From: Alphaproteobacteria bacterium
GTDB taxonomy: Bacteria > Pseudomonadota > Alphaproteobacteria > DSM-16000 > Inquilinaceae
Direction: 5' to 3'
Assembly (NCBI GenBank): GCA_009909005.1
Contig: JAAAOG010000141.1
Location: 1-38,916, forward strand
Length of the DNA stretch: 38,916 nucleotides
A program made the translations under genes and the position numbers. This document shows positions 1-38,916 of this stretch, piece by piece (position 1 is the first letter of the stretch; each line of letters begins with the position of its first letter). The notes below the pieces were generated by a model. That model saw nothing but the letters and a program-made list of their open reading frames with translations, did no database searches and had not been told where the DNA came from.

Positions 1-126
1 CTGACCCGCAACACCGTCGTCGCCGCAATCAACCCGGACCACCCGTTCACCATCACCGCGAGGCCCACACCACTTCAGCAAAAAGCCTTCGACCTCCTCG
101 GCGTTACCCACGAATGTACCCAGTAA
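1..126 (+). pseudogene. C-terminal tail of a transposase (partial, enters from the left edge)
   Basis: Frame 1 is open from the first base to a TAA at 124-126 and gives 41 residues ending in LLGVTHECTQ. The GC-rich codon use and the ITARPTPLQQKAFDLLGV stretch resemble the C-terminal end of IS1634-like transposases, but I can only see the tail, so the family is a guess. The rest lies outside the window, so it may be intact upstream. It marks the left border of the AT-rich island that follows. Confidence 0.45.
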
Positions 127-590
127 ACCATCCCCCTTCGCATGCACCAGGCAGCGAAATCAATGCCTTATGCTCTCCAACAGTAAAAAGTTCCGCTTAG
201 GCCCGCGACAAGAACATTATTCGAAGACAAACGAAGAAAACTAACAATAAAATTTGCAAGCTGCAATGGTCTTTTGAGTGCAAGCCTGCTCGTTATTAAG
301 TAGTCAAATACGCAAATCTTGGGCTCGCGCCACCCAAGAGCTCATCAAATAATGACGAGCGGATCCGCTTTTTGCACGCCTCCTGACAGCCTTTGCAAGA
401 AGGCATGAATCTAAATGTACTCGAATTTAGATACAGTAACTAGACTAGCCTTTGGAAATCTTGAAAACTCTCATCGAAAAGCAAAATACTAATATCTATC
501 GCAATCCATTTCTTTGACGACATCCAAGACTCCACATGCCTTAATAATCCTGATACATTACAACTCAAATTTTGACAACTGTTCCAGTAC
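127..590. other. AT-rich intergenic stretch, left part of island
   Basis: About 460 bases without a convincing gene on either strand. The composition drops from the high GC of the transposase tail to clearly AT-rich from about position 170. It lies downstream of the receiver gene, so it would hold that operon's terminator, but I see no clear GC hairpin followed by a T-run. No repeats or RNA genes were recognised. Confidence 0.5.
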
Positions 591-1028
591 TTAAGTAGTC
601 GGGTCGTATTGAACGACAAAGTCTATTTCTTGCTTTATTTCTTTAGGTCGCCCTTTCAAAATGTATGTGCAATAAAGTCTTTTTACCTCTTCTGAAACCC
701 CTTGGTCTCTATGGACAGAATAGATGATTACTTGCCTATCTCTATAACCTCTGTTTCTTGCCTGAAATGCAAGATACAACCCAGGATATTTAATATAGAG
801 ATTTCCACGTTTCTTAACATCCGCATCTACCGGAGGCATCACTGGAATATTCAAGTCTATAATCAACGCACGATAAATACCAGAAAGAATAAAATTCAAA
901 CCTTCATTCAGTGTATCCGCTGTTTCAACTTCAAATTTCTTACTTTCCAGATAATCAACCATCCACCACATGTTGTGTAGTTCGTCATCAATTATAACTA
1001 TTTTGTTGGGCTCTGTAGTCTTCGCCAT
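591..1028 (-). CDS. stand-alone response-regulator receiver domain protein
   Basis: A 145-residue protein consisting only of a CheY-like receiver domain, with no output domain. Visible hallmarks are the acidic pair in KIVIIDDE, the phospho-acceptor Asp in ALIIDLNIP (about residue 58), the Ser in IIYSVH and the conserved Lys in YILKGRP. It has a longer than usual segment between the Asp and the Ser. I chose the ATG at 1028 over the upstream ATG at 1058 because AGAGAGG lies 8 nt before it and it falls 13 nt after the kinase stop. It is the last gene of the nuclease-kinase-receiver operon. A phosphate sink, adaptor or direct regulator of the nuclease are all possible. The receiver assignment is firm; the role is inference. 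Confidence 0.8.
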   Translation of the reverse strand: MAKTTEPNKIVIIDDELHNMWWMVDYLESKKFEVETADTLNEGLNFILSGIYRALIIDLNIPVMPPVDADVKKRGNLYIKYPGLYLAFQARNRGYRDRQVIIYSVHRDQGVSEEVKRLYCTYILKGRPKEIKQEIDFVVQYDPTT

Positions 1029-1041
1029 GTCTCGTGCCTCT

Positions 1042-1776
1042 CTAGCCTGCCTCTCCATGTGGTAACCTTATCAAGAATTCGATACCGTTCTGCATAAACG
1101 GCTGAATAGAAAAAGTCCCATTATGGACATCCTCGACGATACGTTTGCAAATATAAAGACCAAGCCCGGTTCCAGAAGAAACCATTTGGCGGGCGTTATC
1201 ACCGCGAAAGCCTAATTCACAAATGTGCTCCATATCTTGATGCGAAATTGGGTATTTTGAACGACCTCTGATCCTGATCATAGCATTATTAGTTTTGGAC
1301 TGAACCCATTGCTCTATTTCAACAGTCGTGCTTGCTTCCCCGTATTTGATACAATTGTCAAGAATATTCATAACAAGTTGTCTAATAAGTTCATGATGCC
1401 CGAGAACACGATTTTGTGTCTCCCGATCTTTCAATTCAATTTCTACATTCTTACTTTTTCCATCCTCTTGATAAAACATCGCAGATTCAATTATAACTTG
1501 TGGCAACACAGTAATTCTTTTCTCATTCTGAGTCATTGGACGGAAACCCTGTGACAAGAAGGCCAAATTTCTAATAAGAGTTATGCATTGTTCCAATTGC
1601 GCTCGGGCAGCCCGAAGTCGTTGTTGTCGTCGATGCGGCTCGACAATCGCTCCCTCTGACAAATTATCTAAAGTCCCCGCAACTCCATTAAGCGGATTCA
1701 CAACCTGATGCACAAAATTCGATAGAAGCGCCAAATCAATCCCAGCTTCCTCTAGCGTTCGTTGATCACTCCCCAT
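1042..1776 (-). CDS. soluble histidine kinase-like protein
   Basis: About 244 residues with no membrane segment and no separate sensor domain. A HisKA-like start carries the presumed phospho-acceptor His in FVHQVVNPLNGV, with Gln where most kinases have Glu. A HATPase-like half follows, with an N-box (MNILDNCIKYGE) and a G2 box (GTGLGLYICKRIVE). The DxGxG G1 box is not recognisable: the stretch RIRGRSKYPI stands in its place, so ATP binding may be altered or lost. The ATG at 1776 has GGAG 6 nt upstream; a TTG at 1788 is an alternative. It overlaps the nuclease stop by 11 nt, which implies translational coupling. Its signal may come from the nuclease partner (inference). Confidence 0.8.
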   Translation of the reverse strand: MGSDQRTLEEAGIDLALLSNFVHQVVNPLNGVAGTLDNLSEGAIVEPHRRQQRLRAARAQLEQCITLIRNLAFLSQGFRPMTQNEKRITVLPQVIIESAMFYQEDGKSKNVEIELKDRETQNRVLGHHELIRQLVMNILDNCIKYGEASTTVEIEQWVQSKTNNAMIRIRGRSKYPISHQDMEHICELGFRGDNARQMVSSGTGLGLYICKRIVEDVHNGTFSIQPFMQNGIEFLIRLPHGEAG

Positions 1777-2728
1777 TTTTAACTCCAAGGCTCTCCCTTG
1801 ATCGATACAAAAAAGATAAGCAAACAGATAAATCTACAGCACCTTCTTCTCTTAAGTCAAGGTCTCCCCATAAACTGACAAGCGACAAAAGGTCGTACGC
1901 GGCACCGAGAACGTTATGTTTTGGTGAGATGCAGCTTAAGGTAAAGCCAGCCTCGCTAAAGCTCACTTTCATCCGTTGCGACTGGGTAATGTACCTAAGT
2001 GTTGCGCATATAGCCCTCAAGGCCAACTCATCAGTTTCATAAGAGTGCGTATCAAAATCAACCCACTCAAATAAGGCAGGATTTTTTGCAAAATGGTTTC
2101 TAGCAAACTTTCCATAAAAAGCAATATCATCGATCCGTTTTGCAAATAATTCAGAGAGTGTGGCAGACGCTTCAAGCCCACCGATAAAATCTCCTCCAAA
2201 TTTATAGGAAGCATATGCAGATTGAGAAATCTTTGAAATCTCTAGACCGAGACTTTGAATTTCTCTTATGCCTGAAAACTTCATATCTCTTAATCCATAT
2301 TTTGCTCCGACCAAGGGATAAATATTGAGCAAATGATCAAGCTCATATCCTCTCCATACTCTAACACTCGGCATCCTGTGGCCAACATTCCATTTCTTTA
2401 TGGCGCTTTCGCATTGCGGTGAGGGGTTCGAATTAGTAACGATTAAAAGGTAGTCTGCATTATTAGCATCTCCAAAAGAAATTTTGCTCCAAATTGTGGG
2501 CCAATCAATGCTCGCTTTATAGCGCTTGCACTCAATATACCATCGCTGGATTTCTTCGTATCCACTAAAATCCTTTCTATATACTTGCCCTTCTATATCT
2601 CTGCCTCCATCAGCGCCTGGTGTACGCCAGACTAACTGTCGCATCCCTGCAGACTGCAATATATCATAGGTTAAATTTTCAAATTGATCTGCGGAAAGTT
2701 CATCGATTTGGCGTAATGTTGTTGTCAT
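1766..2728 (-). CDS. Mrr-like PD-(D/E)XK restriction endonuclease domain protein
   Basis: A 320-residue protein and the first gene of the three-gene operon. The N-terminal ~130 residues are a type IV Mrr-like endonuclease domain: FENLTYDIL with Glu17, the GADGGRDIEG motif (Asp40 and Asp44) and IECKR (Glu66, Lys68) form a complete PD-(D/E)XK active site. Residues ~150-320 are a helical region I do not recognise and could be the sensor or effector-control part. GAAGAGG sits about 6 nt before the ATG. Codon use is AT-rich, unlike the core genes to the right. Mrr-type enzymes cut modified or invading DNA. Here the nuclease may be gated by the kinase and receiver, which is inference. Confidence 0.85.
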   Translation of the reverse strand: MTTTLRQIDELSADQFENLTYDILQSAGMRQLVWRTPGADGGRDIEGQVYRKDFSGYEEIQRWYIECKRYKASIDWPTIWSKISFGDANNADYLLIVTNSNPSPQCESAIKKWNVGHRMPSVRVWRGYELDHLLNIYPLVGAKYGLRDMKFSGIREIQSLGLEISKISQSAYASYKFGGDFIGGLEASATLSELFAKRIDDIAFYGKFARNHFAKNPALFEWVDFDTHSYETDELALRAICATLRYITQSQRMKVSFSEAGFTLSCISPKHNVLGAAYDLLSLVSLWGDLDLREEGAVDLSVCLSFLYRSRESLGVKNGE

Positions 2729-2742
2729 CTTTTACCTCTTCA

Positions 2743-2865
2743 CCGTCATTGGCCTTCGGCCTGGCCATGTCGACCGTGCTGGTCCTGCTGCTGCTCCCGT
2801 CGACCTACGCCATCCTGCACGATTTCCACCTCACCAGCCTGGCAAGGGAGGAGGCGGTGGGGTGA
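2743..2865 (+). pseudogene. C-terminal remnant of an RND-family efflux transporter
   Basis: From about 2743 the + strand encodes SLAFGLAMSTVLVLLLLPSTYAIL followed by a short basic tail and TGA at 2863-2865. This matches the last transmembrane helix and C-terminus of AcrB/HAE1-type RND pumps. The preceding ~980 codons are absent: sequence immediately upstream is the AT-rich nuclease gene on the opposite strand. The GC-rich composition resumes exactly here, so the remnant marks the right junction of the island. Any upstream in-frame ATG would read antisense to the nuclease gene. Confidence 0.75.
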
Positions 2866-2889
2866 GGAATTGGGCCGGTGACGATTGGC

Positions 2890-3273
2890 TTATGGCAACC
2901 GGGCCGCTGCTCGAAGTTTTGCGACATAGCCGTCATAGTCCAAGGGACAGTCGATCAATGCGATACAGTCCTCGGTCGGTAACCAGGCTCAACAGATCGG
3001 CCTTGAGTGCCTTCGCGTCTGTGTAAAGGGCATCATCGTCTTCGCAGGCGATTTCGGTCCAGAGAATGTCGAACTCGGTGAGGGCATCCGTGATGGCGTC
3101 GGCGACGGAGCTGCCCACGCCATGGATCGAAAACCGATGGTTGACGGCGAAGAGGTCGAACCATCCTCGCCGATTGTGATCTCCAGGCCGAAATCGTCCG
3201 TCAGCCGATAATGGACATGCGGCAGCCGGATCTCCCGCATGCGCCGTATCGCCTTGTCGTTTTGCGCTGCCAT
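2890..3273 (-). pseudogene. hypothetical protein with two compensating frameshifts
   Basis: One protein can be assembled only by changing frame twice. It starts at 3273 (MAAQNDKAIRRMREIRLPH...ITIGEDG), shifts near 3161 into the frame reading FDLFAVNHRFSIHGVGSS...LKADLLSL, then returns near 2978 to the first frame (PTEDCIALIDCPLDYDGYV...) and stops at 2890-2892. Each piece looks protein-like and together they give about 127 residues. I do not recognise the family. It may be a decaying gene, or two sequencing errors may explain it. Confidence 0.55.
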
Positions 3274-3376
3274 AAGCCATATCCTGCTGTCATCGTTCCA
3301 TAGTGCGGCCTTCCGGCTGTGTCTTCAATGGCTCAGCGAGCCGACCGCCACCTTGAAAAATATCGCTTCTACTGTC

Positions 3377-3413
3377 GGAGGGACGTTGCGGTCGGCGAGG
3401 ACGCCGACCCTCC
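3377..3413. terminator. GC hairpin in the intergenic region, possible terminator or dispersed repeat
   Basis: A perfect 8-bp inverted repeat (GGTCGGCG, loop AGGA, CGCCGACC) spans 3390-3409 and is flanked by a second pair, GGAGGG and CCCTCC. There is no T-run, so intrinsic termination is doubtful. It looks more like a dispersed REP-type palindrome between the frameshifted gene and the MscS gene. Confidence 0.35.
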
Positions 3414-3510
3414 AACCCCTTATCATTGACACGGCAGGACGAGGGGCTTCCGCGGGTGGGGTGGCGGTGGTAGAGGGGTGAAGGCGGACGGGGGCGGAGG
3501 AGCCGGCATC

Positions 3511-5877
3511 ATGGTCCGGATTGGAATTCGGCTGTTGCTGGCGACCGTGCTGGCCGCGGTGCTGTCCGCTGTGCTGTCCGCTGTGCTGATAGGGGGCCTG
3601 TCGGCGCCGGCCGGGGGCCAGCTGCCGGGCCTTCCGGGCCAGCCCGCCGCTACAGGCGCGGCCGAGGGGCCGGGCGACGGGGCGGCCGGTCCCCCGGGCA
3701 CCGCCCCGGACGCAGCGGCGCAACCCGCCGATCCGGCCGACATCGCCGAATTCATAAGGCTGCTGGGCGATCCGGGCCTCCGCGCCTGGCTGGAAGAGCA
3801 GGCCGCGGCGGGGGAAGCGGAGACGGCCGCGGCCCCGGCGGCCGGCGGCTCGTTCAGCGCCTATCTGCATGACTCGCTGGAGCGGTTGCGCGGCAATGTC
3901 CAGGCGCTGACCGCCGGCCTCGCCGCCTTGCCTGCGGAGCTCGACCGGGCGCAGGCCATCTGGGCGCTGGAAATGCCGGAGGCCCGCACCCTCCGCTCGC
4001 TGCTTCTGGTCGGTCTGTTCCTCGCCATCGGCATCATCGCCGAAGCGCTCTATTGGTGGCTGACCCGGGACCTGCGCCAACGGATCACCGCCGCCCCGGC
4101 GGCCGCGCCGGCCGCCCGGCTGTCGCGCACGGCCCTGCGCCTCGGCATCAACGGGCTGGCGGTGGGGGTGTTCGCGATGGCCTCGCTGGGCGCCTTCCTG
4201 GCCTTCGACTGGCCGCCGATCGTCCGGCTGTTCATCATCAGCCTGCTCGGCGCCTTCGTCATCGTGCGGCTGATCAACGCCCTGTCGGTCTTCCTGTTCG
4301 CGCCGCTGATCCCGACCCTGCGCCTGGTGCCGCTGGAGAGCGCCGATGCCCGCTATCTGCACACCCGGCTTCTGGCCCTGGCGGTGCTGGTCGCGTTCGG
4401 AGCCCTGGCCGGCGGGGCGCTGGAGGCGCTCGGCTTTCTGCCGCAGAGCCGCCCGGTGCTCGGGGCGCTCCTCGGCCTTGCGGTGGCGCTGCTGCTGATC
4501 GCCATGGTCTGGGAGCGGCGGCAGGACATCGCGCACCTGCTGCTGCGCGGCAGCGGCAAGGAGACGGGCGAGCAGCGCATTCAGGCCGGACTGGTCGCAC
4601 TGCTGCCCTGGTTCGCCACCCTCTACGTGCTGACGATCTGGGCGCTCTGGGTGATCGGCGCCCGCGGGGTCATGTGGCTGCTGCTGCTCCTGGTGCTCCT
4701 GCCGGCGGCCGATCGCGCCGGCCGCTGGGCCATCGCCGCGCTGTTCGCGCATCCGCACAGGCCCGCCCAGGAGGGCGAGAAGGAGGAGGCCGACCGGCCC
4801 GAGCAGAGCCCCTTCGTGCCGGTGCTGCAGCGGACCTATCGGGTGGTGCTGGTCATCCTCGCCATGCTGATCCTGGCGGCCGCGTTCCGGCTGGAATGGT
4901 GGACCTGGACCGACAGCGCCTCGCCGGCCGCCGCGGTGCTGCGGGCGGTCTTCAACATCGTGGTGACGCTGCTGCTCGCCGACCTCGCCTGGTCGCTCGC
5001 GCGCACCGCCATCGACCGCAAGCTGCAGGCGCTCGCCCCGGCCGGGGCGGCCGAGGCCGGCGCCCATGCCGATGCCGGCGGCGAGGGTGGCGGCACGGCC
5101 GGCCCGCACGCGCGGCTGCAGACACTGCTGCCGCTGGTGCGGAAATTTATCCTCGGCGTGCTGGTGGTGATGGTGGCGCTGATCGTGCTGTCGGCGCTGG
5201 GCGTCGATATCGGACCGCTGCTGGCCGGTGCCGGCGTCGTCGGCCTGGCCATCGGCTTCGGCGCTCAGGCGCTGGTCCGCGATATCGTCGCCGGCATCTT
5301 CTTCCTGATCGACGACGCCTTCCGGGTCGGCGAATACATCGAGATCGGCGAGCTGCGCGGCACCGTCGAAGGCATTTCCATCCGCTCGCTGCGGCTGCGC
5401 CACCATCGCGGCGCCGTCCACACCATCCCCTTCGGCGAAATGACCTCGGTGACGAACTACAGCCGCGACTGGGTGATCATGAAGCTGGAGTTCCGCATCC
5501 CCTTCGAGACCGATCTCGCCAAGGTGAAAAAGCTGGTCAAGGACCTCGGCAAGGAGCTGCTCAAGGACCCGACCATCGGCCACAGCTTTCTGGAGCCGCT
5601 GAAATCCCAGGGCGTGCGGCGCTGGGAGGAGTTCAACATGGTCCTGGGCGTCAAGTTCATGGCCAGGCCCGGCGAGCAATGGCTGATCCGCCGCGAGGTC
5701 TATCAGCGGCTGCGCGACCGCTTCCGCGAGAACGGCATCGAATTCGCCAGCCGCGACGTCCAGGTGCGGGTCTCGCAAAAGGCGACGCCGGAGGATATCG
5801 AAGAGGCGGTACAGGGCGCGGCCATCGAGGCGGTGGGCCCCCCGCAGCCGGACAAACCGTCGCCGGCCGCCGGGTAA
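3511..5877 (+). CDS. large mechanosensitive ion channel, MscS family
   Basis: A 788-residue multi-pass inner-membrane protein. It begins with a signal-like hydrophobic segment (RLLLATVLAAVLSAVL) and an Ala/Pro-rich periplasmic stretch, followed by several hydrophobic helices between about residues 160 and 600. The C-terminal third is the MscS core: pore helix motif GLAIGFGAQALVRD, then the beta domain with RVGEYIEIGELRGTVEGI and HTIPFGEMTSVTNYSRDW. It is much longer than the ~286-residue MscS and resembles the MscK/YbdG-style expanded class. Such channels release solutes on hypo-osmotic shock. The ATG at 3511 follows GGAGGA by 9 nt; a GTG at 3478 is possible but has no better site. It stands alone. 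Confidence 0.9.
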   Translation: MVRIGIRLLLATVLAAVLSAVLSAVLIGGLSAPAGGQLPGLPGQPAATGAAEGPGDGAAGPPGTAPDAAAQPADPADIAEFIRLLGDPGLRAWLEEQAAAGEAETAAAPAAGGSFSAYLHDSLERLRGNVQALTAGLAALPAELDRAQAIWALEMPEARTLRSLLLVGLFLAIGIIAEALYWWLTRDLRQRITAAPAAAPAARLSRTALRLGINGLAVGVFAMASLGAFLAFDWPPIVRLFIISLLGAFVIVRLINALSVFLFAPLIPTLRLVPLESADARYLHTRLLALAVLVAFGALAGGALEALGFLPQSRPVLGALLGLAVALLLIAMVWERRQDIAHLLLRGSGKETGEQRIQAGLVALLPWFATLYVLTIWALWVIGARGVMWLLLLLVLLPAADRAGRWAIAALFAHPHRPAQEGEKEEADRPEQSPFVPVLQRTYRVVLVILAMLILAAAFRLEWWTWTDSASPAAAVLRAVFNIVVTLLLADLAWSLARTAIDRKLQALAPAGAAEAGAHADAGGEGGGTAGPHARLQTLLPLVRKFILGVLVVMVALIVLSALGVDIGPLLAGAGVVGLAIGFGAQALVRDIVAGIFFLIDDAFRVGEYIEIGELRGTVEGISIRSLRLRHHRGAVHTIPFGEMTSVTNYSRDWVIMKLEFRIPFETDLAKVKKLVKDLGKELLKDPTIGHSFLEPLKSQGVRRWEEFNMVLGVKFMARPGEQWLIRREVYQRLRDRFRENGIEFASRDVQVRVSQKATPEDIEEAVQGAAIEAVGPPQPDKPSPAAG

Positions 5878-5910
5878 CGGATTTTCCGATTGATTTCCGA
5901 TGGATTTGTC

Positions 5911-5985
5911 TGGTGGGCGCGGCTGGGATTGAACCAGCGACCCCTACGATGTCAACGTAGTGCTCTCCCGCTGAGCTACGCGCCC
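5911..5985 (-). tRNA. tRNA-Val (anticodon GAC)
   Basis: The minus strand folds into a full cloverleaf of 75 nt including an encoded CCA. It has a 7-bp acceptor stem (GGGCGCG/CGCGCCC), a D arm with GCTC/GAGC, an anticodon stem CTACG/CGTAG around loop TTGACAT (anticodon GAC), and a T arm GCTGG/CCAGC around TTCAATC. It lies about 60 nt downstream of the merR gene in the same direction. Confidence 0.97.
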
Positions 5986-6048
5986 CCACCAAAGCCGGTT
6001 ACATAGCACCCGAGCCGCAGCCGCACAAGCCTCCCCGGCGGCGCGGCG

Positions 6049-6525
6049 TCACTCGTCCGTCTCGGGCAGCAGGGCACGCAGGGCCCGCAGCTCCGTCAGC
6101 ATGGCGCGCAACTCCGCCCGCACGTCGTCGGACATCTCCGGCCCCGCCGACTCGGCCTCGGGGCTGTCGAGGGGCAGCTCCGCCGGCTCCGGCTCGGCCT
6201 CCCCGCGGCCCTCGCCCTCGCCGGCGACGGCGGCGGCGGCCCGGCCCTCCCGCAGCAGCTTCTGCACCCCCTTGATGGTGTAGCCTTCCTCGTAGAGGAG
6301 CTTCTGGATGCGGCGCAGCAGCACCACATCCTCGGGCCGGTAATAGCGCCGGCCGCCGCCGCGCTTGAGCGGGCGGACCTGGGCGAAGCGGCTTTCCCAG
6401 AAGCGCAGGACATGCTGCGGGACGTTGAGGTCTTCGGAGACTTCGCTGATCGTCCGATAGGCCGTCGGCGATTTGGTGAGCGGCCGGGCGCGGCCGTTCG
6501 AGTCCGCCGGATCGGCCATGATCAC
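6049..6525 (-). CDS. MerR-family transcriptional regulator
   Basis: 158 residues. The N-terminal winged helix reads [20 protein letters not shown] and continues into [20 protein letters not shown], the typical alphaproteobacterial MerR-like protein encoded just after ihfA. The C-terminal half is Ala/Glu/Pro-rich with a short final helix and has no metal-binding cysteines, so it is unlikely to be a metal sensor. The GTG at 6525 overlaps the ihfA stop and has GAGGA 6 nt upstream; an ATG at 6519 is the alternative. It is co-transcribed with ihfA. Its target genes are unknown. Confidence 0.88.
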
Positions 6526-6839
6526 GCGTTGTCCTCGCCGTCGACCGTCTCGACGCCGTTGATGCGGTCCTTCAGCACGTGCGAGGCGCGGAACACCAGG
6601 ACCCGGCGCGGCAGGATCGGCACCTCTTCTCCGGTCTTCGGGTTGCGGCCGATGCGTTCCCCCTTCTCGCGGACCGAGAAGCTGCCGAAGGACGAGATCT
6701 TGACGCTCTCGCCACGCTCCAGCGCGGTGGAGATCTCTTCCAGGACCGTCTCGACCAGATCGGCCGACTCGTTCCTGGAGAGGCCGACCTCCTGATAGAC
6801 GACCTCGCTCAGCTGCGCTCTCGTGACGGTTTCTGCCAT
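6522..6839 (-). CDS. ihfA: integration host factor subunit alpha
   Basis: 105 residues with the HU/IHF fold. It shows the N-terminal helices ([25 protein letters not shown]), the [25 protein letters not shown] core and the [10 protein letters not shown] segment flanking the DNA-intercalating arm. IHF bends DNA and assists recombination and transcription. The open frame runs upstream, but the ATG at 6839 ([10 protein letters not shown]) fits the family length. Its stop overlaps the GTG of merR. Confidence 0.95.
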
Positions 6840-6872
6840 GGCAGCAGCCCTATTTCGGCCACAACTCTGCGG

Positions 6873-6902
6873 ACCGTACCCCTTGGGCCAAGAACCCGTC
6901 AA
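6873..6902 (-). promoter_or_regulatory. possible ihfA promoter
   Basis: Between fabH and ihfA the minus strand shows a TTGACG -35 (revcomp at 6897-6902) and TACGGT -10 (revcomp at 6873-6878), 18 nt apart and 34 nt before the ATG. The -10 is poor, so this is tentative. It would let ihfA be expressed independently of the fatty-acid genes. Confidence 0.3.
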
Positions 6903-6965
6903 TATCAAAGAGTTGGCAGACCGTTCGCAATGCAATGGAAAAGCCGGCGTCACAGGCGCCCCGGC

Positions 6966-7955
6966 TCACCAGCGGACCAGCGCCGCCCCCCAGGAAAACC
7001 CGCCGCCGATCGCCTCCATCAGCACCAGGTCGCCGGCCTTGATCCGGCCGTCGCCGACCGCCTCGTCCAGCGCCAGCGGGATCGACGCCGCCGAGGTGTT
7101 GGCATGCCGGTCGACGGTGACCACCACCCGCTCCGCCGGAACGCCGAGCTTCCTGGCCACGCCGTCGATGATCCGCTTGTTGGCCTGATGCGGCACCAAC
7201 CAGGAGATGTCCGCCGGCGTCAGGCCGTGGGCCGCCAGCGCCTCTTCGGCGACGCCGGAGAGATTGGTGACGGCGTGCTTGAAGACCTCCCGCCCGTTCA
7301 TCCGCACATGCCCGGCCGTGCCCGTGGTCGAGACGCCGCCATCGACATAGAGCAGATCGTAATGCCGGCCGTCGGAATGCAGATGCGTCGAGAGAATGCC
7401 GGCCCCGGCTCCGGTTCCGCTGCCGTTCTCCCCTTCGACCGCGCTCAGCACCACCGCGCCGGCGCCGTCGCCGAACAGGACGCAGGTGCCACGATCTTCC
7501 CAGTCGAGGATGCGCGAATACACCTCGGCGCCGATCACCACGCCGGTGCGGCACTGGCCGGTCCGGATGAAGTTGTCGGCAACCGACAGGGCGAAGATGA
7601 AGCCCGAACAGACCGACTGGACGTCGAAGGCCATGCCGCGGGTCATGCCGAGCGCCGCCTGCACCCGGGCCGCCGTCGCCGGGAAGGTGTTGTCGGGCGT
7701 GGTGGTGGCCAGCACGATGAAATCCAGCCCGGTCGCCGGGTCGACTCCGGCGCTGGCCAGCGCGGCCCGCGCCGCCTCCCGCGCCAGATCGGCGCAACGC
7801 TGATCCTTGGCGGCGATCCGCCGTTCCCGAATCCCGGTACGCTGCACCACCCAGTCATCGGTGGTGTCGACGGACGCCCCGAGCTCGGCATTGGTGACCA
7901 CCCGTTCGGGCAAATAGCTGCCGCACCCGATAATCCGCGACCGGCGAAGGCTCAT
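6966..7955 (-). CDS. fabH: beta-ketoacyl-ACP synthase III
   Basis: 329 residues, the usual FabH length. It condenses acetyl-CoA with malonyl-ACP to start type II fatty-acid synthesis. The catalytic triad is visible: Cys116 in [11 protein letters not shown], His256 in VPHQANKR and Asn286 in DRHANTS. The start is also characteristic ([27 protein letters not shown]). Its ATG overlaps the plsX stop (ATGA), so the two are translationally coupled in the conserved yceD-rpmF-plsX-fabH order. Confidence 0.97.
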
Positions 7956-9058
7956 CCCGTCAGGACTCCGCGGCGGCGCGGCACCCCGCCATTGATCACG
8001 TCGCCGAACCGGGCGAGTTCGGCTTTCACCTTGTCGTTGAAGCCCTGCTTGACCAGGTCGACGGCCACGTCGATGGCATGGGAGAAGCCCTTGGCGTCGG
8101 TGCCGCCATGGCTCTTGACGCAGATGCCGCCCAGCCCGAGGAACATCGCGCCGTTATAGCGGCGCGGGTCGCTGCGCTTGCGCAGCTTCTGGAAGGCGCC
8201 ATGGGCGAAGAGATAGCCGATTCGTGCCACGATCGAGGATTTGAAGGTGCGGCGCAGCCACTCCGTATAGAGCCGCGCGGTGCCCTCGGCGGTCTTCAGG
8301 GCGACATTGCCGGTGAAGCCGTCCGTCACCACGACGTCGACCGTCCCGGCCGGGATGTCGTCGCCCTCGACAAAGCCGTGGAAGGTGCCCGGCAGTTCCA
8401 TCGTCCGCAGCTCGGCCGCCGCCGCCTTGATGACCTCGTTGCCCTTCAGCTCCTCCGAGCCGACATTCAGCACGCCGACCGAGGGCTTGACCAGGCCCAG
8501 TACCGCCTTGCCGAACAGCGAGCCCATAATCGCGAACTGGACCAGATGCTCCGGCCGGCATTCGAGATTGGCGCCCAGGTCGAGCATCACCGTTTCGCCC
8601 CGCAGGGTGGGGAAGAAGGAGGCGATGGCCGGCCGGTCGATGCCGGGCAGCGTCTTCAGGACGAATTTGGCCATGGCCATCAGGGCGCCGGTATTGCCGG
8701 CGGACACCACGCACTGCGCATCGCCGGCGCCGACCGCATCGATGGCGAGCCGCATGCTCGACTGCTTCTGGGTCCGCAAGGCCACGGCGGGCCGGGCATC
8801 GTCGGTGACCCGATCGGTCGTGTGGCTGATGGTGCAGACACGGCTGAGCCGCGGGCGCCTCTTCAGCAGCGGGCGAATCCGCTCCTCGTCTCCAAAGACG
8901 AGGAACTGCACATCGGGATGATGCTGGCGCGCAATTTCTGCGCCCGCCACCACCATGCCGGGCGCGCTGTCGCCACCCATGGCATCGAGGGCAATGACCA
9001 GGGGTTCGCCCGAAGCGTGGGCCGCCGCGTCCCTGGCACCGGGCCGCGTGAGGGTCAT
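7952..9058 (-). CDS. plsX: phosphate acyltransferase PlsX
   Basis: 368 residues. It converts acyl-ACP to acyl-phosphate for the first step of phospholipid synthesis at the membrane. Family motifs are [16 protein letters not shown] near the start, [11 protein letters not shown], and [14 protein letters not shown] followed by [13 protein letters not shown]. The frame stays open upstream through rpmF in another frame, so I placed the start at 9058 ([10 protein letters not shown]), 14 nt after the rpmF stop. The ribosome binding site there is weak, and coupling from rpmF is likely. Confidence 0.95.
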
Positions 9059-9071
9059 CGGGTCTCGGGTC

Positions 9072-9257
9072 TCACGCCTCGGAGGTGGTCTGCACCACCT
9101 CACGGTTGTTGTAGTGACCGCAGGCACCGCAAATATGATGCGGGCGCTTGAGTTCGCCGCAGGACGGGCACTCGACATAGCTCGCGGGCGTCAGCGCATG
9201 ATGCGCCCGCCGCATGTCCCGCCGCGACTTCGACGTCTTTTTCTTTGGCACAGCCAT
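9072..9257 (-). CDS. rpmF: 50S ribosomal protein L32
   Basis: 61 residues, beginning [20 protein letters not shown] as expected for bL32. Two CxxC pairs (CPSC and CGAC) form a zinc ribbon, so this is the zinc-binding form. It lies between yceD and plsX as in many proteobacteria, linking ribosome supply to membrane lipid synthesis. Confidence 0.97.
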
Positions 9258-9283
9258 GGTGCAATACTCTCAATCTACGAAGG

Positions 9284-9316
9284 GATCCCAATGAGCGCCC
9301 GTACGCTCCTGGGATC
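9284..9316 (-). other. stem-loop in the rpmF 5' leader
   Basis: An imperfect 12-bp inverted repeat (GATCCCA-AT-GAGCG, loop CCCGTA, CGCTC-C-TGGGATC) lies between the yceD stop and rpmF, ending 27 nt before the rpmF ATG. No T-run follows. It could be an RNA processing site or a translational control element for L32. The pairing is seen directly; any function is inference. Confidence 0.4.
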
Positions 9317-9359
9317 TAGGAGATTCGCGCCGCGGGGGCAAGCGCGATGACGCCCGGGC

Positions 9360-10076
9360 TCAGGATCGGGTGCGGCCGGCCTTCAAGACTGCCAGCGCCG
9401 CGAACGGTCCGCCCTTCGGCTCCGCATCGTCGTCCACCGCGTCGCCGCCCGGCGCCGCATCGTCGTCCACCGCGTCGCCGTCCGGCGCCGCCTCGTCGTC
9501 CACCGCATCGCCGCCCGGCGCCGCATCGTCGTCCACCGCGTCGCCGCCCGGCGCCGCATCGTCGTCCACCGCGTCGCCGCCCGGCGCCGCTACATTGCCG
9601 ATCCCGACCGCAGCGCCCGGCGCCCGCGGGAACGGCTCGAGCGCCAAGTAGAAGTACTGCGCGACCGCTTCGCCGACGTCAACCGTTTCGCCGGTCAGAG
9701 GCTCGATATCCTCGCCTTCCAGCTCGCATTCGACCTCTTCCTCCGCCGCGGCGGTGGCGCCGGCCTCGGCCGACCGGCGCGCGAAACGCAGCGAAAAATC
9801 CTCGGCGACGGCCGCTGCAAAGGGCTCCAGGGTAACGGCGCAGTCCCGCGTCACCGTCGCGTCGATATGGCCGCTGAGCCGGACATCGCCCTGTCCTGCT
9901 TCGCGGCTGAGCCGCAAGGTTGCGGCCAGACGCTCCAGGCCGACCAGCCCGAAACGCCGGGCCAGGGCCTGGCGCTCCTCCGGCTCGGCCTCGACGGCAA
10001 GATCGACGACGCCGCGGTTGAGCCGGGACAGCGGCACAAGACGGCTGAATTCCGGATGCCGGTCCGCAGGCCTCAT
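9360..10076 (-). CDS. YceD/DUF177 family protein with acidic tandem-repeat tail
   Basis: 238 residues. Residues 1-~170 are a YceD-like domain (GHIDATVTRDCAVTLEPF, and VDVGEAVAQYFYLALEPFPRAPG), linked to 23S rRNA and ribosome biogenesis and usually paired with rpmF as here. The last ~65 residues contain five 11-residue repeats rich in Asp, Ala, Gly and Pro (unit like PGGDAVDDDAA), encoded by 33-bp DNA repeats at 9424-9588. The usual family tail is a short basic stretch; the FAALAVLKAGRTRS end is still present after the repeats. The repeats therefore look like an insertion just before the normal C-terminus. The stop codon and the rpmF leader hairpin follow. Confidence 0.88.
   Translation of the reverse strand: MRPADRHPEFSRLVPLSRLNRGVVDLAVEAEPEERQALARRFGLVGLERLAATLRLSREAGQGDVRLSGHIDATVTRDCAVTLEPFAAAVAEDFSLRFARRSAEAGATAAAEEEVECELEGEDIEPLTGETVDVGEAVAQYFYLALEPFPRAPGAAVGIGNVAAPGGDAVDDDAAPGGDAVDDDAAPGGDAVDDEAAPDGDAVDDDAAPGGDAVDDDAEPKGGPFAALAVLKAGRTRS
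9424..9588. repeat. five tandem 33-bp repeats inside the yceD gene
   Basis: Five head-to-tail copies of a 33-bp unit that begins GCATCGTCGTCCACCGCGTC on the + strand. Copies 1, 4 and 5 are identical and copies 2 and 3 differ by a few bases. The period is a multiple of three, so gain or loss of a unit keeps the frame. Confidence 0.95.
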
Positions 10077-10669
10077 GCCGTATTTTCCGCTCCGGTCAGG
10101 GCGGCCGTCTCACGATGCGGCGCGCAAGCCGTCGCATTATCTGCCGGCGCGAAGGCGGCCTCGCCCTTGAGGAAAGACGCCACCGGCTGTCCGGCCAGCG
10201 CGTCGGCCTGGCCGCGGATATAGCGCGCCAGGGCCGCCACCGCGTCCTCCGGCGGTTCCACGGGCGGATAGACATTGCGCAGCAGAGCGTCGCGCAGGGC
10301 GCCGTCCGCCGGCGCTTCCAGCGCCCGCTCATAGGCAACGACGCGGCCGTAAAAGCCCTTGGCCAGCGCCTTGACCTTTTTGCCGACACTGAGATCGCCG
10401 ACGCCCATCTCGCGGAGTGACATGTCCACATCGGCGAACATGTGGTCGAAAAGAGCCTGGCAGAAAGCCTCGGATCGCGCGTCCTCCCGCTTCAACCGGC
10501 GGAAGACCAGGAAGGCGTGGATGACGATCATGTCAAAGCGGCCGAGCAGCGTATCCGGCACGGCAAAATCGGTGTAGAACACAGGCTGTCGCGACTGTGC
10601 AACGATCCGGCGATAAAGCGCGTCGACGGACCGGTCATCGGTTCGCCGGCCGAAGAGATGGCTGAACAC
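10073..10669 (-). CDS. ubiquinol-cytochrome c chaperone family protein (CBP3-like)
   Basis: About 198 residues. The core YRRIVAQSRQPVFYTDFAVPDTLLGRFDMIVIHAFLVFRRL matches the bacterial relatives of mitochondrial CBP3/UQCC1, which help assemble cytochrome b of the bc1 complex. The open frame reaches 10807, but that start would fall in the shared upstream region with bamE. I chose the GTG at 10669 (VFSHLFGRR), with GGGAG 10 nt upstream; a GTG at 10675 is also possible. It overlaps yceD by 4 nt and heads the leftward operon. Confidence 0.87.
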   Translation of the reverse strand: MFSHLFGRRTDDRSVDALYRRIVAQSRQPVFYTDFAVPDTLLGRFDMIVIHAFLVFRRLKREDARSEAFCQALFDHMFADVDMSLREMGVGDLSVGKKVKALAKGFYGRVVAYERALEAPADGALRDALLRNVYPPVEPPEDAVAALARYIRGQADALAGQPVASFLKGEAAFAPADNATACAPHRETAALTGAENTA

Positions 10670-10822
10670 GGGCACGAGGCTCCCGAATCGGCAGAGGGGC
10701 GGCAGCGCCGCCCGGGTTTCAGCCGATAAGATGGCGCCGCGGCTTGACCGGATCAATTCGCGGCGCCAGAAATTGCCGGGGGCGGGACGCGGAAGCCCGC
10801 CGGTCATGCCAACAGGACACGC

Positions 10823-11269
10823 ATGCGCATTTTTCCCCGCCGCCGCGCCGGCCTTCTTCTCTGCCTCAGCGCCGCGGCCCTTCTCGCCTGCAGCCCGGTC
10901 GTCGAGACCCGCGGTTTCCTGGTCGATGACGAGCGGCTCGCCGGGATCGAGCCCGGCCGGACCACCGCCCGCGAGGTCGTCGGCCGGCTCGGCACGCCGA
11001 CCAGCGTCGCGCCCTTCGATGACCGCACCTGGTACTATATCGGCCAGCGCACCGAAAAAGTGGCCTTCTTCGCGCCGGAAGTCACCGAGCGCCGAATCCT
11101 GGTCATGCAGTTCGACGAGACCGGGATGCTGCAGGAGATGGACGAGCTGAGCGAAGAGGACGGCCAGACGGTCGCGCTGGTCGACCGCGAGACCCCGACG
11201 CTGGGCCGGCGCATGACCTTCCTCGAACAGGTGATCGGCAATCTCGGCCGCTTCGAAGGCCAGAACTAG
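10823..11269 (+). CDS. bamE: outer-membrane assembly lipoprotein BamE (SmpA/OmlA)
   Basis: 148 residues. A basic N-terminus and hydrophobic segment end in the lipobox LLAC (Cys at about residue 23), so it is a lipoprotein. The conserved BamE domain follows: PGRTTAREVVGRLGTPTSVAPFDDRTWYYIG. It is an accessory part of the BAM complex that inserts beta-barrel proteins. The C-terminal ~40 residues are the extended helix common in alphaproteobacteria. It is divergent from the CBP3-like operon across ~150 nt. Confidence 0.93.
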   Translation: MRIFPRRRAGLLLCLSAAALLACSPVVETRGFLVDDERLAGIEPGRTTAREVVGRLGTPTSVAPFDDRTWYYIGQRTEKVAFFAPEVTERRILVMQFDETGMLQEMDELSEEDGQTVALVDRETPTLGRRMTFLEQVIGNLGRFEGQN

Positions 11270-11405
11270 AGCAGGACCGCACTGAGCGGACTCGTTCCAA
11301 TGCTGTGAGGGCTACGGGCCGGGTTTGTCGAACAGGGCTGCTGCCCGCCCGATGCGCCCGACCCGTTCGGTCTCATTCCGGAAGAGCGGCTGATGCCGCC
11401 CTTTG

Positions 11406-13859
11406 TCAGCCCATGATCATATCGTCGCTGAAGAACGGCCGGTCGGCATCGGTCGCTTCGCCGGTGATGAACAGCTGTGCCAGCTCATAGGCGCCGGCGC
11501 CGGCCTCGCGGCCCAGCGCCCGCCCGTTGACGTCGCCCTCCGTGAAGTGGATGCCGCCATAGAGCCGCGACAGGCCCGCCTCGTCCGCGGCGTCCGAAAA
11601 GGTCGGCCATTCGAGCGTCGTTTCCTCGGCCGGCACGCCGGTCTCGAACTGGGTGGAGCCGGGGGCAAAGGTGACGAAGCCGCCGAAATCGTCGCTGCCG
11701 GTGAACAGCCGCAGCACTTCCGCCCCCGCGGCGCTGAAGCCGGAATGGCCGGAGGTGTATTCGGCGAAAGGCGGCGAGGTGTCGGCAAAGGGCCGCTGGA
11801 AGGTGTCGAAATTCTCGGCCAGGATCGTCCTTGTGCCGAGCCCTTCAAGGGTCTCCGGATCGAAGCCGCCGAAGGCCTCGATGACATAGCCGGTTTCGCC
11901 GGTCAGCTCGTCCTCGCCTTCCTCGCCGATCAGGCCAAGCTCGCCAAGGTCGCGGATGGCGCGGACCGGCCGGGCATAGTCGTAGAAGACCTTGGCCTCC
12001 CAGGTGGCAATGCCGGAATCGAACACCGCATTGCCCATGGCCAGGAAAAGCTGCGCGTCCTGGTCGAGCGTGTGGTCGTCGCGCGCCGAGACGAACTGGC
12101 CGAAGGTCATGAACGTGCCCGGCGGGAAGGCGGTGCCGCCGCCATCCTCCCAGAACTCGGCGATGATTTTCTGCTCGTCGGTCAGGCCGGCGTTGAAGTC
12201 GATGACCTGTTGCGCCTGATCGATGAAGCCGGGATTGATCACCGTGCCGATCAGGTCCTTGGAGACGAGAACGTCTTCGCCGGCAGGGACCGGCTCGCCA
12301 TCGATCGTGATGGGGGCGGAGACGGTGATCGTCCCGTCGTCGAAATTCAGGACCGAGCCGGCAAAGGCTTCGGTGAAGAAGGGCTGCGGCGGCGGCGGCC
12401 GGATCGGTTCGAAGTCGGTGCTGCCGTCCGCCGTCTCCGGCAGGGCGAAGCTCTCGACGCCCGGCCATTGCGGCGTCAGGAAGGACTGCTCGGGGTCGGT
12501 GTCCTCCGGATCGATCGGCACGTTCTCCGGCGTCCAGCGGGTGATGTCGTTGATTTCCAGAGGATTCGGGTTGACCGGCGTGTAGTCCACCGTCTCGTTC
12601 GAGCCATCGTTCGACCGCAGGGCCAGGAGGTCTTCGGCCGCGTCGATGCCGATCGCCGCTTCCGGGCTGTCGTCATCCTCCAGAGAATAGCCCAGGCGCT
12701 GTTCATGGACGGTGGCGAACAGGTCGCCCTGGTCGGGGAACAGGTCCTGCAGCACCGTCAGGGCGGCGAAGCTCATCGCCTTGGCCTTGTTGTCGTCGGT
12801 GTTGACGGCCTCGGCCTCCAGCCCGGCATTGTCGCCCTCCTGGTCGAAGGACACCCGCACCGCCGTGTCGTCATAGCTTGCCCAGGCGTCGTACATCGCC
12901 GTGTGCACCATGGCATAGGCGCGCGAGGCGACGGTCGGGCCGACCGGCACCTCTTCGGTGTCGATGACCGCCTGCTGTACCGTCCGGTCCCAGACGACGC
13001 TGATGGTCGGGTCGGTGTCGTTGACGGTCACCACCTGGGTGCCGCCGCCGACCTGGATGAACGGCACGGCGGCCTCGGGCCCGAAAGCTTCTTCCAGTTC
13101 GGCGAAGGTGAAGGACCGGTCGTCGAAGCGAAGAACGTCGAATCGGCCGAGACTGATAAAATCTCCGGTGAAGCGGCCGATCAGCAGCGCCCCTTGGTCA
13201 TCGACCTCGACGTCGAACTCCCCGGCATTGCCGTCGAGGGTGATCTGGCCGAGGTTGGTCGGCTCGATCCCGCCAGCCACCGGAATGGCGAGCCGGCCTT
13301 CGGCGGCGCCGTAAGCAATGAAATGGATGAGCGGGTTGATGCCGGCGTCCGCGACGTCGCTGTTCGCCGCCAGGTAGGCCTCGCCGTCGAACAGGGCGGA
13401 AGGCAAAAGGCCTTGCTCCCAGCCCACTGTGTCGTAATGGCCCCAGGCCGTGACCTCGCCCCGATCGACCGCCGCCGCGACATCGGGGTTGGCTGCCAGA
13501 TAAGCGTCCTCGTCAAAAAGCCGTTCGCGCAAGGGGTTGGGATCGCGCCCTTCCGCCTGGCCGAACATTTCATAGTGCTCGGCCGCCGTGATTGCGCCGG
13601 CGGCCACGGCTTCCGCCACATCCGGATTTGCCGACAGGTAAAAGTCCTCGTCGAAAGGCCCCGCACCGCCGCCCGTTCGCCCCAATGTCAGACCGTCGAT
13701 GAAACCCAGAACGTCCACATCTTCGAATTTATCGCTTTCGTCCCCGATGGTGACGGTTACGCAGTCGGCGTTGCGCACGATGTCGGCTTCGTCGAATGCT
13801 TTGATATAGAGCGCGACATCCACACCGGCCGTGCCCGGAATCTTCTCGATTTCATCCAT
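11406..13859 (-). CDS. vanadium-dependent haloperoxidase-like protein with N-terminal repeats
   Basis: 817 residues. Residues ~69-190 hold three ~42-residue repeats of the FDEDxYLAANPDVAxAV...HYxxxGxxEGR type, found in large secreted bacterial proteins. The C-terminal half is a PAP2/vanadium haloperoxidase domain with all three vanadate-binding motifs: K623-x6-RP (KVFYDYARP), SGH at 703-705 (YTSGHSGFS) and SR-x5-H-x3-D from residue 764 (SRLYGGIHFTEGD). Members oxidise halides with peroxide or act as phosphatases; which applies is not readable here. There is no classical signal peptide and no RTX repeat, so export is unclear. The ATG follows GGGAGGAAAGACT, a strong site. It is a single-gene unit with a 390-nt upstream region. 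Confidence 0.88.
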   Translation of the reverse strand: MDEIEKIPGTAGVDVALYIKAFDEADIVRNADCVTVTIGDESDKFEDVDVLGFIDGLTLGRTGGGAGPFDEDFYLSANPDVAEAVAAGAITAAEHYEMFGQAEGRDPNPLRERLFDEDAYLAANPDVAAAVDRGEVTAWGHYDTVGWEQGLLPSALFDGEAYLAANSDVADAGINPLIHFIAYGAAEGRLAIPVAGGIEPTNLGQITLDGNAGEFDVEVDDQGALLIGRFTGDFISLGRFDVLRFDDRSFTFAELEEAFGPEAAVPFIQVGGGTQVVTVNDTDPTISVVWDRTVQQAVIDTEEVPVGPTVASRAYAMVHTAMYDAWASYDDTAVRVSFDQEGDNAGLEAEAVNTDDNKAKAMSFAALTVLQDLFPDQGDLFATVHEQRLGYSLEDDDSPEAAIGIDAAEDLLALRSNDGSNETVDYTPVNPNPLEINDITRWTPENVPIDPEDTDPEQSFLTPQWPGVESFALPETADGSTDFEPIRPPPPQPFFTEAFAGSVLNFDDGTITVSAPITIDGEPVPAGEDVLVSKDLIGTVINPGFIDQAQQVIDFNAGLTDEQKIIAEFWEDGGGTAFPPGTFMTFGQFVSARDDHTLDQDAQLFLAMGNAVFDSGIATWEAKVFYDYARPVRAIRDLGELGLIGEEGEDELTGETGYVIEAFGGFDPETLEGLGTRTILAENFDTFQRPFADTSPPFAEYTSGHSGFSAAGAEVLRLFTGSDDFGGFVTFAPGSTQFETGVPAEETTLEWPTFSDAADEAGLSRLYGGIHFTEGDVNGRALGREAGAGAYELAQLFITGEATDADRPFFSDDMIMG

Positions 13860-14042
13860 AGTCTTTCCTCCCTCTTCTTTCCTGCCGGCATGACCCCGAC
13901 GCGTGAGCGCCCGACCAGCCGAATCGCAAAACGGGTGCGTACCAATGTCGCATCAGGTTGGCAATGCAAAGGGACTACCGATCACGGAAATATTTTTCTT
14001 GACTTGTTGTCATTTATTTCCTGCGGGACGAGTCAATGGCTG

Positions 14043-14068
14043 CACAGCGAAATCGCTGTGAATTTTTT
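14043..14068 (+). terminator. terminator-like hairpin with T-run (+ direction)
   Basis: CACAGCG, loop AAAT, CGCTGTG, then AATTTTTT. This is the form of an intrinsic terminator reading rightward, yet both neighbouring genes read leftward. It might instead be an operator for the haloperoxidase gene or block antisense transcription into badI. Confidence 0.45.
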
Positions 14069-14175
14069 GTCAGTAAAGTTCTGTCAAATACTCCAAGTAA
14101 GGTCCGGGCGAAAGGAGGCCGATGGCCCGGCATCCCCTAGTCAAGAATGTGGGTTTGGCGGTGCCGATTATGCAA

Positions 14176-14194
14176 CCGGGCTGTCAAAGCCCGG
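14176..14194 (-). terminator. GC hairpin downstream of badI-like gene
   Basis: A perfect 7-bp inverted repeat (CCGGGCT, loop GTCAA, AGCCCGG) about 60 nt past the hydrolase stop. It lacks a T-run, so it may only stabilise the mRNA 3' end. Confidence 0.35.
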
Positions 14195-14252
14195 GGCACA
14201 GTCTCGGAATGCGCGCCGCCTGCCGTCCCCGAATAAGATGATATGAGCAACC

Positions 14253-15053
14253 TTATTTGTAATATTTGCGGAACGCGGGCTTCCGCTTTTCCTGGAAGGC
14301 CTTGACCCCTTCGCGGGATTCTTCCGTCTGATAGAACATCCGCACCTGATGGAGCCCCATGCCGGCGATGCCGGCGATATTGGCGCTGTCGGCATTGAAG
14401 GAGCGCTTGGCGATCGCCAGGGCCGTCGGGCTCATCGCCAAAATCTCGGCACACCATTGGTCGACCTCGTCGTCCAACCGGTCGTCCGGCACGGCGCGGT
14501 TGGCCAGGCCCATCTCGACCGCCTGCTGCGCCGAGTAGCGCCGGCAGAGATACCAGACCTCGCGCGCCTTCTTCTCGCCGATGCAGCGGGCCATGTATGC
14601 GGTGCCGAAGCCCGGGTCGACCGAGCCGACCTTCGGCCCGACCTGGCCGAACACCGCGCTCTCGGCCGCCAGCGTCAGGTCGCAGATCAATGCCAGCACA
14701 TGGCCGCCGCCGATGGCATAGCCGCGCACCTTGGCGATCACCGGCTTGGGCACCTCGCGGATGATGGTCTGCATCTCTTCCAGCGGCAGGCCGATCACCC
14801 CGCGACCGTCATACTGGCCGTCATGGGCGGACTGGTCGCCGCCGGTGCAAAAGGCGCGGGTGCCCGCTCCGGTCAGCACGATGACGCCGATATCCCTGTT
14901 CCAGCCGGCGCGGTTGAAGGCGTGGATGATCTCCTCGCAGGTCTGCGCCCGAAAGGCGTTCATCCGCTCCGGCCGATTGATGGTGATGGTCGCCACCTCG
15001 CCGGTCTCGAAGTGCCGCTCTTCGTAGAGAATGTCCTGATAGTCGGTCGTCAT
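14253..15053 (-). CDS. badI: 2-ketocyclohexanecarboxyl-CoA hydrolase-like (BadI/MenB branch of crotonases)
   Basis: 266 residues, full crotonase length. The stretches NAFRAQTCEEI, AFCTGGDQSAHDGQYDGRG, YAIGGGHVLALICDLT and FGQVGPKVGSVDPGFG, plus the end EESREGVKAFQEKRKPAFRKY, follow BadI of Rhodopseudomonas palustris more closely than MenB. BadI opens the ring of 2-ketocyclohexanecarboxyl-CoA to pimelyl-CoA in anaerobic benzoate or cyclohexanecarboxylate breakdown. The oxyanion-hole segments are present. No other ring-degradation genes adjoin it, so the substrate is uncertain; DHNA-CoA synthase (MenB) is the alternative, but no menaquinone genes are seen. The match is from memory of the family, not an alignment. 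Confidence 0.72.
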   Translation of the reverse strand: MTTDYQDILYEERHFETGEVATITINRPERMNAFRAQTCEEIIHAFNRAGWNRDIGVIVLTGAGTRAFCTGGDQSAHDGQYDGRGVIGLPLEEMQTIIREVPKPVIAKVRGYAIGGGHVLALICDLTLAAESAVFGQVGPKVGSVDPGFGTAYMARCIGEKKAREVWYLCRRYSAQQAVEMGLANRAVPDDRLDDEVDQWCAEILAMSPTALAIAKRSFNADSANIAGIAGMGLHQVRMFYQTEESREGVKAFQEKRKPAFRKYYK

Positions 15054-15141
15054 ATGCCGCCCCTCCTGGCTCGCTGCCTTGCCCTCGATTTAGCGCAGCC
15101 GACCCGCCGTCGGCTATCATGGTGGCGTCATCAAATTGACG

Positions 15142-15175
15142 TTGACACAAGCAGTTTGATGTGTATTTATACACA
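15142..15175 (+). promoter_or_regulatory. strong promoter with overlapping operator palindrome
   Basis: TTGACA at 15142-15147 and TATTTA at 15164-15169 are 16 nt apart, a near-consensus sigma70 promoter. A perfect palindrome TGTGTATTTATACACA (15160-15175) covers the -10. A repressor bound there would block initiation. It drives the CRISPR-like repeats and perhaps hicAB about 330 nt further on, or could control badI divergently. Confidence 0.6.
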
Positions 15176-15207
15176 CAGCCGTTATGGAGCATTAACCAAA
15201 TGCTCAT

Positions 15208-15433
15208 TTCCGCGGCAAGTGCTGCCGCGGCCTCATTGAACCCACATACCCGCAGAAACTCAGCCTGCGGTGATGCTGGGCTGTTTGTCCTCGCTATCTA
15301 TTGGGAGGGTGAGCAGAGTGGCCGTGCAGTTACTGCTACAGCGGTAAAATAAACGGCCTTTCCGCGGCAAGTACTGCCGCGGCCTCATTGAAGCGGCTAA
15401 TTCCGCGGCAAGCACTGCCGCGGCTCGATTGAA
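15208..15433 (+). repeat. three CRISPR-repeat-like 33-bp hairpin elements
   Basis: Copies at 15208-15240, 15360-15392 and 15401-15433. Each begins TTCCGCGGCA, has a perfect 8-bp stem (CCGCGGCA/TGCCGCGG) around a 5-nt variable loop (AGTGC, AGTAC, AGCAC) and ends in ATTGAA. Copies 1 and 2 differ by one base; copy 3 differs by about four. A GC palindrome with a GAA-type 3' end is the format of many CRISPR repeats. Spacing is irregular (119 and 8 nt between copies) and no cas gene is in the window, so this is not a functional array. It could be a remnant, a regulatory RNA of the CreA/mini-CRISPR kind, or a dispersed palindrome. Confidence 0.7.
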
Positions 15434-15435
15434 GG

Positions 15436-15452
15436 ATCATGCGTACCATGAT
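15436..15452. promoter_or_regulatory. small inverted repeat upstream of hicA, possible HicB operator
   Basis: ATCATG, CGTAC, CATGAT lies 39 nt before the hicA ATG. HicB antitoxins with ribbon-helix-helix domains bind short palindromes at their own promoter, so this is a candidate. No convincing -35/-10 pair was found beside it. Confidence 0.3.
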
Positions 15453-15490
15453 GCGCAATAAATCTGTCCAACACACTTGGAGTCGAGTAA

Positions 15491-15707
15491 ATGCCGCGAA
15501 GCTTATCGAGCCGGGAGATCATCCAGCGGCTCGAGTCTAGAGGGATGGAGGCTTAATCGGATCAACGGAAGTCACCATCTCTATACTCATTCCGCAAAGC
15601 CGGGATATATCGTGGTGCCGCATCCTCGCAAGGACATGCCTATCGGCACTCTCAAGAACATCTTTCGTAGAGCCGGATGGTCATGGCCGGATAGGAAACG
15701 AGAGTAA
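15491..15707 (+). pseudogene. hicA: HicA toxin with a +1 frameshift
   Basis: The HicA fold can be read only by dropping one base near 15542-15545. MPRSLSSREIIQRLESRG is in the frame of the ATG at 15491. WRLNRINGSHHLYTHSAKPGYIVVPHPRKDMPIGTLKNIFRRAGW is in the next frame and runs to TAA at 15705-15707. As written, the ATG frame stops at 15554 after 21 codons. The catalytic His in GSHH and the double-stranded-RNA-binding-like core are preserved. HicA is an mRNA interferase neutralised by HicB. The stop overlaps the hicB ATG (TAATG), the usual coupling. Either the toxin is dead or one base is a sequencing error. Confidence 0.8.
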
Positions 15708-16153
15708 TGCCCAGCTATATCGGCCTTATTCGCAAGGAACCGGGCACGATTTACGGGATCGACTTCCCCGATTTCCCCGGTTGCATCAGTGCCGACGAAA
15801 CCCTCGAAGCGTGCCTCAAATCGGGGCGCGAAGCGTTGCAGACCTGTGTCCAATTCATGCTGGACGAGGGGATGGAGATCCCCTCGCCAAGCTCGCTTGA
15901 AGATATCCTGGCCGATCCGGATTCGCATGACGCGCTGGCCGTCCTCGTCGAGCTGCCGCCGGTCAAAGGCAAGGCGGTACGCGTCAACATCACGCTTGAC
16001 GAGTATCTGCTGACGGAGATTGACCGGGCTGCGTCCCGCCGTCAGATGAACCGATCGAATTTTCTCGCCTGGGCCGCCCGGCAGGCCATGCACAGGCCGG
16101 AAGACCAGCGCCGCGCGCTTCATCTGGCAACCGAAGACCAGCAAAGCCCGTGA
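15707..16153 (+). CDS. hicB: HicB antitoxin
   Basis: 148 residues. The N-terminal half is the HicB partial RNase H fold (YIGLIRKEPGTIYGIDFPDFPGCISADETLEACLKSGREAL). The C-terminal part VRVNITLDEYLLTEIDRAASRRQMNRSNFLAWAARQAM is a ribbon-helix-helix DNA-binding domain. It should bind HicA and repress its own operon. It is intact although its toxin is frameshifted, which suggests retention as a regulator or very recent toxin loss. Confidence 0.93.
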   Translation: MPSYIGLIRKEPGTIYGIDFPDFPGCISADETLEACLKSGREALQTCVQFMLDEGMEIPSPSSLEDILADPDSHDALAVLVELPPVKGKAVRVNITLDEYLLTEIDRAASRRQMNRSNFLAWAARQAMHRPEDQRRALHLATEDQQSP

Positions 16154-16265
16154 CGCCGCCCGCCCTATCGTTTACCAAAGCTTCATAGGCCTGGGCGCAG
16201 TCTGGGGGTCCGGCCGGCCGCATTTCCGCCCGCGGCGGGCCGTTTTCAGCCAGGGACGAACGGGC

Positions 16266-16493
16266 ATGGCCCAGGACGCAACACCCCAGGCGCCGGAGCT
16301 TGCCGGCGACCATCTTGTCGGATGCATCGATCATCTGTCGCGGCAGACAAATCTGCTGGCCCTTGACGCCCTGCTGTCGGCGGCCGGCGACGACACGACA
16401 TCCTGCGCGGAGGCGGCCCATCGCGCCCGAGTCCTCGCCGACCGACTGGCCGCAGGCACCCGCAAGACCGAAGCGCGGCGCTCCGCCGGCTGA
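16266..16493 (+). CDS. small protein with a chemoreceptor-hairpin-like motif
   Basis: 75 residues. The stretch IDHLSRQTNLLALDALLSAAGDD resembles the conserved hairpin tip of methyl-accepting chemotaxis proteins (IxxIxxQTNLLALNAAIEAA). No sensor, membrane or HAMP segment exists, and it is far too short to be a receptor. It may be a fragment or a small regulator of chemoreceptor-like assemblies. Coding status is moderately likely given family-like sequence. Confidence 0.5.
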   Translation: MAQDATPQAPELAGDHLVGCIDHLSRQTNLLALDALLSAAGDDTTSCAEAAHRARVLADRLAAGTRKTEARRSAG

Positions 16494-16578
16494 GGATTGC
16501 TCCATCGCATCTCGCCAGGGCGGGGCGGGGCGGCTAGACTCCGTTGCGAGTCGTCAATCGCCGAACCCGAGCCCTGCC

Positions 16579-17277
16579 ATGGCCAGTGTCATCCCGCCGC
16601 CGCCCCAGCCGAGCCTGCCGGTGCTCGGCACCGACGCCGTCTTTCCGGTCCACCGGATCTATTGTGTCGGCCGCAATTACGCGGCTCATGCCCGCGAAAT
16701 GGGCTCCGACCCGGCGCTGGAGCCGCCGGTGTTCTTCACCAAGCCGGCCGACGCGATTGTGCCGGTGTCGGGCCCCGAGCCGGCGGCCATTCCCTATCCG
16801 CCGGCCACCGAAAACCTGCATCACGAGATCGAGCTGGTCGTCGCCCTGGGCGAGGGCGGGCGCGACATCGAGGCCGACCGGGCAAATGCGCTGATCTACG
16901 GCTATGCGGTCGGGCTCGACATGACCCGGCGGGACCTGCAGAACGCCGCCAAGGCGGTCGGCGGACCCTGGGACATGGCCAAGGCCTTCGACAGCTCGGC
17001 CCCGTGCAGCGTCATTACCCCCGCCGTCGCCATCGGCCACCCCGCGGCCGGGGTCGTCCGCCTGTCGGTGAACGGCACGGTGCGCCAGCAGGGTGACCTC
17101 GCCGACCTGATCTGGAGCGTGCCGCTGGTCATCGCCCATCTCTCGCGTCTGGTCACCCTGGCGCCCGGGGATCTGATCTTCACCGGCACGCCGGAGGGCG
17201 TCGGCCCGGTCGTCCGCGGCGACCGGCTGGACGGCGAGGTCGCCGGCGTCGGCGCGCTGGCCATCACGCTGGTTTGA
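16579..17277 (+). CDS. fumarylacetoacetate hydrolase family protein (fumarylpyruvate hydrolase-like)
   Basis: 232 residues, single FAH domain. It shows YCVGRNYAAHAREMG, FFTKPADAIVP, the metal-binding HHEIELVVALG (ExE) with GLDMTRRDLQ (Asp), and FTGTPEGVGPV. Enzymes of this form split C-C bonds of acylpyruvates; those starting GRNYAAHA are often fumarylpyruvate hydrolases of gentisate breakdown. The frame is open upstream but the ATG at 16579 fits the family. No pathway partners are adjacent, so the substrate is unproven. Confidence 0.88.
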   Translation: MASVIPPPPQPSLPVLGTDAVFPVHRIYCVGRNYAAHAREMGSDPALEPPVFFTKPADAIVPVSGPEPAAIPYPPATENLHHEIELVVALGEGGRDIEADRANALIYGYAVGLDMTRRDLQNAAKAVGGPWDMAKAFDSSAPCSVITPAVAIGHPAAGVVRLSVNGTVRQQGDLADLIWSVPLVIAHLSRLVTLAPGDLIFTGTPEGVGPVVRGDRLDGEVAGVGALAITLV

Positions 17278-17328
17278 CTCGCCGGGACCGCCTATCTCTG
17301 ATCGGGGAGGCGGAGTGGGGACAGCATC

Positions 17329-17573
17329 ATGCCGACAATCGAAACCCAGGCCGGGGATATTTCGCGCACACTGAAAGAGCAGGGGGTGGCGGACGATGAG
17401 ACAGTCTTTGTCTCCTATCAGCGGTCCGAAGACCGGCGCCCCTGCGTGAAGCGATTGAAGAAATGCAAAGCGCCGCCGAGAAAGCCGGGATTACCGATCA
17501 GGATATTATGGACCTTCTTGAAGTCGATGAACAGGAGTTTGAGAACCTCTTTGACCACCCGCCTGCCAAGTAA
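17329..17573 (+). pseudogene. frameshifted antitoxin gene of a PIN-type TA pair
   Basis: MPTIETQAGDISRTLKEQGVADDETVFVSYQRSED reads in one frame. After a shift near 17440 the protein continues as LREAIEEMQSAAEKAGITDQDIMDLLEVDEQEFENLFDHPPAK to TAA at 17571-17573. Such ~80-residue acidic proteins precede PIN-domain toxins. A remnant of the toxin follows 3 nt later, so the pair is dead. Confidence 0.65.
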
Positions 17574-17576
17574 GCT

Positions 17577-17736
17577 ATGCGTGTTTAAAGACGACGTCTT
17601 TCTTGCCGTTGCGCTGGCCGGCAAGGCTGACGCGCTTGTTACCGGCGACCGGGACCTTCTCGTCCTGCATCCCTTCCGCGGCATACCGATCCTGTCGCCG
17701 CGCGCCTTTCTCGATGTTATGACATCTCCGCGTTGA
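17577..17736 (+). pseudogene. internally deleted PIN-domain toxin remnant
   Basis: ATGCGTGT at 17577 looks like the usual MRV start of a PIN toxin. It is followed directly by the C-terminal third in another frame: KDDVFLAVALAGKADALVTGDRDLLVL, with the PIN motif TGDRDLL, then ILSPRAFLD. About 90 codons including the DTNV motif are missing. The end abuts the xth gene. Confidence 0.65.
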
Positions 17737-17758
17737 TCACGGAAGCGATGGGGGCGGC

Positions 17759-18553
17759 GTGCGGATTGCGACCTGGAACATCAATTCGGTGCGGCTGCGG
17801 GTGGATCTGGTCACCCGCTTGCTGGACGAGGCGGCGCCCGATCTGCTCTGCCTGCAGGAGACCAAGTGCGAGGACGGCAAGTTCCCGCGCGAGCCCTTCA
17901 TCGAGCGCGGCTATACCCATATCGCGCTGTCCGGCATGCGCACCTATCACGGTGTGGCCATCCTCTCCCGCCTGCCGCTGGAGGCCAGCGAGATCCGGCA
18001 CTGGTGCGGCAAGGAGGATTGCCGGCATGTGCTGGTCCGCCTGCCGAACGGGGTGGAGGTGCATAATGTGTATGTCCCGGCCGGCGGCGACATCCCCGAT
18101 CCGGAGGCCAATGAGAAGTTCCGGCACAAGCTCGCTTTCGTCGGCGAGATGACCGCCTGGTGGCCGGATGTGCGCCGGGCCGAGCAGCCGATGATCCTGG
18201 TCGGCGACCTCAATATCGCGCCGCTGGAAAACGATGTCTGGTCGCACAGGCAGCTGCTCGATGTGGTCAGTCACACGCCTGTCGAGGTCGAGAAGCTGAC
18301 CGCCATGCAGGCCTCGCTCGGCTGGGTCGACGCGGTGCGCCATTTCGTGCCGGCGGATCAGAAGCTCTATACCTGGTGGAGCTACCGGGCGCGCGACTGG
18401 GCGGCCTCCGACCGCGGCCGGCGGCTCGACCATATCTGGGTGACGCCGCCGCTGGCGCCGGCCCTGCAGGGCGCCCGGGTGCTGCGCGAGGCCCGCGGCT
18501 GGCTCCCCAAGCCCTCCGACCACGTCCCGGTCCTCGTCGACCTGGATCTGTGA
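17759..18553 (+). CDS. xth: exodeoxyribonuclease III
   Basis: 264 residues, full length for ExoIII/AP endonuclease of base-excision repair. Motifs are MRIATWNINSVRLR, LCLQETKCED (metal Glu), YHGVAILSR, VGDLNIAPLENDVWS (Asp/Asn), RLDHIWVTP and the catalytic KPSDHVPVLVDL. It starts with GTG after a GGGGGCGGC stretch. It converges on vapC with a 13-nt gap. Confidence 0.95.
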   Translation: MRIATWNINSVRLRVDLVTRLLDEAAPDLLCLQETKCEDGKFPREPFIERGYTHIALSGMRTYHGVAILSRLPLEASEIRHWCGKEDCRHVLVRLPNGVEVHNVYVPAGGDIPDPEANEKFRHKLAFVGEMTAWWPDVRRAEQPMILVGDLNIAPLENDVWSHRQLLDVVSHTPVEVEKLTAMQASLGWVDAVRHFVPADQKLYTWWSYRARDWAASDRGRRLDHIWVTPPLAPALQGARVLREARGWLPKPSDHVPVLVDLDL

Positions 18554-18566
18554 AAGGCTCGCTAAT

Positions 18567-18977
18567 TCACCGGCCGACGTGCCAGTTCTCCAGGATCAGC
18601 GGGCCCGGAATGCGCTGGAAATGTGCCATGTTATTCGTCACCAACACCGCTTCCCGGGCAATCGCATGGGCGGCAATCATCATGTCGAGTTGACCGATCA
18701 GCCGGCCGGTCAGGGTCAGAGCATGGCGGATGCCGGCATAAACATCGGCCGCCTCGGCATCCCACGGCACACCCGTCACGCGCCCCAGAAAACGCTCTAT
18801 GATCACGCGCAGATCCTCGCGCTCTGGCCTCTTCGCGAGCCCGTATCTCAGTTCCGCGCGGGTGACGGCAGAGACCAGTATCTGCGAATATGACAATTCT
18901 GACATTCGCGCGGCAATGCCCGGCGAGCGCTTCTTCAGAAGATAACTGATCGTGTCTGTGTCCAACATGTATTTCAT
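18567..18977 (-). CDS. vapC: VapC family PIN-domain toxin
   Basis: 136 residues with a complete PIN domain: Asp in MLDTDTISYL, Glu in VTRAELRYGL, Asp in IGQLDMMIAAHAI and the final acidic/NN pair in LVTNNMAHF. These are metal-dependent site-specific RNases that act on tRNA or rRNA. It begins 2 nt after the upstream vapB, forming a normal vapBC operon read leftward. Confidence 0.92.
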   Translation of the reverse strand: MKYMLDTDTISYLLKKRSPGIAARMSELSYSQILVSAVTRAELRYGLAKRPEREDLRVIIERFLGRVTGVPWDAEAADVYAGIRHALTLTGRLIGQLDMMIAAHAIAREAVLVTNNMAHFQRIPGPLILENWHVGR

Positions 18978-18979
18978 GG

Positions 18980-19249
18980 TCAGGCGTCTTCACGGAACGG
19001 ATCGCTGTCTTCCGGCACCGTGTTCATCGGCCTGTCTTCAAGAAAGTCCGACGGCACGTCGACCGTTTCCAGCAGCGCAAAGAAATCGTCCCACGATCCC
19101 CGGTCGGGGCGGGTGGTCAGCGTGACATCTCCGGTTGCCTCGTCCCGGATCGCGTAGACCTCTGTGCCGTCGAAGCGGAAATCGGCCGGCAGACGGACCG
19201 CCTGACTGGCGCCGTTCTTGAAAAGCTTGGCAATGCGAACATCGGCCAT
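18980..19249 (-). CDS. vapB: VapB-type antitoxin (copy next to vapC)
   Basis: 89 residues. The AbrB/SpoVT-like N-terminus VRIAKLFKNGASQAVRLPADFRFDGTEVYAIRD binds DNA, and the acidic C-terminal tail (DDFFALLETVDVPSDFLEDRPMN) should wrap VapC. An ATG at 19255 also exists. I prefer 19249 because GAGG is 8 nt upstream and the copy at 19542 starts at the same residue (MADVR). Confidence 0.9.
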   Translation of the reverse strand: MADVRIAKLFKNGASQAVRLPADFRFDGTEVYAIRDEATGDVTLTTRPDRGSWDDFFALLETVDVPSDFLEDRPMNTVPEDSDPFREDA

Positions 19250-19281
19250 GGCCATTTCCTCATAAGAAACAATGCGCCGTT

Positions 19282-19542
19282 TTAGACATCCCGGTCGACG
19301 GGAGGCGTGTTCAATGGCCGATCTTCCATGAACCCCGCGACGTCCTCATCCTTGAGCTCGGAAATCATCGCGAGCAGATCGTCCCAGTCTCCGCCATTGG
19401 GCCTGGACGAGAGCGTGACATCTCCGGTTGCCTCGTCCCGGATCGCGTAGACCTCCGTGCCCTCGAAGCGGAAATCGGCCGGCAGCCGGACCGCCTGGCT
19501 GGCGCCGTTCTTGAAGAGCTTGACAACGCGAACGTCCGCCAT
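19282..19542 (-). CDS. second VapB-type antitoxin, tandem paralogue
   Basis: 86 residues, near-identical to the neighbouring VapB over residues 1-50 (KLFKNGASQAVRLPADFRF, TEVYAIRDEATGDVTL). The C-terminal toxin-binding tail diverges (GGDWDDLLAMISELKDEDVAGFMEDRPLNTPP). No second vapC follows: the next gene in the operon is the other vapB, 32 nt on. GGGGAGG lies 5 nt before the ATG. It could neutralise a toxin elsewhere or be left from a duplication. Confidence 0.88.
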   Translation of the reverse strand: MADVRVVKLFKNGASQAVRLPADFRFEGTEVYAIRDEATGDVTLSSRPNGGDWDDLLAMISELKDEDVAGFMEDRPLNTPPVDRDV

Positions 19543-19568
19543 TCCCGCCTCCCCGTGTATCTAGACGC

Positions 19569-19596
19569 AATATAGACGGGTTTGCCCCCGGCACAA
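19569..19596 (-). promoter_or_regulatory. probable vapB-vapB-vapC promoter
   Basis: On the minus strand TTGTGC (revcomp at 19591-19596) and TATATT (revcomp at 19569-19574) are 16 nt apart and 26 nt before the first vapB ATG. The -10 is strong and the position fits a TA operon. Confidence 0.5.
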
Positions 19597-19772
19597 GATA
19601 CCCTCGCGTTTCATGGCCGGAGTTGCGCTCGACATGGTCCGGCATGTCCGGTCCGGCCATCAGGCAGACAAATTTTAGGCACATTCTCCCATTCTGATTT
19701 GTGGCTCAAGGTCGATGCGGGCATAATTTCTTGTCCTCGATCGAAAATGACAAATCACGCGGAGGAAAAGCC

Positions 19773-20435
19773 ATGAGCAAGGTTGGGACGACAAAGGGAG
19801 TGTATTTGACGGGACGGGATCTTGCCGGCATGGCGGCGATCGGCACGCATCTTTTTATCATCATTGTCACCGGCGACAAGAAGACACGCACGGTGCCCTA
19901 TATCGACCCGAATACCAAGCCGCTCTCCTACAAAAAGGCACATGTGCTGAAGCCACAGGATTTGGGGGATGGAACCTACGGGTTCGTCGCCGGAGCCCAG
20001 AATAAAAACAGCAGACTTATGCTTGAATATTTCGAAACCTCCGACTATCAGGCGACACGCGAGCATTACAACTGGAGCAAATATGGCGGCTATTTTGCCG
20101 ACTTCGACACTGAAATTCACAAGGTAACGTCAAAAAAGACAGTGGACGTCCTGATCAGGCTGGTCTTTGACTGCCTCGGCGCCTATGTCGACAACGAGAC
20201 GGCGGAACCGATCCCCTATCCGTCGGCCGGCTGGGGACTGAACAGCAACAGCTGGGCCCAATCGGTGATCCAGTACGCTGGCGGAACCGCGCCGGGAGAT
20301 TTCTCGGGTGTCGATCTGTCCGGCGGCGAACGCATTCCCAAGGCCTATTTCACACCGCACTTCTTCGGAAAACGCCTGCCGCTGCTGAATGGGAAGACGG
20401 TTACCAATCTCGCCTTGGCGGGGACCCCGGTCTGA
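19773..20435 (+). CDS. hypothetical protein, unknown family
   Basis: 220 residues, soluble, with no signal peptide. It has a GTHLFIIIVTGD strand near residue 25 and a GLNSNSWAQSVIQYAGG segment near residue 155. The spacing of the His strand and the N-S-N-S helix is reminiscent of papain-like/NlpC-P60 or lipase-like folds in secreted effectors, but no catalytic Cys is obvious. I do not recognise the family. GGAGGAAAAGCC precedes the ATG, so it is translated well. Its lower GC than nearby genes and position beside TA genes hint at transfer. Confidence 0.7.
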   Translation: MSKVGTTKGVYLTGRDLAGMAAIGTHLFIIIVTGDKKTRTVPYIDPNTKPLSYKKAHVLKPQDLGDGTYGFVAGAQNKNSRLMLEYFETSDYQATREHYNWSKYGGYFADFDTEIHKVTSKKTVDVLIRLVFDCLGAYVDNETAEPIPYPSAGWGLNSNSWAQSVIQYAGGTAPGDFSGVDLSGGERIPKAYFTPHFFGKRLPLLNGKTVTNLALAGTPV

Positions 20436-20589
20436 CCCGGCGCGGAAACGCCCGCCTCCTGCTTCGATGGCTAATTTGCAGGCATGCCGCCCTGCAATTG
20501 ATCGTCGCGCTGCCGATCGTGGCAGCGCCTAAGCCCCTCGCACCCCTGCATACAGTCGGCACGGGACTTGCTAAGACGTGTGCATAATG
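20436..20589. other. intergenic region upstream of riboswitch
   Basis: Contains a TTGCAGG...CCTGCAA hairpin around 20475-20495, which may end the preceding transcript. A CATAAT sequence lies at 20583-20588 just before the riboswitch, possibly its -10 box, but no good -35 is seen. Confidence 0.4.
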
Positions 20590-20700
20590 CGCCTAGGGTT
20601 CCGGCCGCCATGGGGCGGTGCCTGGTCCGAGAGGTGCACTCCCGCACTCGCCACGTCCGGCGGGCGCGGAGCCACGGCGGGACAAAAGCCCGGGAGACTC
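20590..20700 (+). ncRNA. guanidine-I (ykkC) riboswitch
   Basis: The conserved blocks of the ykkC class occur in order: CTAGGGTTCCG (20593 on), CTGGTCCGAGAG (20631 on) and CACGGCGGGACAAAAGCC followed by CGGGAGA (ending near 20698). Between them are variable stems. This RNA binds free guanidinium and turns on downstream genes. A strong hairpin (CCGGCCCTTC with GAAGGGTCCGG, near 20712-20736) follows without a T-run, so control is more likely at translation or via Rho than by an intrinsic terminator. It precedes an ABC importer and a guanidine hydrolase, which fits the ligand. Confidence 0.95.
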
Positions 20701-20827
20701 GATCGGCCGCCCCGGCCCTTCAAACGGAAGGGTCCGGAGCCGGAGAGCCTCGCCAGGCCGTCCCTGCCCCGATCGGGTCTTCCCGCGCTTTCCCCTGTCC
20801 CGCCCCGAACCGGAGGAGCGGTGACAT

Positions 20828-21895
20828 ATGCGAGCCCCGATCAAAGCCCTGACCCTCGTGCTGGCGGCCGCCCTGGCCGGCCCGGCCCTCAGCCCCGACG
20901 CCCGGGCGCAGGAGCGCGACAGCTTCCGCATCGCCTGGTCGATCTATGTCGGCTGGATGCCCTGGGGCTATGCCGCCGATGCCGGCATCATCGACCGCTG
21001 GGCCGACCGCTACGGCATCGACATCGAGGTCGTGCAGATCAACGACTATATCGAGTCGATCAACCAGTACACGGCCGGCGCCTTTGACGGCTGCGTCATG
21101 ACCAATATGGACGCGCTGACCATCCCGGCAGCCGGCGGCGTCGACTCCACGGCGCTGATCGTCGGCGATTTCTCCGACGGCAATGACGGGCTGGTGGTCA
21201 AGGGCGATCGGAGCCTGGAGGAGATGGCCGGCAGCACCATTCATCTGGTCGAGCTGTCGGTCTCTCACTATCTGCTCGCCCGGGCGCTGGAATCCGTCGG
21301 CCTTTCGGAGCGCGACGTCACGCTGGTCAACACCTCCGACGCTGACATCGTCTCGGTCTATACCGCCTCCCCGGATGTCGAGGCGGTGGTCACCTGGAAC
21401 CCGCTGCTGATGGAAGTGGCGGCCATGCCGGACTCCACCAGGCTGTTCGATTCCAGCCAGATCCCCGGCGAGATCATCGACATGATGGTGGTCAATACCG
21501 AGGTGCTGGAGGCCAATCCCGATTTCGGCCGGGCGCTGGTCGGGGCATGGTACGAGACCATGGCACTGATGGCGGCCGGCGATGAAGAGGCGCTGACCGC
21601 CATGGCGACCGCCGCCGGCACCGACCTGGCGGGCTATCAGGCGCAGCTCGACAGCACCCAGATGTTCTACGAGCCGGCGGAGGCGGTCGCCTTCACCGAA
21701 AGCCCCGACCTGATCACGACCATGGATCTGGTGCGGCAGTTTTCCTTCACGCACGGGCTGCTCGGCCCCGGCGCCGCGAGCCCCGACGTCGTCGGCATCG
21801 CTTTCCCCGGCGGGGAGGTGCTGGGCGACCCGAACAATGTCAATCTCCGCTTCACCCCGGATTTCATGCGCCTGGCCGCCGAAGACCAGCTGTAA
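20828..21895 (+). CDS. ABC transporter substrate-binding protein, probable guanidine uptake
   Basis: 355 residues. A signal peptide (KALTLVLAAALAGPALSPDARA) precedes a NitT/TauT-like periplasmic binding fold (IAWSIYVGWMPWGYAADAGI, QINDYIESINQYTAGAFDGCVMTNMDAL). GGAGGAG lies upstream of the ATG. Several Trp and acidic residues near the start could form a cation-binding pocket. It is the first gene after the riboswitch, so guanidinium is the expected ligand. The family usually binds nitrate, taurine or thiamine precursors, so context decides. Confidence 0.88.
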   Translation: MRAPIKALTLVLAAALAGPALSPDARAQERDSFRIAWSIYVGWMPWGYAADAGIIDRWADRYGIDIEVVQINDYIESINQYTAGAFDGCVMTNMDALTIPAAGGVDSTALIVGDFSDGNDGLVVKGDRSLEEMAGSTIHLVELSVSHYLLARALESVGLSERDVTLVNTSDADIVSVYTASPDVEAVVTWNPLLMEVAAMPDSTRLFDSSQIPGEIIDMMVVNTEVLEANPDFGRALVGAWYETMALMAAGDEEALTAMATAAGTDLAGYQAQLDSTQMFYEPAEAVAFTESPDLITTMDLVRQFSFTHGLLGPGAASPDVVGIAFPGGEVLGDPNNVNLRFTPDFMRLAAEDQL

Positions 21896-21931
21896 GAGAT
21901 CGCGCGGACGAACGGGCAGGGAGCGGCTGCG

Positions 21932-22744
21932 ATGCGCCGATTGATCAACCGCCGCCCCGCGCGGGCGACCGGGATTTATCTCGCCGCCCTGCCCTTCGTC
22001 CTGCTGATCGCCGCCTATCTCGCCGGCTCGGCGGCGCGGCTGGCCGAGAACCCGAACGACAAGCTGCTGCCGGCGTTCGACACCATCGGCGACGCCATCT
22101 GGCGCATGGCGGCGATGGAGGATGTGCGCTCCGGCGACATCCTGCTCTGGGTCGATACGGCAGCCAGCCTGGAGCGGCTGCTGACCGGTCTGATGGTTGC
22201 CGGCCTGGTCGGCCTCGCCTTCGGCATCACCATCGGCCTGATCCCGCTGGTGCGGGCGACGCTGTCGCCCTTTGTCGGCATGCTGTCGATGATCCCGCCG
22301 CTGGCCGTCCTGCCGATCCTGTTCATCGTCTTCGGCCTGGGGGAGCTGTCCAAGGTGATGCTGATCGTCATCGGCATTACCCCCTTCCTGATCCGCGAGC
22401 TGGCCGGAAGGACGGCCGAGTTGCCGGGCGAGCAGCTGATCAAGGCGCAGACCCTGGGCGCCGGCACCTGGCAGATTATCGCCCGGGTGGTGCTGCCACA
22501 GATCATGCCGCGGCTGATCGGTGCCCTGCGCCTCGCCCTGGGCCCGGCCTGGCTGTTCCTGATCGCCGCGGAGGCGATCGCCGCCACCGACGGTCTCGGC
22601 TACCGCATCTTTCTGGTGCGGCGCTATCTGGCCATGGATATCATTCTGCCGTACGTGGCCTGGATCACGTTCCTCGCCTTCATGCTCGACTGGCTGCTGG
22701 GCAAGCTGTCGGCCAAGGCGTACGCCTGGACGCATACGGGCTGA
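21932..22744 (+). CDS. ABC transporter permease, probable guanidine uptake
   Basis: 270 residues with about six transmembrane helices. The EAA loop is visible as QLIKAQTLGAGTWQIIARVVLPQIMPRLI, where the ATPase docks. It belongs to the BPD/SsuC-like permease group. It follows the binding protein by 36 nt and precedes the ATPase by 11 nt. Confidence 0.9.
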   Translation: MRRLINRRPARATGIYLAALPFVLLIAAYLAGSAARLAENPNDKLLPAFDTIGDAIWRMAAMEDVRSGDILLWVDTAASLERLLTGLMVAGLVGLAFGITIGLIPLVRATLSPFVGMLSMIPPLAVLPILFIVFGLGELSKVMLIVIGITPFLIRELAGRTAELPGEQLIKAQTLGAGTWQIIARVVLPQIMPRLIGALRLALGPAWLFLIAAEAIAATDGLGYRIFLVRRYLAMDIILPYVAWITFLAFMLDWLLGKLSAKAYAWTHTG

Positions 22745-22755
22745 GGGCCAAGGCG

Positions 22756-23541
22756 ATGAGCGCGGTGACCATCGACAATCTCTGGAAGTCGTACGGCGAC
22801 CGGCCGGTGCTGGAGCGCATCGCCCTGGAGGTCGAAACCGGCGCCTTCTGTACGCTGGTCGGCCCCAGCGGCTGCGGCAAGACCACCTTCCTGCGCATGC
22901 TGCTCAGCCAGGAACGCCCGACCCGGGGCCATATCCTGGTCGACGACAAGCCGCTGCCGCCCGAGCCGGGCCCGGACCGCGGCGTCGTCTTCCAGCGCTA
23001 TTCGGTGTTCCCGCACCTGACGGTGCTGCAGAACGTCGTGCTGGGGCTGGAATTCCGGCACGCGCCGCTGCTCGGCCGGCTGTTCGGTGCCGCCCGCCGC
23101 CGGGCGCTGGAGGAGGCGGAGCGCTGGGTGGAGGCGGTCGGCCTGGCGCGCTCCCGCGACGCCTACCCGGCGCAGCTGTCCGGCGGCATGCAGCAGCGCC
23201 TGGCCATCGCCCAGGCCCTGATCCTCAAGCCGCGGCTGCTGCTGCTCGACGAGCCCTTCGGGGCCCTCGACCCCGGCATCCGGGCCGACATGCACGTCCT
23301 GATCCGGCGGCTCTGGCAGGAGGAGGGCATGACCGTGTTCATGGTCACCCACGACATCCGCGAGGCCTTCGGTCTCGGCACGCGGGTGCTGGCCTTCGAC
23401 AAGGTCCGGCACGACCCGCAGGCGCCGGACGCGTACGGGGCGACCATTACGTACGATCTGCCGGGGCGTACGCCCGGGAGCGAGGCGGACGCCCTCATCC
23501 CCGTGCATTACCGCCGGCGGCTGGAACAAAGCGCGGCGTAG
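22756..23541 (+). CDS. ABC transporter ATP-binding protein, probable guanidine uptake
   Basis: 261 residues with all nucleotide-binding motifs: Walker A GPSGCGKTT, Q-loop VVFQRYSVFPHL, signature LSGGMQQRLAIAQAL, Walker B LLLLDEPFGALD and the switch His in MVTHDIREAF. It resembles SsuB/TauB. It completes the three-part importer. Confidence 0.93.
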   Translation: MSAVTIDNLWKSYGDRPVLERIALEVETGAFCTLVGPSGCGKTTFLRMLLSQERPTRGHILVDDKPLPPEPGPDRGVVFQRYSVFPHLTVLQNVVLGLEFRHAPLLGRLFGAARRRALEEAERWVEAVGLARSRDAYPAQLSGGMQQRLAIAQALILKPRLLLLDEPFGALDPGIRADMHVLIRRLWQEEGMTVFMVTHDIREAFGLGTRVLAFDKVRHDPQAPDAYGATITYDLPGRTPGSEADALIPVHYRRRLEQSAA

Positions 23542-23620
23542 GTTGGGCGGAGCCGTGCGAGGCCCGACACACCAGCCCGCAGCAATGTTGGGGTTCGCTC
23601 GTGCTCACCCGCAACCTACG
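23538..23620. repeat. long imperfect palindrome between the transporter and gdmH
   Basis: GTAGGTTGGGCGGAGC at the left end mirrors a right arm ending GCAACCTAC, with further matches inside (gccgtgcgaggcccgac against gttggggttcgctcg). Palindromes of the GTAGGTTGGG type are scattered in many proteobacterial genomes. It overlaps the ATPase stop and could act as an mRNA stabiliser or attenuate gdmH. Confidence 0.7.
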
Positions 23621-23640
23621 GCTACTGGGAGGATTGAACA

Positions 23641-24843
23641 ATGACCATAAACCATTTCGACCGCCGGCTGCACCGGCCGGCGCGGCCGTCACAGGACCGG
23701 CGTTATCACCACCCGGATTTCAGCAAGCGCTCATTGCGCGGCTGGAAGGCGGCGCAGCGCGAGGGCGAGATCCCGCTCACCAAATGGCAGGAGGAACAGC
23801 GCCGCGGGCTGGAACTCGGATTGCCGGGGGCGGACAGCCTCGAGGACAAGACCATCCCCACCTTTTCGCGGGGCGAGCTGCCGCACTATGCCGGCATCAA
23901 CACCTTCATGAAGGCACCCTATGTCGAGGATGTGCGGCAGGTCGGCGGCTATGACGCGGCGGTGCTGGGCGTTCCCTTCGACGGCGGCACCACCTATCGC
24001 CCCGGCACCCGCTTCGGCCCGCAGGGCATCCGCCGCATCTCCGCCCTCTATACGCCGTACAATTACGAGCTGGGGGTCGACCTGCGCGAGCAGATGAGCC
24101 TGTGCGATGTCGGCGACGTCTTCACCATCCCGGCCAATATCGAAAAGACCTTCGACCAGATCAGCCGCGCCGTCGCCCATGTCTTCTCCTCCGGCGCGCT
24201 GCCGGTCATTCTGGGCGGAGATCACGCCATCGGCTTCGCCACGGTCCGCGGCATCGCCCAGTGCACCAGCAGGCGCATCGGCATCGTCCATTTCGACCGC
24301 CACGCCGATATCCAGGAAAAGGACCTGGACGAGCGCATGCACACGACCCCCTGGTACCATGCCACCAACCTGCCGAACGTGCCGGCGGTCAATCTGGTGC
24401 AGGTGGGCATCGGCGGCTGGCAGGTGCCGCGCTCCGCGGTCAGAGAAGCGCGTGAGCGCGACACCACCATCCTGACCATGCGCGATGTCGAGGAGCTGGG
24501 GCTCGACAAGACGGCGGAGATCGCGCTGGACATCGCCTGGAAGGATGCCGACGCCGTCTACATCAGCTTCGACATCGACAGCGTCGATTGCGGGTTCGTG
24601 CCGGGCACCGGCTGGCCGGAGCCGGGCGGCTTCCTGCCGCGCGAGGCGCTGCACCTGGTCGGCCGGGTGGCGGCGGAGGGGATTTGCGGGCTCGAAGTGG
24701 TCGAGGTGTCGCCGCCCTACGACACCTCCGACATCACCGCGCTGCTGGCCACGCGGGTGATCGTCGACACGCTCGGCTCGATGGTGGCGCACGGCAAGCT
24801 CGGCAGCCACAAGCCCCTAATCGACAAGCCGGTCAGTTACTGA
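23641..24843 (+). CDS. gdmH: guanidine hydrolase (GdmH-like ureohydrolase)
   Basis: 400 residues, a member of the arginase/agmatinase family with a ~95-residue N-terminal extension, as in cyanobacterial guanidine hydrolases. Binuclear-metal ligands are His195 (GGDHAIG), Asp219, His221 and Asp223 (HFDRHADIQ), and Asp311 and Asp313 (SFDIDSVD). A GTGWPEPGG loop follows at 322-330. The enzyme should split guanidine to urea and ammonia; known GdmH enzymes use nickel. The riboswitch and importer upstream support guanidine over agmatine or guanidinobutyrate. GGGAGG precedes the ATG. The C-terminus overlaps the next gene by one base. Confidence 0.88.
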   Translation: MTINHFDRRLHRPARPSQDRRYHHPDFSKRSLRGWKAAQREGEIPLTKWQEEQRRGLELGLPGADSLEDKTIPTFSRGELPHYAGINTFMKAPYVEDVRQVGGYDAAVLGVPFDGGTTYRPGTRFGPQGIRRISALYTPYNYELGVDLREQMSLCDVGDVFTIPANIEKTFDQISRAVAHVFSSGALPVILGGDHAIGFATVRGIAQCTSRRIGIVHFDRHADIQEKDLDERMHTTPWYHATNLPNVPAVNLVQVGIGGWQVPRSAVREARERDTTILTMRDVEELGLDKTAEIALDIAWKDADAVYISFDIDSVDCGFVPGTGWPEPGGFLPREALHLVGRVAAEGICGLEVVEVSPPYDTSDITALLATRVIVDTLGSMVAHGKLGSHKPLIDKPVSY

Positions 24844-25205
24844 TGCCCCATGATCCGGGGCTGCCGGACCCCGAGAACCCGGCCGACGGCGCCGCCCTGC
24901 TGGAGCGCGCCTTCATCGAAGGCTTCCGGGCGGCCGGCGACCGGGCGAGCTTCCTGCGGCTGGCCGGCGTGCCGCTGGAGGCCGCCATCGACGGCGTGCC
25001 CGGCTTCAAGCTGATGGAAGTCCGGATCATCGACAGCATCGCGGTGGGCGCGGCCAATCCCGGCTTCGGAACCGCGGGGCTGGTCTACCACCCCTATCCG
25101 GCCGCCCTGATGCGGCAGGCGACGACGCTCACCTTCGTCTACCGCACCGCCCGGGAAGTCCGGGAACTCGGCTGGCCCGACCTCGCGACCGTCACATCGC
25201 AGTAG
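24843..25205 (+). CDS. small conserved-looking protein in the guanidine operon
   Basis: 120 residues, no signal peptide. Its ATG shares a base with the gdmH stop (TGATG), so it is translationally coupled. The sequence includes LLERAFIEGFRAAGDRASFLRLAGVP, a KLMEVRIIDS strand, and YHPYPAALMRQATTLTFVYR near the end. I recognise no family. It lacks Cys clusters, so it is not an obvious HypA-type nickel carrier. A partner, stabiliser or metal-loading factor for GdmH is possible (inference from coupling only). Confidence 0.8.
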   Translation: MPHDPGLPDPENPADGAALLERAFIEGFRAAGDRASFLRLAGVPLEAAIDGVPGFKLMEVRIIDSIAVGAANPGFGTAGLVYHPYPAALMRQATTLTFVYRTAREVRELGWPDLATVTSQ

Positions 25206-25209
25206 AGCC

Positions 25210-25911
25210 TCAGCGCGGAGCCGGTGCCGAGGGTGGGCCGAGGTCGAGGCGGGAGGCGGTCTCGTAATGGCGGGCGCCCTGGGTGGGAGCGACGGCGGGC
25301 GGCGCGTCATCCAGGTGTACGACCGAGCCGTCGCGCTGAACGATGACCGTTGCCCGGGTCGCGGACGTCGCGGACGATTCGCTTGTGCCGCCGCCGCCGG
25401 CGGGCATATGTGCGGCGGAGAGGGCCGGCATGGTCCCGCCGCTCCCGGGGCCCTGACCGCTCTCCGGACCGCCGACCTGCTGGCCGGCCACCGGGCCGAG
25501 TGCCAGCTGCGTGGAGTCCGCCCCGCCGGGCCCGGCGTCCGGGCCGCCGCGGCTGTCCGCGCCGCCGAACATGGCCGTCATCACGTGGCCGCCGGCGTAA
25601 TTGCCGGTTTCCTGGTGGATCACCGCGTCCATCGCCCCCGTGGCCAGGCCGATCGGGCCGCCATACAGGGCCCCGCCCATCACCCGGGCGCTGGGGCTGA
25701 TTTCATCGCCGCTCACCTCGCGATAAATCAGGCTGATAATCGGCAGGTGTTGCAGCGGGTTGATGATGTCCAGAAAGTCCCAGAAGGACATGCTCTGGTT
25801 CTGGGTCAGGGTGGAACTCTCGGCATTATCCCAGCCGGGCCGGTGCGGGCCGCGATGGCCGGCGGCGCCATCGGCGGGACCGAAACGGCTGATCGGGGCA
25901 TCAATCGACAT
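25210..25911 (-). CDS. hypothetical protein with a conserved-looking Gly-rich core
   Basis: 233 residues. The N-terminal half holds FWDFLDIINPLQHLPIISLI and then GGALYGGPIGLATGAMDAV, a short Gly/Ala-rich hydrophobic stretch. The rest is low-complexity Gly/Ala/Ser/Pro. I do not recognise a function; it could be membrane-associated. GGAGG lies 8 nt before the ATG at 25911, which I prefer over a GTG at 25920. It converges on the guanidine operon with a 4-nt gap. Confidence 0.7.
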   Translation of the reverse strand: MSIDAPISRFGPADGAAGHRGPHRPGWDNAESSTLTQNQSMSFWDFLDIINPLQHLPIISLIYREVSGDEISPSARVMGGALYGGPIGLATGAMDAVIHQETGNYAGGHVMTAMFGGADSRGGPDAGPGGADSTQLALGPVAGQQVGGPESGQGPGSGGTMPALSAAHMPAGGGGTSESSATSATRATVIVQRDGSVVHLDDAPPAVAPTQGARHYETASRLDLGPPSAPAPR

Positions 25912-26049
25912 GGGCGGCACCTCCGCCCCTCTCCAAGCAAGCCGAATGCCACGCCACGGTCACGCCATGTCAAGGGGTTGGACGCGGCGCCGGCCCGTTC
26001 CGCCCGGCAGGTCCGTCCGCCCCGGCAATTCCTGCCGGGCCAGGCAACA

Positions 26050-27297
26050 TCAAAGCAAATGCCCGCTGCGGGTCTTTTTGGTGTTCAGGTAGAACTCGTT
26101 GTGGCCGTTGGCGGGGAAGATGTGGGGCACCCGCTCGACCACGTTGATGCCGCAGCGGGCCAGCTGGTCGACCTTTTCCGGGTTGTTGGTCATCAGCCGC
26201 ACCGCGTTGACGCCCAGCTGGCGCAGCATCTCCGCCGCCGGCTGATAGAGCCGCTCATCGGCGTCATAGCCGAGCATCTCATTGGCGTCGACGGTGTCGA
26301 AACGGGCGTCCTGGAGGCGGTAGGCGCGCAGCTTGTTGACGAGGCCGATGCCGCGGCCCTCCTGCGCCAGATAGAGCAGCACCCCGGCGCCGTGCCGGGC
26401 GATTTCCGCCACGGCGCCGCGCAGCTGCTGGCCGCAATCGCAGCGTAGCGAGCCGAGGAAATCGCCGGTGAAGCACTCCGAATGCAACCGGACAAGCGTT
26501 GGGGCCTCGGGCGCCGGCGTGCCGATGACCAGGGCCAGATGTTCCTGTCCGCCATCGGTGGGGCGGAAGGCGACCACCCGGGTCTCCAGCGACTCGGCCA
26601 GCGGCACCCGGGCATCGGCCACCTGCTCCAGGCTGCGGGCGGCGTGCAGGTCGTAATTCTCGATGTCGAAGGCGCCGACCGAGAGGATGCCGTGTTTCGT
26701 CACCAGCCTCTCGGTGCCCAGCGGCCGTTCGACCGGGGCCGCCAGCACCGCCGGCAGCAGCCGCGCCAGCTTGGCCAGCTTGATCGCCGCCACCGCGCCA
26801 TCGCGGCTGTCGGCCGGCAGCACGGTGCGCGGGATGCCGGCAAGACCGGCCGGGTCGATGGTCTGCAGCGGGTCGGCAAGGTCGCGGACCAGCGGTTCGG
26901 TGACCAGGCTTTCGGGCTCGATCCGCATGACGCCGTCGGTGCGCGCGTCCAGACCGACGGCGGCGGCCCGCTGCATGGTCACGACGACCCAGGGCAGCCG
27001 GCCGGTCAGCCGGCGCATGGCGTCGATGCTCTCCGCCGTGACCGATTCGCTGGCCTGGATGAGCAGCGCCGGCCCCTCGTCCGGGCGGACCAGCACCAGA
27101 TCGCCGCGGCGCAGATCGGCGCTCGCCCGGTCGGCTGCCCGCAGCGAGGCCCGCCGCCCGCTGGTGCCCGGAACGCCGCGGCCGGACGGCGCCCCGGAAG
27201 CCGTCCCGGATGCCGCCCCGGACGCCACCCTGGACCCGGCCCCCGCCGGCCCGCCCGGTGCCGGATCGCCCGGGCTTGTGTCCATGCCGTCCGCCAT
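26050..27297 (-). CDS. ribA: GTP cyclohydrolase II with degenerate DHBP-synthase-like N-terminus
   Basis: About 415 residues. The C-terminal ~200 residues are RibA: zinc ligands in SECFTGDFLGSLRCDCGQQL and the GTP-binding AQEGRGIGLVNKLRAY, ending NPEKVDQLARCGINVVERVP. The N-terminal ~200 residues resemble DHBP synthase in outline (RRGDLVLVRP, ESIDAMRRLTG) but lack its catalytic acidic and RGGHTEA motifs, as in alphaproteobacterial RibA-like proteins. It performs the first step of riboflavin synthesis. The ATG at 27297 is one base past the stop of the upstream gene, indicating coupling; the frame remains open further upstream. The N-terminus is Pro/Gly-rich. Confidence 0.88.
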   Translation of the reverse strand: MADGMDTSPGDPAPGGPAGAGSRVASGAASGTASGAPSGRGVPGTSGRRASLRAADRASADLRRGDLVLVRPDEGPALLIQASESVTAESIDAMRRLTGRLPWVVVTMQRAAAVGLDARTDGVMRIEPESLVTEPLVRDLADPLQTIDPAGLAGIPRTVLPADSRDGAVAAIKLAKLARLLPAVLAAPVERPLGTERLVTKHGILSVGAFDIENYDLHAARSLEQVADARVPLAESLETRVVAFRPTDGGQEHLALVIGTPAPEAPTLVRLHSECFTGDFLGSLRCDCGQQLRGAVAEIARHGAGVLLYLAQEGRGIGLVNKLRAYRLQDARFDTVDANEMLGYDADERLYQPAAEMLRQLGVNAVRLMTNNPEKVDQLARCGINVVERVPHIFPANGHNEFYLNTKKTRSGHLL

Positions 27298-27298
27298 C

Positions 27299-27820
27299 TC
27301 AGGCCGTCTTGCGGGTGTGGACGTGGACATCCTCGGCGCCATGCGTCTCCATAACCGCCCGGGCCCGGACCTGCGCCTCGTCCGTGTCGGCCCGCACCCA
27401 GAGCAGGGCCGCGCCATTGGCCAGCGCCTCGGCGAAATCCTGGGTGCGCGAGGTGGCGTCGATCTCGGCCAGCAGCTCGCGGATCGCCGCCCCGGCCACG
27501 CCGGCCCCGACGGCTCCGGCCGCCAGCGCCCCGATCGGGCCGGAGGCGATCATGATCAGGCCGGCAATGGTGATCGGCCCGACATAGGTGATCTCGCCGG
27601 TCAGCCCGGCCAGCCAGCTCTTCCGGGCCTCCTCGCTGCTTTCGCTGGCGCTCAGCGGCTCATGCGTGTCGAGGACCGACAGGTCGGCATGCGCGAACCC
27701 GGCATCCAGCAGGGCGCGCACCGTCCGCGCGAAGGCCTCGCGATCGGCAAAACGGCCGACCACCTCTGTGACGGACGTCACCGCGATATCGGTGGAGTTC
27801 TGGTTCATCTTTCCGTCCAT
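27299..27820 (-). CDS. hypothetical protein with a Gly/Ala hydrophobic hairpin
   Basis: 173 residues. EVVGRFADREAFARTVRALLDAGFAHADLSVLD is an alpha/beta segment. Two hydrophobic Gly/Ala-rich stretches (VGPITIAGLIMIASGP, ALAAGAVGAGVAGAAI) follow, and the end is WVRADTDEAQVRARAVMETHGAEDVHVH. The layout resembles general-stress proteins that fuse a membrane hairpin to a small alpha/beta domain. The start could also be 27808. It is coupled to ribA with no clear reason. Confidence 0.7.
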   Translation of the reverse strand: MDGKMNQNSTDIAVTSVTEVVGRFADREAFARTVRALLDAGFAHADLSVLDTHEPLSASESSEEARKSWLAGLTGEITYVGPITIAGLIMIASGPIGALAAGAVGAGVAGAAIRELLAEIDATSRTQDFAEALANGAALLWVRADTDEAQVRARAVMETHGAEDVHVHTRKTA

Positions 27821-28122
27821 GGTTCCGGAAGCGTCCCGGGGCCAAACCGGCCTCAGCCTAAAGCAAAACCAACCGCCATGCCGACCGTTACCATGCGTGC
27901 GCCGCCTGCATCCATGCTCCCATATATGGCGCGGGCGCCGGCACGCCCATGGGCAAGACGGGGCGGCGGGCACCGGGGCCTCGCCCAGGCCGGAAAAGGC
28001 GGCAGAAATTGGAACGGCAGGCGGCGCTCTCCATTTACCGGGGGGACCCGATCATTCGGCCTTTATGTCGAGTCGGGACCGCGCCATGCTCTTGACTTCG
28101 GGTGACAGGGTCCGGGGATGTG
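27821..28122. other. divergent intergenic region
   Basis: Roughly 300 nt between two divergent genes. It should hold both promoters, but I found no near-consensus boxes, repeats or RNA elements. Confidence 0.4.
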
Positions 28123-28812
28123 ATGACGACCAACAAGACCATCCTGCTCGTCGATGACGACGAGACATTGCGCAAGTCGCTGGCCGAACAGTTGCAACTG
28201 CACGAAGAGTTCGTGACGGTCGAGGCGGAAACCGCCGCCGAAGCGCTGGGACGGGCGCGGGAGGGGCATTTCGATGCCGTGCTGCTCGATGTCGGCCTGC
28301 CCGATATGGACGGGCGCGATCTGTGCAAGGTGATGCGGCGCAATGGCGTCCGCTGCCCGGTGATCATGCTGACGGCGGTGGATTCCGACGCCGATGCCAT
28401 TCTCGGCCTCGACAGCGGAGCCAACGATTATGTCACCAAACCGTTCCGGCTCGGCGTGCTGCTGGCGCGGCTGCGCGCGCAGCTGCGCCAGTTCGAACAG
28501 AGCGAGGACGCCGTCTTCACCATCGGGCCCTATACCTTCCAGCCCAGCGCCAAGATCCTGCTCGACAAGGCCGCCAACAAGAAGGTGCGGCTGACCGAAA
28601 AGGAAACGGCAATCTTGAAATATCTCTACCGGGTCGGCAGCAAGGTGGTCGGCCGCGACGTGCTGCTGGGCGAGGTCTGGGGCTACAATGCCGGGGTCAC
28701 CACCCACACGCTGGAAACCCATGTCTACCGCCTGCGCCAGAAGATCGAGCGCGATCCTTCCAACGCCGAGATCCTGGTGACGGAGCCCGGCGGCTACCGG
28801 CTGGTTTCGTAA
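28123..28812 (+). CDS. OmpR/PhoB-family response regulator
   Basis: 229 residues. The receiver domain (ILLVDDDETLRKSL, phospho-Asp in DAVLLDVGLPDMDG, Thr in IMLTA, Lys in YVTKPF) is followed by a winged-helix output domain (RLTEKETAILKYLYRVG, HTLETHVYRLRQKIE, EPGGYRLVS). It is a DNA-binding transcription factor. No histidine kinase is adjacent, so its sensor is elsewhere. The ATG at 28123 fits the domain start better than one at 28102. Confidence 0.93.
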   Translation: MTTNKTILLVDDDETLRKSLAEQLQLHEEFVTVEAETAAEALGRAREGHFDAVLLDVGLPDMDGRDLCKVMRRNGVRCPVIMLTAVDSDADAILGLDSGANDYVTKPFRLGVLLARLRAQLRQFEQSEDAVFTIGPYTFQPSAKILLDKAANKKVRLTEKETAILKYLYRVGSKVVGRDVLLGEVWGYNAGVTTHTLETHVYRLRQKIERDPSNAEILVTEPGGYRLVS

Positions 28813-28950
28813 GACCGGCCCGTCGCCGACCGGCCGCAGACCCGTCATGGCCCCGTCCCGCTTCGGCCCGGCGAAAGAGGTTTTCCTCGACTTGCCGGTG
28901 CCATACCGTCAAAGTGGTGATGCCTTGCCCGACAGCCAGCACGCCCCCTG

Positions 28951-29781
28951 ATGACCGTCGCGACAGATTTCTATATCAAGTTCTGGGGCGTACGCGGCAG
29001 CATCGCCTGTCCCGGGCCCGAGACCGTCCGCTATGGCGGCAACACCACCTGCATCGAGGTGCGCTGCGGCGAGGAATTCTTCGTCATCGACGGCGGCACC
29101 GGCCTGCGGGAGCTGGGAAAAGGGCTGGCACAACAGCGCCCGGAGCGGGTCGACATCTTTTTCACGCATGCGCATTGGGACCATGTCGCCGGGGTCCCCT
29201 TCTTCGTGCCCTGCTATATGCCCAATATCGCCGTGCATTTCTGGGCCGGCAGCCTGCTGCCCGAGCGGTCGATCGAAGGCGTGCTGATGGAGCAGATGCT
29301 GCCGCCGCTGTTCCCCGTGCCGATCGACGTCTTCAAGAGCTGCCACTACCATGATTTCCTGTGCGGCGAGAGTTATGACATCCGGCCGGGCGTACGCCTG
29401 AGTACGTGTCCGCTGAACCACCCGGACCGGGCCTGCGGCTACAAGATCGCCTTTGCCGGCAAGACAATCTGCATCATCACCGACACGGAACACCGGCCCG
29501 GCGAACGCGACGCGGCGATCGTCGAATTCTGCCGCGATGCCGACATCATGGTGTACGACGCCATGTACACCGAGGACGAGTACAGGAACCATGTCGGCTG
29601 GGGGCATTCCACCTGGGAAGAGGCGCTCAGGGTCGGCGATGCGGCGAATGTCGCGACGGTGGTACCCTTTCACCACGAGCCCGGCCATGACGACGCCTTT
29701 CTCGACAGGCTTGCCGCCGAAGCCGAGGCCATCCGCCCCGGCACGCTGTTCGCGCGGGAAGGCATGATCGTCCGGCCTTGA
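28951..29781 (+). CDS. MBL-fold metallohydrolase
   Basis: 276 residues of the metallo-beta-lactamase superfamily, PhnP/RNase Z-like branch. It has FWGVRGSIACPGPETVRYGGNTTC, the metal motif THAHWDHVAG, a later Asp in ITDTEHRPGE and His in PFHHEPGHDD. Relatives are often phosphodiesterases or sensory hydrolases next to regulators. Its substrate is not evident. Its stop overlaps the TTG start of the methyltransferase gene. Confidence 0.88.
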   Translation: MTVATDFYIKFWGVRGSIACPGPETVRYGGNTTCIEVRCGEEFFVIDGGTGLRELGKGLAQQRPERVDIFFTHAHWDHVAGVPFFVPCYMPNIAVHFWAGSLLPERSIEGVLMEQMLPPLFPVPIDVFKSCHYHDFLCGESYDIRPGVRLSTCPLNHPDRACGYKIAFAGKTICIITDTEHRPGERDAAIVEFCRDADIMVYDAMYTEDEYRNHVGWGHSTWEEALRVGDAANVATVVPFHHEPGHDDAFLDRLAAEAEAIRPGTLFAREGMIVRP

Positions 29782-30662
29782 GCCTGCCGCCTGCCCTCCG
29801 CCGGGCCCGCCGGCGCCTGCGGGTGTTCGGGCAGGGCCTCGCAACCCTTTCGGGGCTGGCCCGGCGCGGCTATTTCATCCCCTGTCGCCATGCCGGCGCC
29901 GGCCCGGCCCGGTCCTTCTACCCGGAGGCCGAGCGGGTGCTGGCGGCCGCCGCGCCGCAATTCGAGGCCGTGCTCGATGCCGTCGAGGACCATGCCGAGG
30001 CGCTGCTGCAGATCGGCGGCGACCCGCCGCCGCAGCCGCGCTGGACCCAGGGCTGGTTCCCGCGCCTGGACGCCGCCGTCGCCTACACACTGGTGCGCCG
30101 GCACCGGCCGCGGCGGATCGTCGAGGTCGGCTCCGGCCATTCCACCCGCTTTCTCGCCCGCGCCGCCGGGGATGGCGGGCTGGACGTCGCGATCACCGCG
30201 ATCGACCCGCAGCCGCGTGCCGACCTTGCCCGCCTGCCGGTGCGGGCCGTGCCGGCGGATGTGCGGGCCGTCGACCCGGCAATCTTTGCCGCACTGCAGG
30301 CGGGGGACATGCTGGTCATCGATTCCAGCCATGTCGCCATGCCGGGGAGCGATGTCGACCTGCTGTTCAACACGGTGCTGCCGGCCCTGCCCGCCGGGGT
30401 CCTGGTGCATGTCCACGACGTCTTCCTGCCGGAGGATTATCCGGCCGACTGGCGCTGGCGCGGCTATAACGAGCAGCTGCTGGCCGCCGCGCTCCTCACC
30501 GGCGGGCTCTGGCGGCCGCTCTTTGCCAGCCGCTATGTTGCCATGCGCATGACAGGGCGGCTGGAAAGCGGCGTGTGCGCCCGCCTTCCGCTCTGGCCCG
30601 GCGTGCCGGAAACCAGCCTCTGGCTGGTTCGCGACGCCCACGGCGGCCTCACAAAGGCTTGA
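29778..30662 (+). CDS. class I SAM-dependent methyltransferase-like protein
   Basis: 294 residues. The SAM-binding motif I is IVEVGSGHSTRFLARAA, followed by ITAIDPQPRADL and DMLVIDSSHVAMPGSDV, as in the methyltransferase-24 type. HDVFLPEDYP is the post-core segment common in such proteins. The start is TTG overlapping the preceding TGA, so it is coupled to the MBL hydrolase. The target is unknown. Confidence 0.83.
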   Translation: MSLPPALRRARRRLRVFGQGLATLSGLARRGYFIPCRHAGAGPARSFYPEAERVLAAAAPQFEAVLDAVEDHAEALLQIGGDPPPQPRWTQGWFPRLDAAVAYTLVRRHRPRRIVEVGSGHSTRFLARAAGDGGLDVAITAIDPQPRADLARLPVRAVPADVRAVDPAIFAALQAGDMLVIDSSHVAMPGSDVDLLFNTVLPALPAGVLVHVHDVFLPEDYPADWRWRGYNEQLLAAALLTGGLWRPLFASRYVAMRMTGRLESGVCARLPLWPGVPETSLWLVRDAHGGLTKA

Positions 30663-30711
30663 CGCGGATCGGGCCCCGTCCCGGCCCATATTCCGTGGCC
30701 GGGGAGGAACC

Positions 30712-30723
30712 ATGCGACAATGA
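30712..30723 (+). other. three-codon minigene (MRQ) overlapping the cyclase start
   Basis: ATG CGA CAA TGA at 30712-30723, preceded by GGGGAGG. Its stop overlaps the ATG of the cyclase (30720). The Shine-Dalgarno is 4 nt from this ATG and 12 nt from the cyclase ATG, so ribosomes might start at either. Possible translational coupling; it may also be chance. Confidence 0.3.
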
Positions 30724-32123
30724 GCATTGATATCGGCAATCATGTCATCGGCGACCCGGACGGGGAAGACCGGAAAGGAACGCTTGAGAACCGGGTGCCG
30801 CAGCGGGTCGCCGAGGCCGTCCGTCGCGAAGAGGAACACAGCGAAATCCTGATCGGCTGGGTGCAGCTGGCGATCCTGGCCACCTTCGGTGTCCTGTACA
30901 GCCTCGCCCCGCCGGCTGCCGACAATCCGATGATGGGTTTCGAGCCGGTGCCGCTGTTCCTCGGCATCTATCTCGGCTTCACGCTGATCCGGCTGGGACT
31001 GGCGTACAGGCGGCAGCTGCCGACACCGGTGCTGTACCTGTCGATCGTCATCGACATCGGCCTGCTGATGGGGCTGATCTGGAGCTTTCACGTCCAGTAC
31101 ATGCAGCCCGCCGCCTTCTACCTGAAGGCGCCGACGCTGCTGTACGTCTTCATCTTCATTACCCTCAGGGCCCTGCGTTTCGACGCCAAGCATGTCATCG
31201 TCGCCGGGCTGGTCGCGGCGGCGGGGTGGCTGCTGATGGTCGGCTATGCCGTCTATGCCGATGGCGGTCACGAACGCATCACCCGCGACTTCATCGCCTA
31301 TATGACCGGCAGCCTGATCCTGATCGGCGCCGAATTCGACAAGGTGATCTCCATCCTGATGGTGACGGCGATCCTGGCGGTGGCGCTGATCCGTGCGCGG
31401 CGCCTGCTGGTCACCGCCGCAAGGGAGGGCATGGCGGCCCACGACCTGAAGCGCTTCTTCGCGCCGGAGATCGCCCGGGCGATCACCCATGCCGACACCG
31501 AGATCGCCGCCGGCGAGGGCGAGAGCCGCGAGGCGGCGATCCTGGTGCTCGACATCCGCAAGTTCACCACCTACGCCGCCACGCTGCCGGCCGACACGGT
31601 GATGCGGCTGCTGGCGGACTACCAGGCCCGCATGGTCCCGGTCATCCGCCGGCATGGCGGCACGGTCGACAAGTTCCTCGGGGATGGCATCATGGCGACC
31701 TTCGGCGCGTCGCGCGATTCCGACACCTATGCCGCCGATGCGCTCAGGGCAATGGACGAGCTGATCGAGACCGCCGCCGCCTGGAGTGCGGAAAAGGTCG
31801 TTGCACAGGCCGTCCCCTGCGGCCCGGACGGCGCGCCGCTGCGGCTCGACGTGCATGCCGCCGCCGCCACCGGACGGGTGATCTTCGGTGCCGTCGGCGA
31901 CGAGGCGCGCCTGGAATACACGGTGATTGGCGGAGCGGTGAACCTTGCCGCCAAGCTCGAGAAGCACAACAAGCAGGAGGGCGTGCAGGCGCTGACAACG
32001 CGGGAAGCCTATCGCACCGCTGTCGCCCAGGGCTACCGCCCGCCGCAGGACAAGGAGGTGCGGCCGGCCCGGCGGGTCGACGGCGTGACCGAGCCCCTTG
32101 ACCTTGTCGTCATGGCGGGGTGA
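30720..32123 (+). CDS. membrane-bound class III adenylate/guanylate cyclase
   Basis: 467 residues. About six transmembrane helices (residues ~45-230) lead into a class III cyclase domain. It has ILVLDIRKFTTYAATLP (first metal Asp), DKFLGDGIMATFGA (second Asp), VHAAAATGRVIFGAVGD and TVIGGAVNLAAKLEK. It should make cAMP at the inner membrane. The substrate-specifying residues were not assigned, so cGMP cannot be excluded. It stands before pgsA with a short gap. Confidence 0.9.
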   Translation: MSIDIGNHVIGDPDGEDRKGTLENRVPQRVAEAVRREEEHSEILIGWVQLAILATFGVLYSLAPPAADNPMMGFEPVPLFLGIYLGFTLIRLGLAYRRQLPTPVLYLSIVIDIGLLMGLIWSFHVQYMQPAAFYLKAPTLLYVFIFITLRALRFDAKHVIVAGLVAAAGWLLMVGYAVYADGGHERITRDFIAYMTGSLILIGAEFDKVISILMVTAILAVALIRARRLLVTAAREGMAAHDLKRFFAPEIARAITHADTEIAAGEGESREAAILVLDIRKFTTYAATLPADTVMRLLADYQARMVPVIRRHGGTVDKFLGDGIMATFGASRDSDTYAADALRAMDELIETAAAWSAEKVVAQAVPCGPDGAPLRLDVHAAAATGRVIFGAVGDEARLEYTVIGGAVNLAAKLEKHNKQEGVQALTTREAYRTAVAQGYRPPQDKEVRPARRVDGVTEPLDLVVMAG

Positions 32124-32188
32124 CGCGGCCCGTTTGCGCCGATACAGTTGCGCGACTGCGGATGACCACCCCCGGACCGCCGCCCGCC

Positions 32189-32764
32189 ATGATCCATCAC
32201 CTGCCCAATGCGCTGACGCTCGGGCGCATCTTCTGCATCCCCGTGCTGGTCGCGCTGTTCTTCATTCCCGCCGCCTGGGGGGCCCAGGCCGCCTGCGCCG
32301 TTTTCGTCCTGGCCGCGGTGACCGACTATTTCGACGGGCTGCTGGCCCGGCGCATGGAGACGGTCTCGGCCTTCGGCAAGCTGCTGGACCCGATCGCCGA
32401 CAAGATGCTGGTGGCCGCGACGCTGCTGCTGCTCGTCGGCTTCGACCGCATGTCGCCCGGGGCGATCGTCCCGGCGCTGGTCATCCTGTTGCGGGAGATC
32501 CTGATTTCCGGCCTGCGCGAATTCCTGGCCGGGCTGCAGGCGCTCAGCCTGCCGGTGACCTTCCTCGCCAAGTGCAAGACGGCGGTGCAGATGGTTGCGC
32601 TGGCGGTGCTGATTCTCGGCGAGGCCGGGCCGGCCGGCTGGCCGCTGCCGGTGATCGGCGAGGCGGCGCTGTGGATCGCCGCGGTGCTGACGATCGTCAC
32701 CGGCTGGGACTATGTCGCCCGCGGCCTGCAGGTGATCCGCGTCAAGGGGTCGGCGGCCGGCTGA
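32189..32764 (+). CDS. pgsA: CDP-diacylglycerol-glycerol-3-phosphate phosphatidyltransferase
   Basis: 191 residues. It makes phosphatidylglycerophosphate. The CDP-alcohol phosphotransferase motif is complete: TDYFDGLLARRMETVSAFGK followed by LLDPIADK. MIHHLPNALTLGRIFCIPVL is the usual start, so I placed it at 32189; an ATG at 32162 would add nine unlike residues. Neither has a good Shine-Dalgarno. Four to five hydrophobic helices are visible. Confidence 0.92.
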   Translation: MIHHLPNALTLGRIFCIPVLVALFFIPAAWGAQAACAVFVLAAVTDYFDGLLARRMETVSAFGKLLDPIADKMLVAATLLLLVGFDRMSPGAIVPALVILLREILISGLREFLAGLQALSLPVTFLAKCKTAVQMVALAVLILGEAGPAGWPLPVIGEAALWIAAVLTIVTGWDYVARGLQVIRVKGSAAG

Positions 32765-32829
32765 GCGGCCGCACCCGACCGGGCGAAAGTCTTTGACAGC
32801 CCGGCCCGGCCGGTCCGACGCTGAGACCG

Positions 32830-32894
32830 CTCCGGGGCCTCTCCGGGGCCTTCCGGGGCCTCTCCGGGGTCTCTCCGGGTCCCCTCCGGGGACT
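32830..32894. repeat. six ~11-bp tandem repeats before dapB
   Basis: Units of CTCCGGGGCCT with small changes (one 10 nt, the others 11 nt) run head to tail between pgsA and dapB. They end 40 nt before the dapB ATG, so copy number could influence its expression. Confidence 0.9.
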
Positions 32895-32934
32895 GCCCGC
32901 GCCCTGTCTTCACCCGACGCTGTAGGAACGCATC

Positions 32935-33732
32935 ATGAGAATCGGCATCACCGGCTGTGCCGGGCGCATGGGCCTTATGCTGATCCGCCAGGTCCTGACC
33001 AATGAGGGCTGCACGCTGGGCGGCGCCGTCGAACAGCCGGGCGCGGCGGCGGTCGGCCGCGATGCCGGCCTCCTGGCGGGCCTTGGCGAGACCGGCGTGA
33101 TCGTCGGCGACGACCCGGCGGTGCTGTTCGCCGGGGTCGACGCGGTGATCGACTTCACCGTCCCGGCGGCGACGGCGGATTTCTCGGCCCTGGCGGCGCA
33201 GGCGCGCACCGCGCACGTCATCGGCACCACCGGCCTGTCGCCGGCCCAGCAGACCGCCATCGAGAAGGCCGCCCGCCACACCGCCATCGTCCAGGCTGCG
33301 AATATGAGCCTGGGCGTGAACCTGCTGCTCGCCCTGGTGGAGCGGGTGGCGGCGACGCTGGACGACAGCTTCGATATCGAAATCGTCGAAATGCACCACC
33401 GCCATAAGGTCGACGCGCCCTCCGGGACCGCCCTGGCGCTGGGGCGGGCCGCCGCCGCCGGCCGCGACATCCCGTTCGAGGATCATGCGGTGCGTGCCCG
33501 CGAGGGGCATACCGGCCCGCGGCGCCGCGGCGATATCGGCTTCGCGACGCTGCGCGGCGGCGATGTGGTCGGCGAGCACAATGTCCATTTCGCCGGGCCG
33601 GCCGAGCGCCTGGAACTGACGCACAAGGCCGGCGGCCGGGAAATCTTCGCTGCCGGCGCGGTGCGGGCGGCGCAATGGACAGCCGCCCGGCCGCCGGGAC
33701 TTTATTCCATGCGCGACGTGCTGGGGCTGTGA
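32935..33732 (+). CDS. dapB: 4-hydroxy-tetrahydrodipicolinate reductase
   Basis: 265 residues, lysine/diaminopimelate pathway. The NAD(P)-binding start is MRIGITGCAGRMG. The substrate motif EMHHRHKVDAPSGTA contains His154, His155 and Lys158, matching the catalytic set. AGGA lies 7-8 nt before the ATG. Confidence 0.97.
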   Translation: MRIGITGCAGRMGLMLIRQVLTNEGCTLGGAVEQPGAAAVGRDAGLLAGLGETGVIVGDDPAVLFAGVDAVIDFTVPAATADFSALAAQARTAHVIGTTGLSPAQQTAIEKAARHTAIVQAANMSLGVNLLLALVERVAATLDDSFDIEIVEMHHRHKVDAPSGTALALGRAAAAGRDIPFEDHAVRAREGHTGPRRRGDIGFATLRGGDVVGEHNVHFAGPAERLELTHKAGGREIFAAGAVRAAQWTAARPPGLYSMRDVLGL

Positions 33733-33737
33733 GCGGC

Positions 33738-34169
33738 TTACCGGCCCGCGATCATGTCGCGCATGTGATTGGCTTCGACCTCGACCTCGTCCAGGCGGTG
33801 GCGCATCAGGTCGGTCATCGAGATGACGCCGCACAGCACGCCGTTCTCCACCACCGGCAGGTGGCGGAAGCGGCGGTGCGACATCACGGCCATGACATGG
33901 TCGGACTTGTCCTTGACGGAGCAGGTCACGACCTCGCGTGTCATAACGTCCGCAACCTTCTGGTCGAGGGCGCTCGCCCCCTGTTCGGCGATGGTCCGCA
34001 CCAGGTCGCGTTCCGAGATAATGCCCTGAATGGTCCGGCCGTCCTCGCTGACGATCAGGGCGCCGAACTTGCCTTCGGACAGCTTGTGGGCGACATCGGC
34101 CAACGGTGCGTCGGGGCGAATGGTAACGACCTCGCGCCCCTTGATCCGGAGCAGTCTCTCGACGGTCAT
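33738..34169 (-). CDS. CBS-domain pair protein
   Basis: 143 residues, two CBS motifs in tandem (VVTIRPDAPLADVAHKLSEGKFGALIVSEDG...GIISERDLVR; VVTCSVKDKSDHVMAVMSHRRFRHLPVVENG...GVISMTDLMR). Such pairs bind adenosyl nucleotides. There is no enzyme domain. ATG 34169 follows GGAGGGAAGGCTC. Confidence 0.92.
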   Translation of the reverse strand: MTVERLLRIKGREVVTIRPDAPLADVAHKLSEGKFGALIVSEDGRTIQGIISERDLVRTIAEQGASALDQKVADVMTREVVTCSVKDKSDHVMAVMSHRRFRHLPVVENGVLCGVISMTDLMRHRLDEVEVEANHMRDMIAGR

Positions 34170-34531
34170 GAGCCTTCCCTCCTCAACCAAAGTCGTGAAC
34201 GAACGCTGGGAGAACAGCGGTGGCCCCCATGTCCGGAGAAATCCACCCCAGTTTCCACCTTATTCTTGCTTTAGCCGGCCGAGTCCAGGATGAAGCGCGC
34301 CGGCACCGGAAGATTTCGTGTCGCCGGCGCGAGAATGCAACAGCAGAACAGATGAAACCAAACAGGAATTCTGCTGCACCGCAGAATTCTCCAAGATTGC
34401 ATCCGTGAAATACCCACCAGGGCCCGGCCGACCACACCGCACTGCAGTATTTTTTGTGGCGAGTTTTCCGCGCAGCACGCGGCAGGCCGCCGCCGGCAGC
34501 CTTGCCTCGCCCGATCGCGGCACCCGGCCGG
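34170..34531. other. intergenic region between CBS gene and dksA
   Basis: About 360 nt upstream of the CBS gene and downstream of dksA. It contains the inverted repeat at 34366-34389 and is slightly less GC-rich than its flanks. No credible ORF. Confidence 0.5.
34366..34389. promoter_or_regulatory. 9-bp inverted repeat, possible operator or terminator hairpin
   Basis: GAATTCTGC, loop TGCACC, GCAGAATTC. The arms are perfect and AT-containing, unlike the region's average. It lies about 150 nt past the dksA stop and about 200 nt upstream of the CBS start. No T-run is present on either side. Confidence 0.4.
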
Positions 34532-34951
34532 CTATTCGTCGCGCTGGGTACGCTCCAGGCGTTCGTGGCGTTCCTGTGCCTCGACGCTCAGGGTGGCGAC
34601 AGGCCGGGCTTCCAGCCGGCGAATCGAGATCGGGTCGCCGGTGATCTCGCAATAGCCATAGCTGCCATCTTCCAGGCGCTCCAGCGCCGCATCGATCTTG
34701 GACAGCAGCTTGCGCTCGCGGTCGCGGGCCCGCAGCTCCAGAGAGCGGTCGGTTTCCAGCGAGGCGCGGTCGGCAAGGTCCGGCTCGGTGAGGCCGGTTT
34801 CCTGCAGGTGCGACAGCGTTTCGTCGGATTCCCGCAGGATCTCCGACCGCCAGCGCAGCAGCTTGTCCCGGAAATAGGCGCGCATGACCGGGTTCATGAA
34901 GGGCTCGTCTTCCGACGGCCGGTAATCCGGGGGGACCAACGTTGTGGACAT
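34532..34951 (-). CDS. dksA: RNA polymerase-binding transcription factor DksA, cysteine-poor form
   Basis: 139 residues. The coiled-coil (MRAYFRDKLLRWRSEILRES...ASLETDRSLELRARDRERKLLSKIDAALERL) and zinc-finger-region fold (YGYCEITGDPISIRRLEARP) are clear. Only one of the four zinc cysteines remains, as is common in alphaproteobacterial DksA. It modulates rRNA and stress promoters with ppGpp. The open frame is longer, but MSTTLVPPDY at 34951 fits the family start. Confidence 0.93.
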   Translation of the reverse strand: MSTTLVPPDYRPSEDEPFMNPVMRAYFRDKLLRWRSEILRESDETLSHLQETGLTEPDLADRASLETDRSLELRARDRERKLLSKIDAALERLEDGSYGYCEITGDPISIRRLEARPVATLSVEAQERHERLERTQRDE

Positions 34952-35235
34952 TGTCTCAGGCGGCTCGTTTTCGCAGTGTGGCGTCGCCCCGGCGGCCGGA
35001 CGGAGTGCTCGATCCCCCTGCCGGCCGGTTCCGGTCTCCGGTCCGGGCCGCATCGGTGCGGGCCGGTCCCTTGGCAGGGACTCCTTTCGCACCGACCGAC
35101 CATCCGGGCCGCGGCACTATAATCGCGCCCCCCTGGTTGGACAATAGCGGCACCGGAGGCAATGCATAACCGTCCGACCCTTGCCGATCGACAGCCGCCC
35201 GGGGAATGCTGCACTGCAAAACGCCCGGAGGCGCA

Positions 35236-35688
35236 TTACTGACCGCCATCGCGGCCGGTCATGCGGCCGGCCTCCCACTTCGCCAGTTCGACTTGCGCCC
35301 GCAGATCGATTTCTTCGAGCACGGCCTCCAGGCGGGGGTCGTCCACCTCGGCCCGTTCGCTCTCGACCAGCCGGGCGAGGTCCTTCAGCTTCCAGTGCGG
35401 GATCGTGCCGAGCAGAAGGTCGCGCCGCAAATCCTCCAGCCGGTCGAGCAGCGCTTCCGCCCGCCTCTTGGCGCGGCGGCGCTGGAGGGTCACCTCGTCC
35501 ACTTCCTGGGCGACCAGCAGGCTCATCGGCCCGCTGACCGCCGCGGCGGCGGAACTCCCGGCGCTGGCCGTGGTGCCGCGGGCAAGCCCGCTCAACTCTT
35601 GCAGGAAACCGCCGCCCGATGCGCGGGCGGTGGAGCGCGACACGGGCGATCCCGGGGGTCTCAGCGTGTCAGGCGCGTGAATCTTCAT
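35236..35688 (-). CDS. fliX: flagellar assembly protein FliX
   Basis: 150 residues, with KIHAPDTLRP at the start and LLDRLEDLRRDLLLGTIPHWKLKDLARLVE and DDPRLEAVLEEIDLRAQVELAKWE at the end. FliX links flagellar basal body assembly to transcription by the activator FlbD in Caulobacter. The frame is open upstream, but MKIHAP at 35688 with GGAG ~10 nt upstream fits. A perfect CtrA box lies ~150 nt upstream, and flgI is divergent beyond the HPF gene. Confidence 0.92.
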   Translation of the reverse strand: MKIHAPDTLRPPGSPVSRSTARASGGGFLQELSGLARGTTASAGSSAAAAVSGPMSLLVAQEVDEVTLQRRRAKRRAEALLDRLEDLRRDLLLGTIPHWKLKDLARLVESERAEVDDPRLEAVLEEIDLRAQVELAKWEAGRMTGRDGGQ

Positions 35689-35839
35689 CAAGCCCGACTC
35701 CATGCGGGTGGGCACTGCCGTCATGTCGAAGGTCGGCCGTCGGCGTCGCCCAGGCACGAGGGTCGATGGCCGCCGACGTTTCGTGGCGTTGCCGGGGAGG
35801 CCGACGCCAATGCACCGGTTTCACTTTCGGACGTCAACC

Positions 35840-35855
35840 TTAAGCGCGGGTTAAC
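35840..35855. promoter_or_regulatory. CtrA binding box upstream of fliX
   Basis: TTAA, seven bases, TTAAC: the full CtrA consensus, at 35840-35855 and about 150 nt before fliX. CtrA controls flagellar genes in alphaproteobacteria. Its presence next to fliX makes chance unlikely. Confidence 0.7.
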
Positions 35856-35928
35856 GCTGGAGGGGCCAAATCTTCGACAGGCATGGACTTCTGCTTTTCA
35901 TCAGGCAATTTCAAGAACCGCGAGCCGC

Positions 35929-36507
35929 TCAGCCGCGTCGCGCCTCCGGCCCGTGCCGTTTGACGAAGCGGGCCTGGGGCCCGTAGGCGCTTTCCGCCTC
36001 GGCGACGGCATAGAGCACCTCGTCGCCGGTTTCGAGCCGGTCATAGATCTCGTCCTCGACCACCGTGTCGTGGAAAAAGAGGAGGTTCCCGTCGGCCCGC
36101 TCGATGAAACCGTCGCGCCGGTCGCGGTTCAGCCGGGCGATCCGGCCGCGGTCCGGCCCCTGATCGTGCGTCTTGACCTGACGTCTCTGCTTTTCCTTGA
36201 CGTCGTCGATCTGCCGCATCACCGCGCCGAAGGCCTCGCTGAGTGCCGTCCAGACCGTGTGGGCGCCGGCCGGCTCTGGCACGGTCGCCTCGCGCTTGGC
36301 GAAGACGCGGTCCTTTTCCAGGCTCACCTCGACATGGATTTCCAACAGGTGCTTGTGCCCGTGCCGGTGGGCGGACTCGACGGTGACGCGCGCGCCGACG
36401 ATGATATCCTCGAACCGATCGAGCTTGGCGATCATCGTGTCGACATGGTTACGGATCGTGTCTCCCGGATCGAAACCACGAAAGGCCAGCTCTACCGGAA
36501 CCGGCAT
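35929..36507 (-). CDS. HPF/RaiA ribosome hibernation domain fused to a cold-shock-like domain
   Basis: 192 residues. Residues 1-~105 resemble the HPF/YfiA fold (PVELAFRGFDPGDTIRNHVDTMIAKLDRFEDIIVGARVTVE). Residues ~120-185 (GRIARLNRDRRDGFIERADGNLLFFHDTVV...GDEVLYAVAEAESAYGPQARFV) form a cold-shock RNA-binding domain. It would inactivate or protect ribosomes under stress. It lies between fliX and flgI and has its own promoter region. Confidence 0.9.
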   Translation of the reverse strand: MPVPVELAFRGFDPGDTIRNHVDTMIAKLDRFEDIIVGARVTVESAHRHGHKHLLEIHVEVSLEKDRVFAKREATVPEPAGAHTVWTALSEAFGAVMRQIDDVKEKQRRQVKTHDQGPDRGRIARLNRDRRDGFIERADGNLLFFHDTVVEDEIYDRLETGDEVLYAVAEAESAYGPQARFVKRHGPEARRG

Positions 36508-36637
36508 GGCGTTCTCCTTTTCCGTTCCATTACCGTCATGGATGAAAAACGCGTGGGCGGCGGCGCCGGTTCCCTTGCCGGCGGCCGGCGGCCGGCGGCC
36601 CGGGCCGGCGATTTTTTGGTAAACAGGGGGATGCGCT

Positions 36638-36652
36638 TTAAGCCGGCCTTAA
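36638..36652. promoter_or_regulatory. CtrA binding box upstream of flgI
   Basis: TTAA, seven bases (GCCGGCC), TTAA, about 185 nt before the flgI ATG. It matches the CtrA half-site pair and mirrors the box upstream of fliX. Confidence 0.65.
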
Positions 36653-36835
36653 GCCTGACTCTGTCATGAGATGGGCAAGACTTGCCGCCAGCCTGGCAGG
36701 GCCTGCCGGCCGGACGTGCGGGCCGCCCGCTCCCGTCAAGCGCTTTGCCGGCTGGATCAGGGGCTTAAGGGGGCCGGCGTGATGGCGCGGCCTTTGCTTA
36801 TCGCTTGTGGGAATCCGAAACGGAGGCGTTCCTTC

Positions 36836-38011
36836 ATGGTCCGATACGGGAAAGGCGGGGACCCGGCCGGCATCGGCCGCAGGCCGGCACGGCATCGCCT
36901 CGCGGCGCTGGCCCTGGCGCTGCTCGCCGTCCTGCCTCTGGCCTTCGGGCCCGGTCCGGCCCGCGGCGAGGCCCGCATCAAGGATATCGTCGACATCGAA
37001 GGGGTGCGCGAGAACCTGCTGGTCGGCTATGGTCTGGTGGTCGGCCTGAACGGTACCGGCGACGGGCTGAACGGCTCGCCCTTCACCGAGCAGAGCCTGA
37101 TCGGCATGCTGGAGCGGTTGGGCGTCAATATCCGGGCCGAGAACCTCGACACCGACAATGTCGCCGCGGTCATGGTCACCGCGACGCTGCCGGCCTTCTC
37201 CCGCCAGGGCAGCCGCATCGACGTCACCGTCGCCTCGCTGGGCGATGCGGAGAGCCTGCTCGGCGGCCAGCTGCTGGTGACGCCGCTGCTCGGCGCGGAT
37301 GGGGAGGTCTATGCCGTCGCCCAGGGCGCCCTGTCGGTCGGCGGTTTCGCCGTCGCCGGCGACGCGCAGAGCGTCACCCAGGGCGTGCCGACGACCGGGC
37401 GCATCCCCAATGGCGCCATTGTCGAGCGCGAACTGCCCTTCGAGTTCGGCGAGCTCGGCAATATCCAGCTGTCGCTGCACAATCCGGATTTCACGACGGC
37501 GCGCCGGATCATGGAGGCGATCAACGCCCGCTTCGGCCGGCAGCTGGCCCGGGCCACCGACCCCTCGACCGTGCAGATCGACGTGCCGGCCGACCGGGCC
37601 AACGATGTGGTCGGGCTGGTGACCGAGATCGAGCAGCTGCGGATCGTGCCCGACCAGGTGGCGCGGGTGGTGGTCGACGAGCGCACCGGCGTCATCGTCA
37701 TGGGCGAGAATGTCCGGGTCAGCACCGTTGCCATCGCCCAGGGCAACCTCACCGTGCGGATCACCGAGACGCCGCAGGTCTCCCAGCCCAACCCGTTCAG
37801 CGAGGGCGGCACGACCGAAGTGGTGCCGCGCACGCAGATTGAGATCGACCAGGGCGAGGACAATCGCCTGGGCGTGGTCGAAGAGAGCGTCAGCCTGCAG
37901 GACCTCGTACAGGCGCTGAACGCGCTGGGCGTCGGCCCGCGCGACATGATCTCCATTCTGCAGGCGATCGAGGCCGCCGGCGCCCTGCAGGCGACCATCG
38001 ACGTGATGTAA
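36836..38011 (+). CDS. flgI: flagellar P-ring protein FlgI
   Basis: 391 residues. A signal peptide (RHRLAALALALLAVLPLAFG) leads to ARIKDIVDIEGVRENLLVGYGLVVGLNGTGDG, the typical FlgI start, and it ends LNALGVGPRDMISILQAIEAAGALQA. The protein forms the periplasmic P-ring. The frame is open upstream; the ATG at 36836 has GGAGG about 9 nt before it. It is the first gene of a flagellar operon with the rod-binding and FlgN-like genes. Confidence 0.96.
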   Translation: MVRYGKGGDPAGIGRRPARHRLAALALALLAVLPLAFGPGPARGEARIKDIVDIEGVRENLLVGYGLVVGLNGTGDGLNGSPFTEQSLIGMLERLGVNIRAENLDTDNVAAVMVTATLPAFSRQGSRIDVTVASLGDAESLLGGQLLVTPLLGADGEVYAVAQGALSVGGFAVAGDAQSVTQGVPTTGRIPNGAIVERELPFEFGELGNIQLSLHNPDFTTARRIMEAINARFGRQLARATDPSTVQIDVPADRANDVVGLVTEIEQLRIVPDQVARVVVDERTGVIVMGENVRVSTVAIAQGNLTVRITETPQVSQPNPFSEGGTTEVVPRTQIEIDQGEDNRLGVVEESVSLQDLVQALNALGVGPRDMISILQAIEAAGALQATIDVM

Positions 38012-38048
38012 GGCGCAAAGAGGCGCTGAGCCGGAAAGAGCCCAAGTG

Positions 38049-38384
38049 ATGATCGAGAGTTCCGCCGCCGCCGAGGCGGCCTTCGCCCGCAACCCCCTGG
38101 CCGCCGGCCTCGACAGGCCGCCGGCCGCCGGCACCGTGCAGAACGCGGCACAGATCCGCGCTGCCGCGCACGAATTCGAGGCCGTCTTCCTCTCGCAGAT
38201 GCTGGGGCACATGTTTTCCGGCATCGAAACCGACGGGCTGTTCGGCGGCGGCCGCAGCGAGGAAATGTTTCGTTCACTCATGATCAATGAGTATGGGCGT
38301 CAGATCAGCGAAGCGGGCGGCATCGGCATCGCCGACGCGGTGATGGCCGAGATGCTGCGGATCCAGGAAGGATCGTCGTCATGA
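38049..38384 (+). CDS. flgJ: flagellar rod-binding protein (FlgJ N-domain type)
   Basis: 111 residues. AAHEFEAVFLSQMLGHMFSGI and EEMFRSLMINEYGRQISEAGGIGIADAVMAEML are the FlgJ N-terminal rod-cap domain. It lacks the C-terminal muramidase, as usual in alphaproteobacteria. A GTG at 38046 is an alternative start. Its stop overlaps the next gene (ATGA). Confidence 0.92.
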   Translation: MIESSAAAEAAFARNPLAAGLDRPPAAGTVQNAAQIRAAAHEFEAVFLSQMLGHMFSGIETDGLFGGGRSEEMFRSLMINEYGRQISEAGGIGIADAVMAEMLRIQEGSSS

Positions 38385-38833
38385 CCCCGAAACCATCCAC
38401 CCCGATCGATGACCTGATCGTCGAGACCACCGGGACCATCGACCGGCTGATTGCCCTGCTCGACCAGGAGACGGAGGCGGCGACCGCCCAGGACATGGAC
38501 CTCGTCTCCAGCCTGCAGCAACGCAAGGCGCTGCTGGCCGAAGCGCATCTGCGCAATGTCCAGGCGCTGAACCAGCGCGGTGCGGAGGCCAAACAGGCCG
38601 ACCCCGGCGTGCTGGAGGATTTCGCCGCCGCCCGCGACGAGCTGGGGGCGGCGCTGCAGGACAATCTCCGCGCCCTCGACATCGCACGCTCGGCCGCGCA
38701 AAGAGTGTTCACGATCATCGCCGAATCGGCCCGCCGCGCCGCCCACCCGGTCGACAATTATTCGGCCGAGGGCATCACCCCGGCCGCCGGCCCGCCGCAC
38801 TGCACCTCCGTCGCCCTCGACCGCCGGTATTGA
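38381..38833 (+). CDS. FlgN-like flagellar export chaperone
   Basis: 150 residues, mostly helical (IDRLIALLDQETEAATAQDMDLVSSLQQRKALLAEAHLRNVQAL), in the position where an FlgN-type protein follows flgJ. FlgN escorts hook-filament junction proteins. Similarity is to the fold and operon position rather than to sharp motifs. It overlaps flgJ by 4 nt. Confidence 0.75.
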   Translation: MTPKPSTPIDDLIVETTGTIDRLIALLDQETEAATAQDMDLVSSLQQRKALLAEAHLRNVQALNQRGAEAKQADPGVLEDFAAARDELGAALQDNLRALDIARSAAQRVFTIIAESARRAAHPVDNYSAEGITPAAGPPHCTSVALDRRY

Positions 38834-38892
38834 CGCGGGCATCACGTCCCGACATGCGACGGCGCCCTCTTCCATCCGGCAAAGCCCGGAGC

Positions 38893-38910
38893 GGCGGCGT
38901 CCCCGCCGCC
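38893..38910. terminator. GC hairpin at the right edge
   Basis: GGCGGCG, loop TCCC, CGCCGCC, about 60 nt past the FlgN-like stop. It may end the flagellar transcript, though any T-run would lie beyond the window. Confidence 0.4.
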
Positions 38911-38916
38911 GAAGCC

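Follow-up and report, generated by a model that had tools for sequence, protein, structure and literature searches.

Two published systems bear on the locus studied here. CreTA and CrePA use a crRNA-like RNA to direct Cascade to the promoter of a toxin (PMC8501985; PMC12737573). Seed nucleotides 1-5 and 7-11 are critical in CreTA (PMC8501985), CrePA is the protein-toxin version with a KilA-N toxin (PMC12737573), and ectopic creA repeats are characteristically degenerate (PMC9458426). For the type I-G CRISPR effector, a 36-nt repeat with a 7-bp stem has been described, which Csb2 cleaves 4 nt beyond the 3' side of the stem to leave an 8-nt handle (PMC9638904).

We analysed a window of 38,916 nt (the whole stretch of DNA, contig JAAAOG010000141.1 of an Inquilinaceae bacterium, here the home genome), in which three CRISPR-like hairpins stand before a hicAB toxin-antitoxin locus. 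An initial annotation had proposed that a repeat-derived RNA guards the HicA toxin in the manner of CreTA, with a simple array remnant as the plain alternative. The features compared are collected in Table 1.

Table 1. Features of the locus and of related repeats in the home genome (G000); positions refer to the window unless a contig or locus is named.
Feature	Position	Strand	Remarks
Enoyl-CoA hydratase family gene (ECH_1)	14253..15053	-	divergent neighbour
Upstream stretch, expected leader site	15098..15206	+	palindromes 15160-15175 (TGTGTATTTATACACA) and 15187-15205 (GAGCATT-AACCA-AATGCTC); CTCG absent at 50-59 nt
I-G-type CRISPR repeat R1	15207..15242	+	stem and CCTC linker intact; handle ATTGAACC, end altered relative to ATTGAAGC
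R1-R2 gap	15243..15357	+	115 nt, approximately spacer+repeat+spacer; no middle repeat or phage/plasmid match
I-G-type CRISPR repeat R2	15358..15394	+	complete 37-nt repeat CTTTCCGCGGCAAGTACTGCCGCGGCCTCATTGAAGC; 8-nt handle intact
I-G-type CRISPR repeat R3	15399..15435	+	stem intact; linker CTCG and handle ATTGAAGG degenerate
Inverted repeat ATCATG-CGTAC-CATGAT	15436..15452		between R3 and hicA
hicA (PF07927, C-terminal part E 4.7e-15)	15491..15706	+	frame disrupted
hicB antitoxin (PF15919, E 1.7e-30)	15707..16153	+	intact
Second toxin-antitoxin locus	18567..19542	-	less than 4 kb from hicAB
Guanidine-I riboswitch (RF00442, 82 bits)	20582..20698	+	
Putative RT-Cas1 and CRISPR array	L041 (G000:C63) 952-2967 and 3103-3597		repeat GTTCCACCTGCCGCGCTTTTCAGGAAGCGGATGAAAC
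Second repeat cluster	L008 9593-9926 (G000:C79:54592-54925) and L009 148-662 (G000:C134)		
REP-like tandem arrays	G000 contigs C171, C142, C57, C18, C113, C163, C205 (L042-L049)		

Repeat copies and subtype

Three direct copies of a 34-nt unit were found, at 15207-15240, 15359-15392 (97%) and 15400-15433 (82%), with start-to-start distances of 152 and 41. When up to 3 mismatches were allowed, the 21-nt core occurred three times in the window and not once in 100 dinucleotide shuffles. The 8-bp stem CCGCGGCA/TGCCGCGG is perfect and invariant in R1, R2 and R3, the 5-nt loops differ (AGTGC, AGTAC and AGCAC), and all three copies share the end ATTGAA. The initial annotation had described these hairpins, with their stem, changing loop and ATTGAA end, correctly, and its gaps of 119 and 8 nt are also right for a unit of 33 nt. 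Substitutions among the three copies fall in the handle, the linker and the loop and spare the stems; in these small numbers, the invariance of the stems hints at a constraint that neutral decay would not necessarily produce, a point against a plain remnant. The segment 15200-15440 has a strong predicted fold of about -116 kcal/mol.

A narrow pattern of 35 letters, beginning with TTTCC and with the length of the loop fixed, gave no match in viral and genome contigs, and the I-G family became visible only with a variable-loop pattern. This general pattern, TTCC-NN-GGC-N4-8-GCC-NN-GG-N-CTCATTGAAGC, leaves the stem bases free and the loop variable, and it matched at least 117 stretches in other, public bacterial genomes. 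From these matches, 80 loci were examined as the comparison set. Loci with two or more copies had a median period of 71-79, and most of them held one dominant repeat in near-identical copies. The free bases of the stem arms were complementary in 78 of the 80 loci, over many arm types, and the stem is thus conserved as a structure. R2 was the sole exact match to the pattern in the home genome.

Relatives of I-G cas genes were found by tblastn with a few queries in the fetched flanks of 19/80 loci, a lower bound, since the flanks were short and many loci stop at contig borders. By NCBIfam, the proteins adjoining such arrays were type I-G Csb2, Csb1/Cas7g, Cas8g2 and Cas3g in one genome (G049) and type I-G Csb2 and Cas7g in Niveispirillum. 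G003, which belongs to the same family as the home genome, carries both an I-G operon and an array whose repeat is related. When plasmids were searched with the R2 unit, one weak match was obtained (85.7%, E 0.3), on a plasmid of Methylomagnum ishizawai. It consists of two repeats that directly follow the csb2 and cas3'' genes of a system of type I-U, the former name of type I-G, and these repeats agree with R2 at their ends and differ in their stems.

The geometry of R2, stem-CCTC-ATTGAAGC, fits the published I-G cut, with an 8-nt handle beginning 4 nt past the stem, and the Methanosarcina barkeri I-G repeat likewise ends in ATTGAAGC (quoted in PMC10504553). Judged by their sequence, the three hairpins are genuine subtype I-G CRISPR repeats. 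The term CRISPR repeats in the initial annotation was right, and the pattern family, the covariation, the cas neighbours and the handle sharpen it to a subtype.

Leader, spacing and cas genes

Among loci L056-L135, L202 and L203, 42 I-G-type arrays were available for a comparison of leaders, and in 36 of them a CTCG motif starts 50-59 nt before the first repeat. The motif is mostly GCTCGNAA-like, starts about 53 nt upstream in arrays from many phyla, and is likely an integration or leader anchor. No CTCG leader motif was found within 110 nt upstream of R1, and the nearest CTCG before R2 lies at 70 nt.

The spacer-like gaps of 115 and 5 nt are both unusable, I-G spacers being about 36 nt long. 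The distance of 152 between the starts of R1 and R2 is approximately 2 x 76, near two I-G units. A search of this gap for a hidden middle repeat gave a best alignment score that was equalled by 531 of 1000 shuffles, and no match of the gap to a phage or plasmid was found.

Searches of the home assembly (96% complete, 230 contigs) found no match for Csb1, Csb2 or the Cas3 HD domain, while the same searches were positive in five relatives, four relatives and eight control genomes, respectively. The only Cas1 of the home genome is a 671-aa protein adjoining an array with an unrelated repeat. A reverse transcriptase part appears to precede Cas1 in this protein, which would make it an RT-Cas1. Contig C63 ends inside the linked array.

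None of the features of a working I-G array that we tested (effector, leader, spacing and targets) was found at the locus. The simple array remnant of the initial annotation is the best-supported reading, and R1-R3 are very probably what decay has left of an ancestral I-G array, in a lineage that no longer carries the matching cas operon. With the assembly 96% complete in 230 contigs, an I-G operon could nevertheless lie in an unassembled part. The I-G operon and array of the same-family genome G003 make it plausible that an ancestor had such a system. Deletions would then have reduced the ancestral array, presumably accompanied by such an operon, to R1 and R2, a stretch between them from which the middle repeat has gone, and R3 as the degenerate last copy. 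The array was presumably lost at this very site; a 421-bp query of the region had no match in 20 relatives. As there is no Csb2 to cut a transcript and the spacers measure 115 and 5 nt, crRNA processing is presumably absent and the locus should make no functional crRNA. Its position before hicAB is most likely incidental, that of a chance neighbour. If the remnant has any present role, it would act through its structure, as leader RNA or DNA of the hicAB transcript.

The hicAB genes and the region upstream

Of the toxin-antitoxin pair named in the initial annotation, HicB is intact and the frame of HicA is broken. The N-terminus of HicA (MPRSLSSREIIQRLESRG) is read in the frame that begins at 15491, whereas the GSHH...HPRKDMPIGTLK part requires a different frame, a break seen in the assembly that may be an assembly error. 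HicB homologues with 36-48% identity were found in 12 of 95 other genomes searched, and PADLOC gave no result for HicA or HicB. The inverted repeat between R3 and hicA is a candidate HicB operator, and the two perfect inverted repeats between the enoyl-CoA hydratase family gene and R1 are possible operator sites.

The usual spacing of sigma-70 -35 and -10 elements is 16-18. The TTGACA (15142) and TATACA (15168) that had been taken for a strong promoter are separated by 20 nt, and a sigma-70 scan of 14900-15750 did not find this promoter. No terminator-like site was found in the same interval.

Elsewhere in the window, the second toxin-antitoxin locus was recognised by eye from the list of open reading frames; it has a VapC-like PIN gene in a row with two VapB/AbrB-like antitoxin genes that are near-duplicates of each other. 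An Rfam scan of the window returned the guanidine-I riboswitch and a tRNA and nothing else.

Another reading is that the hairpins persist because they influence hicAB transcription independently of Cas proteins, either through the structure of a 5' leader or as palindromes in the DNA. They lie on the hicAB strand, 57 nt upstream of the hicA start, with stems invariant in 3/3 copies and the strong fold given above. However, no homologous region was found in the 20 relatives, young CRISPR relics would likewise be expected to keep their stems, and the interval 14900-15750 lacks a terminator-like site. We regard such a cis-acting structure as unlikely.

A functional orphan I-G mini-array, served in trans by an effector that the assembly missed, is quite improbable. 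In its favour, R2 is complete with an intact handle, and the home assembly reaches 96% completeness in 230 contigs. Against this stand the absent leader motif, the irregular spacing, the lack of spacer matches in phages and plasmids, and the absence of three I-G/type I markers from the genome.

The toxin-guard reading holds that the repeats make a crRNA-like antitoxin RNA with which an I-G Cascade represses hicAB, so that loss of Cascade frees the toxin. In its favour, real I-G repeats stand on the coding strand just 5' of hicAB, R1 and R3 are degenerate like ectopic creA repeats (PMC9458426), and CrePA with its KilA-N toxin sets a protein-toxin precedent (PMC12737573). However, when seeds were compared with the hicAB region, R1 and R2 reached at best 8/10, within chance, and the 10/10 match of R3 is R3's own sequence. 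The initial annotation had suggested looking for complementarity to the gap near the promoter of the toxin-antitoxin pair; complementarity of gap and tail to the hicAB region was at chance level. An 8-nt match to the hicAB region, ACCATGAT, was rejected; it was reached by 6% of shuffles, was one of several tests and does not lie at a seed position. hicAB was absent from the fetched flanks of all 80 I-G-type loci. With no I-G effector gene in the home genome, no spacer of useful length in the gaps of 115 and 5 nt, no I-G leader motif, a hicA frameshifted in the assembly and 0/80 loci with hicAB, a CreTA-like guard of HicA is very unlikely. A CrePA-like module with a HicA toxin, once coupled to an I-G Cascade missing from the assembly and now decaying after its loss, is scarcely credible.

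A second repeat cluster and REP palindromes

The initial annotation had named many copies scattered through the genome as evidence against its proposal; we found one other I-G repeat cluster only, which is spread over two contig ends, the 3' one of C79 and the 5' one of C134. It holds about 12 copies, alternating at 74 and 75 nt, and forms a tandem satellite with a period of 149 in which two I-G repeats alternate with two spacer-length segments. These "spacers" comprise just two sequences (A and B), both of which finish in a REP-like palindrome, and the two end palindromes are those found in tandem arrays across the genome. A query with the paired REP-like palindromes GGAGGGTCGGCGTCCCGCCGACC and CGGCGGCAGGATGCCGCCGCTCC gave more than 200 matches in the home genome.

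The unit length of the second cluster is that of an I-G repeat plus spacer, with the REP pieces inside spacer-length DNA. This suggests either that the array acquired spacers from REP sequence of its own host or that REPs replaced spacers, with the 149-bp dimer being amplified afterwards. The REP spacers are possibly self-derived and, more speculatively, self-targeting could have favoured the loss of cas genes. The 9-bp sequence GCCCCGGAG occurs at both edges of the cluster, in C79 and C134, a duplication consistent with the insertion of an element, missing from the assembly, into what was a single array. The I-G leader motif is absent here too. We read the C79/C134 cluster as a second I-G array remnant, fused with REP palindromes.

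That the hairpins of the window are REP/BIME-type dispersed palindromes with a chance likeness to a CRISPR repeat is extremely improbable: tandem arrays of REP-like palindromes abound in the genome and the second cluster is interleaved with such palindromes, but R2 agrees with the I-G repeat at all conserved positions and not with REP sequences, the unit is confined to two clusters, and the at least 117 pattern matches, the array-like periods and the adjoining I-G cas genes contradict it.

Discussion

The locus is a case in which an eye-catching layout, CRISPR repeats beside a toxin, could be settled: the repeats are genuine and typable from their sequence, and the features of guidance are absent. 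The leader CTCG at 50-59 nt and the position of the handle together offer a quick test for live or dead I-G arrays. In the second cluster, fused with REPs, a bacterial satellite may have drawn on the repeats of a CRISPR array that was no longer alive.

The locus shares with type I-G arrays the TTTCC start, the GC-rich stem of 7-8 bp, the CCTC linker, the 8-nt handle ATTGAAGC, the length of 36-37 nt and a degenerate last repeat, the degeneracy of R3 resembling that of a trailer-end repeat. It differs from those arrays, with their spacers of about 36 nt, in lacking the leader motif, in having only three copies with gaps of 115 and 5 nt, and in the absence of I-G cas genes from the genome. The RT-Cas1-linked array on contig C63 is a CRISPR in the same genome, but its repeat is unrelated to the I-G repeat.

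CreTA and CrePA have in common with the locus ectopic CRISPR repeats near a toxin gene, but they have a cognate effector and a spacer seed-matched to the toxin promoter, both of which are missing here. The toxin of this locus is HicA, frameshifted in the assembly and paired with HicB as a protein antitoxin of its own, and no cas genes are linked to the locus. The REP-like arrays resemble the BIMEs of E. coli in their local tandem amplification, each array having its own linkers. With orphan or decayed CRISPR arrays the locus shares few repeats, irregular spacing and the lack of a cas effector of the matching subtype. Nothing essential sets it apart from them, and what is unusual is the fusion of REP palindromes into the second cluster.
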